Source: Betaproteobacteria bacterium (GTDB taxonomy: Bacteria > Pseudomonadota > Gammaproteobacteria > Burkholderiales > Burkholderiaceae_C). From it: a stretch of DNA of 64,000 bases. The notes below the pieces were generated by a model. That model did no database searches and was not told the DNA's origin. It was given only the letters and a program-made list of their open reading frames with translations. Shown piece after piece: positions 1 to 64,000 of the stretch; the stretch's first letter is position 1, and every line of letters starts with the position of its first letter. The stretch is from assembly GCA_025358155.1 (NCBI GenBank), contig JANYKR010000027.1:1-64000 (forward strand). The letters run 5' to 3'. Made by a program: the position numbers and the translations under genes.

Positions 1-514
1 TCGCCGCCTTGTCCGCCCGGGTCTTGGTCGCGTTGTCGTGGATCTTTTCGGCCAGGTAGGCCTTGGTGGCCTTCGAAAATGCGTTTGTGGCGTGTTTGGG
101 GCGTGCTGGCGGCCGGTGTTCGGGCCGCAGCGGCGCTAAGTGCGACTCAATCGGCCCGATAGCCTCGATTCGGGCGAGCATGAGGTCTTTGGCTCGTCGC
201 AGGTCGTCGTCCGTGTTGATGCCGGTGAACTTGGTGCCGTCGGGGAATTCGGCGTCGAACTCGCGGCCGTCCTTATTGAAGGCTTTGAGGATGTCGGCGA
301 CGGTGGGGTCGCTCCCGCGCTTGGCCATGGCCCATTCCCAGTTGAGCTTCGAGGCCAGCATGGTAGCGAGGGCCCGGTCCTTGGTGCCCAGCGACTTCTG
401 CCGGGTCTGGCCGTCGATGGTGAGGCGGAAGCACCAGACGCCGAGGCGGTTGCGGCGCAGGTGCTGCACCCGTGGAGCACCTGCGGCTGCACGGGTGTTG
501 AGGGGGTTGGGCAT
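1..514 (-). CDS. Tyrosine-type phage/island integrase, N-terminal part (runs off the window)
   Basis: An open frame starts at an ATG at 514 and reads leftwards to base 1 without a stop, giving about 171 codons. An in-frame TAG lies upstream, so 514 is the only good start. Residues about 17-60 look like an arm-type DNA-binding segment (VWCFRLTIDGQTRQKSLGTK). From about residue 147 a helical stretch (NAFSKATKAYLAEKI) resembles the start of the core-binding domain of tyrosine integrases. The catalytic Arg/His/Tyr part lies beyond the edge. The gene starts 86 bases past the 3' end of a tRNA-Met gene and points away from it, the usual position of an island or prophage integrase at its tRNA attachment site. 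Family call good; the element type is unknown. Confidence 0.75.
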   Translation of the reverse strand, partial: MPNPLNTRAAAGAPRVQHLRRNRLGVWCFRLTIDGQTRQKSLGTKDRALATMLASKLNWEWAMAKRGSDPTVADILKAFNKDGREFDAEFPDGTKFTGINTDDDLRRAKDLMLARIEAIGPIESHLAPLRPEHRPPARPKHATNAFSKATKAYLAEKIHDNATKTRADKAA

Positions 515-556
515 GGCGAAGTTGGCGCACTTCTTGGCACACCAGCCCCGGACAGC

Positions 557-592
557 AAAAAGCCCGCGCAGCTAGGGCTGGCGCGGGCTTTC
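557..592 (-). terminator. Rho-independent terminator after tRNA-Met
   Basis: A 9-bp perfect inverted repeat (AGCCCGCGC at 561-569 and GCGCGGGCT at 581-589, 11-base loop) is followed on the minus strand by a run of five T (557-561). It lies between the tRNA 3' end and the integrase start, so it should end the tRNA transcript and keep it out of the integrase. Confidence 0.75.
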
Positions 593-599
593 GTTGTTT

Positions 600-676
<77 letters not shown>

Positions 677-688
677 ATTGAGCCAGGC

Positions 689-717
689 AGTATAGCGGGC
701 ACTTCTGCGGGCCCCAA
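689..717 (-). promoter_or_regulatory. Promoter of tRNA-Met
   Basis: On the minus strand TTGGGG (712-717) and TATACT (689-694) are separated by exactly 17 bases, a good sigma-70 promoter. Transcription would start about six bases before the tRNA 5' end. It lies just upstream of ftsY on the other strand. Confidence 0.6.
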
Positions 718-742
718 TGGCCGCGTTCACGTGACAGGAAAA

Positions 743-2167
743 ATGTTCAGCTTCTTCAAGAAAAAGGTCGCGGCGACCGCGCCGGCGCCCCTCGGCCAGA
801 CCACGACAGAACCCGCTGCGGACGCAGCCGCAACGGCCCAGCCCGAGGGGCCGGTGCAGCGGGCCGCTGATGCGCCCGCTCACCCGGCTGCGCCGCCCGT
901 CCCCGATGCCGGCATGCCCGCCCTGCCGGCTGCGCAGGGACTGCTTGAGCAGGCTGAGGCCGGGGCGGCCGACCCTGCGGTTCAGGCGCCGGCGGCCGCT
1001 GCGGCGATGCCGTGGTGGAAGGCGGCAGTCAGCAAGCTGGCAGGTGGTGGCAGCGGCAGTCACGAGGCTGCCGCTCCGGCCAGCGCGCTGGCATGGGCCG
1101 CGCCTTTGCCGTCAACCCTGCCGGTAGCTCCGGCGACTGCGCCAGCTCCCCCGGCGACTGCGCCAGCGGCCCCGGCGACTGCGCCACCGGCCGCCGCCGA
1201 CCTGCCTCAAGACCCTGCGCCGGTCGCCCTGGAGCCCCGCGTTGACAGCCTTGAGGCCGCGCCTGTCGGCCGCCAGACCTGGCTGGCCAAGCTGCGCAAC
1301 GGCCTGCGCAAGACGGGCAGCAGCATTGCCCAGGTTTTTACCGGCACCCAGATCGACGATGCCTTGTACGAGGAGTTGGAGGCGGCTCTGCTGATGGCCG
1401 ATGCTGGCGTGCGGGCCACCGAGTTCTTGCTGCAAGACCTCAAGCGTCGCGTCAAGGAGGCCAAGGCGACCGATCCGGCGCGGGTCAAGGGCTTGCTGGC
1501 CGAGGCGCTGGCCGAGTTGCTGGCGCCGCTGGAAAAGCCCCTGGTGGTGGGCGAGTTTCAGCCCACGGTGATGATGGTGGTGGGCGTCAATGGCGCCGGC
1601 AAGACCACCAGCATCGGCAAGCTCACCCGCCACCTGGCCGATGCCGAGCGCACCGTGCTGCTGGCCGCTGCCGACACCTTTCGCGCTGCGGCGCGCGAGC
1701 AGCTGGCGGTCTGGGCCGACCGCAACCGGGTCGAGATCGTCAGCAACGAGGGCGCTGATCCGGCGGCGGTGGCGTTTGATGCGGTCAGCGCCGGCAAGGC
1801 CCGGGGCCGCGACGTGGTGATCGCCGACACGGCGGGTCGCTTGCCAACCCAGCTGCACCTGATGGAAGAGTTGCGCAAGATCAAGCGGGTCATCCACAAG
1901 GCCGATACCGGCGCGCCGCATGAAATCTTGCTGGTGGTCGATGGCAACACCGGCCAGAACGCGCTCAGCCAGGTCAAGGCGTTCGACGATGCGTTGGGGC
2001 TGACCGGGCTGATCGTCACCAAACTCGATGGCACGGCCAAGGGCGGTGTGTTGGCGGCCATTGCCCGCGAGCGGCCGGTGCCGGTCTACTTCATCGGTGT
2101 GGGCGAAAGGCTCGAAGACTTGCAAACCTTCAACGCGCGTGAGTTTGCGCAGGCGCTGCTGGCCTAG
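743..2167 (+). CDS. ftsY: Signal recognition particle receptor FtsY
   Basis: FtsY is the membrane-associated GTPase that receives ribosome-nascent-chain-SRP complexes and hands them to SecYEG. The product is 474 residues. It opens with MFSFFKKK, then a long Ala/Pro/Glu-rich acidic A-domain to about residue 175, then the NG domain. G1 is GVNGAGKTTS near residue 281, DTAGR is near 361 and TKLDGTAKGG near 425. The ATG at 743 is preferred over an in-frame GTG at 731 because AGGA (735-738) is correctly spaced for it. A 21-bp triplicated repeat codes for PATAPAx units in the A-domain. Its partner ffh is only about 2 kb away. Confidence 0.96.
   Translation: MFSFFKKKVAATAPAPLGQTTTEPAADAAATAQPEGPVQRAADAPAHPAAPPVPDAGMPALPAAQGLLEQAEAGAADPAVQAPAAAAAMPWWKAAVSKLAGGGSGSHEAAAPASALAWAAPLPSTLPVAPATAPAPPATAPAAPATAPPAAADLPQDPAPVALEPRVDSLEAAPVGRQTWLAKLRNGLRKTGSSIAQVFTGTQIDDALYEELEAALLMADAGVRATEFLLQDLKRRVKEAKATDPARVKGLLAEALAELLAPLEKPLVVGEFQPTVMMVVGVNGAGKTTSIGKLTRHLADAERTVLLAAADTFRAAAREQLAVWADRNRVEIVSNEGADPAAVAFDAVSAGKARGRDVVIADTAGRLPTQLHLMEELRKIKRVIHKADTGAPHEILLVVDGNTGQNALSQVKAFDDALGLTGLIVTKLDGTAKGGVLAAIARERPVPVYFIGVGERLEDLQTFNAREFAQALLA
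1130..1192 (+). repeat. 21-bp tandem repeat, three copies, in ftsY
   Basis: Three near-identical 21-base units (each starting CCGGCGACTGCGCCA) encode seven-residue PATAPAx repeats inside the FtsY linker. The unit length keeps the reading frame, and copy number could vary without harming the NG domain. Confidence 0.85.
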
Positions 2168-2184
2168 GCGCGGGCGGCTCCGGC

Positions 2185-2802
2185 TCAGTCGCAGGCAAAA
2201 AACGTGACGTAGCCATCGACGTTGGACAGCCCGGCGTAGCGGATTGCGGGCGCCACCAGGCTGTGCCGGTGCGCAGGTGAGGCCTGCCAGGCCGCCACCA
2301 AGGCCGGCGGTTGCAGCCGTCCGGCGGCCAGGTTCTCGACGCAGGTGCCCCGGCCTGCCTGTGCAAAACGCTGCGAGAACCCGCTGTGGCTGAGCCAGCC
2401 GGCGGCGGCCTGTTCGCGGCTGGAGGCCTCGGCAATCAGCAGGAGGGCCGGGTCGGCCTGCACCGGCCAGAGACCCAGTGTGCTGCGGTAGGCGTTGATG
2501 AGTGCCAGCACCTGCTGGGCAAAAACCGGGGCGGACAGGCTGGCCGGCAGTGGCTCGCCACGGGCCGCAGCGTGAGTGGGCGCGGCGGGGCCGGCCAGCG
2601 CGGCGCTCAGCAAGATCAGCCGAAACATCAGCCGCAAGATCAGCCGCAAGATCATCCGCAACATCAGCCGCAAGATCAGCCGCAAGATCAGCCGCAACAT
2701 CAGCCGCCCGATCAACCGCAGCGTCTGCATCAAGGCAGGAGCACTGCTGGGCACGCTTGCCCGGGTTCGCACGCTGAGGTTCAGGGCAATAGGTTCACGC
2801 AT
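2185..2802 (-). CDS. CAP/SCP-domain (PR-1-like) exported protein with Leu/Arg repeat N-terminus
   Basis: The C-terminal about 130 residues match the CAP superfamily. They contain ALINAYRSTLGL, an HSGFSQRFAQAG segment, CVENLAAG and a Trp/His block AWQASPAHRHSL, ending YVTFFACD. Bacterial members are secreted or periplasmic, and their activity is mostly unknown. The N-terminus is odd: a nine-unit 12-bp DNA repeat encodes LRLI/LRLM tetrads (residues about 28-64). The longest frame starts at an ATG at 2802. An ATG at 2628 inside the last repeat would give a textbook signal peptide (MFRLILLSAALAGPAAP), so the true start may be there. No strong ribosome-binding site decides this. It converges on ftsY. 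Confidence 0.7.
   Translation of the reverse strand: MREPIALNLSVRTRASVPSSAPALMQTLRLIGRLMLRLILRLILRLMLRMILRLILRLMFRLILLSAALAGPAAPTHAAARGEPLPASLSAPVFAQQVLALINAYRSTLGLWPVQADPALLLIAEASSREQAAAGWLSHSGFSQRFAQAGRGTCVENLAAGRLQPPALVAAWQASPAHRHSLVAPAIRYAGLSNVDGYVTFFACD
2609..2716. repeat. 12-bp tandem repeat array, about nine units
   Basis: Units of consensus CGCAAGATCAGC run head to tail with few changes (AAGATC or AACATC cores). On the minus strand they encode LRLI/LRLM tetrads at the N-terminus of the CAP-domain gene. The array either lengthens a signal sequence or lies in the leader if translation starts at 2628. Confidence 0.9.
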
Positions 2803-2960
2803 TGTCGATTTTGGCCTGCCAGCGTGATGCCGGGCCGCTGTCTGCCTGCCGTGAGCGTGACGGATGACCTTGGGTTTGGGCGCGGCCCGCCGATATCCGG
2901 TCTACAGCCCGCAGCGCCGATCTGGCACCGGGCACCCGACCCCTGACTCCGCCCCAACCC

Positions 2961-4256
2961 GTGCCGTCAACGCCCCGCCCGCGTCGCCAATGTCCTGCCT
3001 GTGGCGTGGACCTGGTGCGGGTGCGCCGGCGGGCACCAGACCACGCTGCCTGCGGGCCGGGCCGGGTGAGGCGATTCGCTTGCCGGTCCGCAGGTTGCGG
3101 ATGGACTGGGCTGCTCGGGGTGGCGTCACCTCAAGCATCCCCCGCGCCGGCCGCGCCAGCGGCGCCGCGTCGGCGCCTGCCCAAACTGCTGGGCGCTGCG
3201 GCGTTGGTCGGGGGGCTGAGCCTGGCAGCGGCCGCAGCCCTGGTGGTTCTGCGGGTCGGTTTGACCCAACCCCTGGCGCAGACCTGGCGCCAGATGCAGC
3301 TCACCACCCACCCCGGCGGGGTGCAGCGCTTGCCGCCAGGTGAGAGTTATGACGGCGAGTTGCTGCAGGTGTCAGCGCGGGCGCCCGGGCTCGGGTTGAC
3401 ATCGCCCGGCGGGCCGCCAGGCACTTTGTCGGCGGCCGCGCGGGTGGGCGATGCGGCTTCCTCACCGGCCATCAGTGTGCCTCGGAGTTCGCCTGCCCAA
3501 CCCCCTGCCAATCCATCCGCCAATCCATCCGCCAATCCATCGGCCAGCCCGCTCGCCGCTGAGGCGCTGAGCCTGCGGCAAGGCTGCGTCTGGGGCCAGC
3601 CGGGGCGCAACCCGTACCAGGGCACGGTCGAGCAAGCGCTGCGGGCGGGGCGCTTGCCGGCTGAATTGATCGGGCCGCTGGCCGAGCGCATCCGTGCCCG
3701 CCAGGCCAACGACCGGGTGAGCATCAGCAGCACCGGCATCCGGGCCGAGCACGGTGGGCGCGAGTTCAGTCCGCGGGGCCTGGCGCTGAGTTTTGGCCAC
3801 TCGATGTGCCTGAACTCCCGGGTCAACTTTGCGCCCGGTCATGTCGAACCGGCCGATTTGTACCTGGTGTCAGACGCGGCCGGCCGGCAGCGGGCGGTGG
3901 TGGTGCCCGATGTCTGCGGCAATGTGTCGGTGTTGAGCGCAGGCGGCGAGCGGCGTCACTGGCCGCGCTGGGTGGCCGGACCGCTCGATGCGCTGTATGC
4001 CGCCTTGGCGACTGTTCCCGACATCGCGGACGACGAGACAGCATTGGCCGATGCCGCAACCTCGAAACAGGCATCAGGCCAGCAGGCCGGGCACACGGTG
4101 CCAGAACCCGGCACGCTGGCTTGCGTGCTTGGGGGGCTGCTGGCAGCCTGGAGGGTGACAGGCTCGAAGCGTCGCCACAGGGCGACCTCAAGCTCACTGC
4201 CTTCACGGCCCCCGAAGGACGCTCAGCCCGCTCGGGAGCGGTCGAGCGCGGTCTGA
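2961..4256 (+). CDS. PEP-CTERM protein with N-terminal Cys-rich segment and internal membrane helix
   Basis: The 431-residue product has three visible parts. A Cys-rich N-terminus (CPAC at residues 11-14, further Cys near 31, 41 and 46) looks like a zinc ribbon. One hydrophobic helix lies at about residues 74-102. A PEP-CTERM sorting signal follows at about 380-408 (VPEPGTLACVLGG, hydrophobic stretch, then SKRRHR). PEP-CTERM tails are processed by exosortase on proteins tied to exopolysaccharide or biofilm export. The middle region contains an NPSA triple repeat and a Cys-containing domain (FGHSMCLNSRVNF) that I do not recognise. The GTG start at 2961 fixes the N-terminus with moderate certainty. 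A 25-residue basic tail after the sorting signal is unusual. No exosortase is in the window. Confidence 0.65.
   Translation: MPSTPRPRRQCPACGVDLVRVRRRAPDHAACGPGRVRRFACRSAGCGWTGLLGVASPQASPAPAAPAAPRRRLPKLLGAAALVGGLSLAAAAALVVLRVGLTQPLAQTWRQMQLTTHPGGVQRLPPGESYDGELLQVSARAPGLGLTSPGGPPGTLSAAARVGDAASSPAISVPRSSPAQPPANPSANPSANPSASPLAAEALSLRQGCVWGQPGRNPYQGTVEQALRAGRLPAELIGPLAERIRARQANDRVSISSTGIRAEHGGREFSPRGLALSFGHSMCLNSRVNFAPGHVEPADLYLVSDAAGRQRAVVVPDVCGNVSVLSAGGERRHWPRWVAGPLDALYAALATVPDIADDETALADAATSKQASGQQAGHTVPEPGTLACVLGGLLAAWRVTGSKRRHRATSSSLPSRPPKDAQPARERSSAV
3507..3542 (+). repeat. 12-bp tandem repeat, three copies
   Basis: Three copies of GCCAATCCATCC encode NPSA repeats in the linker of the PEP-CTERM protein. 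Confidence 0.85.
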
Positions 4257-4279
4257 GTTGGCAGCTCGACCGGACCGCC

Positions 4280-5650
4280 TCAGCCCATCAAACCCTTCAT
4301 GCCGCCCATGCGTTTCATCATCTTCATCAGGCCGCCGCCCTTCATCTTCTTCATCATGCCCTGCATCTGGTCAAACTGGTTGAGCAGGCGGTTGACTTCT
4401 TGAATCTGCACACCGGCGCCAGCAGCGATGCGGCGCTTGCGGCTGGCTTTGCTCTTGCCGTCCATCAGCAAGGTGGGGCGGGCGCGTTCTTTGGCGGTCA
4501 TCGAGCGCAGGATGCCCTCCATGCGCTTGACGTCGCGCTCGGCCTTGTCCATGTCGACATTGCCGGCCTTGGCGGTCATCGCGCTGGGCAGCTTGTCCAT
4601 CAGCCCCGATAAGCCGCCCATCTTTGACATCTGGGTGATTTGCGACAGGTAATCATTGAGGTCAAACGCGTCGCCGGCCTTGACTTTGTCGGCCAGCGCC
4701 TGCGCCGCGCCCAGGTCCACATGGGCCGTCACCTGCTCGACCAGCGCCAGGATGTCGCCCATGCCCAGCACGCGGCCAGCGTGGCGCTCGGCGTCAAACA
4801 CCTCCAGGCCGTCGATTTTTTCGGACACGCCGGCAAACTTGATCGGCGCACCGGTGATGGTGCGCACCGACAGCGCCGCGCCGCCGCGCGAGTCGCCGTC
4901 GAGCTTGGTCAGCACGATGCCGGTCAGCGGCAAGGCCTCCTTGAAGGCGCGAGCGGTGTTGATTGCATCCTGTCCTTGCATCGCATCGACGACAAACAGC
5001 GTCTCGACCGGTTTGAGCGTCGCATGCAGGTCGGCGATCTCGGCCATCAAGACCTCGTCGATTGCCAAGCGGCCTGCGGTGTCGACCAGCAGCACGTCAA
5101 AGTAGTGGCGCTTGGCGTGGTCGAGTGCGGCCAGCACGATATCGTGCGGCTTTTGCTCGGATGTGGACGGAAACCACTCGGCGCCGGCCTGCCGGGTCAC
5201 CGTCTTGAGCTGCTCGATGGCGGCGGGCCGATAAACGTCGGCCGAGACCGTCAGCACCTTTTTCTTGCGCTTCTCGATCAGGTGCTTGGCCAGCTTGGCG
5301 GTGGTGGTGGTCTTGCCCGCGCCTTGCAGACCGGCCATCAGGATGACTGCCGGGGGCTGGGTGGCGAGGTTCAGGTCGGCCACGCCTTCACCCATGGTGG
5401 CGGCCAACTCCTTGTGCACCACGCCGACCAGCGCCTGGCCCGGGTTGAGCGAGCCGACGACTGCGGTGCCGAGGGCTTTTTCCTTGACCCTGGCAATGAA
5501 ATCGCGCACCACGGGCAACGCGACGTCGGCCTCCAGCAAGGCCATGCGCACCTCGCGCAGCATGTCGGCCACGTTGCTGTCGGTGATGCGGGCCTGGCCA
5601 CGCATCGTCTTGACGAGGCGTGACAGGCGGTCTGAAAGGGCTGATGCCAT
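4280..5650 (-). CDS. ffh: Signal recognition particle protein Ffh (SRP54)
   Basis: Ffh binds signal sequences as they leave the ribosome and docks with FtsY. The 456 residues match the family length. The N domain is at 1-90, the GTPase G1 motif GLQGAGKTTTT near 105, DTAGR near 190 and TKLDGDSRGG near 245. A Met-rich M domain ends in MKKMKGGGLMKMMKRMGG, the signal-peptide and 4.5S RNA binding part. The ATG at 5650 is chosen over a GTG at 5665 because MASALSDRLSRLV fits the family N-terminus; neither has a clear ribosome-binding site. It is divergent from the CcsA-like gene with about 52 bases between start codons. Confidence 0.97.
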   Translation of the reverse strand: MASALSDRLSRLVKTMRGQARITDSNVADMLREVRMALLEADVALPVVRDFIARVKEKALGTAVVGSLNPGQALVGVVHKELAATMGEGVADLNLATQPPAVILMAGLQGAGKTTTTAKLAKHLIEKRKKKVLTVSADVYRPAAIEQLKTVTRQAGAEWFPSTSEQKPHDIVLAALDHAKRHYFDVLLVDTAGRLAIDEVLMAEIADLHATLKPVETLFVVDAMQGQDAINTARAFKEALPLTGIVLTKLDGDSRGGAALSVRTITGAPIKFAGVSEKIDGLEVFDAERHAGRVLGMGDILALVEQVTAHVDLGAAQALADKVKAGDAFDLNDYLSQITQMSKMGGLSGLMDKLPSAMTAKAGNVDMDKAERDVKRMEGILRSMTAKERARPTLLMDGKSKASRKRRIAAGAGVQIQEVNRLLNQFDQMQGMMKKMKGGGLMKMMKRMGGMKGLMG

Positions 5651-5702
5651 CGTCGGGGCGGGCACCGCAAATGGTGGTGGCCGCGAAAGTACACTGTCCG
5701 GA

Positions 5703-6578
5703 ATGATTCTATCGTTCGCCCCTGTTGCCCATCTCGGTGCGGCGCCGCTGGTGCTGGCGCTGCTGGCTGCGCTGGCCTACGGGGTGGCGGCGATGCCGGC
5801 CGCAGTGAGCGCACGCCTGCCCGTGCCGGCCTTGGTGGCGGGCTGGTTGTTGCACGCCGCCCTGCTGGCGCTCGACGTGGGCGGCTGGGGCCGGGGCGAG
5901 CCGGGAGCCCGCTTGGGCTTTGGCCCGGTCTTGTCGCTCACCGTCTGGCTGGTGCTGGCGGTGCACGAGGTGGAGAGCCGCTTTGTGCCGCTGCCCGGCG
6001 TGCGCCGGGTGCTGGCGATCAGTGGCGCGGTGGTGGTGCTGCTGGCCTGGGCCTTCCCGGGTGAGGTGCGGCCTGCTGCCAACCCCTGGGCGCCATTGCA
6101 CTGGGTGCTGGGCGTGGCGTCGTACGCGCTGCTGGGGGCTGCAGTGCTGCACGCCACCCTGCTGGACTCGGCCGAGCGCCAGATGCGGACGCGGCTGGCG
6201 CTGCCGCCGCAGCCCCTGCCAACCCCGGGCGGACCTGGCGCTGCCCCGGGAGCCGTCAGTGCGAGTGGGACACTGGGCCTGCCCTTGCTGCGGCTCGAGC
6301 GGCTGACTTTCCGGTTTGTCGAGGCCGGCTTCATCGTCTTGACGCTGGCGCTGCTGTTGGGCGTGGCCACGTCTGCGCAATGGCGGTGGGACCACAAGAC
6401 CGTGTTTTCACTGCTCGGCTGGGCGGTGTTTGCCACCTTGCTCGCGGGCCGCCAATGGCGGGGCTGGCGCGGCCGTCGCGCCACGCGCGGGCTCTACGTC
6501 GGCGCGGTGCTGTTGCTGCTGGGCTATGTCGGCTCGCGCTTCGTGTTTGAAGTGGTGCTGGGCCGGGCAGCGCTGTGA
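5703..6578 (+). CDS. CcsA/YpjD-like inner-membrane cytochrome c assembly family protein
   Basis: The 291-residue product is almost entirely hydrophobic, with about eight membrane helices and a WAPLHWVLGVASYALLG segment typical of the CcsA/ResC/YpjD cytochrome c assembly superfamily. WRWDHKTVFSLLGW near the C-terminus is also characteristic. Proteins of this kind next to ffh are widespread in proteobacteria, and their role in haem handling is presumed rather than shown. The ATG at 5703 directly follows the ffh divergent region. It is followed after 55 bases by the PP0621 gene. Confidence 0.8.
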   Translation: MILSFAPVAHLGAAPLVLALLAALAYGVAAMPAAVSARLPVPALVAGWLLHAALLALDVGGWGRGEPGARLGFGPVLSLTVWLVLAVHEVESRFVPLPGVRRVLAISGAVVVLLAWAFPGEVRPAANPWAPLHWVLGVASYALLGAAVLHATLLDSAERQMRTRLALPPQPLPTPGGPGAAPGAVSASGTLGLPLLRLERLTFRFVEAGFIVLTLALLLGVATSAQWRWDHKTVFSLLGWAVFATLLAGRQWRGWRGRRATRGLYVGAVLLLLGYVGSRFVFEVVLGRAAL

Positions 6579-6633
6579 CCGTGCCTGGGCCATTCATGTC
6601 TTTGCTGTACTTTCGGCTGTATCGGGGTCTTGA

Positions 6634-6894
6634 GTGAAATACCTGCTGGTGTTGCTGGTGCTGGGCTTTGCTTTGTGGAGCCTGCTGGCCCGGCTGCGGC
6701 GTGGCCGGGGCGACGATTCTGGCCGCAGTGACGGGCCTGGCAAGGGCGCTGCAACGCCCGCGACGCCTGTGGCGATGGTGGAATGCGCCCACTGCGGTCT
6801 GCACTTGCCGGCCGCCGACGCGGTGGCCGAGGGCCCGCGCCTGTACTGCGGCGATGCCCACCGCCGGCTCGGGCCAGCGCCACCGCCGTTGTGA
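6634..6894 (+). CDS. PP0621-family small membrane-anchored protein with zinc-ribbon-like Cys motif
   Basis: An 86-residue protein with one N-terminal membrane helix (residues 2-20), an Arg/Gly/Asp linker, then CAHCGLHLP and a later YCGDAHRR that could bind a metal. Size and layout match the PP0621 family. From memory of related genomes this gene normally precedes pilS-pilR-ampD. Here it is followed by rimI, while pilS-pilR-ampD lie 24 kb away in reverse orientation. It starts with GTG at 6634. Function unknown. Confidence 0.7.
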   Translation: MKYLLVLLVLGFALWSLLARLRRGRGDDSGRSDGPGKGAATPATPVAMVECAHCGLHLPAADAVAEGPRLYCGDAHRRLGPAPPPL

Positions 6895-6913
6895 GCCGCA
6901 GCGAGGCCGCCCC

Positions 6914-7489
6914 GTGAGCGCCGTGTTGCGTACCGCGCCTGCCGTCTGGCACCGGCCGATGTTGGTGAGCGACCTTGACCGGGTGCTGCCCCTGGAGATG
7001 GCCGCCTACCCCCACCCGTGGACCCGGGGCAACTTCATCGACTCGCTGGCCTCGGGCTACACCGCCGAATTGCGGCTGGACGGCCATGACCAACTGGTGG
7101 GCTATTTCGTGGCCTTGCCCGGCTTTGAAGAGACCCATTTGCTCAACCTCAGCGTGGCCCCCGCGCTGCAACGCGCCGGCCACGGCCAGGCCCTGCTGCA
7201 GCGCTTGCTGGCGCGCAGCCGCCAACGCGGTGACCAGGCGCTGTGGCTGGAGGTGCGGCCCAGCAACCTGCCCGCGCTGGCGCTCTACAGTGCGGTGGGT
7301 TTTTTGCAGGTGGGTTGCCGGCGCAATTACTACCCGGCCGCGGGCAACCGACGCGAGGACGCGCTGGTGATGCGCCTGGCGCTGGACCGGCCCACGCTGG
7401 ACCGGCCCACACTGGACCGGCCCACACTGGCGCCGGTGCCAGATCGAGAGCTCCCACCCGGACCCGGAGCCGCCGATGCGCTGGACTGA
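6914..7489 (+). CDS. rimI: RimI-like ribosomal protein bS18 alanine N-acetyltransferase
   Basis: The product is a 191-residue GNAT acetyltransferase. RimI acetylates the N-terminus of ribosomal protein bS18. The acetyl-CoA loop is seen as RAGHGQALLQRLL (about residues 87-99). The downstream EVRPSNLPALALYSAVGF and NYYP segments are RimI-like. The GTG start at 6914 has GAGG seven bases upstream. The C-terminus carries a 40-residue extension with three LDRPT repeats not needed for the fold. It overlaps the following glycosylase gene by 14 bases. RimI is normally encoded beside tsaB, but here tsaB is at 31-32 kb on the other strand. Confidence 0.85.
   Translation: MSAVLRTAPAVWHRPMLVSDLDRVLPLEMAAYPHPWTRGNFIDSLASGYTAELRLDGHDQLVGYFVALPGFEETHLLNLSVAPALQRAGHGQALLQRLLARSRQRGDQALWLEVRPSNLPALALYSAVGFLQVGCRRNYYPAAGNRREDALVMRLALDRPTLDRPTLDRPTLAPVPDRELPPGPGAADALD
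7384..7428 (+). repeat. 15-bp tandem repeat, three copies, in rimI
   Basis: Three copies of a unit reading CTGGACCGGCCCACG or CTGGACCGGCCCACA encode LDRPT repeats in the rimI C-terminal extension. Confidence 0.85.
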
Positions 7490-8327
7490 CGCGCAGCGCA
7501 CGATGTTGCGCGAAATGGGTTTGCGGCTCTGGCTGCCGGGCACGGACGCGGCGGCGGCCGAGCCGGCCGCCGGGCCCTCCAGTCGGGTGGCGGGCGTTGG
7601 TGCGCTTGCGGACCCCGTTCCCACCCCGTTGTCGGTCAAGGCCGTGGTGGTGGCACCCAAGCCGGCGGCAGTGGCTGCCGCGGTTGACAGCCCCCGTCCC
7701 GCTGCGGCCGAGGCCACGCTGGCGCTGGACTGGCCCGCCCTGCGGGCGGCAGTGGCGTCGTGCCAGGCCTGCGGTCTGGGCGCGAGCCGGCGCCAGACGG
7801 TGTTTGGCGTTGGCCACCCGCGCGCCCACTGCATGGTGGTTGGCGAAGCCCCGGGCGAGCAAGAGGATGCCAGCGGTGAACCTTTTGTTGGTGAATCCGG
7901 CCAATTGCTCGACCGCATGCTGCGGGCGCTGGGTCTCAGCCGTGCGCCGGCCGTGCCGGGAGGGGCGGCGGGTGAAGCGGCCGACCCGGCGCGCCAGGTC
8001 TTCATCGCCAACACCCTGAAGTGCCGTCCGCCACGCAACCGCAACCCGACGCCGCTGGAGTTGAGCACCTGCCAGCCCTTTCTGGAACGCCAGGTGGCGC
8101 TGGTCCAACCCCGCGTGATTCTCGCGATGGGCCGTTTTGCGGTGCAGTCACTGTTGGGCAGTGAGGAACCCATCGGCAAGCTGCGTGGCCGCCTGCACAC
8201 CTGGCGCGGCGTGCCGGTGGTGGTCACCTACCACCCGGCCTATTTGCTGCGTCAGCCTGCCGACAAGGCCCGCGCCTGGGACGACCTGTGCCTGGCTGCC
8301 AGTTGCCTGGACACCGTGCCCGGCTGA
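7476..8327 (+). CDS. Uracil-DNA glycosylase, family 4 (iron-sulfur type)
   Basis: This enzyme removes uracil from DNA in base-excision repair. The 283-residue product has a variable Ala/Pro-rich N-terminus of about 85 residues, then the glycosylase domain. The features are CQACGLGASR (Cys pair for the 4Fe-4S cluster), GEAPGEQED (active-site loop), TLKCRPPRNRNP and STCQPF (the other two cluster Cys) and HPAYLLRQ (DNA-binding loop). The ATG at 7476 lies inside rimI, so the two are translationally coupled. The tsaB-rimI-glycosylase order is common in Burkholderiales. Confidence 0.9.
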   Translation: MRWTDAQRTMLREMGLRLWLPGTDAAAAEPAAGPSSRVAGVGALADPVPTPLSVKAVVVAPKPAAVAAAVDSPRPAAAEATLALDWPALRAAVASCQACGLGASRRQTVFGVGHPRAHCMVVGEAPGEQEDASGEPFVGESGQLLDRMLRALGLSRAPAVPGGAAGEAADPARQVFIANTLKCRPPRNRNPTPLELSTCQPFLERQVALVQPRVILAMGRFAVQSLLGSEEPIGKLRGRLHTWRGVPVVVTYHPAYLLRQPADKARAWDDLCLAASCLDTVPG

Positions 8328-8359
8328 GCGCAGCCAGCGACAGCGGCCATTGCAAGCGG

Positions 8360-9751
8360 CTACTTGCCCTTTGCCGCTTTGGCAGCCTTGACCGGCCGGG
8401 TCCAGCCCGGCAGTGACACCTGCTTGCCGCGTGCCACCGTCAACTGTTCGACCGGCGTGTTCTTGCTGATGGTGCTGCCACCGCCCACCGTGCCACCGGC
8501 GCCGATCGTCACCGGTGCAATCAGCACGCAGTTGCTGCCAATGTGCACATCGGCCTCGATCACGGTGCGGTGCTTGTTGGCGCCGTCGTAGTTGGCGGTG
8601 ATGCTGCCGGCACCGTAATTGACCCGCTCGCCCACCGTGGCGTCGCCCAGGTAGGCCAGGTGGTTGGCCTTGGCGCCGCGCGCCAGCGTCGAGTTCTTGA
8701 CCTCGACGAAGTTGCCGATGTGCACCTCCTCGGCCAGGTCCGCACCCGGCCGCAGCCGGGCAAATGGCCCCACCAGGCAGCCGGCGCCCAGCACAGCACC
8801 CTCGATGTGGCTGAACGGGTGGATCACCGCTCCCGCGCCGATCACTGCGTTGCGGATCACGCAATGCGCGCCGATGCGCACCTCATCGCCCAGCGTCACC
8901 GCGCCTTCAAACACGCAGCCGACGTCGATCTCCACATCCTGGCCGGTGGCCAGCGTGCCGCGCAAATCAAAGCGTGCCGGGTCGGCCAGCCGCACACCGG
9001 CCTCCAGCAGCGCATCGGCCTGCCGGCGTTGCAGGCGGCGCTCCAGGTCGGCCAGTTGCAGCGGGCTGTTCACGCCCAGCACCTCGGTGTCGTCAGCCGC
9101 ATGGGTGGCCACCACCGCCACACCCTCGGCCACAGCCATCGCCACGATGTCGGTCAGGTAGAACTCGCCCTGGGCGTTGTCGTTCTTGAGCGCCGCCACC
9201 CAGCGCTTGAGCGCAGCCGTGGGCGCAGCCATCATGCCGGTGTAGACCTCGCGGATCTCGCGCTGCGCGGCGGTGGCGTCCTTGTGCTCGACGATGCCCA
9301 GCACCCGGCCGCCCTCGGGGTCGCCCGAGCGCAGGATGCGGCCGTAGCCGGTGGCGTCATCCAGCTTGATCGTCAGCAGCGCCAGGCGCTGGCCACCGCA
9401 GGCCTCGGCCAGGGCGCGGGCGGTGGCGGCCTCGATCAGCGGCACGTCGCCGTTCAGGATCAGCGTGGTGCCTGTTGCGGCCAGGTGGGGCACCACCTGG
9501 GCCACCGCATGCCCGGTGCCCAATTGCGGCATCTGGCGCACCGACGACGCACCGGTGCCCACCATGGCAGACTCAACCGCCTCGGCGCCATGGCCGGTGA
9601 TGACCCAGGTCGGGTGCCGACCCAGCGTGGCCGTGGTGGCCAGCACATGGGCCAGCAAGGGCCTGCCGGCCAGCCGGTGCAACACCTTGGGATGGCGGGA
9701 TTTCATGCGGGTGCCTTTGCCCGCTGCCATGATCACGATGTCCAGAACCAT
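8360..9751 (-). CDS. glmU: Bifunctional UDP-N-acetylglucosamine pyrophosphorylase / glucosamine-1-phosphate acetyltransferase
   Basis: GlmU makes UDP-GlcNAc for peptidoglycan and lipopolysaccharide by acetylating glucosamine-1-phosphate and then uridylating it. The 463 residues hold an N-terminal uridyltransferase domain (MAAGKGTRMKS near residue 8, LNGDVPLI near 98). A left-handed beta-helix follows from about 250, with hexapeptide repeats and the acetyltransferase His/Lys region (GPFARLRPGADL, NHLAYLGD, NYDGANKH). Length is normal. The start codon is only 17 bases from the start of the divergent lipoprotein gene. It converges on the glycosylase gene. Confidence 0.97.
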   Translation of the reverse strand: MVLDIVIMAAGKGTRMKSRHPKVLHRLAGRPLLAHVLATTATLGRHPTWVITGHGAEAVESAMVGTGASSVRQMPQLGTGHAVAQVVPHLAATGTTLILNGDVPLIEAATARALAEACGGQRLALLTIKLDDATGYGRILRSGDPEGGRVLGIVEHKDATAAQREIREVYTGMMAAPTAALKRWVAALKNDNAQGEFYLTDIVAMAVAEGVAVVATHAADDTEVLGVNSPLQLADLERRLQRRQADALLEAGVRLADPARFDLRGTLATGQDVEIDVGCVFEGAVTLGDEVRIGAHCVIRNAVIGAGAVIHPFSHIEGAVLGAGCLVGPFARLRPGADLAEEVHIGNFVEVKNSTLARGAKANHLAYLGDATVGERVNYGAGSITANYDGANKHRTVIEADVHIGSNCVLIAPVTIGAGGTVGGGSTISKNTPVEQLTVARGKQVSLPGWTRPVKAAKAAKGK

Positions 9752-9768
9752 ATGGGGAGCCTGTGTCG

Positions 9769-10623
9769 ATGCGGTGGAGTCGGTGGATTATCGGGGCTCT
9801 GCTGCCGCTGTTTGTGGCCTGCAGTGCCGTGCGCCTGAGCTACGACCAGGGGCCGGTGCTGGCCTACTGGTGGCTGGACGGCTACGCTGATTTCAATGCC
9901 GAGCAGTCGCCCGGTGTCAAGGCAGCGCTGGACGACTGGTTTGCCTGGCACCGCGCCAGCCAGTTGCCCGACTATGCCCAAGCGCTGGCCGCGATGGGCA
10001 CGTTGGCTGTGGACAAAGTCACTGCGCCCCAGGTCTGCGCCGTGATCGAGAGCTGGCAGCAGCGCGGTGAGCGTGCCTTTGAGCGCGCGGTGCCGGCGAT
10101 CGCCGAGCAACTGCGCACACTGAGCCCGGACCAGATCCGCCAGATCGAGCGGCAGAACCAGCGCAAGTACAAGGATGCCGTCGCCGACTACCTGCAGCCC
10201 GATCTTGCGTTGCGCCAAAAGGTCAATTTTGAGCGTGCGCTCGACCGGGCCGAGACGATGTACGGCAAGCTCGACGAGGCCCAGCGCCGCCGCTTTGCCG
10301 CTGACTTGAGCGCCTCGCCCTTCAATCCCGAGGTCTGGCTCAACGAGCGCAGCCTGCGACTGGCTGATGCGGTGCGCAGCCTGCGCCAGTGGCAGGCCGA
10401 GCGCAGTGACGCTGCCACGGTGCAAGCCGGTCTGCGCCGGATGTCTGCCGAACTGCTGCAATCCCCACGCGCCGACTACCGGGCCTATTCCAGCAAGCTG
10501 ATGGCTGCCAACTGCAACCTGCTGGCGACGCTGCACAACAGCACCAGCCCCACCCAGCGCCGGCATGCCGTGGCCCAGCTCAAGGGCTGGGAGCAAGACC
10601 TGCGGGCCTTGATGGCGCGTTGA
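9769..10623 (+). CDS. DUF6279-family lipoprotein
   Basis: The 284-residue product begins with a short lipoprotein signal ending in LLPLFVACS (Cys about residue 18), followed by LSYDQGPVLAYWWLDGYADF, the hallmark of DUF6279 proteins. The rest is helical with charged repeats and no catalytic signature. It is probably anchored in the outer membrane facing the periplasm; function unknown. The ATG at 9769 is preferred to a GTG at 9763 because GGGGAG at 9754-9759 is then nine bases away. Confidence 0.8.
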   Translation: MRWSRWIIGALLPLFVACSAVRLSYDQGPVLAYWWLDGYADFNAEQSPGVKAALDDWFAWHRASQLPDYAQALAAMGTLAVDKVTAPQVCAVIESWQQRGERAFERAVPAIAEQLRTLSPDQIRQIERQNQRKYKDAVADYLQPDLALRQKVNFERALDRAETMYGKLDEAQRRRFAADLSASPFNPEVWLNERSLRLADAVRSLRQWQAERSDAATVQAGLRRMSAELLQSPRADYRAYSSKLMAANCNLLATLHNSTSPTQRRHAVAQLKGWEQDLRALMAR

Positions 10624-10794
10624 CTCGGGTTGATGCCGCCCTGGTCAGCTGTGGCAAGCGGTGGAGGCAGGCTGCAGGGGCGGGCGGGGCCGCAGGCCGA
10701 TGTTGATCCTGCGGTCTGGCTGGGGACGGGTGCTCTGCCAAAATCAGCGGCTGAATTGATGCGCCGCCCATCCCTCCAACCTGCTGCAGCCTCC

Positions 10795-12021
10795 ATGAAC
10801 ATCCTCCGATTCGACCAACTCGTGTCCCAATGCAAAGTGGCCGGCCAGCGGGTGTTCATCCGCGCCGATCTCAATGTGCCGCAGGATGACGCCGGCGCCA
10901 TCACCGAGGACACCCGCATCCGGGCCTCGGTGCCTTGCATCGCGATGGCGCTCAAAGCGGGCGCTGCGGTGATGGTCACCTCGCACCTGGGCCGGCCCAC
11001 CGAGGGCGAGTTCAAGCCCGCCGACTCGCTGGCGCCGGTGGCCAAGCGCCTGGGTGAGTTGCTCGGCCCGCCCTACGAGAACGGCGTGCCGCTGATCGCC
11101 AATTGGACGGGCGGTGTGACCGTGGCGCCGGGCCAGGTGGTGATGCTCGAAAACTGCCGCCTGAACATTGGCGAAAAGAAGAACGACGAGGCGCTGGCCC
11201 GCAAGCTGGCCGCGCTCTGCGACATCTACGTCAACGACGCGTTTGGCACCGCCCACCGCGCCGAGGCCACCACCTACGGCATCGCCCAGTTTGCACCGGT
11301 CGCCTGCGCTGGGCCGCTGCTCTCGGCCGAGATTGACGCGATCACCCAAGCCTTGGCCCACCCCAAGCGCCCGCTCGTGGCCATCGTCGCCGGCAGCAAG
11401 GTCAGCACCAAGCTGACCATCCTGCAAAGCCTGGCTTCCAAGGTGGACAGGCTGATCGTGGGCGGTGGCATTGCCAACACCTTCATGCTGGCGGCGGGCT
11501 TGAAGATCGGCAAGAGCCTGGCCGAGCCGGAGTTGCTGGACGCTGCGCGCTCGGTGATCGCCGAAATGAAGGCGCGCGGTGAGGCCTTGGGCGACGCCAG
11601 CATCGCGGTGCCGATCCCGGTGGACGTGGTCTGCGCCAAGCGCTTCGCGGACGACGCCGAGGCCACCGTCAAGGACGCGGCGGACGTGGAAGACGACGAC
11701 CTGATCCTCGACATCGGGCCCAAGACCTCGGCCATTCTGGCCGCGCAACTGGCGGCGGCCGGCACCATCGTCTGGAACGGGCCGGTCGGGGTGTTCGAGT
11801 TCGAGGCTTTCTCCCACGGCACCGAGGCGATTGCCCGCGCCATCGCGGCCAGCACAGCGTTCTCCATCGCCGGCGGCGGCGACACGCTGGCGGCCATCGC
11901 CAAGTACGGCATCGAAAAAGACATGGGCTACATCTCCACTGGCGGCGGTGCGTTTTTGGAGGTGCTGGAGGGCAAGACCCTGCCGGCTTTTGAGATCCTG
12001 CAAAAGCGCGCGACAGTTTGA
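10795..12021 (+). CDS. pgk: Phosphoglycerate kinase
   Basis: Pgk interconverts 1,3-bisphosphoglycerate and 3-phosphoglycerate with ATP formation in glycolysis. The 408-residue product shows [12 protein letters not shown] near residue 18, SHLGRPTEG near 63, [12 protein letters not shown] near 118 and the C-terminal nucleotide loop GGGDTLAAI near 360, plus [13 protein letters not shown]. The ATG at 10795 gives MNILRFDQL, as in relatives. It opens a same-strand run pgk-maeB-pyk. In many Burkholderiales pgk, pyk, fba and purC cluster, which agrees with this neighbourhood. Confidence 0.97.
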
Positions 12022-12144
12022 TCCTGGACAAACCGACGGGCGGTCGCCACGCGCTGCTTGTGGTTGTCCCCAAGCGGACAGGACGACATTCGGGCGTAAC
12101 CTCAGTCGCGACACCGTGTCCCTACCGTTCGAGGTTCCGCCCCA

Positions 12145-14475
12145 ATGACCACATCCCTGTCCCCCGCCGAACAAGCCCTGCGTGAAGCCGCCCGCGAGTA
12201 CCACCGCTCGCCCACGCGCGGCAAGATCGCCGTCACCCCCACCAAGCCGCTGTCCAACCAGCGCGACCTGAGCCTGGCCTATTCACCCGGCGTGGCCTAC
12301 CCGTGCCTGGACATCGAGCGTGACCCCAGCCTGGCGGCCGAGTACACCTCAAGGGGCAACCTGGTCGGCGTGATCACCAACGGCACGGCCGTGCTGGGCC
12401 TGGGCGACATCGGCCCGCTGGCGGCTAAGCCGGTGATGGAGGGCAAGGGTTGCCTGTTCAAGAAGTTTGCCGGCATCGACGTCTTTGACATCGAGCTGGC
12501 CGAGCGCGACCCCGACAAGCTGGTCGAGATCATCGCCGCGCTCGAGCCGACGCTGGGCGGCATCAACCTCGAAGACATCAAGGCACCCGAATGTTTTCTG
12601 GTCGAGAAAAAGCTGCGTGAGCGGCTCAAGATCCCGGTCTTTCACGACGACCAGCACGGCACCGCGATCATCTCGTCGGCCGCGCTGATCAACGCGCTGG
12701 AGCTGGTCGGCAAGCAGATTGGCGAGATCAAGCTGGTGGTGTCGGGCGCGGGCGCTGCGGCCATCGCCTGCCTGGACCTGATGGTCAGCCTGGGCGTGAG
12801 CCTGGGCAACATCTTTGTCTGCGACTCCAAGGGCGTGATCCGCGAGGGCCGCACCGACGTGGCTGCCGGCAAGCTCGACGAGTCCAAGCAGCGCTACTGC
12901 CAGCGCACCGAGGCCTGCACGCTGGCCGAGGTCATCGTGGGTGCCGACGTGTTCCTGGGTTGCTCGGCGGCAGGCGTGTTGACCGGCGAGATGGTTGCTG
13001 CGATGGGTCGCCAGCCGATCATCCTGGCGCTGGCCAACCCCGAGCCCGAGATCCGGCCCGAGCTGGCCCGTGCGGCGCGGCCCGATTGCATCGTCGCCAC
13101 CGGCCGGTCGGACTACCCCAACCAGGTCAACAACGTGCTGTGTTTCCCGTACATCTTCCGGGGTGCGCTGGACTGTGGCGCCACCACCATCAACGAGCCG
13201 ATGAAGCTGGCCTGTGTGCGCGAGATCGCCGCGCTGGCCAAGGCCGAGCCGAGTGACGAGGTGGCCGCCGCCTACGCCGGCAAGGAGTTGAAGTTCGGCC
13301 CCGACTACATCATCCCCACGCCGTTTGACGTGCGCCTGATCCTGCGCATCGCGCCGGCCGTGGCCAAGGCGGCGGCCGACAGCGGCGTGGCCCTGCGCCC
13401 GATTGCCGACCTGGAGGCCTACCGCCAGCAGCTCACCCGGTTTGTCTACCAGACCGGCATGGTGATGCGGCCGGTGTTTGACGCGGCGCGCGCTGCCTGC
13501 GCCCAGCGGGCCAGCCGGGTGGTCTATGCCGAGGGCGAGGACGAGCGGGTGCTGCGCGCAGTGCAGGTGGTGCTGGACGAAGGCCTGGCCAAGCCGGTGC
13601 TGATCGGCCGGCCGGCGGTGATTGCGATGCGCATCGAGCGGGCCGGGTTGCGGCTGCAGGCCGGTGTCGACTTCGAGGTTTGTGACCCCGAAAACGACCC
13701 CCGCTTTCGCGACTACTGGGTGCTGTACCACCAACTGATGGGACGCGACGGCGTCTCACCCGAAGCTGCCAAGGCCACGGTGCGGCGCAGCAATACCCTG
13801 ATCGCCGCACTGATGCTCAAGCGCGGCGAGGTGGACGCGATGCTGTGCGGCCTGGTGGGCCGCTTTGACGCCCACCTGGACCATGTGCGCCGCGTCATCG
13901 GCCAAAAGGCCGGCGCCCGCACCATGGCCACGATGAATGCCCTGATGCTGGACGCGCACACGCTGTTCTTGACCGACACCTTCGTCAACGAGGAGCCCAG
14001 CGCCGAGGAACTGGCCGACATCGCGCTGATGGCCGCCGCTGAGGTGCGTCGCTTTGGCGTGCCGGCCAAGGTGGCGTTTTTGTCGCATTCGATGTACGGC
14101 AGCTCGCAGCGGGCGTCTGCGCGCCGGATGCGGGCCGCGCGGGATCTGTTTGTGGCGCGCGCGCCCGAGATTGAATGCGACGGCGAGCTGCAAGGCGACG
14201 CCGCGCTGTCCGAGGCGATCCGCGGCAGCGCGCTCAGCGCCAACTCGTTGACCGGCTCGGCCAACCTGCTGGTGCTGCCCAACCTGGACGCGGCCAACAT
14301 CCTGTTCAACGTGCTCAAAGTGGTGGCCAGCCACGGCGTGACGATTGGGCCGATCCTGCTGGGTGCGGCGGCACCGGTGCATATCCTGACGGCGTCGGCA
14401 ACGATGCGCCGGCTGGTCAACATGACGGCGCTGGCGGTGGCCGACGCGGCCGAGCTGCGCGGGGCCGCAACCTAA
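12145..14475 (+). CDS. maeB: NADP-dependent malic enzyme with C-terminal phosphotransacetylase-like domain
   Basis: MaeB decarboxylates malate to pyruvate with NADP reduction. The 776-residue length is that of the MaeB fusion. Residues about 1-425 form the malic enzyme part ([61 protein letters not shown]). Residues about 450-776 resemble phosphotransacetylase ([33 protein letters not shown]-like [11 protein letters not shown]). In MaeB proteins that C-terminal half is thought to bind acetyl-CoA for regulation rather than catalyse. Placed between pgk and pyk, it feeds the same pyruvate node. Confidence 0.95.
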
Positions 14476-14576
14476 AGGCACGGGCAGCTGGTGCCGACCC
14501 TAAAGAAACCGCGCCGTAACCCGGTCGGGGCGCACGGCCCCGATAATTCGGTTCCTTTCGCTCGCTGGAATGCCCC

Positions 14577-16007
14577 ATGACCCGTGCTACCAAGATCGTC
14601 GCCACCCTCGGCCCTGCCAGCAGCGATCCCGAGGTGCTGGAGCGGCTGCTGCGCGCCGGCGTGGACGTGGTGCGCTTGAACTTCAGCCACGGCAAGGCGC
14701 AGGACCACATCGACCGCGCTCTGCTGGTGCGCCGCATTGCCGAAAAAGTGGGCAAGACGGTGGCCATCATGGCCGACCTGCAAGGCCCCAAGATCCGCGT
14801 CGGCAAGTTTGCCGAGGGCAAGGTCGAGCTGGTCAACGGCGAGCGTTTTGTGCTGGACGGCGCCCGCACCGAATTGGGCGCGATTGACGGCGTGGGCCTG
14901 GACTACAAGGAGCTGCCGCGCGATGTCAAACCCGGCGACACCCTGCTGCTCAACGACGGCCTGATCGTGCTGAAAGTCGAGGCGGTGCGCGGCGAGCAGG
15001 TGCACACCATCGTCAAGGTGGGCGGTGAGCTGAGCAACAACAAGGGCATCAACAAGCAGGGCGGCGGCCTGACCGCGCCGGCGCTCACCGCCAAGGACAT
15101 GGAGGACATCAAGACGGCGATGGCCTTCCAGGCCGACTACCTGGCGGTGAGCTTCCCCAAAAATGCCACCGACATGGAGATGGCGCGCCAGCTCGCCAAC
15201 GTCGCCGGCGAGCCCTACAAGCACAAGCCGGCCATGATCGCCAAGATCGAGCGCAGCGAGGCCATCCCCCAGCTTGAATCCATCTTGCGCGCGTCCGACG
15301 GCATCATGGTGGCGCGCGGTGACCTGGCGGTGGAGGTGGGCAACGCCACCGTGCCAGCACTGCAGAAGAAAATGATCCGGATGGCGCGCGCGATGGACAA
15401 ACTCGCCATCACCGCCACCCAGATGATGGAGAGCATGATCGTCAACCCGGTGCCCACCCGGGCCGAGGTCAGCGATGTGGCCAATGCGGTGCTGGATGGC
15501 ACCGATGCGGTGATGTTGTCGGCCGAGACCGCTGCCGGCAAGTACCCGGTCGAGACGGTGGAGCAGATGGCCGCGATCGCGCTGGAGGCCGAGCGCGCTG
15601 AAGAGGTGGAGCTCAAGGACGATTTCATGCAGCGCCACCTCGGCCGCATCGACCAGAGTATCGCGATGGGGGCGCTGTTCACCGCCCATCACCTGGGCTG
15701 CAAGGCCATCATCGCGTTGACCGAAAGCGGCTCGACGGCGCTGTGGATGAGCCGGCACAACATCAATGTGCCGATCTTCGGGCTCACCCACAAGCACAAC
15801 TCCGAGCGGCGCATGGCGCTGTTCCGCAACGTCCAGCCGCTGCTGATGCCGATGCACAACGACCGCGACACCGCGCTCGCTGATGCTGAGGCCGCGCTGG
15901 TGGCGCGTGGCGTGCTGATGCCAGGCGACACCTACGCCATCACCTGCGGCGAGCCGATGGGCTACCCGGGTGGCACCAACATGCTCAAGGTCTGCCGGGT
16001 GGCTTGA
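14577..16007 (+). CDS. pyk: Pyruvate kinase
   Basis: Pyk makes pyruvate and ATP from phosphoenolpyruvate. The 476 residues begin TRATKIVATLGPASS and include NFSHGKAQDH near 40, MADLQGPKIRVG near 65, the active-site lysine region KIERSEAIPQLESI near 223, MVARGDLAVEV near 243 and ATQMMESM near 281. The C-terminal domain contains FGLTHKHNSERRM. The last 46 bases overlap the end of the convergent ice-binding-like gene. Confidence 0.97.
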   Translation: MTRATKIVATLGPASSDPEVLERLLRAGVDVVRLNFSHGKAQDHIDRALLVRRIAEKVGKTVAIMADLQGPKIRVGKFAEGKVELVNGERFVLDGARTELGAIDGVGLDYKELPRDVKPGDTLLLNDGLIVLKVEAVRGEQVHTIVKVGGELSNNKGINKQGGGLTAPALTAKDMEDIKTAMAFQADYLAVSFPKNATDMEMARQLANVAGEPYKHKPAMIAKIERSEAIPQLESILRASDGIMVARGDLAVEVGNATVPALQKKMIRMARAMDKLAITATQMMESMIVNPVPTRAEVSDVANAVLDGTDAVMLSAETAAGKYPVETVEQMAAIALEAERAEEVELKDDFMQRHLGRIDQSIAMGALFTAHHLGCKAIIALTESGSTALWMSRHNINVPIFGLTHKHNSERRMALFRNVQPLLMPMHNDRDTALADAEAALVARGVLMPGDTYAITCGEPMGYPGGTNMLKVCRVA

Positions 16008-16807
16008 GGCCGGGTGACTTGAGGCCGGCGGCTGAGCGCCAGGCCCAGCCCGGCCAGCGCCAGCAGCGACCACACCGAGGGCTCGGGCAGCGTGTTGCCG
16101 GGGTCCGCGTCCTCTGTGCAAGCATGGGACAGGGTGTTGTTGTTCATCGTTACCGCCGCATTCAGCGCAATCGCCCGGCCGCACGCAATGCTGGCGCCGG
16201 CATTCAAGGTGATGCTCTGGTCGGCCAGCAGGCTGCCGGCAAAAACTGACCCGGCGCCCAGCGTGGCAGAGCTGCCCACCTGCCAGAACACGCCGGCGCC
16301 GTCGCCACCGTTCAGGAAGCTGACGACGGAACTGCTGGCGGTTGTCAGCGCACTCATGATTTTGAAGATGAACTCCGCATCAGCCTGGTTCTGGTAGTCC
16401 AACCGCAAGGTGCCGGTCAGCTGTGCAGCCGCGGCAAAGCCGTAGACACCCGGCGACAGGGTCAGGCCACCCAGGTCCTGCCCGGTCAGATCGTGGCTGA
16501 CAGGCCGCCCGGCCAGCACGTTGTACGCCGTCAAGGCGTCAAGTTGCGCTTGCTGCGCAACGGCATCGTTCTGGTGCAGCTCGCCCCCGAGGATGACCGT
16601 GCCAGCGCCAGTGATGCTGCTGCCGGGGTAGGTGCCCAGGTCACCCCAGAGTGTGGTGGCACCGGTGTTGCTGACTGTCGAGGCGCCCAGCACCGAGAAG
16701 GATTGAGCCGTACCCAGCAAAGGCATCGCCTCTACCGGTGCGGTGCCCAGGATCGCCGCCAGCGCCGATGCAGTGGCACCCTGGAGAAAGTGGCCTTTTT
16801 TTGACAT
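15962..16807 (-). CDS. Ice-binding-like (DUF3494) exported protein with PEP-CTERM signal
   Basis: The 281-residue product has a signal peptide (about residues 1-27, ending APVEA). Residues 30-235 match the DUF3494 ice-binding-protein beta-solenoid (SFSVLGASTVSNTGATTLWGDLG, GGLTLSPGVYGF, VFWQVGSSATLGAGSVFAG). A PEP-CTERM tail follows (LPEPSVWSLLALAGLG at 239-255, then SRRP). Such proteins are exported; members may bind ice or act as adhesins in the matrix, and the fold alone does not prove ice binding. After the Arg pair there is an atypical 18-residue tail encoded opposite the end of pyk. The gene lies between pyk and fba with the GHKL/STAS gene, both on the minus strand. Confidence 0.85.
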   Translation of the reverse strand: MSKKGHFLQGATASALAAILGTAPVEAMPLLGTAQSFSVLGASTVSNTGATTLWGDLGTYPGSSITGAGTVILGGELHQNDAVAQQAQLDALTAYNVLAGRPVSHDLTGQDLGGLTLSPGVYGFAAAAQLTGTLRLDYQNQADAEFIFKIMSALTTASSSVVSFLNGGDGAGVFWQVGSSATLGAGSVFAGSLLADQSITLNAGASIACGRAIALNAAVTMNNNTLSHACTEDADPGNTLPEPSVWSLLALAGLGLALSRRPQVTRPQATRQTLSMLVPPG

Positions 16808-16934
16808 GGGGACCCGACTTCAGCAACGGGCACTTGCGTCGCAGCGCGGACGCTGCCAGGGGATCCGGCAGCCCTCTCCTGTCAGGCGATAAATGATTGG
16901 CGTTGCCAGGCTCTTGCAGCGTCTGTGCGCCAGC

Positions 16935-16949
16935 GTACACAGTGTGTAC
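16935..16949. promoter_or_regulatory. Perfect inverted repeat, operator candidate
   Basis: GTACACA-G-TGTGTAC is a perfect 7+1+7 palindrome in the 219-base gap between the ice-binding-like gene and the GHKL/STAS gene, about 130 bases upstream of the former's start. The form suits a dimeric repressor or activator site. No regulator is known to me for this exact sequence. Confidence 0.4.
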
Positions 16950-17026
16950 CGCGTCGTATCGAACCGTTACCGACCTTCTGCGGGTGTCGCTGCGGCGGGT
17001 GCCGGATCATGCCGGGCCTGACCGGG

Positions 17027-18046
17027 TCATGCGCCCGTCGAAGCCGCCACCATTTCGGCCACCCGAGGTGACATGTTGAGCGGCACCAACTGCACGCCCG
17101 GATGCCCGGCGCCAAACACACGGAACAACTCGTCGGCAAAGGCAGGGCCCACATCGGCCAGGCCCGCAAAGTCCAGATCGGCCCGCTGGAATTCGCCCAG
17201 CCGCGACACCACGCGCTGGGCTTGGGCGCGTGAGCCCAGGCCTTGTTGCGGCGCGGTGATCAACGCCAAAGGCACGACGGTGCGCTCGAAGCCGTAGCCC
17301 GCGCCGTCCAGGCTGTAGCGGCGCAGCACGGCGTCGAGCGTACGCTCTGTGTCGAGGCAGATGGCCACGTAGACCGAGCTGCCGCAGCGACACGCCGGCC
17401 GGGCGCGTTGCCATCGCTCGCGCTGCCAATCCCGTTGTTGAAAGGCCGCATTGTTGGCATGCAGGTCAAACACATCGGCCAGCTTGGAGGTGTAGAACAA
17501 GCCGCGTCCCGAGTGCCGGTCTGGCTGGCTGCTGAGCTTGCCCTTGGCCAATTCGAGCATCGCCAGGGCCGGGTCATGGATACCAAAGGCTTTGCCGATG
17601 ACATCAAAGATGCCCCGGCCATCGTCGCTGACCAGCAGTTGGAGTTGCATCGGCGTCTGCCGCATGGACACGGTGACGCTGCCGCCTCCACTGTGCTCGA
17701 TTGCGTTGTTGAGCAACTCGGTGAAGGCATGCTGGGCCATGCTGGCTACAGCGTCCGGCAGCTTGAAATTGGGCGCAAAGTCGTGGGCCCAGGGCTGGTC
17801 TTCCTGCAGCCCTTGCAATGCGTAACGGCGCACCACCTGACGCATCAAGCCGGGCTCATGCCGAGGGCGGTTGCGGCTGCCTGCCTGGTGCAGCCAGTTC
17901 AGCGCGACCAGTTTTTGCAGCAGGGCCCGGGCACTGGCGCGGCCGGTGCCACGCCGCTCGGCCAGTTGGGCGGCCAGGTCCAGCGGGTGCTGCAATGCGG
18001 CCTCGGTGATCCAGTGGGTGACGTCACTCAGCACGGTGCGGGGCAT
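17027..18046 (-). CDS. Fusion protein: winged-helix-like N-terminus, GHKL ATPase and STAS-like (DUF4325) domain
   Basis: The 339-residue product joins three parts seen separately in partner-switching systems. An N-terminal helix-turn-helix-like segment is at about 20-55. A GHKL ATPase (anti-sigma-kinase type) at about 95-235 has N-box TELLNNAIEH at 109-118, DDGRGI at 141-146 and HSGRGLFYTSKLAD at 178-191. A STAS-like DUF4325 domain occupies about 253-339 (VVPLALI, LDFAGLADVGPAFADELFRVF). Such proteins are assumed to couple phosphorylation to a regulatory output; the target is unknown. The ATG at 18046 has AAGGA nine bases upstream and is preferred to a start 24 codons earlier. It is upstream of, and codirectional with, the ice-binding-like gene. 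Confidence 0.75.
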   Translation of the reverse strand: MPRTVLSDVTHWITEAALQHPLDLAAQLAERRGTGRASARALLQKLVALNWLHQAGSRNRPRHEPGLMRQVVRRYALQGLQEDQPWAHDFAPNFKLPDAVASMAQHAFTELLNNAIEHSGGGSVTVSMRQTPMQLQLLVSDDGRGIFDVIGKAFGIHDPALAMLELAKGKLSSQPDRHSGRGLFYTSKLADVFDLHANNAAFQQRDWQRERWQRARPACRCGSSVYVAICLDTERTLDAVLRRYSLDGAGYGFERTVVPLALITAPQQGLGSRAQAQRVVSRLGEFQRADLDFAGLADVGPAFADELFRVFGAGHPGVQLVPLNMSPRVAEMVAASTGA

Positions 18047-18382
18047 GGTGCAAGGTCCTTTGGGTGGTGCCGCAGCCTTGGGCGCTGTGGTGGGGCGCGT
18101 CCGACTGCGGTTGCGCAATCAGTGTCGGCGGCGATGACGCTGGCTGTAGCCTGAAAACAAGGGGCTTTGCCGGCCAGTTCTGGCCCGACCTTGGTGCCCG
18201 GGGCTGATTGACCAGCCGGTATTTGTGCTCACCCGCACAGACCGCTGGCAGTGGGGCGTCGATACAATCTTGGCCGGTTACAAGACGGTTTCATCGGCCA
18301 GTTGCCAGCGGCGGCATCCTCGGCCAGCTGGCCTGCAGCCCGTCAAACCCTTCAGTTCACCCCCACTCAAGCAGGACCTCCC
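18047..18382. promoter_or_regulatory. 336-base divergent control region between the GHKL/STAS gene and fba
   Basis: No gene is seen here. On the plus strand TACAAT at 18263-18268 is a good -10 hexamer; its -35 is poor, so activation may be needed. From there fba would have a leader of about 105 bases containing the palindrome GGCCAGCTGGCC. The left half must hold the promoter of the minus-strand GHKL/STAS gene, but I found no convincing hexamer pair. Confidence 0.35.
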
Positions 18383-19447
18383 ATGCCACTCGTCTCGATG
18401 CGCCAACTGCTGGACCATGCCGCCGAAAACGCCTACGGGATACCGGCCTTCAACGTCAACAACCTCGAACAAGTGCAGGCCGTGATGTCGGCTGCCGCCG
18501 AGGTGGACGCCCCGGTCATTCTGCAAGCCAGTGCTGGCGCCCGCAAATATGCAGGCGAGGCCTTCATCAAGCACCTGATCCAGGCCGCCATCGAGACCTG
18601 GCCCAATGTGCCGCTGGTGATGCACCAGGACCACGGCCAGAGCCCGGCAGTCTGCCAGGGCGCGATAGCGCTGGGCTTCAGCTCGGTGATGATGGACGGC
18701 TCGCTGGAGGCGGACGGCAAGAGCATCGCCAGCTACGAGTACAACGTCGAGGTCACCCGCTCTGTGGTCGACATGGCGCACCAGCTGGGCGTCACGGTCG
18801 AGGGCGAGCTGGGCTGCCTGGGCAGCCTGGAGACCATGAAGGGCGACAAGGAAGACGGCCACGGCACCGAGGCCACCATGACCCGCGAGCAGCTGCTGAC
18901 CGACCCTGAGCAGGCCGCTGATTTTGTCAAGCGCACCCAGCTCGATGCCCTGGCGATTGCCATCGGCACCAGCCATGGCGCCTACAAGTTCACCCGCAAA
19001 CCTACGGGCGACATCCTGGCGATCGACCGGATCAAGGCCATCAACCGCCGTATCCCCAATACCCACTTGGTGATGCACGGCAGCTCCAGCGTGCCGCAAG
19101 ACCTGCTGGCCGTGATCCGCGAATTTGGCGGCGACATGAAGGAGACCTACGGCGTGCCGGTCGAAGAGATCCAGGAGGCCATCAAGTACGGCGTGCGCAA
19201 GATCAACATCGATACCGACATCCGGCTGGCGATGACCGCCGCGATCCGCAAGTACATGGCCGAGAACCCCGGCAAGTTTGACCCGCGCGACTACCTCAAG
19301 CCCGCACGCGAGGCGGCCAAGGCGATCTGCCTGCAGCGTTACGTGCAGTTTGGCTGCCAGGGCCAGGGCAGCAAGATCAAGGGCCTGAGCCTTGCCGTTG
19401 TGGCGCAGCGCTACGCCAGCGGCGAGTTGTCGCAAGTGGTGACCTGA
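18383..19447 (+). CDS. fba: Class II fructose-1,6-bisphosphate aldolase
   Basis: This zinc enzyme splits fructose-1,6-bisphosphate into two triose phosphates. The 354 residues are of the CbbA/FbaA calvin-type subgroup. It begins [20 protein letters not shown], with the active-site HQDHGQSP near 82, metal-binding [10 protein letters not shown] near 200 and VMHGSSSVP near 233, then [11 protein letters not shown] near 275. The ATG at 18383 has AGGA a few bases upstream. In relatives pyk and fba are usually adjacent; here two minus-strand accessory genes separate them. Confidence 0.97.
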
Positions 19448-19462
19448 GACGTCACAGCCTCG

Positions 19463-19530
19463 GCGCCAAAACTTTGGCGCAGCGGCAAATCAGCATCGAC
19501 ACTCACGGGGCCGCAGGGCCCTGTTTTTTT
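19463..19530 (+). terminator. fba transcription terminator region (two hairpins)
   Basis: An 8-bp hairpin GCGCCAAA/TTTGGCGC (19463-19480) lies just after the fba stop. A second, GGGCC/GGCCC at about 19508-19521, is followed by seven T (19524-19530) and is the actual Rho-independent terminator. Confidence 0.65.
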
Positions 19531-19669
19531 GGCTGTGCGGCGCCAGCGATGCAATGCCAGGCGGGGTTTCGGACGGAGTGTCGAGCTTGAGCAGGGCGCT
19601 TGGCCTGCCCGGCCAAGCCAGCCCCAACGGCACAATACTTTGAACTCCTACAGCTTGAGCAGACCGACC

Positions 19670-20575
19670 ATGCACACCGATACCCTTTTGCAATCGAACC
19701 TGCGTTCGCTGCCTCTGCTGGCGCGTGGCAAGGTACGGGACAACTACGCCGTGGGTGATGACCGCATCCTGATGGTGGCGTCGGACCGCATCTCGGCTTT
19801 TGACGTGGTGATGGGTGAGCCGATCCCGGGCAAGGGTGCGCTGCTGACGCAAATGGCTTTGTTCTGGTTCAAAAAGCTGGCCCACATCGTGCCCAACCAC
19901 CTCACGGGCGAAGCCCCTGAAAGTGTGGTGTCCCCTGAAGAGGTGGCGCAAGTGCGCAACCGGTCGATGCTGGTCAGGCGGCTCAAGCCTTTGCCGGTTG
20001 AGGCGGTGGTGCGCGGCTATTTGGCGGGATCGGGCTGGAAGGAGTACCAGCAGAACGGTCAAGTGTGTGGTGTGGTGCTGCCCCCGGGCCTGCAAAACGC
20101 CAGCCGCTTGCCCGAGCCGATTTTTACGCCCGCCACCAAGGCCGAGCTGGGCGACCATGACGAAAACATCAGCTTTGACAAAATGATCGACATCATCGGA
20201 TTGGACCTGGCCACCCGCGTCCGAAGTATCTCGATCGAGTTGTACCAAGAAGCCGCTGCCTACGCGTTGACGCGCGGCATCATCATTGCCGACACCAAAT
20301 TCGAGTTTGGCCTGGATGCAGTGGGTACGCTGGTGTTGATGGATGAAATCCTGACCCCGGACTCCTCCAGATTTTGGCCTTTGGATCAATACGTGGAAGG
20401 CCAGAACCCGCCCAGCTTCGACAAGCAGTTTTTGCGGGATTGGCTGGAGCAGGTTCAGGTGGATGGTGCAGGGTGGGATAAGAGGGCGCCGGCGCCGAGG
20501 ATGCCTGACACGGTTGCCTCCAGTACGGCATCAAAATATGCCGAAGCTGCTAATCAGCTGTATTTGTTGGATTGA
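19670..20575 (+). CDS. purC: Phosphoribosylaminoimidazole-succinocarboxamide synthase (SAICAR synthetase)
   Basis: PurC condenses CAIR with aspartate in purine synthesis. The 301 residues are of the longer bacterial/yeast-like type. The features are [14 protein letters not shown] near 19, [20 protein letters not shown] near 38, [20 protein letters not shown] near 104, [16 protein letters not shown] near 153 and [13 protein letters not shown] near 207. The second half is slightly AT-richer than the genes before it. In relatives purE-purK-sua5 follow directly; here they are 13 kb away on the opposite strand and purC is followed by an orphan gene. Confidence 0.96.
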
Positions 20576-20598
20576 AGCAACCCCCAAGGAGCGTTGAA

Positions 20599-21744
20599 AT
20601 GGAAGCGCGCGACGATCAAAGTTACTCTTCACGCTCGATATTAAATCTCGATGCATTGATTACCAATTGCCGAGACGAAAACACAAGATTCGTGTTGTTT
20701 GCCAAGAAGGCTGGTAGCCTGGCGCGTTTCTCATGCATAGATGAGGCTCGCTCGTTGGTGAAAGAGCTTAGAGCTGCGAACGGTGCGTTTGATCCGCAGT
20801 TAAGCGGTTGGATAATTTTGGCAGAGGGTCTCATTGAGCACTTTGACAGCCTGAACAACGTAAAGTCGAAAGATAAATTCAACCGCGCGTTGTTGGTGGG
20901 TCAAATGGCCGGAGATCGCGAACTTGCAGGTACCGCTGCTGCTTGGATGGCGCACTGCGAATTGGTGTCCGGTCAGATAAGTGCAGCAAGCAATCAAATA
21001 GTGACTGCCTTTAAGTGGTCCGACGAGAATAGTTACGATGCTCGTGGTAGAGCATCTATGGTTCTCGGTGATGCCTTGAACTGGGCAGGACAAACCGAAC
21101 TCGCAAGAAAGTGGTATCGCGATGCGCGCAATTACGCCATTCGCGAAGGCGACATTGCCATGCAAAATGTCATGTTGTTTAATCTTGCTGCTTTTGGAGT
21201 AGCCAATCTGACTTTATTGGATTGCTCTGAACCTACAAGCGCGGAGGCATGGAAGTGGGTTTCATTGGAGGTTGCTTCGGCGGCAAACCTGAATCATGCA
21301 TTAGGAATTCAGAGCTTGTCATCGTTGATACCCATGATGAGAGCTGAACTTTTTGTTGTGAAGCGTCAATGGAAAGAGGCTAGTGCACTATTTGAAGCGC
21401 ATATGTCCAGGGTTGTTGCAGATGGCCAAAAGCGGCTATTGCCGAAGATTATTTCTCAGCTTGCTTGGTGCCAAGCTAATTTAGGCGACATGGATGAAGC
21501 ATTCGTTAGTTTTCGAAAATCAGTTGATATTTGTGCCGACTGCACAGATCTCGACGATCTCGCTGTTTTGCACTTCCGCCTATCTGGCGTCGGAAAGTTA
21601 ATACTCAATCAAGAAATTCAAAATTACCACGCTACGCTGGCCGCTGGATATTTGACCCGATTCAGAAATCAGCAGGCAGAAATGTTTGAAAAACTTCGAG
21701 ATACAATAGAAAAAGTCAACTTTCAAATAAAAAACCCGACCTAA
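20599..21744 (+). CDS. Hypothetical TPR-like helical-repeat protein, AT-richer than its neighbours
   Basis: I do not recognise a named family. The 381 residues are almost all helical, with repeated Ala/Leu/Trp patterns suggestive of tetratricopeptide-like repeats (WILAEGLIEHF, ALNWAGQTELARKWYRDARNYA, LAWCQANLGDMDEAFVSFRKS). There is no signal peptide or membrane helix, so it is probably cytoplasmic. The ATG at 20599 has a strong AAGGAG (20586-20591). Codon use differs sharply from the surroundings (many TTA/AAT/GAA/ATA codons and a clearly lower GC content), which suggests acquisition by transfer. It sits at the point where the conserved purC-purE link is broken. Confidence 0.65.
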   Translation: MEARDDQSYSSRSILNLDALITNCRDENTRFVLFAKKAGSLARFSCIDEARSLVKELRAANGAFDPQLSGWIILAEGLIEHFDSLNNVKSKDKFNRALLVGQMAGDRELAGTAAAWMAHCELVSGQISAASNQIVTAFKWSDENSYDARGRASMVLGDALNWAGQTELARKWYRDARNYAIREGDIAMQNVMLFNLAAFGVANLTLLDCSEPTSAEAWKWVSLEVASAANLNHALGIQSLSSLIPMMRAELFVVKRQWKEASALFEAHMSRVVADGQKRLLPKIISQLAWCQANLGDMDEAFVSFRKSVDICADCTDLDDLAVLHFRLSGVGKLILNQEIQNYHATLAAGYLTRFRNQQAEMFEKLRDTIEKVNFQIKNPT

Positions 21745-21753
21745 GTCGGGTTT
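21728..21753 (-). terminator. Hairpin terminator shared by convergent genes
   Basis: AAACCCGAC (21732-21740) and GTCGGGTTT (21745-21753) form a 9-bp stem around CTAA, which contains the TAA stop codon of the TPR-like gene. On the minus strand the stem is followed by six or more T, so it is a good terminator for the histone-like gene. On the plus strand the T tract is only three long. Confidence 0.7.
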
Positions 21754-21777
21754 GGCGCTGACTCCTGAAATATCGGT

Positions 21778-22110
21778 TTATGGCTTGTTCCCCGTCGGAA
21801 ATGGCCATGCCGCCGCGGGACTTAGCGCTGTTTTCGCCGTAGTCGATGCAGGAGTGGGAGCCGCAGGGCTCGCTGGGGCCCTTTTCGCTACTGGTTTTTT
21901 CGCAGAGGCAGCGGCTTTCTTCGCAGGCGCGGCGGCTTGCTTCGGAGCAGCAGCGGTCTTCTTGGCAGGTGCTGCTGCCTTCTTCGATGGTGCCACAGCT
22001 TTTTTCGTTGGTGCAGCAGCCTTCTTCGCAGGTGCAGCAGCTTTCTTGACCGGTGCGGCCATCTTTATCGCTGGCTTCGCAGCCGGAGAACCCTTCTTCG
22101 CAGTTGCCAT
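21778..22110 (-). CDS. Histone H1-like Ala/Lys/Pro-rich DNA-binding protein
   Basis: The 110-residue product is built almost entirely of KKAAAPAKK-type repeats with a short Pro/Ala C-terminus, as in the H1-like (Hc1/AlgP-type) nucleoid proteins common in betaproteobacteria. The strongly basic repeats are expected to bind DNA without sequence specificity and help compact it. A clear AGGAG lies seven bases before the ATG at 22110. The repeat nature means copy number can vary between strains. It is codirectional with and downstream of nrdB. Confidence 0.85.
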   Translation of the reverse strand: MATAKKGSPAAKPAIKMAAPVKKAAAPAKKAAAPTKKAVAPSKKAAAPAKKTAAAPKQAAAPAKKAAASAKKPVAKRAPASPAAPTPASTTAKTALSPAAAWPFPTGNKP

Positions 22111-22321
22111 GACAATCTCCTAGATCAAGTTAAAAAAGACACCCGGCCGGTCTAGCGGCAGAGCGATTCATCGAGGCGGCGCTTCGGACCTTCAGTCCTG
22201 AGCGACACACCGATGAACGGGGTTGCGCCTTCATCCGCCACTTCTGACGGTGGTCGTGGGTCGGGCGCGAATCTTGACTTGTTGCGGGAACGGATCGCCA
22301 GGCATCGGCCTGCTGCTGCGC

Positions 22322-23560
22322 TCAGTCCCAGCTCAGTGCGCCACCGGATTGGTACTCGATGACACGGGTTTCAAAAAAGTTGCGCTCCTTTTTCAGGTCG
22401 ATCATTTCGCTCATCCAGGGAAACGGGTTTTCTTCGTTCGGGAAGAGGGCTTCGAGGCCGATTTGCGTGGCGCGCCGGTTGGCGATGTAGCGCAGGTAGC
22501 CCTTGAACATCGAGGCGTTGAGGCCCAGCACACCGCGCGGCATGGTGTCCTCGGCGTAGCGGTACTCCAGGTCTACCGCCTTCAGGAACAAGGCCTTGAT
22601 CTCGTCCTTGAACTGGGCGGTCCAGAGCTGCGGGTTCTCGGCCTTGATCTGGTTGATCAGGTCGATGCCGAAGTTGCAATGCATCGACTCGTCGCGCAGG
22701 ATGTACTGGTACTGCTCGGCCGCGCCGGTCATCTTGTTCTGCCGACCCATCGCCAGGATCTGGGTGAAGCCAACGTAGAAAAACATGCCCTCCATCAGAC
22801 AGGCAAACACGATCAGCGAGCGCAGCAGCGTCTGGTCGTTTTCTTGGGTGCCGGTGTGGAAGTGGGGGTCCATGATCGCGTTGATGAACGGGATCAGGAA
22901 CTGGTCCTTGTCGCGGATCGAATCGATCTCGTTGTAGGCGTTGAAGATCTCGGCTTCGTCCAATCCCAATGACTCGACGATGTACTGGTAGGCATGGGTG
23001 TGGATGGCCTCTTCAAAGGCCTGGCGCAGCAGGAACTGTCGGCATTCAGGCGCGGTGATGTGCCGGTAGGTGCCCAGCACGATGTTGTTGGCGGCCAGCG
23101 AGTCGGCGGTGACGAAAAAGCCCAGGTTGCGCATGATGATGCGGCGCTCGTCATCGCTCAGGCCGTTCGGGTCCTTCCAGGTCGCGATGTCGCGCGACAT
23201 GTTGACCTCTTGCGGCATCCAGTGGTTGGAGCAGCTGGCCAGGTACTTTTCCCAGGCCCATTTGTACTTGAAGGGCACCAACTGGTTGACGTCGGTCTGG
23301 CCGTTGATGATGCGCTTTTCATCGGCGTTGACCCGGCGTGCGCCAGCCACTGCTGCGCCAGTTACGGCGGCCGCTGTCGGAGACTTGCGGGCTGCGACAA
23401 CAGAGGCCATCGCCGAGACCAGAGCGGCAACAGGGGCGGTGCCTTGCATCGCAGAAAAAGGTGGTGCGACCGCCGGCCGCGCAGAGCTCGAGACCAGCGG
23501 CGCGGCAGGGTTTGATGGTGTTGTCGAAGGCAGTGTTACTTCGTCTTCCCAGACCAGCAT
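22322..23560 (-). CDS. nrdB: Ribonucleotide reductase class Ia, beta subunit
   Basis: NrdB carries the diiron-tyrosyl radical cofactor for NrdA. The 412 residues contain the metal and radical ligands in the expected order: Glu/His/Tyr in [12 protein letters not shown] (radical Tyr is the fourth residue after the first His), Glu in [11 protein letters not shown], and Glu/His in [12 protein letters not shown]. The C-terminal tail that docks to NrdA ends [10 protein letters not shown]. The first about 75 residues are an Ala/Ser/Pro-rich extension before [17 protein letters not shown], longer than in most class Ia subunits. The start at 23560 has AGGA nine bases upstream. It is downstream of nrdA with a 182-base gap. 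Confidence 0.95.
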
Positions 23561-23583
23561 GTGTGTACGTCCTAAGGTGCCGA

Positions 23584-23612
23584 ATTATCGGAGTGTTGGG
23601 TTCAAACACCAA
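23584..23612 (-). promoter_or_regulatory. Candidate internal promoter for nrdB
   Basis: In the nrdA-nrdB gap the minus strand has TTGGTG (23607-23612) and GATAAT (23584-23589) spaced by 17 bases, ending about 24 bases before the nrdB start. This would allow nrdB expression apart from nrdA. Confidence 0.4.
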
Positions 23613-23742
23613 GCACTTCTTGACAAGCAAATGGCCCTCTTGGAGAAGCTGGCCATCGTGTCGATCAGTGCGGGTGATCAGGGTCTTCAAACGGGTCGGC
23701 CTGTGCGGTTGCAGCAGGCCGATGGACAGGCGGTGGGCAGGC

Positions 23743-26640
<2,898 letters not shown>

Positions 26641-26706
26641 GGGGTCCCCTCAATAAATGGCGACTGAGGCCGCCGGGTCGGTGAATTTGAAACTGACTGC
26701 GCGGCT

Positions 26707-26779
26707 CTCGCTGCCCCCACCCTGCGGCAGCAGGCATCACCCACGCCGTGTTTCATGGGCTGGTTGGGCCGATAGCGAG
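26707..26779 (-). ncRNA. Candidate structured leader RNA of nrdAB
   Basis: Read on the minus strand, the nrdA leader can form a branched fold. Outer stem CTCGCT (26774-26779) pairs with AGCGAG (26707-26712). Next GGCCCAACC (26762-26770) pairs with GGTGGGGGC (26713-26721) with two mismatches. The interior holds two hairpins, CCCATG/CGTGGG (26754-26759 with 26740-26745, one G-U pair) and CCTGC/GCAGG (26730-26734 with 26721-26725). The AdoCbl riboswitch core is not visible. Folding alone is weak evidence in GC-rich DNA. Confidence 0.3.
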
Positions 26780-26881
26780 GGTCTCCGCCACCGATGTCAG
26801 GAGGGTCGGACCGCTGGGTCGCCCGGGACAAGACATGGCACAGCCAGCGGCAAGTCTTGGGCAAAAGGATAACATGAACTA

Positions 26882-26928
26882 CCACTATATCTAGGGTCAA
26901 ATTTGCCTTCAAGCACTACCGGTAGCGT
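26882..26928 (-). promoter_or_regulatory. nrdA promoter with twin NrdR boxes
   Basis: On the minus strand TTGAAG (26907-26912) and TATAGT (26884-26889) are spaced by 17 bases, a strong sigma-70 promoter. Two NrdR-box-like 16-mers, 26882-26897 (CCACTATATCTAGGGT as read on the plus strand) and 26913-26928 (GCACTACCGGTAGCGT), have centres 31 bases apart, the three-turn spacing known for NrdR pairs. One covers the -10 and the other abuts the -35, so NrdR would block transcription of nrdAB when dATP is plentiful. The rest of the 415-base gap (26641-27055) holds the leader; I see no other gene in it. Confidence 0.75.
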
Positions 26929-27055
26929 GCTTACCCGAATACGCTGGGCTGTGGCGGGCGCCTCAGGCATGGCCTTTCAGTGCGGTCGGGCAAGGCTCGC
27001 GGCACGCAGAAAGCGCGCCCGAACGGCTGCCAGCAGGCTATGCCGTTGCTGCGAT

Positions 27056-27687
27056 TCAGGCCGCCAACACCAGCCCGGGTGGTAGGCCGGGCTGGGCAGC
27101 CAGCAGCCGCCAATCAAAGCCGGCGCCAGGGTCTTGCTTGCGGCCAGGTGCCACATGCTCGTGGCCGGCCAGCGCCTGTACCGGGTAGCGGCGGGCAATC
27201 GCGCGCAGCAAGATCGCCAGCGCGCTGTACTGCGCCGGCTCGAAGGCCTCGCCCTCCAAGCCTTCGAGCTCGATGCCGATCGACCAATCGTTGCAGTTGT
27301 CGCGGCCGCGCCAGTGCGAGTCCCCGGCATGCCAGGCGCGCTGGTCGCACGAGACAAACTGCAACGCCTGGCCGTCACGCCGCAACAAGAAGTGCGCTGA
27401 CACCTTCAGACCGCTGATCTGGGCGAAGTACGGATGCTCGTGGCCGCCCAGCTGGTTGTTGAACAGGCGCTCGATCGCGTCGCCGCCGTAGACCCCCGGC
27501 GGCAGGCTGATCGAATGCAGCACCACCAGTTCCACCGCCATGCCGGCCGGCCGGGGGCCGAAGTTGGGCGATGGCCGCCGGCCGGCGCCAGACCACCAGC
27601 CCTGGCTCCACCGGGCCGGCAAGGCGGCGTGTCGGGGCTCAGCTGCGGGCATGGCCGGGCCCGGCGCCTTGCCAGGGCGCACCGGCT

Positions 27688-27691
<4 letters not shown>
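27056..27691 (-). CDS. ampD: 1,6-anhydro-N-acetylmuramyl-L-alanine amidase AmpD
   Basis: AmpD is a cytoplasmic zinc amidase that removes the peptide from anhydro-muropeptides during cell-wall recycling; its loss often raises AmpC beta-lactamase. The 211 residues show the zinc His in VVLHSISLPPG, the GHEHPYF and HFLLRRDG segments, CDQRAWHAGDS, IGIELEG and the final zinc/catalytic block GHEHVAPGRKQDPG. The GTG at 27691 overlaps the pilR stop as GTGA, so translation is probably coupled; an ATG at 27652 is an alternative. It is the last gene of tsaB-pilS-pilR-ampD. Confidence 0.93.
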
Positions 27692-29157
<1,466 letters not shown>

Positions 29158-29225
29158 GGGGTGTCGGTTCGAGGCGGCTAGGGGCGTTGAGCGTCGGGCG
29201 AGCGGGTCGGCGGAGCCGGGTCAGG

Positions 29226-31112
29226 TCAGGCTGACGGCGCCGAGCGCATCGTCACGCCGAAGACGTTGCGGTGGCGGGCCGCCGGTGCTGCCAAGCCGAA
29301 CTCGATGCGGGCGCCGTGGCGCTCGCACAGCTCGCGGCAAATATACAGGCCGAGCCCACTGCCCCGGCTGCGGGTCGAAAAGAAGGGCTCGAACAGGTGG
29401 CGTTCCACATCGGCCGTGATCACTTCGCCGTCACTGGCCAGCGTCAGGTTGACGCTGCCGGGCAGCGCGCCAGCCGCTAGCCTGAGCTGCAGCGCGCCGG
29501 GTGCCAGGCTGGCATGGCGGGCCGCGTTGTCTAGCAGGTTGATCAGCACCCGGCGCAGATGATCGGCATCAAACTGCACCAGAAGCGGACCGGCAGGCCA
29601 TTCGCAATGCAGGCGCTCGGTGGCCTGCAACTCGGGCGGCGCTGCGCGACGCCAGTCTTCGCACACCTGCGCCACCTCGGCGGTGGCATCCATCACCACG
29701 GCGCTGGCCACAGTGCCGGGTGCCACCGCCAGCACGTCATCGACGATGCGCTTGAGCCGGTGCGCGTTGTCAGACACGATGCGCGCCAGCCGGTGGTGCG
29801 TTGGCGGCAGTGCGTCCTCCAGCAACAGCGCGTTGGCCTGCGAGATCGCAGCCAGGGGGTTGCGGATCTCGTGCGCGATGCCGGCCGACATACGGCCCAT
29901 CGCCGCCAGCTTGTCCTGCCGGGCCCGGGCCTGCACCGCCCGCATGTCCTCCAGGAACAGCACGCAGATGTCCTCCGGCGGCGTGTCATCGGCCGCGATG
30001 CCGCCACGTCGGGTGAAGCGCGCCCGCACCTGCAGCCGGCGGTCGTCGCCTTCTGCCAGCGGCAACACGATCTCACGCGCCTCGGTCGGCCAGCTGCCCT
30101 GCAGGTAGGCCTGCTCCAGCGTTTGCTGCAGCACTTGCAGGCCGGGCTGATCGGCCAGCGGACAGGGCAGCGTCATGGCTTGGCCCATCGGCCCCAGCAG
30201 CTCGCGCGCCGCCGGGTTGATGGCGCGCACCCGGCCTTGGCGGTCCATCACCAGCACACCGTCGCTCATCTCCTCGATCACCAGGCGGTTCAGCAAGGTT
30301 TGCTGGCGCGCCACCTCCTGGCTGCTGCGGGCAGTGCGCTCCTCGCGCGCCAGCCGTTGCGCCAACTCACTGGCGAGCAGGCTGATCAGGAACATGCCCG
30401 CACCGGCCAGCCCGGCCTGGGACAACTGCAACAGCAGGTCACTGCCTTCGACAGCGGCCGGCCAGACGCCGATCAGCAGCATCAAGGTGACCCCAGCGGC
30501 CGTGGCCAGCGCCAGCCGCCGCTGCGTCAGCACGCCCGACATCAGCACCGGCAACACCAGCAGCGCAGCGTAGTTCAGCTGGCCCTGCGGGTCGAGCAGG
30601 CGCAACAGCGAAAACGCGCCCAGATCGACACCGATGGTCCAGAACCACTGGGCCGGCAAGAGGTGGTCGGCCAAGGGGTTTTTGTCGGCCGGATCGTGCA
30701 ACAGCCAAAGCGACACGGCTTGAGCAGCGTAGGCCACGCACAGCGCCATCAAGGGCAGCGGCGTGCGCCCGCCCATCAGCGATGCCAGCCAGGGCGCCAG
30801 CACCAGTGCGAGGCCGAGTGCCGCGCGTGACGCGACGTAGGTGCGCAGGATGCGCGGCAAGGCAGCACCTTCGCTCGCTGCCAGTCGCTTGGCCTCGCGC
30901 GCCATGAAGCTGCCGTCGACGCTGCCGGGCAGGTCGCTATCGGCGCCTGCGCTGGCACCGGGGTTGCTGCCCGGACCGGCACCCGCGCGCCCACGGCTGC
31001 GGCTCGGGTCACCCCAGACGCTGAGCCAAGCCTCCTCGGGTGACGAGCGAGGCGGTTGGCGCCGGTCGCCCTGGCGCCGGTCTAGCCGGCGTCGCTCCGG
31101 GACCAGGCCCAT
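29226..31112 (-). CDS. PilS-like membrane sensor histidine kinase
   Basis: The 628-residue product has a hydrophilic Arg-rich N-terminus (about 75 residues) and about six membrane helices to about 260. A PAS segment follows (LVIEEMSDGVLVMDRQGRVRAI), then the HisKA box AGIAHEIRNPLAAIS (His about 414). The ATPase domain has NLLDNAARHA and GSGLGLYICRELCERHGA. PilS-type kinases phosphorylate PilR to control pilin expression. The ATG at 31112 overlaps the tsaB stop (TGATG). The pilR gene follows after 68 bases. Confidence 0.85.
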   Translation of the reverse strand: MGLVPERRRLDRRQGDRRQPPRSSPEEAWLSVWGDPSRSRGRAGAGPGSNPGASAGADSDLPGSVDGSFMAREAKRLAASEGAALPRILRTYVASRAALGLALVLAPWLASLMGGRTPLPLMALCVAYAAQAVSLWLLHDPADKNPLADHLLPAQWFWTIGVDLGAFSLLRLLDPQGQLNYAALLVLPVLMSGVLTQRRLALATAAGVTLMLLIGVWPAAVEGSDLLLQLSQAGLAGAGMFLISLLASELAQRLAREERTARSSQEVARQQTLLNRLVIEEMSDGVLVMDRQGRVRAINPAARELLGPMGQAMTLPCPLADQPGLQVLQQTLEQAYLQGSWPTEAREIVLPLAEGDDRRLQVRARFTRRGGIAADDTPPEDICVLFLEDMRAVQARARQDKLAAMGRMSAGIAHEIRNPLAAISQANALLLEDALPPTHHRLARIVSDNAHRLKRIVDDVLAVAPGTVASAVVMDATAEVAQVCEDWRRAAPPELQATERLHCEWPAGPLLVQFDADHLRRVLINLLDNAARHASLAPGALQLRLAAGALPGSVNLTLASDGEVITADVERHLFEPFFSTRSRGSGLGLYICRELCERHGARIEFGLAAPAARHRNVFGVTMRSAPSA

Positions 31113-31939
31113 CAGGCCGAACCCACCACGCCGGCGTGCTGCGGCGGTCTGGCTTTGCCCGCTTCGCGCTCGGCGGTGGTGAACGCCACCTTGTCGCGCA
31201 GGTACAGCGGCAAGGCCTGCTCTGGCGGCACGGCCTGGCCCTTCGCCCAGGCCGCCTGCGCCAGCCGCAGCAAGGCGGCAGCCCGGTCGGTGGTGTCGGG
31301 CCACAGCGTTGCGCTGCCCCAGGGCAGTCGCCCGGCAAAGGCGGCGACCGCGTTGCCGGCCAGGCGTTGGGGTGGGTCGACCGTCCAGGCTTGTGCCAGC
31401 GCGGGCAGGGTCCACAACTGGGGCGCCACGCGGGTCTGCCAGCCGTCAGCACCCAGGTGGTAGCACGCGGCATAAACCTCGTCCATGCGGGCGTCCATCG
31501 CCACCCACCAGTCCTGGGTTGCGGCGACGGTCGGGGCGGGCTGAGATGGCAGCGCCTGGAGCCGGGCGTCTTCAGCCACGATCAGCAGGCTGTCGATGGC
31601 CAGCACCGGCGTGTCATGGGCCAAGGCCAAGCCCTGGGCCACGGCGCAGGTGGTGCGCAAACCGGTGAAGGCGCCCGGCCCCTGGCCGAAAGCGATGGCC
31701 TGCAGCCCTGCCAGCGTGGCGCCGGCCTGGTCCAGCAACTGCAGCAGCGACGGGATCAGCCGAGCTGAGGCCACCTTGCCACCCACCTCGTTGACGCAGA
31801 TCCGGGCTCGGGGGGTCAGCAGTGCCACCGACAGGCATTCGGTCGAGGTGTCGAGCGCCAACAAACACGGTGTCTGCGGGCCCAGTGGCTGCAAGTCGAG
31901 GCCCGGCGGGCCAGGCGAGATCGCGAGACTGAGGTCCAC
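31112..31939 (-). CDS. tsaB: tRNA threonylcarbamoyladenosine biosynthesis protein TsaB
   Basis: TsaB is the scaffold that joins TsaD and TsaE to make the t6A modification at position 37 of ANN-decoding tRNAs. The 275 residues include LLALDTSTECLSVAL near 26, the TsaD-interacting HSARLIPSL-like SARLIPSLLQLL and the family signature GPGAFTGLRTTCAVAQGLA near 88. A 20-residue N-terminal extension precedes the fold; the start is a GTG at 31939. Sua5, which makes the threonylcarbamoyl-AMP donor, is encoded about 1 kb upstream on the same strand. The usual neighbour rimI is missing here and found at 6.9 kb. Confidence 0.92.
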   Translation of the reverse strand: MDLSLAISPGPPGLDLQPLGPQTPCLLALDTSTECLSVALLTPRARICVNEVGGKVASARLIPSLLQLLDQAGATLAGLQAIAFGQGPGAFTGLRTTCAVAQGLALAHDTPVLAIDSLLIVAEDARLQALPSQPAPTVAATQDWWVAMDARMDEVYAACYHLGADGWQTRVAPQLWTLPALAQAWTVDPPQRLAGNAVAAFAGRLPWGSATLWPDTTDRAAALLRLAQAAWAKGQAVPPEQALPLYLRDKVAFTTAEREAGKARPPQHAGVVGSA

Positions 31940-31961
31940 CTGCTGTGCCCGCAGCCGCAGG

Positions 31962-32966
31962 TCAGAACGGGTTGTTGGCCGCCCGCGACACGGCCTGGGC
32001 GCCGATCCGCGAATGGGCGTTGGGCCCGAGATGGCGGTCGCTGGCCCACAGATGGGTGTTGTAGGCGGCGCCGCTGACCAGATTGCTGACGTCGCAGTTC
32101 AGCACGGCCGAGGCCGCGGCGTCGGCGCTCGCGCCATCCGGGACGACGCAGGCCGGCTGGCTGGTTATGGCGGGCGCCGACAGGTAGGCTGTCGGCTGCT
32201 TGGCCATGGCTGCCACGATGTCGTCGGCCAGCACCAGGCCGTAGTTGCGGCCGTCATAGGCGGCAGCGTCGATGCGGGTGCGCAAGAAAGCGTTGAACTC
32301 ATAGCTCAGCGTGCCCATCAAGGCCGACGCCCCGGGGTTGATGCTGTTGGCCGCAACCGCATAGGGCGATGAGGCCAGGTTGGGCACGGTAATGACCAGC
32401 GCCCGGGCGCCGGTGCTCAGGATCGCGTTGACCTGGTCGGCCACATGGCCGCCCCGACGCCGGACCTCGTCGATCGCATCGTTGTTGCTCAAACCGGCTT
32501 GGGTGCGTTCGTACACCTCGATGATGTCGTTGGTGCCGATCATCACGGTCACCAGATCGCGTGCGTTCAAGCCGCCCTGGTTGGCAATTTGCTGGGCCAG
32601 GCCGGTCGTCGGGTCATCCACCCGGGCCAGCCGCAAGGCCCGGATGAAGGCCTGGGGCGATGCCGTGTTGGGGTTGCACTGCTCGAACACGAAACCGTAG
32701 TGGCTGGCCACCAGTTGCACAAAGATCGGCAGCGCCAGGCATTTTCCGGTGGATGGGCTGCGGTCGTTGATGCCGTACTTGAAGCCGTCGTTGTTGGCAT
32801 CGTTCTCGATCAAGCTGCTTTCGTCACCAAACACGATCAGGCGCAGCGGCTGGAATTTCTCGACCTGCTGGGTGCCGCCACCGCAAGCGGTCATCAGTGC
32901 AGCCATCACCAGGGCCGGGGTCAGCACAGAGGCGCCCAAGCGGCGCAAATCACGAAAGAGAGTCAT
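31962..32966 (-). CDS. SGNH/GDSL-type hydrolase, probable lipoprotein
   Basis: The 334-residue product has a lipoprotein signal ending LMTACGG. The SGNH hydrolase blocks are: block I as VFGDESSL, where Ser follows GDE instead of the common GDS, GTNDI (block III) near 144 and DRHLGPNAH (block V Asp/His) near the C-terminus. Likely an envelope esterase or lipase acting in the periplasm or outer membrane; the substrate is unknown. The ATG at 32966 gives the best signal peptide; GTG 32987 and ATG 32978 are alternatives. It lies between sua5 and tsaB on the same strand, 22 bases before tsaB. Confidence 0.78.
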   Translation of the reverse strand: MTLFRDLRRLGASVLTPALVMAALMTACGGGTQQVEKFQPLRLIVFGDESSLIENDANNDGFKYGINDRSPSTGKCLALPIFVQLVASHYGFVFEQCNPNTASPQAFIRALRLARVDDPTTGLAQQIANQGGLNARDLVTVMIGTNDIIEVYERTQAGLSNNDAIDEVRRRGGHVADQVNAILSTGARALVITVPNLASSPYAVAANSINPGASALMGTLSYEFNAFLRTRIDAAAYDGRNYGLVLADDIVAAMAKQPTAYLSAPAITSQPACVVPDGASADAAASAVLNCDVSNLVSGAAYNTHLWASDRHLGPNAHSRIGAQAVSRAANNPF

Positions 32967-33016
32967 CAGGGTTTCCATCCATCCCACAGGGCGGCGCGTC
33001 AGGCGTCGGTGTGAGG

Positions 33017-33076
33017 GTGTCGTCGGGTGTGTGGTCGGGCGTGCGGTCGGGTGTGTCGTGGCGTGAGCGGTCGGGC
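33017..33076. repeat. 12-bp tandem repeat, five imperfect units, intergenic
   Basis: Five 12-base units of consensus GTGTGGTCGGGT lie in the 168-base gap upstream of the SGNH gene. Two units are more diverged. No promoter is clear in this gap; the array would be in the leader of the SGNH gene or the sua5 3' region. Confidence 0.7.
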
Positions 33077-33134
33077 TTGCAGAGAGGTCGTGCTGCGGAT
33101 CGTTCGGGTCGGAACTGGCGACGGCGGATGCGGC

Positions 33135-34115
33135 TCAAGCACTGGCGGCCCGGCGCAGCCGGTCGGCCACGCCCTCCCATGCCGGCCCCGCGGGTGTTTG
33201 CTCGACCCAGATCTCCGCCCGGCCCTCAGCGTCGAACTGGCGCAGCACGGCAAACAACTCATGCGCCACCGCCGCCGGGTCGTCGGGCATGCACTGCCAG
33301 CGCAAACCCGGGGTGTCGCCTGCCGCGCGTCGGGAATATACCGCCAGCCCGGCCGGCAGCATGTCCGGTGCGTGAAGTGCGGCCACCAGCCGGTCTGACG
33401 GCCACAGCCGCAAGCGTGCCGCCGGGGCGTAGTGCGAGGCCAGCGTGCCGGGCGCCCGCGGGCTTGTTGCATCGGGCGCCTGCAGCGGCTCACCCAGCAC
33501 CGCCTCGATTTCAGGGCGGCTCAACACGCCTGGGCGCAGCAGCACCGGCATGCCCCGGCTCAGGTCGACGATGCTGGACTCGATGCCCAGCGCGCAGGCC
33601 CCCCCGTCCAGCACCCAGAGCGCGGGGCCAAACTCTTGCTGCACATGGGCCGCGCAGGTCGGGCTGACGTGGCCAAAGCGGTTGGCGCTGGGCGCGGCCA
33701 CGCCGGCCACACCCAGCGCCGCGGCCTCGCGCAGCAAGGCCTGGGCGGCAGGATGGGCGGGGCAGCGCAGGCCGATGCTGGACTGGCCGCCCGATGCAGC
33801 CTCGGCCTGGCCGGCGGCGCGCGGCAGGATCAGTGTCAGCGGGCCAGGCCAGAAAGCCTGCGCCAGGCGGCGGGCGGCGGCGGGCAAGGCCGTGGTGAAC
33901 ACGGCGGCCTGGGCCAGGTCGCAGACATGCACGATCAGCGGATGGTCGGCCGGCCTGCCCTTGGCGGCAAATATCGCTGCCACGGCGCTGTCGCTGTCGG
34001 CGCGTGCGCCCAGGCCGTACACCGTTTCGGTGGCAAACGCCACCAGGCCGCCCTCGGCCAGTCGCTGGGCGGCGGCGCGCAGGTCGGCCGGGCGATCACC
34101 GTGCAGCAGCGTCAT
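33135..34115 (-). CDS. L-threonylcarbamoyladenylate synthase, Sua5 type
   Basis: The enzyme makes threonylcarbamoyl-AMP from Thr, bicarbonate and ATP for tRNA t6A. The 326 residues match Sua5 with two domains. The YrdC domain (FATETVYGLGARAD near 28, AKGRPADHPLIVHV near 51, PSANRFGHVSPT near 140) is followed by the Sua5 C-terminal domain (SPRAPGTLASHYAPAA near 213). The short homologue TsaC lacks this second domain. It starts five bases after purK, so purE-purK-sua5 form an operon, an arrangement frequent in Burkholderiales where purC comes first. Confidence 0.94.
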   Translation of the reverse strand: MTLLHGDRPADLRAAAQRLAEGGLVAFATETVYGLGARADSDSAVAAIFAAKGRPADHPLIVHVCDLAQAAVFTTALPAAARRLAQAFWPGPLTLILPRAAGQAEAASGGQSSIGLRCPAHPAAQALLREAAALGVAGVAAPSANRFGHVSPTCAAHVQQEFGPALWVLDGGACALGIESSIVDLSRGMPVLLRPGVLSRPEIEAVLGEPLQAPDATSPRAPGTLASHYAPAARLRLWPSDRLVAALHAPDMLPAGLAVYSRRAAGDTPGLRWQCMPDDPAAVAHELFAVLRQFDAEGRAEIWVEQTPAGPAWEGVADRLRRAASA

Positions 34116-34120
34116 GCGGT

Positions 34121-35290
34121 TCAGAAAGCCGGCAGACCGAGCAGGGCCGCCGCTTGCAGCGCCACTGACCGGGCCTGCGCCGGGTCAGCCGCCGTCACGG
34201 TCAGGTGGCCCATCTTGCGGCCGGGCCGGGCGTTGGCCTTGCCGTAGAGGTGCAGGTGCACACCCGGCAGCGCCAGCAATTCGGCCCAGGGCGGGGTCTG
34301 CTCGGCTGAGCCCGCGCCCTGCGGCCACCACAAGTCACCCAACAGGTTGAGCATCACGGCGGCCGAATGCTGGCGCGGCGTGGTCAGCGGCAGGCCGGTG
34401 AGGGTGCGCACCTGCAACTCGAACTGGCTGACATCGCTGCCGTCGATCGACCAATGGCCCGAGTTGTGCGGGCGCGGGGCCATCTCGTTGGCCACCAGCC
34501 GGCCATCGGCCAGCACAAAAAACTCTACGCACAGCACGCCGACATAGTCCATCGCACTGGCCAGGGCCAGCGCGGCCTCGGACGCGGCCTGTTGCTGCGC
34601 GGGCGTAGCGTCGGGTGCGGGCACCTGGGTCACCGCCAGGATGCCGTCGCGGTGCAGGTTTTGCTGCACCGGCAGCAGCACGGCCGCGCCCGACGCGCCG
34701 CGCGCCACCAGCACGCTCAGCTCGAGCGCCAGCGGCAGCAACTGCTCCAGCACGCAAGGCACCTGGCCGAGTTGGTCCCACGCGGCGGCCAAGGCGGCCC
34801 GGTCGGTCACCCGGGCCTGGCCTTTGCCGTCGTAGCCCAGGCGCACGGTCTTGAGGATGCCGGGCAGCAGCGTATCGGGCACGGCGGCCAGGCGCTCGGG
34901 CGTATTGATCAGGGCATGCGGCGCGCAAGGCACGCCGCAGCGTTGGAACTCGGCCTTCTCGGCGGCGCGGTTCTGGCAGATGGCCACGGCGTCGGCGCCG
35001 GGTGCGACCCGGCGGTGGGCGCCCAGCGTGACCAGCGCGCCGGCCGGCACGTTCTCGAACTCGGTGGTGATGGCCTCACAGCGCTGCATCAACTGCGCCA
35101 GGCCTTGTTCGTCGAGGTAATCGGCGGCGATGTGGTAGTGCGCCACCAGGCCGGCCGGCGAGGTGGCATCGGCATCGAGCACAGCAGTGAAGTAGCCCAG
35201 CGACTGGGCCGCCTGCACAAACATGCGGCCGAGTTGGCCGCCGCCCATCACGCCCAGGGTCGCGCCGGGGAGGATCGTCTTGCCGCTCAT
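34121..35290 (-). CDS. purK: N5-carboxyaminoimidazole ribonucleotide synthase
   Basis: PurK is the ATP-grasp enzyme that carboxylates AIR to N5-CAIR in purine synthesis. The 389 residues show ILPGATLGVMGGGQLGRMF at the N-terminus, TEFENVPAG near 75, the ATP-grasp lysine region KTVRLGYDGKGQ near 147, and EFFVLADGRLVANEMAPRPHNSGHW near 265 (metal-binding Glu and Asn-Ser-Gly-His). PurE, which moves the carboxylate, is encoded 61 bases upstream. Confidence 0.96.
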   Translation of the reverse strand: MSGKTILPGATLGVMGGGQLGRMFVQAAQSLGYFTAVLDADATSPAGLVAHYHIAADYLDEQGLAQLMQRCEAITTEFENVPAGALVTLGAHRRVAPGADAVAICQNRAAEKAEFQRCGVPCAPHALINTPERLAAVPDTLLPGILKTVRLGYDGKGQARVTDRAALAAAWDQLGQVPCVLEQLLPLALELSVLVARGASGAAVLLPVQQNLHRDGILAVTQVPAPDATPAQQQAASEAALALASAMDYVGVLCVEFFVLADGRLVANEMAPRPHNSGHWSIDGSDVSQFELQVRTLTGLPLTTPRQHSAAVMLNLLGDLWWPQGAGSAEQTPPWAELLALPGVHLHLYGKANARPGRKMGHLTVTAADPAQARSVALQAAALLGLPAF

Positions 35291-35351
35291 CGGGTTGGGC
35301 GCGCCTGGTGGTGCTGGTTCATGTTGCGGGCTTGGGTTGGGCGCAGGGCGA

Positions 35352-35897
35352 TCAGGTCAGTTCGGCTGTCATGGCCAGGGCGGCGGCCGTCTGACGGGTG
35401 CGGTAGGCGGTCAGCTTGTCCCGCAGCAGCGGATCGCCCGTGGCCAGCATCGCCACCGCAAACAAGGCGGCGTTGGCCGCACCGGCTGCGCCGATGGCAA
35501 AGGTGGCCACCGGGATGCCCTTGGGCATCTGGACGATGGAATGCAGCGAATCCACCCCGGCCAGGTGCTTGCTCGCCACCGGCACGCCCAGCACGGGTAC
35601 CGTGGTCTTGGCGGCCAGCATGCCGGGCAAGTGGGCAGCGCCGCCAGCACCCGCGATGATGGCGCGCAGGCCCCGGCCGGCAGCGGCTTCGGCGTAGGCA
35701 AACATTTGGTCGGGCATGCGGTGGGCCGAGACCACCCGGCATTCGTGGGCGATGCCAAACTCGGTGAGAATCAGCGCTGCCTGGCGCATCGTTTCCCAGT
35801 CGCTGGCAGATCCCATCAACAGGCCAATTTGTACGCTGACCTGTACGCCGACCCCTGAAGGCTGATGGACTTGCGCATGGTTTTCCAGGTCGGGCAA
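35352..35897 (-). CDS. purE: N5-carboxyaminoimidazole ribonucleotide mutase
   Basis: PurE converts N5-CAIR to CAIR. Family features are GLLMGSASDWETM, VVSAHRMPDQMF, AIIAGAGGAAHLPGM and VLGVPVASKHLAGVDSLHSIVQMPKG. The start is uncertain. The ATG at 35816 would cut off the first beta strand (VQIGLL), so translation must begin earlier, and no ATG is in frame. A TTG at 35897 has GGAG seven bases upstream and gives 181 residues; a GTG at 35975 would give 207. I chose 35897. A 12-base tandem duplication codes for the VQVSVQI stretch near the N-terminus. It is divergent from the thioredoxin gene. Confidence 0.9.
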   Translation of the reverse strand: MPDLENHAQVHQPSGVGVQVSVQIGLLMGSASDWETMRQAALILTEFGIAHECRVVSAHRMPDQMFAYAEAAAGRGLRAIIAGAGGAAHLPGMLAAKTTVPVLGVPVASKHLAGVDSLHSIVQMPKGIPVATFAIGAAGAANAALFAVAMLATGDPLLRDKLTAYRTRQTAAALAMTAELT

Positions 35898-36003
35898 GGC
35901 GGGGCTCCGGCAGGTCTGCAAAGCATTGAATTGTAGGCCGCGGCCCCAATTTGCCGCCCTCTGCCCTGGCACCACCCACCCACCCCGATAGACGGGCTAA
36001 AAA

Positions 36004-36951
36004 ATGAGTGACATCACCATCCAGAACTTCGAGGCCGACCTGATTCAGGCCTCCCTGCTGCAGCCGGTGCTGCTCGACATCTGGGCGCCCTGGTGCGGCC
36101 CATGCCGCGCGCTGGGCCCTTTGCTTGAAAAGATCGAGGTGGCTTACGCCGGCCGCTTCAAGCTGGCCAAGCTCAACAGCGACGACCAGCCCGAGATCGC
36201 CGCCCAGCTGAGTCAGGCGTTTGGCGTGCGGTCGATCCCGTTTTGCGTGATGTTCAAGGACGGCCAACCGGTGGACGGCTTTGTCGGCGCCCTGCCCGAG
36301 GCCCAGATCTGCGAGTTTCTCGACCGCCATGTGCCCAGCGCCGAGGTGCTGGAAGCGCAAGACCAGACCGAGCAGGCCGAGGCGCTGGAGGCCGAGGGTG
36401 ACACCGACAGTGCGCTCGCCCGGCTGCAACAGGCGCTGGCCACCGACCCGGCCAACGACCAGGCGCGCTACGACTGCGTCAAGCTGTTGATCGAGACCGG
36501 CCAGGTCGCCCAGGCCCGCGCTGCCTGGCAGCCCGTGGCGGCCAAGGCCCTGGTGGATGGCCGCATCGCTGCGCTGGGCCTGTGGCTGGACGCCTGCGAG
36601 AAGGCGCCGAGCGCGCGTTCGGCGCAAGCGCTGGCCGAGGCCATCGCCGCCAACCGGCGTGACTTCGAGGCCCGGTATGAGCTCGCCCAAACCTGGTGGG
36701 CGGCCGGCCACTTTACCGAGGCGATGGACGCGTTGCTCGAAATCGTGATGCGTGACAAGACCTGGAGCGAGCAACTCGCGCGCAAAACCTATGTCGCCAT
36801 CCTGGAACTGATGAGCAAGCCTGCGCCCAAGACCGGCCCGGGCGCTGAGCCGGCCAAGGGAGCACTGGAGGTGGTGGGGCGCGCGGCCGTGGTCGCCGGC
36901 GACCCGGTGATCGACCAGTACCGGCGCAAGCTCAGCATGGCGCTGAACTGA
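36004..36951 (+). CDS. Thioredoxin-TPR fusion chaperone (CnoX/YbbN-like)
   Basis: The 315 residues join a thioredoxin fold (1-110, active site WCGPC near 30-34) to TPR-like helices (about 120-280, AEALEAEGDTDSALARLQQAL and YELAQTWWAAGHFTEAMDALLEI). This is the CnoX/YbbN layout: holdases that protect proteins under oxidative (chlorine) stress and pass them to GroEL. Unlike E. coli CnoX, which has SXXC, this one keeps both Cys and may be redox active. No strong ribosome-binding site precedes the ATG at 36004. Confidence 0.85.
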   Translation: MSDITIQNFEADLIQASLLQPVLLDIWAPWCGPCRALGPLLEKIEVAYAGRFKLAKLNSDDQPEIAAQLSQAFGVRSIPFCVMFKDGQPVDGFVGALPEAQICEFLDRHVPSAEVLEAQDQTEQAEALEAEGDTDSALARLQQALATDPANDQARYDCVKLLIETGQVAQARAAWQPVAAKALVDGRIAALGLWLDACEKAPSARSAQALAEAIAANRRDFEARYELAQTWWAAGHFTEAMDALLEIVMRDKTWSEQLARKTYVAILELMSKPAPKTGPGAEPAKGALEVVGRAAVVAGDPVIDQYRRKLSMALN

Positions 36952-37075
36952 AATTGTCAGCCCTGCACTTCACCGTCCCAAAGCGCAGGCAGTCTGATCT
37001 GGCGGGCAGGGCGGCCCCCCCTACAATGCCCAGTTGCCCCGCCGCTGCGCGGGCACCCTGACAAGGACGTTTATC

Positions 37076-37420
37076 GTGTTTATTTCTCAAGCTTTTGCCC
37101 AGGCCGCCGCACCGGCTGCGGCCGCCGGTGGCATCGAGTCGATCTTCGGCTCGCTCGGCCAATTTTTGCCCCTGGTGCTGATGTTCGTGGTGCTGTACTT
37201 CATCATGATCCGGCCGCAGATGAAGCGCCAGAAGGAGCACAAGGCGATGATCGATGCGCTCGCCAAGGGCGACGAGATCGTCACCACCGGTGGACTGATC
37301 GGTCGGGTCGCCAAGATGGGCGAGAGCCTGCTCAACGTCGAGGTGGCCAACGGTATCGAGCTGCAGGTCCAGCGCAGTGCCGTGGTGCAAGTGCTGCCCA
37401 AAGGCACCTTCGGCAAGTGA
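37076..37420 (+). CDS. yajC: Sec translocon accessory protein YajC
   Basis: YajC is a small membrane protein in the SecDF-YajC complex. The 114 residues have one membrane helix (about 29-48, LVLMFVVLYFIMIRPQMK) and the cytoplasmic YajC domain (GDEIVTTGGLIGRVAKM). The GTG start at 37076 has AAGGA eight bases upstream. A TACAAT at 37022-37027 could be its -10. It leads yajC-secD-secF. Confidence 0.95.
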   Translation: MFISQAFAQAAAPAAAAGGIESIFGSLGQFLPLVLMFVVLYFIMIRPQMKRQKEHKAMIDALAKGDEIVTTGGLIGRVAKMGESLLNVEVANGIELQVQRSAVVQVLPKGTFGK

Positions 37421-37563
37421 GCCGGTGGCAGCTGCCGGCTGCGCTGGCCGCGACGGACGCTGTCCGCCCTCGCCGCATCGCCTGCTTTTCACCCGTTGCG
37501 GGTGACCCCCGAATTAGTTGATCCACCTGACGGCTGCCTGAGCCTCGGGCCGAGGAACGCACG

Positions 37564-39552
37564 ATGAACCGCTACCCCTGGTGGAAGTACACGATCCTGG
37601 CGCTTGCGTTGCTGATTGGGCTGCTCTACACCCTGCCCAACCTGTACGGTGAGGCGCCTGCGGTGCAGGTCTCCAGCGGCAAGGCCACGCTCAAGCTCGA
37701 CGCCAGCCTGGTGCCGCGCATCGAAAAGGCGCTGGCGGCCGCCGGCCTGCAGCCCGACTTTGTGCAGTACGAGGCCGGCTCGGTCAAGGCCCGGCTGCGC
37801 AGTACCGACGAGCAACTCAAGGCCAAGGACGCGATCGCCAAGTCGCTCAATCCCGACCCGACCGACCCGGCCTACATCGTCGCGCTCAACCTGCTGAGCC
37901 GGTCACCGCACTGGCTGACCGCGCTGCACGCACTGCCGATGTACCTGGGGCTGGACTTGCGCGGCGGGGTGCATTTTTTGATGCAGGTCGACATGAAGGC
38001 CGCGCTGACCAAAAAGGCCGAGGCCACCGCCGGTGACCTGCGCAGCTTGCTGCGCGACAAGAACATCCGCCACGCTGGCATCAACCGCGACGGCAACCTG
38101 GTGGTGGTGCGCTTGCGAGAGCAGGCCGCGCTGGCCCAGGCGCAAAAGCTGCTGGCCGACGTGATGCCCGACATGGACTGGTCCGCTACGCCCGATGGCG
38201 CCGAGTTTCGCCTGACCGGTGGCCTGAAGCCGGTGGCCGCCCGTGCGGTGCAAGACGGCGCGATCAAGCAGAACATCACTACGCTGCACAACCGCGTCAA
38301 CGAGCTGGGTGTGGCCGAGCCGGTGATCCAGCAGCAGGGCAGCGACCGGGTGGTGGTGCAACTGCCGGGTGTGCAAGACACCGCCAAGGCCAAGGACATC
38401 ATCGGCCGCACCGCCACGCTCGAGGTGCGCCTGGCCAACTCCAGCGCCGAGGCGATGGAGGCGCTGCGCGGCAGCGGCCCGGTACCGTTTGGCAGCGAGA
38501 AGTACCTGGAGCGCGACGGCTCGCCGATCATCGTCTTCCGGCAAGTCATCCTGACCGGCGAGAACCTGACCGACGCCCAGCCCGGTTTTTCGGGCGATCA
38601 GCCCGGCGAGGCCGCTGTGCACCTGACGCTCGACGCGAAGGGGGCGCGCATCTTTCGCGACGTCACGCGCGAGAACATCAACAAGCGCATGGCGATCCTG
38701 CTGTTCGAGAAGGGCAAGGGCGAGGTCGTGACCGCCCCGGTGATCCGGTCTGAAATCGGCGGTGGCCGGGTCCAGATCTCGGGCCGCATGAGCACCGCCG
38801 AGGCGGCCGACACCGCGTTGCTGCTGCGCGCCGGCAGCCTGGCCGCGCCGATGGAGATCATCGAAGAGCGCACCATCGGCCCGACTCTGGGCGCCGACAA
38901 CATCGCCAAGGGTTTTGCCAGCGTGGGCTACGGCTTTGCGGCGATAGCGCTGTTCATGTGCGGCTACTACCTGCTGTTCGGGGTGTTCTCGACGCTGGCG
39001 CTGGCGCTCAACCTGCTGCTGTTGATTGCGGTGCTGTCGATGCTGCAAGCCACGCTCACGCTGCCGGGCATCGCCGCCATTGCGCTCACGCTCGGCATGG
39101 CGATCGACTCCAACGTGCTGATCAACGAGCGGGTGCGCGAGGAGTTGCGCGGCGGCGCCTCTCCCCAGGCCGCGATCAACGCCGGCTACGAGCGGGCGTT
39201 TGCCACCATCCTCGACTCCAACATCACCACCCTGATCGCCGGCCTGGCGTTGCTGGCCTTCGGCTCGGGCTTCGTGCGGGGCTTTGCGGTGGTGCACTGC
39301 CTGGGCATCATGACCTCGATGTTCTCGTCGGTGATGTTCTCGCGCGGCCTGGTCAATCTCTGGTACGGCGGCCAGAAGCGGCTGAAATCAGTGTCCATCG
39401 GCCAGGTCTGGCGGCCGGCGGGCTCGGTCGCTGCCGGGCTGGACCTGCCGCCAGCGGACCTGGCGACGACCCTGGCGACGAATGCGGCGGCCGATGACAG
39501 CTTGACCCGCCCGACCAAGACACCGGCGGCCAAGCCGTCCACCCCGCGCTGA
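37564..39552 (+). CDS. secD: Protein translocase subunit SecD
   Basis: SecD with SecF uses the proton motive force to pull proteins through SecYEG into the periplasm. The 662 residues have one N-terminal helix (about 8-25), large periplasmic domains (LGLDLRGGVHFLMQVDM near 123) and five C-terminal helices with the RND-type segment FASVGYGFAAIALFM and AIDSNVLINERVREEL. The final 60 residues are a loose Ala/Thr/Pro tail. The gap to secF is 16 bases. Confidence 0.97.
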   Translation: MNRYPWWKYTILALALLIGLLYTLPNLYGEAPAVQVSSGKATLKLDASLVPRIEKALAAAGLQPDFVQYEAGSVKARLRSTDEQLKAKDAIAKSLNPDPTDPAYIVALNLLSRSPHWLTALHALPMYLGLDLRGGVHFLMQVDMKAALTKKAEATAGDLRSLLRDKNIRHAGINRDGNLVVVRLREQAALAQAQKLLADVMPDMDWSATPDGAEFRLTGGLKPVAARAVQDGAIKQNITTLHNRVNELGVAEPVIQQQGSDRVVVQLPGVQDTAKAKDIIGRTATLEVRLANSSAEAMEALRGSGPVPFGSEKYLERDGSPIIVFRQVILTGENLTDAQPGFSGDQPGEAAVHLTLDAKGARIFRDVTRENINKRMAILLFEKGKGEVVTAPVIRSEIGGGRVQISGRMSTAEAADTALLLRAGSLAAPMEIIEERTIGPTLGADNIAKGFASVGYGFAAIALFMCGYYLLFGVFSTLALALNLLLLIAVLSMLQATLTLPGIAAIALTLGMAIDSNVLINERVREELRGGASPQAAINAGYERAFATILDSNITTLIAGLALLAFGSGFVRGFAVVHCLGIMTSMFSSVMFSRGLVNLWYGGQKRLKSVSIGQVWRPAGSVAAGLDLPPADLATTLATNAAADDSLTRPTKTPAAKPSTPR

Positions 39553-39568
39553 ACCGGAGAGCAAAAAA

Positions 39569-40603
39569 ATGGAATTCTTCCGGATCAGCCGCGACATCCC
39601 GTTCATGCGGCATGCGCTGGTGTTCAACATCGTCTCCTTCCTCACATTTGCGCTGGCGGTGTTTTTCCTGTTGACGCGCGGTCTGCACCTGTCGATCGAG
39701 TTCACCGGCGGCACCGTGCTGGAGGTCGAATACGCCCAGACCGCCAACCTGGAGAAGACCCGCGCGGCGGTGGATGCGCTGGGCTTCGGCGAGGTTCAGG
39801 TGCAGAACTTCGGCAGCTCGCACGACGTGCTGGTGCGCTTGCCGGTCAGGTCGCAGATCAAGCAGGTGGATGTGGCACCGCTGGTGTTTGGCACCTTGTG
39901 CAGCGCTGAGGGCGGCACGGTGGCCACCAAGGCCTACACCTCGCCGCAGGGCGAGCAAGTCAGCCGGCCGTCTTGCACCACCCCGGCAGGTATCGAGCCG
40001 ATCAAGCTGTCACGCACCGAGTTCGTCGGCCCGGCGGTGGGTGATGAACTCGCCAGCGACGGCGCCAAGGCCCTGGCGTTTGTGGTGCTGGGCATCATGG
40101 CCTACTTGGCGATGCGCTTCGAGTGGAAGTTCTCGGTCGCGGCCATCGTCGCCAACTTGCACGACGTGATCATCATCCTGGGCTTTTTCGCCTTTTTCCA
40201 GTGGGAATTCTCGCTGGCGGTGCTGGCGGCGGTGCTGGCCGTGCTGGGCTACTCGGTCAACGAGTCGGTGGTGATCTTCGACCGGATCCGCGAGGGTTTC
40301 CGCAAGTTTCGCAAGCTCGATACGCCTCAGGTGATCGACCATGCCATCACCAGCACCATCAGCCGCACCGTCATCACCCACGGCTCGACCCAGATGATGG
40401 TGCTGTCGATGCTGCTGTTCGGCGGCCCGACGCTGCACTATTTTGCGGTGGCACTGACCATCGGCATCCTGTTTGGCATCTACTCGTCGGTGTTCGTGGC
40501 GGCGGCCATCGCGATGTGGCTGGGCGTCAAGCGCGAAGACCTGATCAAGTCCGGTGCCAAGGAACAAGACCCGAACGACCCCAATGCTGGCGCCGTGGTA
40601 TAG
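39569..40603 (+). CDS. secF: Protein translocase subunit SecF
   Basis: SecF partners SecD. The 344 residues start MEFFRISRDIPFM with a first helix, then a periplasmic domain with EFTGGTVLEVEYAQ. Five helices follow with LGYSVNESVVIFDRIRE (the conserved D..R motif) and ISRTVITHGSTQMMVL. A GAGCAAAAAA leader with GGAG precedes the ATG. The operon end is followed 43 bases later by the DUF1631 gene on the same strand. Confidence 0.97.
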   Translation: MEFFRISRDIPFMRHALVFNIVSFLTFALAVFFLLTRGLHLSIEFTGGTVLEVEYAQTANLEKTRAAVDALGFGEVQVQNFGSSHDVLVRLPVRSQIKQVDVAPLVFGTLCSAEGGTVATKAYTSPQGEQVSRPSCTTPAGIEPIKLSRTEFVGPAVGDELASDGAKALAFVVLGIMAYLAMRFEWKFSVAAIVANLHDVIIILGFFAFFQWEFSLAVLAAVLAVLGYSVNESVVIFDRIREGFRKFRKLDTPQVIDHAITSTISRTVITHGSTQMMVLSMLLFGGPTLHYFAVALTIGILFGIYSSVFVAAAIAMWLGVKREDLIKSGAKEQDPNDPNAGAVV

Positions 40604-40646
40604 ATAGCGACTTCTCCGCTGCCCACCCTCAGAGCCCGCTCTCACC

Positions 40647-43175
40647 ATGGCGAAAGCCACCGACAACGCCCAGATCGCCCTTCAGGCCCGTCAGCGCTAC
40701 ATCGACGAGTTGCTGCGGGGCCTGCCCGGGCTGGTGGCGCACCTGGTCGGCAGTGCGCGTGAGCTGCTGGACAAGCCGGCGGAGTACCTGACAGCACAGC
40801 GCCGGCGCGACCTGGTGCAGGGCCTGATGAAGTTGTCGGGGCCATGGCAAGACGCGGTGAGCACCGGCCTGCGCCATGTGCTGCAGCACGGCATCACGGC
40901 GGTGCCGATGTCCGAGTTGCCGCCGATGTTGGGCGACCCGCTGAGCCTGGTGGACAACGACACCATCGAGCGCGAAATCCTGACCTCGCGCCTGGCGCTC
41001 GCCATCATGGACCGGGCCGGTTGGGAGTTCACCGACTTGCGCTCCCGGGTGGCGATGCTGGAGCACCGCGCCGAGATCGACACCCACGACATGTTGCGGG
41101 CTCACATCCTGGCCCGCGTGGTGCTGGACGGTTGGCGCTCGGTGGGCCTGTCCGCGACCGACTGGCGCGAAGCCCAGACCCTGCTGCACGAGGGCTTTGC
41201 CGGGCTGGCTGAAGAGGCGTACCACGAGACCAACCGCTGGCTGATCGAGCAGCATGTGATGGTGGATGTGGACCTGCGGCCCTACATCCGGCGCAACACC
41301 GAGGCCTCCGGCCCGGGCGCTGCCGCCCCGGCCGGAGGCCCCTCCGGCGCCAGCGGCGCGTCGCGTCCGGGCAGTGCCCGCAGCCCTGCCGGCTTGCCCG
41401 AGCCGGGCGCCTCGCACACCCGCACATCGCCGGGCTCGGGTGGTGGGTCCGCTTACAGCAGCGCGGCGCGGCCTGCGGGCGAGCTGGGCGGCAGCCGCCG
41501 CGCCATGCCGTCCGAGCCGGCGGGTCAGCGCGCCTGGCCACGGGATGCCAGCAAGACACCGCCGCCAGCGCTGCCCCGCAGCCGAGCCCCGCCGTCGGCA
41601 GGCCAAGAGCGCAGTGAATCGGTGGGCGAAGAAACCCGCATGATGACGCGCGCCGGCCCCATGGGCTATGGCAGCGACCATGCCGAGGCGGTTCTTGGCC
41701 GGCTCAACCGTCTGGTTGGCCGGCATTTGCCGGGCTTCTCGGACACCACCCACGCCCGTCCGGTGAACGAGACCCTGACTTCGGCCATCAACAACGCGCA
41801 GCAGAACCTGCGCAAGCGCTTTGCGCCCGCTGGAGGCGGCGTGTCGCCGGCCGGCACGCCGCTGCCAGTGCTGGTGCCGACCGGACCGATGCTGCTCGAC
41901 GAGTTGCAGCAGAACAAGCAAGCGCTCAAGCGCGCTGCCAGCACACCGGCAGAGCGGGCCACCATCGAGATCGTGGCGATGATGTTCCAGAGCATCCTGA
42001 CCGAGGACCGCATCCCGGCGGCGATGCGGGTCTGGTTCGCCCGCTTGCAGATGCCGGTGCTGCGGGTGGCGGTCGGTGAGCCCGATTTTTTCGGCTCGCT
42101 CGACCATCCGGCGCGTCGCCTGATCGACCGCATGGGTGCTTGCGTGATGGGCCTGGACAACGCCAGCCGCACCGTGGGCGACGCGCTCGAGAAAGAAATC
42201 AAGCGTGTGGTGCAGGTGGTCGAGGCTTACCCCGACACCGGCCGGCGCGTCTTCCAGACGGTGCTGGTCGAGTTCGAAAAGTTCCTGGAGCATTTTTTCA
42301 AGAACGAGAACGAGGCCAGCAAGCGTGGGGTGTCTTTGGCCCAGCAGGTGGAGCAGCGCGAGACCCTGGCGATCCAGTACACCATCGAGCTACGCCGCAT
42401 GCTCAACGAGGTGCCGGTTCAAGAGGGCGTGCGCCAGTTCCTGTTCCAGGTCTGGGCCGACGTGCTGGCGACTTCGGCGGTGCGCTTCGGCGGCCAGGGC
42501 CCCGAGACCAAGACCATGAAGCGGGCGGCCGCCGACCTGATCTGGTCGGCCAGCGCCAAGGTCACCCGTGAGGAGCGGGCCGAGGTGATCCGCCGCTTGC
42601 CGCCCCTGCTCAAGCGCTTGCGCGAGGGCATGGCCTCGGCCAAGATGAGCGCCGAGCGTCAGGAAGAGCGCATCAACGCGCTCAACAGCGCGCTGGCAGC
42701 GGCTTTCACTGCCAAGGCGGCGGTGATCCCGAATGATCGGCTGCAAGACCTGATGGAGCGGCTGGAGTCGCTCGAAGAGTTGCTGCCCGGTGCCGAGGAC
42801 ATCGAGATTGACGAATCCCTGGTGCTCGACCTGTCGGGCCACGAGAGCTCGGAGCTGGAGGTGGTGTCGGACGGTGGCACCATGCCGTCGGCACCGATGA
42901 TCGCCTGGTCGCGCGAGCTGCTGGTGGGCAGCTGGTACACCCTGGAGTACCGCAACCGCCATGAGCCAGTGCAACTGGCCTGGCACGGCCTGCACCGCCA
43001 ACTCTCGTTGTTTGTCACGCCCAAAGGTCGCTGTGTGCTGTTCCAGCAGCAGCGGCTGGCGGCATTTTTGCAGGCCGGTTTGCTGCTGCCGGCGCAGGAC
43101 GAGGCTTTGACCGTCAAGGCTACGCGCAACGCGCTGGCCAAGCTGGACGCTGATCCCTCGCGGTTGTTGAGCTGA
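40647..43175 (+). CDS. DUF1631-family protein
   Basis: The 842-residue product matches the DUF1631 family, large proteins of betaproteobacteria and relatives with no assigned function. The conserved part begins about residue 330 (YGSDHAEAVLGRLNRLVGRHLPG). It has helices with FFGSLDHPARRLIDRMGACV, and the C-terminal region WSRELLVGSWYTLEYRNR with LFVTPKGRCVLFQQQRLA resembles a small PilZ-like or regulatory domain. Residues about 230-330 are a low-complexity Pro/Ser/Arg linker. There is no signal peptide, so it is cytoplasmic. Confidence 0.8.
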   Translation: MAKATDNAQIALQARQRYIDELLRGLPGLVAHLVGSARELLDKPAEYLTAQRRRDLVQGLMKLSGPWQDAVSTGLRHVLQHGITAVPMSELPPMLGDPLSLVDNDTIEREILTSRLALAIMDRAGWEFTDLRSRVAMLEHRAEIDTHDMLRAHILARVVLDGWRSVGLSATDWREAQTLLHEGFAGLAEEAYHETNRWLIEQHVMVDVDLRPYIRRNTEASGPGAAAPAGGPSGASGASRPGSARSPAGLPEPGASHTRTSPGSGGGSAYSSAARPAGELGGSRRAMPSEPAGQRAWPRDASKTPPPALPRSRAPPSAGQERSESVGEETRMMTRAGPMGYGSDHAEAVLGRLNRLVGRHLPGFSDTTHARPVNETLTSAINNAQQNLRKRFAPAGGGVSPAGTPLPVLVPTGPMLLDELQQNKQALKRAASTPAERATIEIVAMMFQSILTEDRIPAAMRVWFARLQMPVLRVAVGEPDFFGSLDHPARRLIDRMGACVMGLDNASRTVGDALEKEIKRVVQVVEAYPDTGRRVFQTVLVEFEKFLEHFFKNENEASKRGVSLAQQVEQRETLAIQYTIELRRMLNEVPVQEGVRQFLFQVWADVLATSAVRFGGQGPETKTMKRAAADLIWSASAKVTREERAEVIRRLPPLLKRLREGMASAKMSAERQEERINALNSALAAAFTAKAAVIPNDRLQDLMERLESLEELLPGAEDIEIDESLVLDLSGHESSELEVVSDGGTMPSAPMIAWSRELLVGSWYTLEYRNRHEPVQLAWHGLHRQLSLFVTPKGRCVLFQQQRLAAFLQAGLLLPAQDEALTVKATRNALAKLDADPSRLLS

Positions 43176-43221
43176 GCCAGACCTGGGCCGGGTCAGGCGC
43201 CCAGGCTCCAGGCTCCAGGCC

Positions 43222-43674
43222 TCAGTGAATCAGCCGTTCTTCGGGCGCGACGAACAGCTCGTCGAGAATCAGCGCGTCGGGCTCTTCGCCCAGGCTCCAG
43301 AACACCATCAGCACGATGACCTTGAGATCTTCGAGCGCCAGCGGGCTGTCGCCCACGGCGGTGGCGCGGTCGATCACCATCTCGCGCATGACTGGCGGCA
43401 GCACACCGGCGGATTCAAGAAATGCCACAAATCCGATCGAGTCTTCACCCAGGCGGTCGATCTCGGCAGCCGAGTAAACCCGCAGGCTGTCGGGCGACTG
43501 CTCACCGGCATGGGCTTGCGCCGTCTCGGCCAGGCCGTCCAGCCAGGTCAGGGCATCTGCAATTTCGTCGGTTTCGAAGCCGACGGCCGACAATTTGCGG
43601 GTGAGCTGGTCATGGTCCGGGCAGGCATCGGGCCGCCAGTAAGTTTCATAGAGATAAACCAGAACCTCGAACAT
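43222..43674 (-). CDS. smg: Smg family protein (DUF494)
   Basis: The 150 residues (MFEVLVYLYETYW at the start, AAEIDRLGEDSIGFVAFLESAGVL, VIVLMVFWSLGEEPDALILDEL) match Smg. It is an uncharacterised acidic protein encoded with dprA in beta- and gammaproteobacteria. It follows dprA after 123 bases on the same strand. Function unknown. Confidence 0.92.
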   Translation of the reverse strand: MFEVLVYLYETYWRPDACPDHDQLTRKLSAVGFETDEIADALTWLDGLAETAQAHAGEQSPDSLRVYSAAEIDRLGEDSIGFVAFLESAGVLPPVMREMVIDRATAVGDSPLALEDLKVIVLMVFWSLGEEPDALILDELFVAPEERLIH

Positions 43675-43797
43675 GAAACCACTATACCGCAGGCTCCGGG
43701 CGCTGAAACTGACATGAAAACCCTGGCGTCGGGGTGTACACCGGCGGTTCAGCCCGGGGTAGTTCCGGACAGCGCAGAGCAGCCCGCTGGCCGGCCT

Positions 43798-44964
43798 TCA
43801 AGACGATTGACGGCGCTGGTACAGGCCGCCCGGCAGGCGTGCCACGAGACCGTCGAGCTCCAGCGTCAGCAGGTGCGCTGACAGGGCCGGGGCCGACCAG
43901 CCGCAACGGCTGATCAAGGCATCGAGCGAGAGCGGATCGTGACCGAGCGCCCGCAGCACAGCGTCCTGCCCAGTGGCCTGGGCCGCGACCGGCGATGCGG
44001 GTGGCTCAGCCAGCGCGTCCAGCAGCGACAACGCCGGCAGGCCGTTGAGCTCATCGAGCACCTGTTCGGGCGAGGTCACTAGCGCCGCGCCTTGGCGGAT
44101 CAGGGCATGGCAGCCGTGGGATTGCGGCGCCAGCAGCGAGCCCGGCAGCGCCATCACCTCGCGGCCCGCCTCGGCTGCCAGCCTGGCGGTGATCAGCGAG
44201 CCCGAGCGCAGCGCGGCCTCGACCACCAGCGTGCCCCGGCTGAGGCCGGCAATCAGCCGGTTGCGTTGCGGAAAGTTGGGGGCCAGCGGCGGCGTGCCCA
44301 GCGCCAGTTCGCTCACCAGCAGGCCCTGCTCGGCGATGCGCTCGGTCAGGGCCTGGTGACTGCGGGGGTAGATGCGGTCCAGGCCGGTGCCCACCACCGC
44401 CACCGTGCCGGCGCCGCCTTCGGCGTCGAGCGCGCCCTGATGCGCCGCTGCGTCGATGCCGGCGGCCAGGCCCGAGACGATGGCCCAGCCGTTCTGGGCC
44501 AGGGTTCGGGCAAAGGCCCGCGCATGGTCCAGGCCTTGTGCGCTCGCCTGGCGGCTGCCGACAATGGCCACTGAGCGTGCGTTCAGCAGCGCGGCCCGGC
44601 CCTGCAGGTACAGCAGCAGCGGCGGGTCGGCGCTGTGCAGCAGCAGCGGCGGGTAGTCGGCATCCCCCAGCACCATCACCCGGCGCGCCGGGGCAGCGCT
44701 GCGCCAGGCCAGGGTCTTGGCCAGGCGCAGGGCATGGCCTGTGGGCGCTTGGGCCAGCGCCTGGGCGAGCTTGGGGTTCACCAAACCAGCCAGATCGGCC
44801 GGTCCGGCGGCCACGACCGCCTGCGGACTGCCAAAGTGGGCCAGCAGGCGGCGCGCCGTGTCGCGGCCCACCCCCTCACTGTGCAGCAGGTGCAGCCAGG
44901 CGGCGAGTTCGTCGACGCCCAGGGGCGCTACCGGGGCCTCGGACGTCGGTGCCGCCACGACCAC
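43798..44964 (-). CDS. dprA: DNA-processing protein DprA
   Basis: DprA loads RecA on single-stranded DNA taken up by natural transformation. The product is about 388 residues: an N-terminal SAM-like region (AAWLHLLHSEGVGRDTARRLL), a Rossmann domain with IVGSRQASAQGLDHARAFA, SGLAAGIDAAAHQGAL, VVGTGLDRIYPRSH and GSLITARLAAEAGREV, and a C-terminal winged helix. The GTG at 44964, just past the LysM-gene stop, is chosen; a TTG at 45009 would overlap that gene by 41 bases. A degraded tfoX-like gene at 59.4 kb is the only other competence-related trace in the window. Confidence 0.93.
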   Translation of the reverse strand: MVVAAPTSEAPVAPLGVDELAAWLHLLHSEGVGRDTARRLLAHFGSPQAVVAAGPADLAGLVNPKLAQALAQAPTGHALRLAKTLAWRSAAPARRVMVLGDADYPPLLLHSADPPLLLYLQGRAALLNARSVAIVGSRQASAQGLDHARAFARTLAQNGWAIVSGLAAGIDAAAHQGALDAEGGAGTVAVVGTGLDRIYPRSHQALTERIAEQGLLVSELALGTPPLAPNFPQRNRLIAGLSRGTLVVEAALRSGSLITARLAAEAGREVMALPGSLLAPQSHGCHALIRQGAALVTSPEQVLDELNGLPALSLLDALAEPPASPVAAQATGQDAVLRALGHDPLSLDALISRCGWSAPALSAHLLTLELDGLVARLPGGLYQRRQSS

Positions 44965-44968
44965 CGGC

Positions 44969-46249
44969 TCAGGGCTGCGTGACGCGGTCGCCCGACCGCA
45001 CCGGCTCAAACGCCGACAGGATCAGGGCGTAGGACACCCGCTCAAACACCCGGAACACGAACAACAGACCGCTGCGCTCATCGGGCAACTGGATCGGCTG
45101 GGCGCGGGGGCCGGTGCTGTCGGTGGCGGGCTTGCCGGCCCGCCACAGCGCCAGCACATGGCCGCGCTCGATGCCGTCGCGCAGGCCGCGGTTCAGGGCC
45201 ACGATCTGGTTCTGGCCGGCGGTGAGGGCCTCGCCGTAGACCGTGATCACCTGGCCGTTCATCGGGGCTGCGGGTGGATGCGGCACGTAGGCGCTGAAGT
45301 CGCGTGCCGGTACCGGCGCCAGCCGGTCGCCCACGCCCGCCTCCTGGCGCGCGCTGGTCATCACAAAAGTGGCCGGCACGGGCAGACCGTCGCTGGCGGC
45401 CACGCCCTCTGCACGGACCAGGTCGGCGGTGCCCACGTAACCGGCCTCGAAGCCGAGCACCTCGCCGGTGGTGGGATCGCGCAAGGGTTTGCTGTCGCGG
45501 AACAGCGTGAAGCTGCGTTGGCCGCGCAAGTCGCCGCGCACGTAGGCGGTTTCACCGCGCGAGACCATCACCCGGCCTTCTTGGGTGGCCACGATGCGCG
45601 GTGCGCCGGCGAGTTCGTCCTGGCTGAACACCATCGCTTCATTCAAGAATGGGCCGATCGACTGCAGCGGGAACGAGGCGATGGCACCGTTCTCGAGCAA
45701 CTGGCTACGCACCCGGGGTGAGAGCTTGACGGTGTTGGTGGGGGGCTGGTCGGAGCTGGCTGCCGCAGCGCCATCCGCCCTGCCGCCGGCCAGCCGCAGT
45801 TGCACAGTGTCGCCGGTCTGGGTCAGCACCAGCACCTGGCCCGGGTAGATCAAATGCGGGTTGGCGATCTCGGCGAGGTTCATGCCCCAGAGCTCAGGCC
45901 AGCGCCAGGGGCTCTTGAGGAACAGCGTGGCGATCGCCCACAGCGTGTCACCGCGCTGCACCGTGTGCGAGGCCGGTGCGTTGTCTGCCAAAGCCGACAG
46001 CGGCACCCCGGCCCGTGCCACTTGCTGGGCTGCGGCGCGCTGAGCCGGGCTGACCGGCTCGTTGGCCCGCGCCGGCGCGGCCAGCATCAGGGTTGAGAGC
46101 AGCGCCAAGAGCACGCCCGGCAGCATGCCGGCCAGTGCTGCAGCGCGCAGCGCCTGCGCCAGCGGTCGCTGCGCCGTTGCCTGCAGCTGACCGTTGCCAC
46201 GCCGGTTTCCGCGCTCGGTGCTGGCAGGGCGGGGCGGGCATGCGGTCAT
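44969..46249 (-). CDS. LysM-domain exported protein
   Basis: The 426 residues have an N-terminal signal sequence (long n-region, helix ending LMLAAPARA) and one LysM peptidoglycan-binding domain (about 100-148: HTVQRGDTLWAIATLF, NPHLIYPGQVLVL). A large C-terminal region follows that is typical of LysM proteins encoded upstream of dprA. It probably sits in the periplasm on the cell wall; a role in envelope integrity is presumed. The start at 46249 gives a plausible signal. It is divergent from def, with a 295-base gap in which I see no gene or convincing promoter. Confidence 0.87.
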   Translation of the reverse strand: MTACPPRPASTERGNRRGNGQLQATAQRPLAQALRAAALAGMLPGVLLALLSTLMLAAPARANEPVSPAQRAAAQQVARAGVPLSALADNAPASHTVQRGDTLWAIATLFLKSPWRWPELWGMNLAEIANPHLIYPGQVLVLTQTGDTVQLRLAGGRADGAAAASSDQPPTNTVKLSPRVRSQLLENGAIASFPLQSIGPFLNEAMVFSQDELAGAPRIVATQEGRVMVSRGETAYVRGDLRGQRSFTLFRDSKPLRDPTTGEVLGFEAGYVGTADLVRAEGVAASDGLPVPATFVMTSARQEAGVGDRLAPVPARDFSAYVPHPPAAPMNGQVITVYGEALTAGQNQIVALNRGLRDGIERGHVLALWRAGKPATDSTGPRAQPIQLPDERSGLLFVFRVFERVSYALILSAFEPVRSGDRVTQP

Positions 46250-46544
46250 CGTGACGGTCTCCGGGGTGGGCCGGTGCCACAATCCAGGCCCGAATGGTCT
46301 GGTTTGCAGCACCCGCAGCAGGCTGGCCCGATGGGCCGGCTCTTGTTCATGCTGCACCGCAGATTCTGCCGGTAAACCCTTGATATCGCAACGAAAAGCA
46401 CTGGCGGGGCAGCCCGCAGTCGGCCCGCCTGCCCGTGCTGGCGTTGTTGAATGTCCACTTTGTATCCCCGTGTGTCGGCGGGCATGACTGCATGCCCGAG
46501 CCCGCTTTTTGCGCCGCCGGCGCGCCATTACCCGCTTGTAGTCC

Positions 46545-47066
46545 ATGGCTTTGCTCCCCATCCTCTGCTTTCCCGATCCTCGCCTGCACACCGTGGCCTA
46601 GCCGGTGCAAGCGTTTGACGCCAAGCTCGCTCGCTTGATCGACGACATGATCGAGACGATGTACGAGGCCGACGGTGTCGGCCTGGCGGCCACGCAAGTG
46701 GACGTGCACCTGCGCTTGCTGGTGATGGACACCTCCGAGGCTCGCGACCAGCCGCAGGTGTTGATCAACCCCGAGTTGGTCGCCCACAGCGAGGAGTGGA
46801 AACTCAACGAAGAGGGCTGCCTGTCGGTGCCCACGATTTACGACCAGGTTGAACGCTACGCCTGGGTCACGGTGCGGGCCACCGGGCGCGATGGTGAACC
46901 GTTCGAGTTCAAGGCCGAGGGCCTGGCGGCGGTGTGCGTGCAGCACGAGATGGACCATTTGCTGGGCAAGGTGTTTGTCGAGTACCTCAGCCCGCTCAAA
47001 CGCGAGCGCATCAAGACCAAGATGATCAAGAAGGCGCGTGATGAACAGGGCCGGCGCGGCCGTTGA
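46545..47066 (+). pseudogene. def: Peptide deformylase gene interrupted by an in-frame amber codon
   Basis: Peptide deformylase removes the formyl group from new proteins. From the ATG at 46545 the frame reads MALLPILCFPDPRLHTVA and then TAG at 46599-46601, where related proteins usually have Lys (AAG to TAG is one change). It continues PVQAFDAKLARL to the normal end. All three motifs are intact: GVGLAATQ, EGCLSV and QHEMDHLLG. A GTG at 46605 could restart translation but would lose the first strand and lacks a ribosome-binding site. It may be a pseudogene with another def elsewhere, a readthrough case, or a sequencing error. It is followed within three bases by fmt. Confidence 0.85.
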
Positions 47067-47068
47067 CC

Positions 47069-48073
47069 GTGCCAGACACCGCACTGACCTGCAGGCCGCC
47101 GCGCGTCGCCTTCGCCGGCACGCCTGAGTTTGCCGCCGCCGCGCTGGCCGCTCTGCTGGCCGCCGGCCACCCCGTGCCGCTGGTGCTGACCCAGCCAGAC
47201 CGGCCCGCCGGTCGCGGCTTGAAGCTGCTGCCCTCTCCTGTCAAAGCACTCGCGCTGCAGCACGGCCTGGCACTGGCCCAGCCCCGCAGCCTGCGGCTGG
47301 ACGGCAAGTATCCCGGCGATGCCCAAGCCGCCCAGGTCGCGCTGCTGGCGGCTCAGGCTGACGTGATGGTGGTGGCGGCCTACGGCCTGATCCTGCCGCA
47401 GTGGGTGCTTGACCTGCCGCCGCTGGGTTGCCTCAACATCCATGCCTCGTTGCTGCCGCGCTGGCGCGGCGCCGCACCGATCCACCGCGCAGTCGAAGCC
47501 GGCGATGACCGCACCGGCATCACCTTGATGCAGATGGATGCCGGGCTCGACACTGGCGACATGCTCTTGCTGGCGCAAGAAGATGTGCGCGCCGATGACA
47601 GCACCGGCAGCCTGCACGACCGGCTGGCGCTGCTGGGCGCCCGCCTGGTGGTCGAGGGGCTGGCCCGGCTGGGCGATGGCCGGGGCTTGGCGCGCATGCC
47701 GCAGCCGACCGAAGGCGTGAGTTACGCCCACAAGATCAGCAAGGCCGAGGGGGTGATCGACTGGACCGAGCCGGCGGCGCAGATCGAGCGCAGGTTGCGG
47801 GCGTTTGACCCGTTCCCCGGCGCCAGCTTTGGGCTCGACGGCGAGGCCGTCAAGCTCTGGCGCGCCCGGCTGCGGCCCGAGGTGTGCGGCAAGCCCGGCG
47901 AAGTGCTGCGGGCGCAGGGCAGTGAATTGACGGTGGCCTGCGGCGAGGGCGGGCTGGACCTGCTGGCGCTGCAGCGCCCGGGCGGGCGCCGGCTGGAGGT
48001 GGCGGCATTCTTGCAATCGCTGCAAGGCCGGCCGGCATTGCTCGGGCGTGTGCTGGGCTCTGCCGGCAACTGA
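47069..48073 (+). CDS. fmt: Methionyl-tRNA formyltransferase
   Basis: Fmt formylates initiator Met-tRNA with 10-formyl-THF. The 334 residues include [14 protein letters not shown] near 15, [11 protein letters not shown] near 43, [24 protein letters not shown] near 127 (catalytic Asn/His), [18 protein letters not shown] and the C-terminal OB-like domain with FDPFPGASF. The GTG at 47069 follows the def stop; a TTG at 47063 is a possible earlier start. It is cotranscribed with def and probably htpX. Confidence 0.96.
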
Positions 48074-48156
48074 GTAGCCGCGCCCGGATTGAACTTGAGG
48101 CCGCGGCCCGCATCTGACCGGCTGCTCGAGCCGAGCGCCACACGAGGACCTGCCCG

Positions 48157-49014
48157 ATGTTCAACCTGATGAAAACCGCCATCCTGATGGCGGCCATCAC
48201 CGCCTTGTTCATGTTGATCGGCCGCTGGATGGGCGGCCAGGCCGGCATGATGCTGGCGCTGGTGGTGGCGCTGGGCATGAACTTCTTTGGCTACTGGTTT
48301 TCGGACAAGATCGTGCTGAAGATGTACAACGCCCGCGAAGTGGACGACAGCACCGCGCCGCAGTTTGTCGCGATGGTGCGTGATCTGGCGCAGCGCGCCA
48401 ACCTGCCCATGCCCAAGGTCTACCTGATCGACGAGGACGCGCCCAACGCCTTTGCCACCGGGCGCAACCCCGAGCATGCGGCGGTGGCCGCCACCACCGG
48501 CATCATCCGGGTGCTGGGCGAGCGTGAACTGCGCGGCGTGATGGCGCATGAGCTGGCCCACGTCAAGCACCGCGACATCCTGCTGTCGACCCTCAGCGCC
48601 ACGATGGCCGGTGCGATCGGCATGCTGGCCAACTTCGGCATGATGTTTGGCGGGCGCAACAACGAGGGCCGGCCGGCCAACCCGGTTGCCGGCATCCTGG
48701 TGGCGATCCTGGCGCCGCTGGCGGCCAGCCTGATCCAGATGGCGATCAGCCGGGCGCGTGAGTTCGAGGCCGACCGGGGCGGTGCCGAGATCTCGGGCGA
48801 TCCGGCGGCGCTGGCCTCGGCGCTGGACAAGATCCACCGCTACGCCCAGGGCATCCCGCTGGGCCCGGCCGAGCGTCACCCCGAGACCGCGCAGATGATG
48901 ATCATGAACCCGCTGTCGGCCGGTGGCCTGCGCGGGCTGTTTTCAACCCATCCGCCGACCGAAGAGCGGGTGGCCGCGCTGATGGCGATGGCGGCCGGCG
49001 CGCGCGGCGGCTGA
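48157..49014 (+). CDS. htpX: Membrane zinc metalloprotease HtpX
   Basis: HtpX degrades misfolded membrane proteins together with FtsH. The 285 residues have two N-terminal helices (about 7-50), the zinc motif [10 protein letters not shown] (about 129-138), two further helices near 150-200, and the third ligand in [15 protein letters not shown]. The end contains [15 protein letters not shown]. It is 83 bases after fmt on the same strand. Confidence 0.96.
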
Positions 49015-49104
49015 ACGAGGGGTCGGGCGGCACGGCTGACCGGCGTTTGTCCGGCCTGGGGCAGCGGCCTCAAGTCGGGCCGCCGGGCGGCCGATAACCC
49101 GCCC

Positions 49105-49479
49105 ATGCGCCGCCCGTTCGCCCCATTGCTGCTGTGTGCCTTGTTGCTGGGCTGCGACCAGCTGGGCATTGAATCGGCCAGCACCACCACCGCCCGCAAA
49201 GAGGCCGACGGCAAGGCCATCGGCGGCGCATGCCGCCACGCCGGCCGTGCCATCGAGGACTGCTACACCCTCAACAAGAAGGCCGACAAGGCGGCGATGT
49301 ACGGCGGCTGGCGCGAGATGAGCGAGTACATGCGCGAGAACAAGCTCGAGCCGGTTGTGCCGGTGATCCCGGTCGATCCGCCCAAACCACCCAAATCTGC
49401 CTCGGCGCCGGCCGACGGTGAGGCGGCCGATGAGGCGGCAGAAGCCAAGCCGGCGGCCAAGAAAAAATCGGCGCATTGA
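49105..49479 (+). CDS. Small lipoprotein of unknown function
   Basis: The 124 residues have a lipoprotein signal (MRRPFAPLLLCALLLGCDQ, Cys 17) and a short domain with two further Cys (GGACRHAGRAIEDCYTLN) and a Tyr/Met-rich helix. A Pro/Lys/Ala tail (PPKPPKSASAPADG) follows. I do not recognise the family. The stop codon falls in the first unit of an 11-bp repeat array. Confidence 0.7.
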   Translation: MRRPFAPLLLCALLLGCDQLGIESASTTTARKEADGKAIGGACRHAGRAIEDCYTLNKKADKAAMYGGWREMSEYMRENKLEPVVPVIPVDPPKPPKSASAPADGEAADEAAEAKPAAKKKSAH

Positions 49480-49546
49480 AGGCGCATTGAAGGCGCATTG
49501 AAGGCGCACTGACGGCGAATTGACGGCGAATTGACGGCGCACTGAC
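49470..49546. repeat. 11-bp tandem repeat, seven copies
   Basis: Seven head-to-tail copies of GGCGCATTGAA (variants GGCGCACTGAC and GGCGAATTGAC) begin in the last codons of the lipoprotein gene and fill most of the gap to the convergent DUF4136 gene. The unit is not a multiple of three, and is close to one helical turn. Confidence 0.9.
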
Positions 49547-49574
49547 GCCGCGCCGGCCCCACCGTTGCGCGGTC

Positions 49575-50210
49575 TCACTCGGTGGTTTGCGGCACCGTCA
49601 CCCGGTGCGGATTGATGCCCAGCTGCGGAAAATCCAGCATTGCCGCCGCAAACAGCGGTGCCAGCAGCGGCGCGCTGTTGCGCTGGTAGCTGTCGCTGCT
49701 GGCGCGCGTCTCGAACAGGGGCTTGCCGCTGGCCCGGTCGCGCAGCAGCACGGCAACCTCCCGGTCGTAGCGCGGCGCAGGGTACAGCAGCGAGCCGCCC
49801 CAGTACGGGCCGCGCCAGGTCCCGTGCCGCCAGCCGCCGTAACCACCGAACCCCCCCCAGGCGCCACCCCACCACAGCGGGTCGTCCCAGGGCGACCGCT
49901 CGTTGCGCGTGACGCGGGCGCCCACCTGTACCAGCACATCGGGCTCGGCGCCAGCGGCTACCGGCACAAAGCCGGCACGGGCCAGCGCGGGACGGGCAGC
50001 GTCCTCCAGCGCCTGGGCGGCCTGGGCCTGGGCTTGCTGCGACGGCAAGCGCTCGAACGCATAGCTGCCGGCGGCACGCCCGGCTGGCCAATCACCAAAG
50101 CTCGCCACATCGGCCGACAGGGTGCTCACCGCAGCGCAACCCGAGAGCAGCGCCATTGCGCCGAGCGCTGCAGCAAAGCTGCCTGGCCCGATAAATCGCC
50201 TGAGGTTCAT
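49575..50210 (-). CDS. DUF4136 lipoprotein
   Basis: The 211 residues carry a lipoprotein signal (GAMALLSGCAAV) and a DUF4136 domain (FERLPSQQAQAQAAQALEDA, DVLVQVGARVTRNE, VAVLLRDRASGKPLFETRASSD). A Gly/Trp/Tyr-rich loop (about 115-145, WWGGAWGGFGGYGGW) is inserted. Such proteins sit at the outer membrane; function unknown. It is convergent with the small lipoprotein gene. The 200-base gap upstream (50211-50410) contains a GCCCCAGCCGCCCGC duplication and no gene. Confidence 0.82.
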   Translation of the reverse strand: MNLRRFIGPGSFAAALGAMALLSGCAAVSTLSADVASFGDWPAGRAAGSYAFERLPSQQAQAQAAQALEDAARPALARAGFVPVAAGAEPDVLVQVGARVTRNERSPWDDPLWWGGAWGGFGGYGGWRHGTWRGPYWGGSLLYPAPRYDREVAVLLRDRASGKPLFETRASSDSYQRNSAPLLAPLFAAAMLDFPQLGINPHRVTVPQTTE

Positions 50211-50410
50211 GCTGTGCTCTCCTGGTCTGCCTGGCTACGAGCCGCCAGTTTGCACCCAAATCGGCCACCCGGTCACCTGGGCGCGCGGCACCTGCAGGGG
50301 CGCATGGGCAAAGGCGCCTCGGCAGCAGTCCTGCGGGCTCTGCACATCGGCCCTGGCCGCTGTGCCTTCGCGGCATCCGCAGCCGCCCGCTTCAGCCCCA
50401 GCCGCCCGCG

Positions 50411-51379
50411 TCAGCCCCAGCCGCCAGGCGGCCGGTCTTCGGCCGGCATCAAGCGCACGGCCTGCGCCTGGCCTGCGGCAGGCGCGGCACAAGCCCCGTC
50501 GTCCTCGTCAAAAGCCATGTCGCCGGCTGCATCGGCGCGGCCGCTGGGCACCAGCGTGGTGAACGGGAACAGCTTGCGGTCCATCAGGTGCGACAGCGTG
50601 ATGTTGCCCATCGCCCGCGCCATGTTTTCAACCCGGCCGGGGTACTGGCGTTCCCAGTCGTTGATCAGCTTCTTGATCTGCACCCGCTGCAGGTTGTCCT
50701 GGCTGCCGCAGAGGGTGCAGGGGATGATCGGAAACTGCTGTTGCTCGGCCCAGCGCACCAGATCGGCCTCGGCCACGTAGGCCAGCGGCCGGATCACGGT
50801 GTGCCGGCCGTCGTCGCTGACCAGCTTGGGCGGCATGCCCTTCAGGCGGCTGCCAAAGAACATGTTCATCAGCAGCGTCACCACCATGTCGTCGCGGTGG
50901 TGGCCGAGTGCAATCTTGGTCGCGCCCAGCTCGCTCGCCACCCGGTACAAGATGCCGCGCCGCAGCCGCGAGCACAAGCTGCACATCGTTTTGCCCTCGG
51001 GCACCAGGCGGGTGACGATGCTGTAGGTGTCCTGGCTTTCGATGTGGAAGGGCAGGCCGCGCGCCCGCAAGTAGTTGGGCAGCACCTCGGCTGGAAAACC
51101 GGGCTGCTTCTGGTCCAGATTGACAGCGATCAGCTCAAACCGGATCGGTGCGCGTTTTTGCAAGCCCAGCAGGATGTCGAGCAGGGCATAGCTGTCCTTG
51201 CCACCCGACAGGCAGACCATCACCCGGTCGCCCGCTTCGATCATGTTGAAGTCGACGATGGCCTGGCCCACCTGGCGGTGCAGGCGCTTGCTGAGCTTGT
51301 TCACTTCAAACGCCTGCTTCTGGGCGGCAGGCGTGGCCGGCGTGGCAGGGGTGGCGGCGGCAGCGGCGGCGGTGCTCAC
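50411..51379 (-). CDS. ttcA: tRNA 2-thiocytidine(32) synthetase TtcA
   Basis: TtcA thiolates C32 of certain tRNAs with ATP and an iron-sulfur cluster. The 322 residues have the PP-loop [13 protein letters not shown] near 53 and two Cys pairs, [10 protein letters not shown] near 135 and CTLCGSQ near 221. The GTG at 51379 overlaps the folB stop (GTGA), so it is coupled to folB. The last 30 residues are an Ala/Gln/Pro tail. Confidence 0.95.
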
Positions 51380-51774
51380 ATCGCCGCCTTCATGCCAAAC
51401 ACCTCGCAGCCCACGGCGTCGCAATCGGGGTAGACATCGGGCTTTTCGGTGGCCACGCGGGCGGCGCGCACGCTGGGGTGAGCCAGCATCAGGCGCAGCA
51501 CATCGTCGGCCAGGGTTTCTTGCAGGTGGATGTGGCCCTTGGAGACCCGCTGGGTGATGGTGCGGCGTATGAAGTCGTAGTCCAGCACCTCATCGAGCTG
51601 GTCCTGCGTGGGCGTGGACTGGGCCAGCGGCACGTAGAGATCGACATTGATCTTGACCCGCTGCTCGCCCTTTTTCTCGAAGTCGTGCACGCCGATGTTG
51701 ATCCAGACCTCGTAGTCGCGCAGGAACAACCTGCGGCAGTCCATCAGGCTGGGGTTGGTGAGCAGGCTTTGCAT
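51376..51774 (-). CDS. folB: Dihydroneopterin aldolase FolB
   Basis: FolB makes 6-hydroxymethyl-dihydropterin in folate synthesis. The 132 residues show [25 protein letters not shown] and [15 protein letters not shown], with a conserved Glu in [14 protein letters not shown] and [20 protein letters not shown]. It starts one base after the stop of the reductase-like gene and overlaps ttcA. Confidence 0.93.
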
Positions 51775-51775
51775 G

Positions 51776-52657
51776 TCAGGTATCTTTCAGAAGCGAAGGC
51801 GCCAGCTGCTGCTGCGCGAGAAACAGCACATCGCGCGGCTGCCCCAGCAGATGCTGGCCACCGTCCACCACCAGGGTATGGCCGGTGATGGCGGGGGATT
51901 CGAGCAAAAAGCGCACCGCGCGGGCGATGTCCTCGGGCGTGGACGAGCGCTGCAGCGGCGTCAGGCGGTGGGCGGCGTTGAACTCGGCCTCGTTCATGGT
52001 GCCCGAGACCAGCGTGACACCCGGTGAGACAGCGCAAACCCGCAGCCGGGGCGCCAGTGCCTGGGCCAGCATCACCGTGGCCTCGGCCAGCGCGGCCTTG
52101 GACAAGGTGTACGAAAAGTAGTCGGGGTTGGGGTTGATCAGCTTCTGGTCCAGCAGGTTGACGACGCAGCCGCTGGGGGGCGCCAGGCCGCAGGCAGCGG
52201 CCACATCGGCCCGGCCCAGCAGGTGCTGGTGCAGCGCGCGCGCCAGCATCACGGCCGGTGCGGTGTTGCTGCGCCAGGCCCGGTCGAGTGCCCGGCTGCT
52301 GAAGCTCGCCACGCTGTCGTACTCGAACAGCGAGGCGTTGTTGACAACAGCATCGAGCCGGCCCAGCGCAGCCACCGCAGCCGGCACCAGGCCCTCACAG
52401 GCGGCCTCGTCGCTCAGGTCGGCGGCCAGCACCCGGGCTTGCGCGCCCATTGCCCGTGCCTCGTCGGCGCTGGACTCGGCGTCGGCCAGCGAGGGCGCGC
52501 CGCCCCGGCAATGCAGCACCACATCCCAGCCGTGGCGCGCCAGATCGAGCGTGATGACCCGGCCGATGCGCCGCGCTGCGCCGGTGATCAGGGCCACGGG
52601 CCGGTGGGCTGGCGCCGGGACAGTGCCTGGCGCAGAGGGGGGAGTGGGGGCAGGCAT
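51776..52657 (-). CDS. Short-chain dehydrogenase, pteridine-reductase (FolM)-like
   Basis: The 293 residues form an SDR fold with ALITGAARRIGRVI near 22 (the TGxxxRxG form used by pteridine reductases), NNASLFEYDSV near 109, and the Tyr/Lys pair in FSYTLSKAAL near 185. A pteridine or dihydrofolate reductase role is supported by the operon with folB. Substrate unproven. The start codon is 18 bases from the start of the divergent methyltransferase gene. Confidence 0.82.
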   Translation of the reverse strand: MPAPTPPSAPGTVPAPAHRPVALITGAARRIGRVITLDLARHGWDVVLHCRGGAPSLADAESSADEARAMGAQARVLAADLSDEAACEGLVPAAVAALGRLDAVVNNASLFEYDSVASFSSRALDRAWRSNTAPAVMLARALHQHLLGRADVAAACGLAPPSGCVVNLLDQKLINPNPDYFSYTLSKAALAEATVMLAQALAPRLRVCAVSPGVTLVSGTMNEAEFNAAHRLTPLQRSSTPEDIARAVRFLLESPAITGHTLVVDGGQHLLGQPRDVLFLAQQQLAPSLLKDT

Positions 52658-52675
52658 GCTTTCTACAATGACGGG

Positions 52676-53845
52676 ATGGCCCCGATTCCAGACCGCCCCG
52701 CAGACCCGGCAGGGCAATCCGCCAGTGTAGCCAGCGCGCAGGTCGAGGCGCCGCCTGAGGCCTTGGCCGGGCTGATCCGGCGGACCGTGGTGGACAACGG
52801 CGGCTGGCTGCCGTTTGACCGCTTCATGGCGCTGGCGCTGTATGCCCCCGGCCTGGGCTACTACGCCAACCACCGCCGCAAGTTTGGCCGCATGCCGGCC
52901 TCGGGCAGCGACTTTGTGACCGCGCCCGAGCTGTCGCCGCTGTTTGCACAGGCCCTGGCGGTGCAGCTGGCGCAGGCGCTGGTGGCGGTCGAGGCGGCGG
53001 GCGGCACTGCTGACGTGATGGAGTTTGGCGCCGGCTCGGGTGCGTTGGCCGAGGGCTTGCTGGACGCGCTGGCCGCTGCGGGCGTGGCGGTGCAGCGCTA
53101 CGCCATCGTCGATCTGTCAGGCACGCTGCGTGAGCGCCAGCAGGCTCGGCTGGCGCGGTTCGGCAGCCGGGTGCAGTGGCTCGATGCGCTGCCCGAACAC
53201 TTTGATGGTGTGCTGCTGGGCAACGAGGTGCTGGACGCGATGCCGGTGCAGTTGCTGGCCTTTGACGGCGCAAGCTGGTCCGAGCGCGGCGTGGTCGCCG
53301 ACGCGGCAGGTTTTGCCTGGTCAGACCGGCCGACGGCGCTGCGCCCGCCGCTGGCCGATGGCTTTGTGCCTGGCAGCGTCACCGAGATCGCACCGCAGGC
53401 CGAGGCCTTTGTCCGCACCGTGGCCGGCATGCTGCGCTGCGGCGTGGCGATCTTCATCGACTACGGCTTCCCCGAGGCCGAGTTCTGCCTGCCGCAGCGC
53501 CATGGCGGCACGCTGATGTGTCACCAGGCCCACCGCGCCGATGCCAACCCCTTGGTGGACGTGGGCGCAAAGGACATCACGGCCCACGTCAACTTCAGCG
53601 CCATCGCGCTGGCCGGGCAGGACGCCGGGCTGGACGTGATCGGCTACACCTCGCAGGCGCGGTTTTTGCTCAACTGCGGCTTGGTGGATTTGCTGGCCGG
53701 CGCCAGCTTGGCGCAGCGGGCGATGGCGCAAAAGTTGATCAACGAGCATGAGATGGGCGAGTTGTTCAAGGTCATCGCGTTGGCCCGGGGCGTGCCACTC
53801 GATCCACTGGGTTTTGCCCAGGGCGACCGGACGCACCGGCTGTGA
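52676..53845 (+). CDS. SAM-dependent methyltransferase, MidA/NDUFAF7 (DUF185) family
   Basis: The 389 residues show PFDRFMALALYAPGLGYYANHRRKFG and SDFVTAPELSPLFAQALA, the SAM motif VMEFGAGSGALAEGLL near 120, LLGNEVLDAMPVQLL near 180 and FIDYGFPEAEFCLPQRHGGTL near 260. The eukaryotic homologue methylates a complex I subunit; the bacterial target is unknown. The adjacent 63-residue DUF2905 gene follows on the same strand. Confidence 0.88.
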   Translation: MAPIPDRPADPAGQSASVASAQVEAPPEALAGLIRRTVVDNGGWLPFDRFMALALYAPGLGYYANHRRKFGRMPASGSDFVTAPELSPLFAQALAVQLAQALVAVEAAGGTADVMEFGAGSGALAEGLLDALAAAGVAVQRYAIVDLSGTLRERQQARLARFGSRVQWLDALPEHFDGVLLGNEVLDAMPVQLLAFDGASWSERGVVADAAGFAWSDRPTALRPPLADGFVPGSVTEIAPQAEAFVRTVAGMLRCGVAIFIDYGFPEAEFCLPQRHGGTLMCHQAHRADANPLVDVGAKDITAHVNFSAIALAGQDAGLDVIGYTSQARFLLNCGLVDLLAGASLAQRAMAQKLINEHEMGELFKVIALARGVPLDPLGFAQGDRTHRL

Positions 53846-53900
53846 GCTTCGTCGCGTCCCCTGCGCCCGTTACGCCGGTCGTTCGCAGCAGACGGCGACC

Positions 53901-54092
53901 ATGCGCTGGCTGATCGTCTTCTTCCTGGCGCTGATCCTGTTTGGCGGCCTGCAGCGCTGGCTGCGCAAGATCGGCCTGGGTCGGCTGCCGGGCGACTTCA
54001 CCCTGCGCTTTTTCGGCCGCGAGTTCTACGTGCCACTGGCGTCCAGCCTGGTGCTGAGTTTTTTGGCGATGCTGGTGGGGCGGTGGTTTTGA
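53901..54092 (+). CDS. DUF2905-family small membrane protein
   Basis: The 63 residues have two hydrophobic helices (MRWLIVFFLALILFGG and VPLASSLVLSFLAMLVGRWF) around a conserved LGRLPGDFTL turn, matching DUF2905. Function unknown. It overlaps no gene and converges on cca. Confidence 0.85.
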   Translation: MRWLIVFFLALILFGGLQRWLRKIGLGRLPGDFTLRFFGREFYVPLASSLVLSFLAMLVGRWF

Positions 54093-54107
54093 GGATTTTC
54101 TTTGCGC

Positions 54108-55349
54108 TCACAGCAGCGCAGTGCCTCCGCAAGCCTCTGACAAAGCCCGCACCCGCGCGGCCGCAATCAACTGTCCAATCGCCGGGCCCGCCAAGCATTT
54201 GGCCGCCGCAGCCTCAGCCAATGCGGTGGTGTCGACCGCCCGCGCCAGCACCAGCGCCGCCGCCAGCCGCGCGCGCTGCGGGTAGGGGGCGTCTTGCAGC
54301 CCGCGCCGGCCGCGGGCGTCGCACTCGCAGGCCAGCAGCAGGCCGGCAAAACGGTCTGGCCGGCGCCAGGCGTCGCAGCGGTCGAACAAGCGGATGGTGG
54401 CGGCCGCGTCCAGCGTTCCGCTGCGGTGGATGTTGCCGTGCTCACGCGCGGTGAGGTCGGCCAGTTCGCGGCAGTCGGTGGGCACACGCCAGCGCTCACC
54501 CACCACCCGGGCCAGTTTGGCGCTGCGCGCCTCGTGGCCGATGTGGCGCGGCAGTTCATCGGCCGGGGTGAGTCCTTTGCCCAGGTCATGGCACAGGCAG
54601 GCGTAGCGCACCGCCAGCGGCGCGTCCAGCCGGGCCGCCATCTGCAGCACCAGCATCAGGTGCGCGCCGGTGTCGACCTCGGGGTGGTGGGCCTCGGGCT
54701 GGGGCACGCCCCAGAGCCGGTCTACCTCGGGCAGCAGCCGGGCCAGTGCGCCGCAGCCGCGCAGCACCTCGAACATGCGTGCCGGCTGGGCCGTCATCAG
54801 CCCTCGGGACAGCTCTTGCCAGACCCGCTCGGGTACCAGGTGATCGAGCTCGCCCTCGGCCACCATCTGCGCCAGCAGCGCCTCGGTCTCGGGCGCGATG
54901 CGGAAATCAGCAAAGCGTGCGGCCAGCCGGGCCAGCCGCAGCAAGCGCACCGGGTCGTCGACAAAAGCCGGGCCGACATGGCGCAGCAGCCGCGCTGCGA
55001 TGTCGCGCAGGCCGCCGAACGGGTCGGTCAGCGCACCGGTTTTCGGGTCTTCGGCAATCGCGTTGAGGGTCAGGTCGCGGCGGGCCAGGTCTTGTTCCAG
55101 CGTGACCTCGGGCGAGGCCTGCACCACAAAGCCCAGGTAGCCCCGGCCGGACTTGCGCTCGGTGCGGGCCAGGGCGTACTCCTCCTTCGACTTCGGATGC
55201 AGAAAGACCGGAAAGTCGCGGCCGACCGGGGTGTAACCGGCCGCCACCATCTGCTCGGGCGTGCTCCCCACCACCACCCAGTCGCGGTCGTTGACGGGCA
55301 GGCCGAGCAGCCGGTCGCGCACCGCTCCGCCGACGACAAAACAGTTCAT
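54108..55349 (-). CDS. cca: Multifunctional CCA tRNA nucleotidyltransferase
   Basis: Cca adds or repairs the 3' CCA of tRNAs. The 413 residues have the class II nucleotidyltransferase N-terminus (GGAVRDRLLGL, NDRDWVVVG with catalytic Asp), RRDLTLNAIAED near 92 and DDPVRLLRLARLAARF near 132. A C-terminal HD domain (CHDLGKGLTP near 256) brings phosphodiesterase/phosphatase activity in the long form. The start overlaps the stop of the upstream gene as ATGA. Confidence 0.95.
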   Translation of the reverse strand: MNCFVVGGAVRDRLLGLPVNDRDWVVVGSTPEQMVAAGYTPVGRDFPVFLHPKSKEEYALARTERKSGRGYLGFVVQASPEVTLEQDLARRDLTLNAIAEDPKTGALTDPFGGLRDIAARLLRHVGPAFVDDPVRLLRLARLAARFADFRIAPETEALLAQMVAEGELDHLVPERVWQELSRGLMTAQPARMFEVLRGCGALARLLPEVDRLWGVPQPEAHHPEVDTGAHLMLVLQMAARLDAPLAVRYACLCHDLGKGLTPADELPRHIGHEARSAKLARVVGERWRVPTDCRELADLTAREHGNIHRSGTLDAAATIRLFDRCDAWRRPDRFAGLLLACECDARGRRGLQDAPYPQRARLAAALVLARAVDTTALAEAAAAKCLAGPAIGQLIAAARVRALSEACGGTALL

Positions 55350-56314
55350 CGGCGGCGCGGGTCAGGCGGATTGAAGTGCGCGGCCAGGATGTCGAGTGAG
55401 GCCGGCGTGATGCCCAGCGCTGCCAGCCCGGGCAGCTGGCCGCTGGCGATGTTGGGCACCCGCATCGACAGTACGTTGTCGCGCGACATCAGCGGCTCGC
55501 CCGGCATCAGGCCCATCGCTGCGGCCTGCAGCAGGCCCAGGGCCTCGGGCAGGCCCAGCACCGGCCGGGCGCAACCGGCCATCGCGCCAACCCGCTGCAC
55601 GATCTGCTTGAGTGTCAGCACCTCGGGGCCGGCGCATTCGACCACCGGGCTGTCCGGGCCCTGACCGGCCAGGCTGTTGACCACCGCCTGGGCCACGTCG
55701 CCCACCCACACCGGCTGGAACTGCGCGCCGGCCCCGGCCAGCGGCAGCACCGGAAAGACCCGCTGCAGCGACACGAACAGGTTGGTGAAGCGGTCTTGCG
55801 CGCCAAAGACCACCGACGGCCGCAGCAGGGTGATGTCCAGCCCTTGAGACGGCGTCTGACCGGACGCGTGACCCTGGCCGGACCCGTAGAGCTGCGCAGC
55901 CTGCTGCCAGACCGCCTCGCCGGCGGCCTTGCTGCGCAGGTAGGCCGAGGGCGCATGGCTGGCCACGCCGAGCGCGCTGACATGCACCACCCGCTGGACG
56001 CCTGCCGCAGCGCAGGCCGCCGCCAGGTGGCGCGGCAGTTGCACATGGACCCGGTCGAAATCGGCCTCGCTGCCGTGCAGCACCGCCACCAGGTGCACCA
56101 GCGCATCAGCGCCGTCCAGCACGGCGCGCTGGGCAGCGGGGTCGTGGATGTTGCATTCGACCAGGTCGACGGTGGGCAGCAGTTGCACTTGCCGGCCGCT
56201 GGCAAGGCGCCGGGTCGGCACCACCAGCCGGGTTTGACGGTTGTGCTCAAACAGCCGCTCGATGACGCTGCGACCGACAAAGCCGGTGCCGCCAGTGATG
56301 ACGATTTTTTTCAT
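55346..56314 (-). CDS. NAD(P)-binding epimerase-like protein (NDUFA9-type atypical SDR)
   Basis: The 322 residues begin KKIVITGGTGFVGRSVIERL and continue with HLVAVLHGS, VVHVSALGVASHAPSAYLRSKAAGE and LLRPSVVFGAQDRFTNLF. This layout is that of the complex-I NDUFA9-like atypical SDRs. The catalytic Tyr/Lys are in AYLRSKA. The partner in cells is unknown. It lies between slt and cca in one minus-strand unit, an arrangement common in betaproteobacteria. Confidence 0.88.
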   Translation of the reverse strand: MKKIVITGGTGFVGRSVIERLFEHNRQTRLVVPTRRLASGRQVQLLPTVDLVECNIHDPAAQRAVLDGADALVHLVAVLHGSEADFDRVHVQLPRHLAAACAAAGVQRVVHVSALGVASHAPSAYLRSKAAGEAVWQQAAQLYGSGQGHASGQTPSQGLDITLLRPSVVFGAQDRFTNLFVSLQRVFPVLPLAGAGAQFQPVWVGDVAQAVVNSLAGQGPDSPVVECAGPEVLTLKQIVQRVGAMAGCARPVLGLPEALGLLQAAAMGLMPGEPLMSRDNVLSMRVPNIASGQLPGLAALGITPASLDILAAHFNPPDPRRR

Positions 56315-56355
56315 GGGTTTGTGGCTCTGGCCAGGTTCAGCCGGCGTTGTACGGC

Positions 56356-58494
56356 TCAAGGCAGCTCGGTGTTGCTGGCGGCCGCGCCGGCGTCCCGGGG
56401 GCCGATGCCGGCGCCCAGGCGGGGGCGCAGTACCGGGGCCTTTTGGCTGTCGATCAGCGCGCTGTAGATGGCGGCGTTGGACAGCACTTTCTTGACGTAG
56501 TCGCGGGTTTCGTTGAAGGGGATGTTCTCGGCCCAGATCGCGGTCTCGACCGTCGGCCCCTCGCGCCAGCGGCGCGGCCGGCCCGGGCCTGCGTTGTAGG
56601 CGGCCGCAGCCATCGCCTGCGAGCCGCCCAGATCGTCGAGTACCAGCTTGAGGTAGCTGGTGCCCAGCTTGAGATTGACCTGCGGGTCGCTGATCATCTC
56701 GGGGTTGCGCCAGTCCATGCCGATCTTCTTGGCCACCCACTTGGCGGTGGCGGGCATCACCTGCATCAGGCCGGCGGCGCCGACGCTCGACTTGAGCTGG
56801 GGCATGAAGCGGGTTTCTTGCCGGATCAGGCCAAACACCAGCGCCGGCTCCAGCCCGGCGGCGCTGGCGGCCTGGGTGATGTCGGTGGCAAAAGGCATCG
56901 GGTAGCGCAGCGTGGTGTCGATCTCGCTGCGGCTGCGCTCGGCGGTGTTGATGCAGAGTTGCCAGTCGCTGCGGTCACAGGCCAGGCGGGCGGCGGCCAG
57001 CAACTCGCGATCCGTCATGCCGCGCAGGCTGAAGTTCCATTCGCGCCGGGCTTCGTCGCGCAGGCCCAGGTCTACCAGCAACAGGGCCCGTGCCAGGCCG
57101 GCGTTGGCCTTGGCGGCATCACGCTCGGGCGCGGTCAGCGGCACCGGCGCTGCAGGCAGGCTGGGCACCCGGCCCAGGTCTTCGCTGGCCAGGCTGGCGT
57201 AAAAGTTCAGGCCGGTGGCAATCGAGTCCAGCAGCCGGCGGGCCTCGCTGCGCTGGGCCTCGCCGACTGGACCCTCGCCCGCCTGGGCCTGCACCGCGCG
57301 GGCCTTCCAGTAGGTCCAGGCCGGCTCGCGTTGCTCGGTCGGGCTCAAGGCCTCGATCAGGCGCTGCACCTGGGGCCAGCGCTGGGCCGGTGGGCTGTTG
57401 CGCAGTGTGGCGCGCACGCCCCAGGCCAGGGTGTCGTCGGACCAGGCGGCGGCGCTGCGCAACTCTTCAGCGCGCCGGTTCGCAGACCTGGGCTCGGCGC
57501 CGTGCAGCAGGGCCAACGCCCGCTGGTAGTACAGCGCCGCTTCCGGCGACAGCTTGAAGGCCGCTTGCCGGCCGGCGTAGGCCCAGTGCCAGGCGGCCAG
57601 CACCGGGTCAAGACCCAGGGTGTCACCGTTGAGCAGGGTGGTGGCGGCGTCCAGGTCGCTCGCAGCCAGGCGCATCAAGGCCAGCCCACGCAGTTCTTGC
57701 GCCAGGCGGGCGCTGCTGGCGCCAGTGGGCCCGCTGCTGCTGCCGCTGCTGCGGCGCAGGTAGCGGGCCGGGTTGTCGATCGCCTCGGCGGCTTCACGCG
57801 CGGCCGCATTGCCCAGCAGGCCGACCGCCGCCTTGGCAGCACCCGGGCGCTGGGCCTCCAGCGAGAGCCGGGCCTTGCGCCAGACATCGTCGGGGGTGAA
57901 GCGCTTGGCATCGACCATCGCGGTGGCCAGCAGGTTGCAGCCATCGTCGAGCTCTTTCTGGGCCCACCAGGCGGTGCGCGCGGCATCGCGCACATCACGG
58001 CCCGCCAAGTGCTCGGTGAACAGCCACCAGCAGCTGACCTCGCGGTCGTCGTTCATGCGAAAGCGTGGGTAGTCGCGCGCCAGCGCTGGCCAGTCACGGC
58101 GCCGGCCCAATTCCAGCAGCCAGTCGTTGCGCAGCCGGTCCTCGACGTAACTGCCGGGCCAGCGGGCGTAAAACGCCTCGACCTCGGCGGTTTGCACCTC
58201 AGCCAAGCGGTTGCTCAAATCCCAGTACTCCACCCAGGGGGTCAGCGGATGGTTGCCGGCTTGCAGCGCGGCCCGGGCGGCGGCCAGCCGGTTGCGGTCA
58301 TGTTTGCGGGCAGCGTCGCGGGCCTCGACCACGGTGGAGTCGAGCGGCGAGGGCTGGGCCCGGGACGCGACGGGCAACGCCAAAGCGCTGGCCGCAAGGG
58401 CGGCGCAGAGCACGCCGGGGCCGGTCAGCGCCAGCTTGCTCGCCCTGCGGCGCACGCTGCGCCAGGCGCAAAACAGGAGATTCAGGCGGGTCAT
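56356..58494 (-). CDS. Soluble lytic murein transglycosylase (Slt70-like)
   Basis: This periplasmic enzyme cleaves peptidoglycan to 1,6-anhydro products. The 712 residues have a signal peptide (ending VASRA), a long helical superhelix (about 50-500) and a C-terminal SLT domain. The catalytic Glu is in GLIRQETRFMPQ near 537. SSVGAAGLMQVMPATAKW and AAAYNAGPGRPRRW are conserved. The ATG at 58494 is chosen. AmpD at 27 kb acts on the same recycling pathway. Confidence 0.93.
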   Translation of the reverse strand: MTRLNLLFCAWRSVRRRASKLALTGPGVLCAALAASALALPVASRAQPSPLDSTVVEARDAARKHDRNRLAAARAALQAGNHPLTPWVEYWDLSNRLAEVQTAEVEAFYARWPGSYVEDRLRNDWLLELGRRRDWPALARDYPRFRMNDDREVSCWWLFTEHLAGRDVRDAARTAWWAQKELDDGCNLLATAMVDAKRFTPDDVWRKARLSLEAQRPGAAKAAVGLLGNAAAREAAEAIDNPARYLRRSSGSSSGPTGASSARLAQELRGLALMRLAASDLDAATTLLNGDTLGLDPVLAAWHWAYAGRQAAFKLSPEAALYYQRALALLHGAEPRSANRRAEELRSAAAWSDDTLAWGVRATLRNSPPAQRWPQVQRLIEALSPTEQREPAWTYWKARAVQAQAGEGPVGEAQRSEARRLLDSIATGLNFYASLASEDLGRVPSLPAAPVPLTAPERDAAKANAGLARALLLVDLGLRDEARREWNFSLRGMTDRELLAAARLACDRSDWQLCINTAERSRSEIDTTLRYPMPFATDITQAASAAGLEPALVFGLIRQETRFMPQLKSSVGAAGLMQVMPATAKWVAKKIGMDWRNPEMISDPQVNLKLGTSYLKLVLDDLGGSQAMAAAAYNAGPGRPRRWREGPTVETAIWAENIPFNETRDYVKKVLSNAAIYSALIDSQKAPVLRPRLGAGIGPRDAGAAASNTELP

Positions 58495-58623
58495 CGAGAG
58501 GGGCGTGCGCCAGTGGCACCGCCGGGTGTTGCTGCAAGGCACAGGGTGCTGGCGGCACAAAATTGCCGCCCAAGCCAATGTAACGCAGCCCCTGTACCTG
58601 CGCTGGCCAGGGGCGCAGCCGCG

Positions 58624-59319
58624 TCAGCGGTGCTGGCGGAACGGCTCTTCAAAGTCACGGAAATCGCGCTCGGCCAGCGCACCCTGGACCCAGGCCGCCA
58701 CACCCGGGCTGGCCCAGAGCCGGTCAACAAAAGCCGCCACATCGGCCGGCAGCGGCAGGCCGTAGGTGCGCATCCGGCTGGCCACCGGGGCGAAGTAGGC
58801 GTCGGCAATCGAGTAGCTGCCGAACAGAAAGGGCCCACCGCTGGCGGAAAGGGCCTGCTGCCACATCGCCACCAACCGGGCCAGGTCGGCGGCTACTGCC
58901 GGCTGCTCGGCCAGCACCCGCGCGCCGACTTCGGGCAGCGCGGCCTCGATGTTCATCGGGCAGGCGCTGCGCAGCGCGCCAAAGCCGCTGTGCATCTCGG
59001 CGCACAGGCTGCGGGCCCTTGCCCGGGCGGCTTGGTCGCGTGGCCACAGCGCATGCTCCGGAAAGTTCTCGGCGGCGTACTCGGCCAGGTACTCGGCAAT
59101 CGCCAGCGTGTCCCACACCACCAGGTCGCCATGGATCAGCACCGGCACCTTGGCCACCGGTGACAGCCGGCTCGCCGCCTGCTTGAACTGTGACCCGGGG
59201 CCAAAACCGTCAAAGCGCAGCATCAGCTCCTCGAACGGGATGTCGAACTGGCGCAGCAGGACCCAGGGCCGCATCGACCAGGAGGAGTAGTTCTTGTTGC
59301 CGATGGCGAGCTTGAGCAT
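58624..59319 (-). CDS. Glutathione S-transferase family protein
   Basis: The 231 residues have an N-terminal thioredoxin-like domain (LAIGNKNYSSWSMRPWVLLRQF, VPVLIHGDLVVWDTLAIAEYLAE) and a C-terminal helical domain (LFGSYSIADAYFAPVASRMRTYG). The YSSWS segment places the catalytic Ser/Tyr as in the YfcF/maleylacetoacetate-isomerase-like group. GGAG lies six bases before the ATG at 59319. Substrate unknown. Confidence 0.9.
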   Translation of the reverse strand: MLKLAIGNKNYSSWSMRPWVLLRQFDIPFEELMLRFDGFGPGSQFKQAASRLSPVAKVPVLIHGDLVVWDTLAIAEYLAEYAAENFPEHALWPRDQAARARARSLCAEMHSGFGALRSACPMNIEAALPEVGARVLAEQPAVAADLARLVAMWQQALSASGGPFLFGSYSIADAYFAPVASRMRTYGLPLPADVAAFVDRLWASPGVAAWVQGALAERDFRDFEEPFRQHR

Positions 59320-59369
59320 GGGGGGTTCTCCGGTCAACGGGTGGTGGGTTGCGGGCTGATTCGGTGATG

Positions 59370-59567
59370 CTAGATCAACGTGCCCAGGGCAAGCTCTGCG
59401 CGGGCGGCGGCGTGGGCCTTGAGGTAGAGCACCCCGTTGACGACGATCGCCACAAATTGCCCATCGACCTACACCCCGTTGCCGCCCAACATGCGGCGCG
59501 CGCGGGGCTGGCCCGGGGCGGACAGCCATTGGCTGCAATGCGCCACAAAGCCGTTGTTGACCAGCAT
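59370..59567 (-). pseudogene. tfoX-like N-terminal domain remnant with in-frame stop
   Basis: From an ATG at 59567 the minus strand codes for MLVNNGFVAHCSQWL, then RARRMLGGNGV, a TAG at 59469-59471, VDGQFVAIVVNGVLYLKAHAA and a stop at 59370-59372. This matches the TfoX N-terminal domain (RRMFGGxGLYVDG...LYLKAD), with the TAG replacing Tyr (TAC to TAG). The fragment ends soon after the LYLKA motif, so the C-terminal part is lost. TfoX/Sxy proteins influence competence genes. It lies between the GST and cyclo-ligase genes; the rest of the 310-base gap (59320-59629) holds nothing else I can support. Confidence 0.7.
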
Positions 59568-59629
59568 GGCACACAGACTGGGCGTGGCCGGGGATGCGCT
59601 GTGCGGGTCTTGCGCCGACAATTGCGGTG

Positions 59630-60226
59630 ATGAGCTCAACCTTCAACCTCAGTTTCGAGCCGTCCCAGGACAAGGGCGCGTTGCGCCGCCAATTGCAGGC
59701 CGAACGCCTGGCCATGCTGGACCGGCACCAGCGCGCGGTGCACTTGCAGCAGGTGCTGCGGGTCTGGCTGGTGGGGCGCGAGGACAGCACGGTCGGCGCC
59801 TACTGGCCGATCAAGGGCGAATTCGACGCGCTGCCCGCGCTGTACCGCTGGAGCGAAGCCGAAGACCGGCGCCGCATCGGCCTGCCGGTGATCAACCGCG
59901 ACACAAAGCAACTGCGCTTTCATGTCTGGTACCCGGGTTGCCCGATGGAGGAAGACGCCTACGGCATCCCCAAGCCCAAGGACACCGAGGCGTTTGAGCC
60001 CTCGCTGCTGCTGGTGCCCTGCGTGGGCTACGGTCCTGACGGCACCCGGCTGGGCTACGGCGGCGGTTTTTATGACCGCACGCTGGCCGCGCTGACGCCG
60101 CGCCCGTACACCGTGGGTGTGGGATACGCCCACGGCTACATCCCCTGGCTGAAGGCCGAGCCGCACGATGTGCCGCTCGACGCCATCCTCAACGAGGACG
60201 GAGTGGTCTGGCAGCGGCCGGACTGA
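59630..60226 (+). CDS. 5-formyltetrahydrofolate cyclo-ligase
   Basis: The enzyme turns 5-formyl-THF into 5,10-methenyl-THF with ATP. The 198 residues contain VGAYWPIKGEFDA near 55, LLLVPCVGYGPDGTRLGYGGGFYDRTLA near 125 (the diagnostic GYGGGFYDR block) and a basic N-terminus DKGALRRQLQAER. In enterobacteria this gene (ygfA) follows 6S RNA; I see no 6S RNA in the short gap here. Confidence 0.93.
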   Translation: MSSTFNLSFEPSQDKGALRRQLQAERLAMLDRHQRAVHLQQVLRVWLVGREDSTVGAYWPIKGEFDALPALYRWSEAEDRRRIGLPVINRDTKQLRFHVWYPGCPMEEDAYGIPKPKDTEAFEPSLLLVPCVGYGPDGTRLGYGGGFYDRTLAALTPRPYTVGVGYAHGYIPWLKAEPHDVPLDAILNEDGVVWQRPD

Positions 60227-60272
60227 GCTGGCCGCAGCCCGTTGATCGGGGCGGCCAGGTTTCATTGCCGGC

Positions 60273-61154
60273 TCACCGTGCTGGCAGGTTGAACTGGTAG
60301 GCGATGGCCTTGAGCTCGCCGATGAAGTAGGGCCGCTGTCCTTCCGGCCGGATCCAGGCGGCCTCACCGTGGGTCGGCACCAGCATGCCGCTGCGCCATT
60401 GGTAATTGGCAACGCTGCAATCCCAGGGCAGCATGACGCTGTCCTGGCCCACCCCGGCGCCCCTGGAGTCGGCATGCACCGAGCTGATCAGCCCGGCCTC
60501 GTCGAAGCGGAACAACAAGCTCAGGCTGATCTGGCCGTCGACCAGCGTGGCCCGGGCGGATCGGTCGTCCACCGCCTGCCAGTGCACGCCCTGGCTGGGC
60601 AGCAGCGCGGTCGGGTACCAGGGCATCTCGGCAAAGTAGCGCATCAACTCCCCCCGGGCGATCTCCCCGGCGCCTTGCACCTGTGCCACCGTGAACAGCC
60701 CCAGCATCGCTGCATGCAGCGTGCCCACACCGGCGATGTAGCTGTCGTGAACCCGCACGGCCAGGCCCGGCAGCATCTGCACCCGGCCGTTCCACAAGAA
60801 GCCCGGGCGGTGGGTCACGGCGCGCTGCGTCGAGGAGAACGGCTTCCACTGCTCACCCCCGGTGGCCGACAGGTTGAAGCGGCCGGTGAACTCGAAACTG
60901 GCCGAGGAAATCAAGGCCTGACCGTCTTTCAGCACCGCGCGGAAGTAGCGCTGCACTGGCGCGGGCAGACCGTCGAGCTCGCGGGCGTCATAAACCTTGT
61001 TGGTGCCCGCAGGCGCCGGCACCCGGGCGGCTTCGAGCCGCGCCATTTGCGCCAGGGTTGCGTCGGCCCAGCGGGCCTTGCCAAAGGCAAGCAGCCCGAT
61101 GCCGGCGGCCATCGCCAGCACCAGGCCTGATGCTGTCCAACCCAATGCGTCCAT
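60273..61154 (-). CDS. DUF6544/DUF6920-like membrane-anchored protein
   Basis: The 293 residues have one N-terminal helix (about 5-25), then a soluble domain with LPAPVQRYFRAVL near 60, FEFTGRFNL, RPGFLWNGRVQMLPGLAVRVHDSYIAGVG near 110 and ELMRYFAEMPWYPTALLP near 165. It ends with a proline-rich lipocalin-like barrel section. This pattern is that of an uncharacterised family I would place with DUF6544/DUF6920. Function unknown. AAGGA about ten bases before the ATG at 61154 fits the start. Confidence 0.65.
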   Translation of the reverse strand: MDALGWTASGLVLAMAAGIGLLAFGKARWADATLAQMARLEAARVPAPAGTNKVYDARELDGLPAPVQRYFRAVLKDGQALISSASFEFTGRFNLSATGGEQWKPFSSTQRAVTHRPGFLWNGRVQMLPGLAVRVHDSYIAGVGTLHAAMLGLFTVAQVQGAGEIARGELMRYFAEMPWYPTALLPSQGVHWQAVDDRSARATLVDGQISLSLLFRFDEAGLISSVHADSRGAGVGQDSVMLPWDCSVANYQWRSGMLVPTHGEAAWIRPEGQRPYFIGELKAIAYQFNLPAR

Positions 61155-61381
61155 GCTGATGACATCCTTGGTGACGCCGGTTGGCGGAGAACTGTCGGCA
61201 CCCATCCGGGCGGTGCTGCGCAAACCGCACCAGTTCGGGACAATGGTGCTTGAACGCATTCACACAGCCAAATGATCAGTGTCCTTCGTCCACGCTGCCT
61301 CGGACCTGCGGCACGTCAAGAAAACCCCGGCTTGGCAAGCTGCCCACACTGCACCGCCCACCCCCGCACAAGAAAGTCATC

Positions 61382-62455
61382 ATGAAGACCTACACCATCG
61401 CCACCATCCCCGGTGACGGCATCGGCAAAGAGGTGGTGCCTGCCGGCCAGCAGGTGCTGGAGGCGCTCGCCAGTTCGAGCGGCAGTTTCAGGTTCGAGTT
61501 CGAGAACTTTGACTGGGGCGGCGACCATTACCGAGCCCACGGCCTGATGATGCCGGCCGACGGCCTGGACGCGTTGCGCCGCAAGGACGCGATCCTGTTT
61601 GGCTCGGCGGGCGACCCGGACATCCCCGACCACATCACCCTTTGGGGCCTGCGGCTCAAGATCTGCCAGGGGTTCGATCAGTACGCCAACGTGCGGCCCA
61701 CCCGCATCCTGCCCGGCATTGACGGCCCGCTCAAACGCTGCGGTCCCGATGACCTGAACTGGGTGATCGTGCGGGAGAACTCCGAGGGCGAATACTCGGG
61801 CGTCGGCGGCCGGGTGCACCAGGGCCACCCGATCGAGGCGGCCACCGACGTGTCGATCATGACCCGGGCCGGTGTGGAGCGCATCATGCGTTTTGCGTTC
61901 AAGCTGGCGGCGTCGCGGCCGCGCAAGCTGCTGACGGTCGTCACCAAGAGCAACGCCCAGCGCCATGCGATGGTGATGTGGGACGAGATTGCGCTGCAGG
62001 TCTCGAAAGAGTTCCCGGACGTGACCTGGGACAAGGAACTGGTGGACGCCGCTACCGCGCGCATGGTCAACCGGCCCGCCACGCTCGACACCCTGGTCGC
62101 CACCAACTTGCATGCCGACATCCTGAGTGACCTGGCCGCCGCGCTGGCCGGCAGCCTGGGCATTGCGCCCACCGGCAACATCGATCCCGAGCGCCGCTAC
62201 CCCTCGATGTTCGAGCCGATCCACGGCTCGGCCTTCGACATCATGGGCCAGGGCCTGGCCAATCCGGTTGGCACCTTCTGGTCGGTGGTGATGCTGCTGG
62301 AGCACCTGGGTGAGCCCGAGGCGGCCGCTCGGGTGATGCAGGCCATCGAGCGGGTGACCGCCAACCCGGCGCTGCACACCCGCGACCTGGGCGGCCCGGC
62401 GACCACCGTGCAGGTGACTGAAGCGGTCTGCGCGCTGCTCGCGGCAAACCCGTAA
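61382..62455 (+). CDS. Tartrate dehydrogenase/decarboxylase-type isocitrate/isopropylmalate dehydrogenase family enzyme
   Basis: The 357 residues belong to the beta-decarboxylating dehydrogenases: ATIPGDGIGKEVV near 7, KRCGPDDLNWVIVRENSEGEYSGVGG near 117, VVTKSNAQRHAMVMWDE near 185, DAATARMVNRPATLDTLVATNLHADILSD near 222 and FEPIHGSAFDIMGQG near 280. The WGLRLKICQGFDQYANVRP loop is that of tartrate dehydrogenase/D-malate dehydrogenase rather than LeuB or Icd. It probably oxidises tartrate or D-malate with NAD; substrate not proven. The NADP isocitrate dehydrogenase gene follows after 296 bases. Confidence 0.85.
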   Translation: MKTYTIATIPGDGIGKEVVPAGQQVLEALASSSGSFRFEFENFDWGGDHYRAHGLMMPADGLDALRRKDAILFGSAGDPDIPDHITLWGLRLKICQGFDQYANVRPTRILPGIDGPLKRCGPDDLNWVIVRENSEGEYSGVGGRVHQGHPIEAATDVSIMTRAGVERIMRFAFKLAASRPRKLLTVVTKSNAQRHAMVMWDEIALQVSKEFPDVTWDKELVDAATARMVNRPATLDTLVATNLHADILSDLAAALAGSLGIAPTGNIDPERRYPSMFEPIHGSAFDIMGQGLANPVGTFWSVVMLLEHLGEPEAAARVMQAIERVTANPALHTRDLGGPATTVQVTEAVCALLAANP

Positions 62456-62665
62456 CGCCAAGCGGCCTGAAGCATGACCCGGCAGACGGGCCCAGGCAGG
62501 AATGGCCATGAAGACACGCCCGGGCCGGCACGCCCAAGCGCCCCAGCTTCTGCGGCCAAGCGGCTGATCGATTGAACCTGGCGGTCAGCCAGCGGTGAGG
62601 TTCGCGGCGCACAGTGTTGGCGCGGCGGCATACTCCGCCAGAGCGGACTTGCAGCACAGGCTACG

Positions 62666-62688
62666 CACCACCGCCACACGGTGGTGCA
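62666..62688 (+). promoter_or_regulatory. Perfect hairpin upstream of the isocitrate dehydrogenase gene
   Basis: GCACCACCG and CGGTGGTGC form a perfect 9-bp stem with a five-base loop in the 296-base gap between the two dehydrogenases. There is no T tract after it, so it is more likely an operator or leader element than a terminator. No other gene is seen in the gap. Confidence 0.35.
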
Positions 62689-62751
62689 CCGGCCCGAGCT
62701 GCGGGCACCAGACCCTCCCCTGTGAAACCCTCACATTTCAGGACCTTCACG

Positions 62752-64000
62752 ATGAGCACGCAACAGCCGACCATCATTTACACCCTCACCGACGAGGCGC
62801 CAGCGCTGGCGACCCATGCCTTTTTGCCGATCGTGCGTGCCTTCACCGCGCCGGCCGGCATCCGCGTCACCACCGCCGACATCTCGGTGGCGAGTCGCAT
62901 CCTGGGTGAGTTTCCCGAGTTCCTGACCGAGGCGCAGCGGGTGCCCAACACGCTGGCCGACCTGGGCAAGAAGACGCTGCTGCCCGACACCAACATCATC
63001 AAGCTGCCCAACATCAGCGCGTCGCAAAACCAGCTGGTGTCGGCGATCCGTGAGCTGCATGCCAAGGGCTTTGCGCTGCCCGACTTTCCGGAGGCGCCGC
63101 AGGACGATGCGCAAAAGGCGATCCGTCAGCGCTACAACAAATGCATGGGCAGTGCGGTGAACCCGGTGCTGCGCGAGGGCAACTCGGACCGCCGCGCGCC
63201 CAAGGCGGTCAAGGAGTACGCCCGCAAGAACCCGCACAGCATGGCCGAGTGGAGCCAGGCCTCCCAGAGCCACGTCTCGCACATGCACAGCGGCGATTTT
63301 TACCACGGTGAAAAATCGATCACGCTGGACCGTGCCCGCGATGTCAAGATGGAGCTGATCACCCGGAGCGGCGCCACCATCCTGCTCAAGCCCAAGGTCT
63401 CGCTGCTGGACCGCGAGGTCATCGACAGCATGTTCATGAGCAAGAAGGCGCTGTACGAGTTCTACGAGCAAGAAATCGAGGACGCACGCAAGACCGGCGT
63501 GATGTTCTCGCTGCACGTCAAGGCTACGATGATGAAGGTCTCGCACCCGATCGTGTTCGGCCACTGCGTCAAGATCTTCTACAAGGACGCGTTCGAGAAG
63601 CACGCCAAGTTGTTTGACGAGTTGGGCGTCAACGTCAACAACGGCATGGCCAACCTCTACGAAAAGATCGCCGCGCTGCCGCAAAGCAAGCAAGACGAGA
63701 TCAAGCGCGACCTGCACGCTTGCCACGAGCACCGGCCCGAGCTGGCGATGGTGGACTCGGCCAAGGGCATCACCAACTTTCACTCGCCCAACGATGTGAT
63801 CGTCGATGCGTCGATGCCGGCCATGATACGGATTGGCGGCAAGATGTGGGGCCCGGACGGCCGCCCGAAGGACACCAAGGCGGTGATCCCCGAAAGCACG
63901 TTCGCCCGGATCTATCAGGAGGTGATCAACTTCTGCAAAACCAACGGCAACTTCGATCCGGTGACCATGGGCACAGTGCCGAACGTTGGCCTGATGGCCC
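62752..64000 (+). CDS. Monomeric NADP-dependent isocitrate dehydrogenase, N-terminal part
   Basis: The enzyme makes 2-oxoglutarate from isocitrate with NADP in the citric acid cycle. The frame is open to the window end (416 codons seen; the monomeric enzyme is about 740). Family features are [58 protein letters not shown] near 131 and [20 protein letters not shown] near 262. The 80-kDa monomeric type differs from the dimeric Icd. AGGA is 8 bases before the ATG at 62752. Confidence 0.95.

Follow-up and report, generated by a model that had tools for sequence, protein, structure and literature searches.

An in-frame amber codon in the fmt-linked peptide deformylase gene of a draft bacterial genome that carries a second, uninterrupted def gene

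Duplicated housekeeping genes that have recently become pseudogenes through a nonsense codon form a known general class. For peptide deformylase, the accessible part of one study reports more than one enzyme in 48% of species across 5,042 reference genomes, and describes an accessory Def2 in Vibrio cholerae that supports growth without Def1 (PMC12690207). According to the accessible part of a second study, a def allele whose missense change reduces activity helps Methylobacterium against formaldehyde (PMC13131673); this shows that cells can tolerate reduced deformylase activity, and nothing in the present analysis connects that allele with the def gene described here. No nonsense-interrupted def gene linked to fmt was found among the literature titles and abstract openings searched, which is no proof of absence.

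The window, by which we mean the whole 64,000-nucleotide stretch of DNA that was analysed, makes up nearly all of one contig (C30, 64,482 bases) in a draft genome of 330 contigs that is 98.3% complete. Translation of the plus strand from 46545 to 47066 gives a def frame, here called Def1, which runs for 173 codons from an ATG to a terminal TGA (47064-47066) and contains a single internal stop, a TAG at codon 19 (46599-46601). A preliminary description of this sequence had reported the TAG, three intact catalytic motifs and an intact fmt directly after def, and each of these points was borne out. The fmt gene, encoding methionyl-tRNA formyltransferase, follows directly on the same strand (47069-48073; the GTG at 47069 is the presumed start, and the longest open reading frame runs from 47063). 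It is intact, scores 256.8 bits against TIGR00460 and is the sole above-cut-off match in the genome. The part of Def1 that follows the stop (codons 20-173 and the terminal TGA, 46602-47066) is free of frameshifts and retains motif I as GVGLAATQ, motif II as EGCLS and motif III as QHEMDHLLG, in agreement with the patterns GxGxAAxQ, EGCxS and QHExDHLxG (motifs I-III as defined in the accessible part of PMC12690207). From codon 20 on, Def1 scores 171.8 bits against TIGR00079, for which the cut-off is 103.95; what it lacks is a complete frame that includes the N-terminal segment, owing to the TAG at codon 19.

When the stop was replaced by X, Def1 aligned with its orthologues from residue 1 across the stop, with an overall identity of at most 80.6%. 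In comparisons with four relatives, the 18 residues ahead of the stop were 72-94% identical and the 30 that follow it 63-70%. As the alignment runs through the stop with similar sequence on both sides, Def1 is no chance reading frame. It ranked 16th from the most unusual end in a set of 97 rows (the window included, duplicates and rows below 225 bits removed), with two residues unique to it (median one) and four departures at 90%-conserved sites (median two). Upstream of Def1 lies a minus-strand gene that we take, from its sequence, to be LysM-like. This gene and fmt were both found at the def loci of 16 of 16 near relatives, a count that concerns their presence and not their order gene by gene, and a chimeric contig is therefore unsupported.

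The residue at codon 19 is Lys in 65%, Arg in 19%, Ala in 7% and Gln in 6% of 96 de-duplicated Def1 orthologues, and the site is thus a variable one. AAG is the commonest codon here (61 of 128 aligned rows, some Def2 rows and duplicates included), and TAG occurs in none of the same 128 rows. The preliminary description had held that relatives carry a residue at this position and that the stop arose most simply from a Lys codon by a change of AAG to TAG. The first part stands, with Lys and AAG indeed the commonest, and an AAG to TAG origin is plausible; as ancestry, however, it is not established, the ancestral codon being uncertain because codon 19 varies among orthologues. The segment before the stop (codons 1-18, plus strand, 46545-46598) is conserved: positions 1, 4, 6, 7, 10, 11, 14 and 18 are identical in all 96 orthologues, in the case of residue 1 partly by construction, and positions 12 and 13 are conserved in 98%. 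All of these residues, those at positions 12 and 13 included, are kept in the window, where residue 8 is a Cys in place of the Arg found in 92% of orthologues. Stops flagged in six of the 128 rows proved to be terminal stops of proteins of 167-171 residues; a TAG counted in the Def1 of G085 was likewise rejected as a natural terminal stop.

A broken copy of a normally essential gene beside an intact fmt presents an apparent paradox, for which the preliminary description had suggested, among other explanations, a second def elsewhere. A search of the whole genome found such a gene on another contig (G000:C68:42852-43325). This gene, Def2, has no internal stop, carries the motifs GAGLAAPQ, EGCLS and QHECDH, scores 169.1 bits against PF01327 and exceeds the cut-offs of both NF001159 and TIGR00079 (161 residues scanned); the genome thus holds a second uninterrupted def with the catalytic motifs. 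The gene upstream of Def2 on this contig is, as we read its sequence, presumably ligA, and a relative of this ligA-like gene adjoined Def2 in 11 of the 16 stretches fetched from relatives. The presence of a second def removes the essentiality paradox, which is resolved in an ordinary way. We consider it probable that a recent nonsense mutation struck a redundant def and that Def2 covers deformylation. The nonsense codon, if real in the organism, would have been gained recently at a permissive position near the 5' end, and Def1, which would then not be made, would most likely be a null allele or a very young pseudogene. Def2, with all of its catalytic motifs, is predicted to be active and sufficient, and would deformylate the proteins that are formylated through the intact Fmt.

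The distribution of the two genes in relatives bears on how readily such a loss should be accepted. Both def types are present, by profile range, in 21 of 21 genus genomes (20 others and the window's own), the second def of G007 being split over two contigs. Of the 43 matches in these genomes, all but the window's Def1 are free of internal stops; across these 43 matches and the 128 aligned rows the disabling mutation is unshared by orthologues, as is characteristic of a pseudogene. Forty near genomes, the window's included, gave 78 def matches (two in 36 genomes, three in G007 and one in three genomes), and again the window's Def1 alone had an internal stop. In a family sample of 200 evenly sampled genomes that includes the window's, Def1 was found at E values up to 1e-35 in 196, among the matches listed. 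The four negative genomes, among the same matches, were G128 (55% complete), G147 (76%), G139 (76%) and G142. The last was considered as a Def2-only relative and rejected because its second def match is a piece of 81 bases at a contig start. All four absences are explained or explainable by incompleteness, and no convincing loss of Def1 with Def2 kept was found among the sampled family relatives in the matches listed, making a true fixed loss less probable a priori.

The same sample suggests which copy is usually missing. A single PF01327 match at 1e-10 was found in 27 of the 200 family genomes, among the matches listed, and all of these except G139 and G142, 25 in number, had a Def1 match among the matches listed. 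In 25 of 199 relatives no deformylase other than Def1 was detected among the matches listed; some of these genomes are incomplete (for example G044, 65%). It would appear that Def2, not Def1, is normally the copy that goes undetected in single-copy family genomes. For this reason a real loss of Def1 would be mildly notable, and an assembly artefact is kept in play.

Selection on the remainder of Def1 was assessed over codons 20-173, where mean pN/pS was 0.34 for the window against relatives and 0.35 among 16 relatives. As pN/pS shows no decay in the downstream codons, the stop is either recent, or an assembly error at one base, or else an allele of a minor strain. An old, decayed pseudogene was rejected, as the downstream frame is intact and its pN/pS resembles that of the relatives. 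The pN of the window's Def1 is the highest of 17, and its nonsynonymous ratio (divergence of the window from relatives, divided by that between the relatives) was 1.45 with four relatives (bootstrap 1.11-1.89) and 1.25 with 16 (1.05-1.54). The corresponding ratios were 1.12 (1.00-1.25) with four relatives and 0.97 with 16 for fmt, and 0.99 for Def2. Def1 ranked second by this ratio among 29 open reading frames of the window (30 rows, as Def1 was entered twice), of which at least one (54294-55661) is likely a shadow frame. In a protein tree of 30 rows with duplicates absent, its end branch was 0.30 against a median of 0.11; three end branches were longer (0.33, 0.43 and the outgroup) and one was equal. 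Synonymous divergence was also raised (pS 0.458 against 0.343), so that pN/pS is not raised and the argument for relaxation is weak. Def1 is mildly faster at nonsynonymous sites, which would fit, weakly, a slightly relaxed constraint.

The main rival to a recent nonsense mutation is that the TAG is a consensus artefact, either an error at one base or an allele of a minor strain taken into the consensus of the draft, with Def1 being an ordinary gene in most cells. We regard this as possible but distinctly less likely. It is in keeping with the draft state of the 330-contig assembly, with a single isolated change at a variable site whose flanking sequence is conserved on both sides, and with the lack of any other interrupted Def1 in the 21 genus genomes or of a convincing loss in the matches listed for the family sample. 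The remainder of the window argues the other way. The scan for in-frame stops compared the window with four relatives, 59-75 kb from each, using a codon-position filter that may miss stops near gene ends and covers genes with relatives in the compared stretches; without this filter, shadow frames dominated the output, the DNA being G+C-rich. Five sites were left by the filtered scan, four of them antisense to larger open reading frames, so that 46599 alone remained as an in-frame stop within a gene, and the contig therefore does not look error-rich. A scan of the window for frameshifts against relatives was noisy and gave ambiguous pairs only. The slight acceleration of Def1 would also be unexpected from a one-base error, but this is a weak point.

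The preliminary description had also raised the possibility of a restart at the GTG at 46605-46607 (plus strand), 3 nt past the TAG. Initiation at this codon would open a frame of 153 amino acids that holds all three catalytic motifs, and could in principle give a working deformylase without residues 1-20. We find this unlikely. The segment that would be dropped is highly conserved, with eight of positions 1-18 invariant and two more at 98% in 96 orthologues, and given this conservation a GTG-started product is unlikely to be a working enzyme. Codon 20 aligns to chain residues 18-42 in 18 of the 18 best PDB matches, so the solved enzymes have a longer N-terminus than the restart would leave. 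There is no evident Shine-Dalgarno sequence before the GTG, although the native start lacks a clear one too.

Readthrough, in which a near-cognate or suppressor tRNA would read the amber codon and yield low-level full-length Def1, is also unlikely and ranks behind restart. The pN/pS of the codons after the stop, like that of relatives, would be consistent with it, as would the many residues tolerated at codon 19, and an unseen suppressor is conceivable in an assembly whose tRNA set is incomplete, with no tRNA-Tyr, -Trp or -Ile genes seen in the draft. The translation machinery points in the opposite direction: RF1 (prfA) scores 487.6 bits and is intact, without stops; the 39 tRNA matches read by ARAGORN in this incomplete draft set, where the preliminary description had advised looking for amber suppressors, included no CTA anticodon; and a search of the genome for CTA-type tRNA patterns returned tRNA-Arg(tct) only. 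TAG also ends other genes, terminating 6 of the window's 42 homology segments (an approximate count, as segment calling is imperfect). The filtered scan left no further amber within a gene, and codon 19 is TAG in none of the 128 aligned rows. The marks of a recoded or read-through amber (an amber tRNA, a missing RF1, recurrent in-frame amber codons) are thus lacking in the draft, with its incomplete tRNA set. In the same assembly, tRNA-Ser(tga) was read with equal score at the start of three contigs (C78, C131 and C225; L161, L162 and L163), as expected when a repeat breaks the assembly. Least probable of all is that the amber is a retained low-level readthrough switch, with full-length Def1 made only under inefficient termination and Def2 serving routinely. 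General recoding of TAG, which the preliminary description had already judged unlikely, is rejected given the intact RF1, the other genes ending in TAG and the lack of any further in-frame stop.

If the stop is real, the lineage would rely on Def2 alone, Def1 otherwise being the copy kept in the family sample. The two enzymes of this genome differ at the residue equivalent to E. coli R97, where Def1 has Tyr and Def2 has Arg. At this position (EGCLSVPTIY, 46812-46841), Tyr is found in 95 of 97 Def1 proteins and Phe in two, and Arg is found in the genome's own Def2 (L051:4802-5386) and in 16 of 16 Def2 relatives. With a real stop, the strain would be expected to show greater sensitivity to deformylase inhibitors than its relatives do, because of this difference at the position that determines actinonin sensitivity in V. 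cholerae (accessible part of PMC12690207).

With its single stop, a frame that is otherwise intact and a paralogue apparently intact elsewhere, Def1 resembles known young nonsense pseudogenes. It departs from the expectation set by the family sample, in which Def2 and not Def1 is otherwise the copy undetected in single-copy genomes, among the matches listed. As far as the accessible part of PMC12690207 describes V. cholerae, its Def1/Def2 pair is matched here, with two full-motif deformylases and one fmt in both. The residue at the R97-equivalent position is reversed, as it is the accessory Def2 of V. cholerae that has the actinonin-tolerant Tyr, and, unlike in V. cholerae, the canonical copy here carries a nonsense codon.
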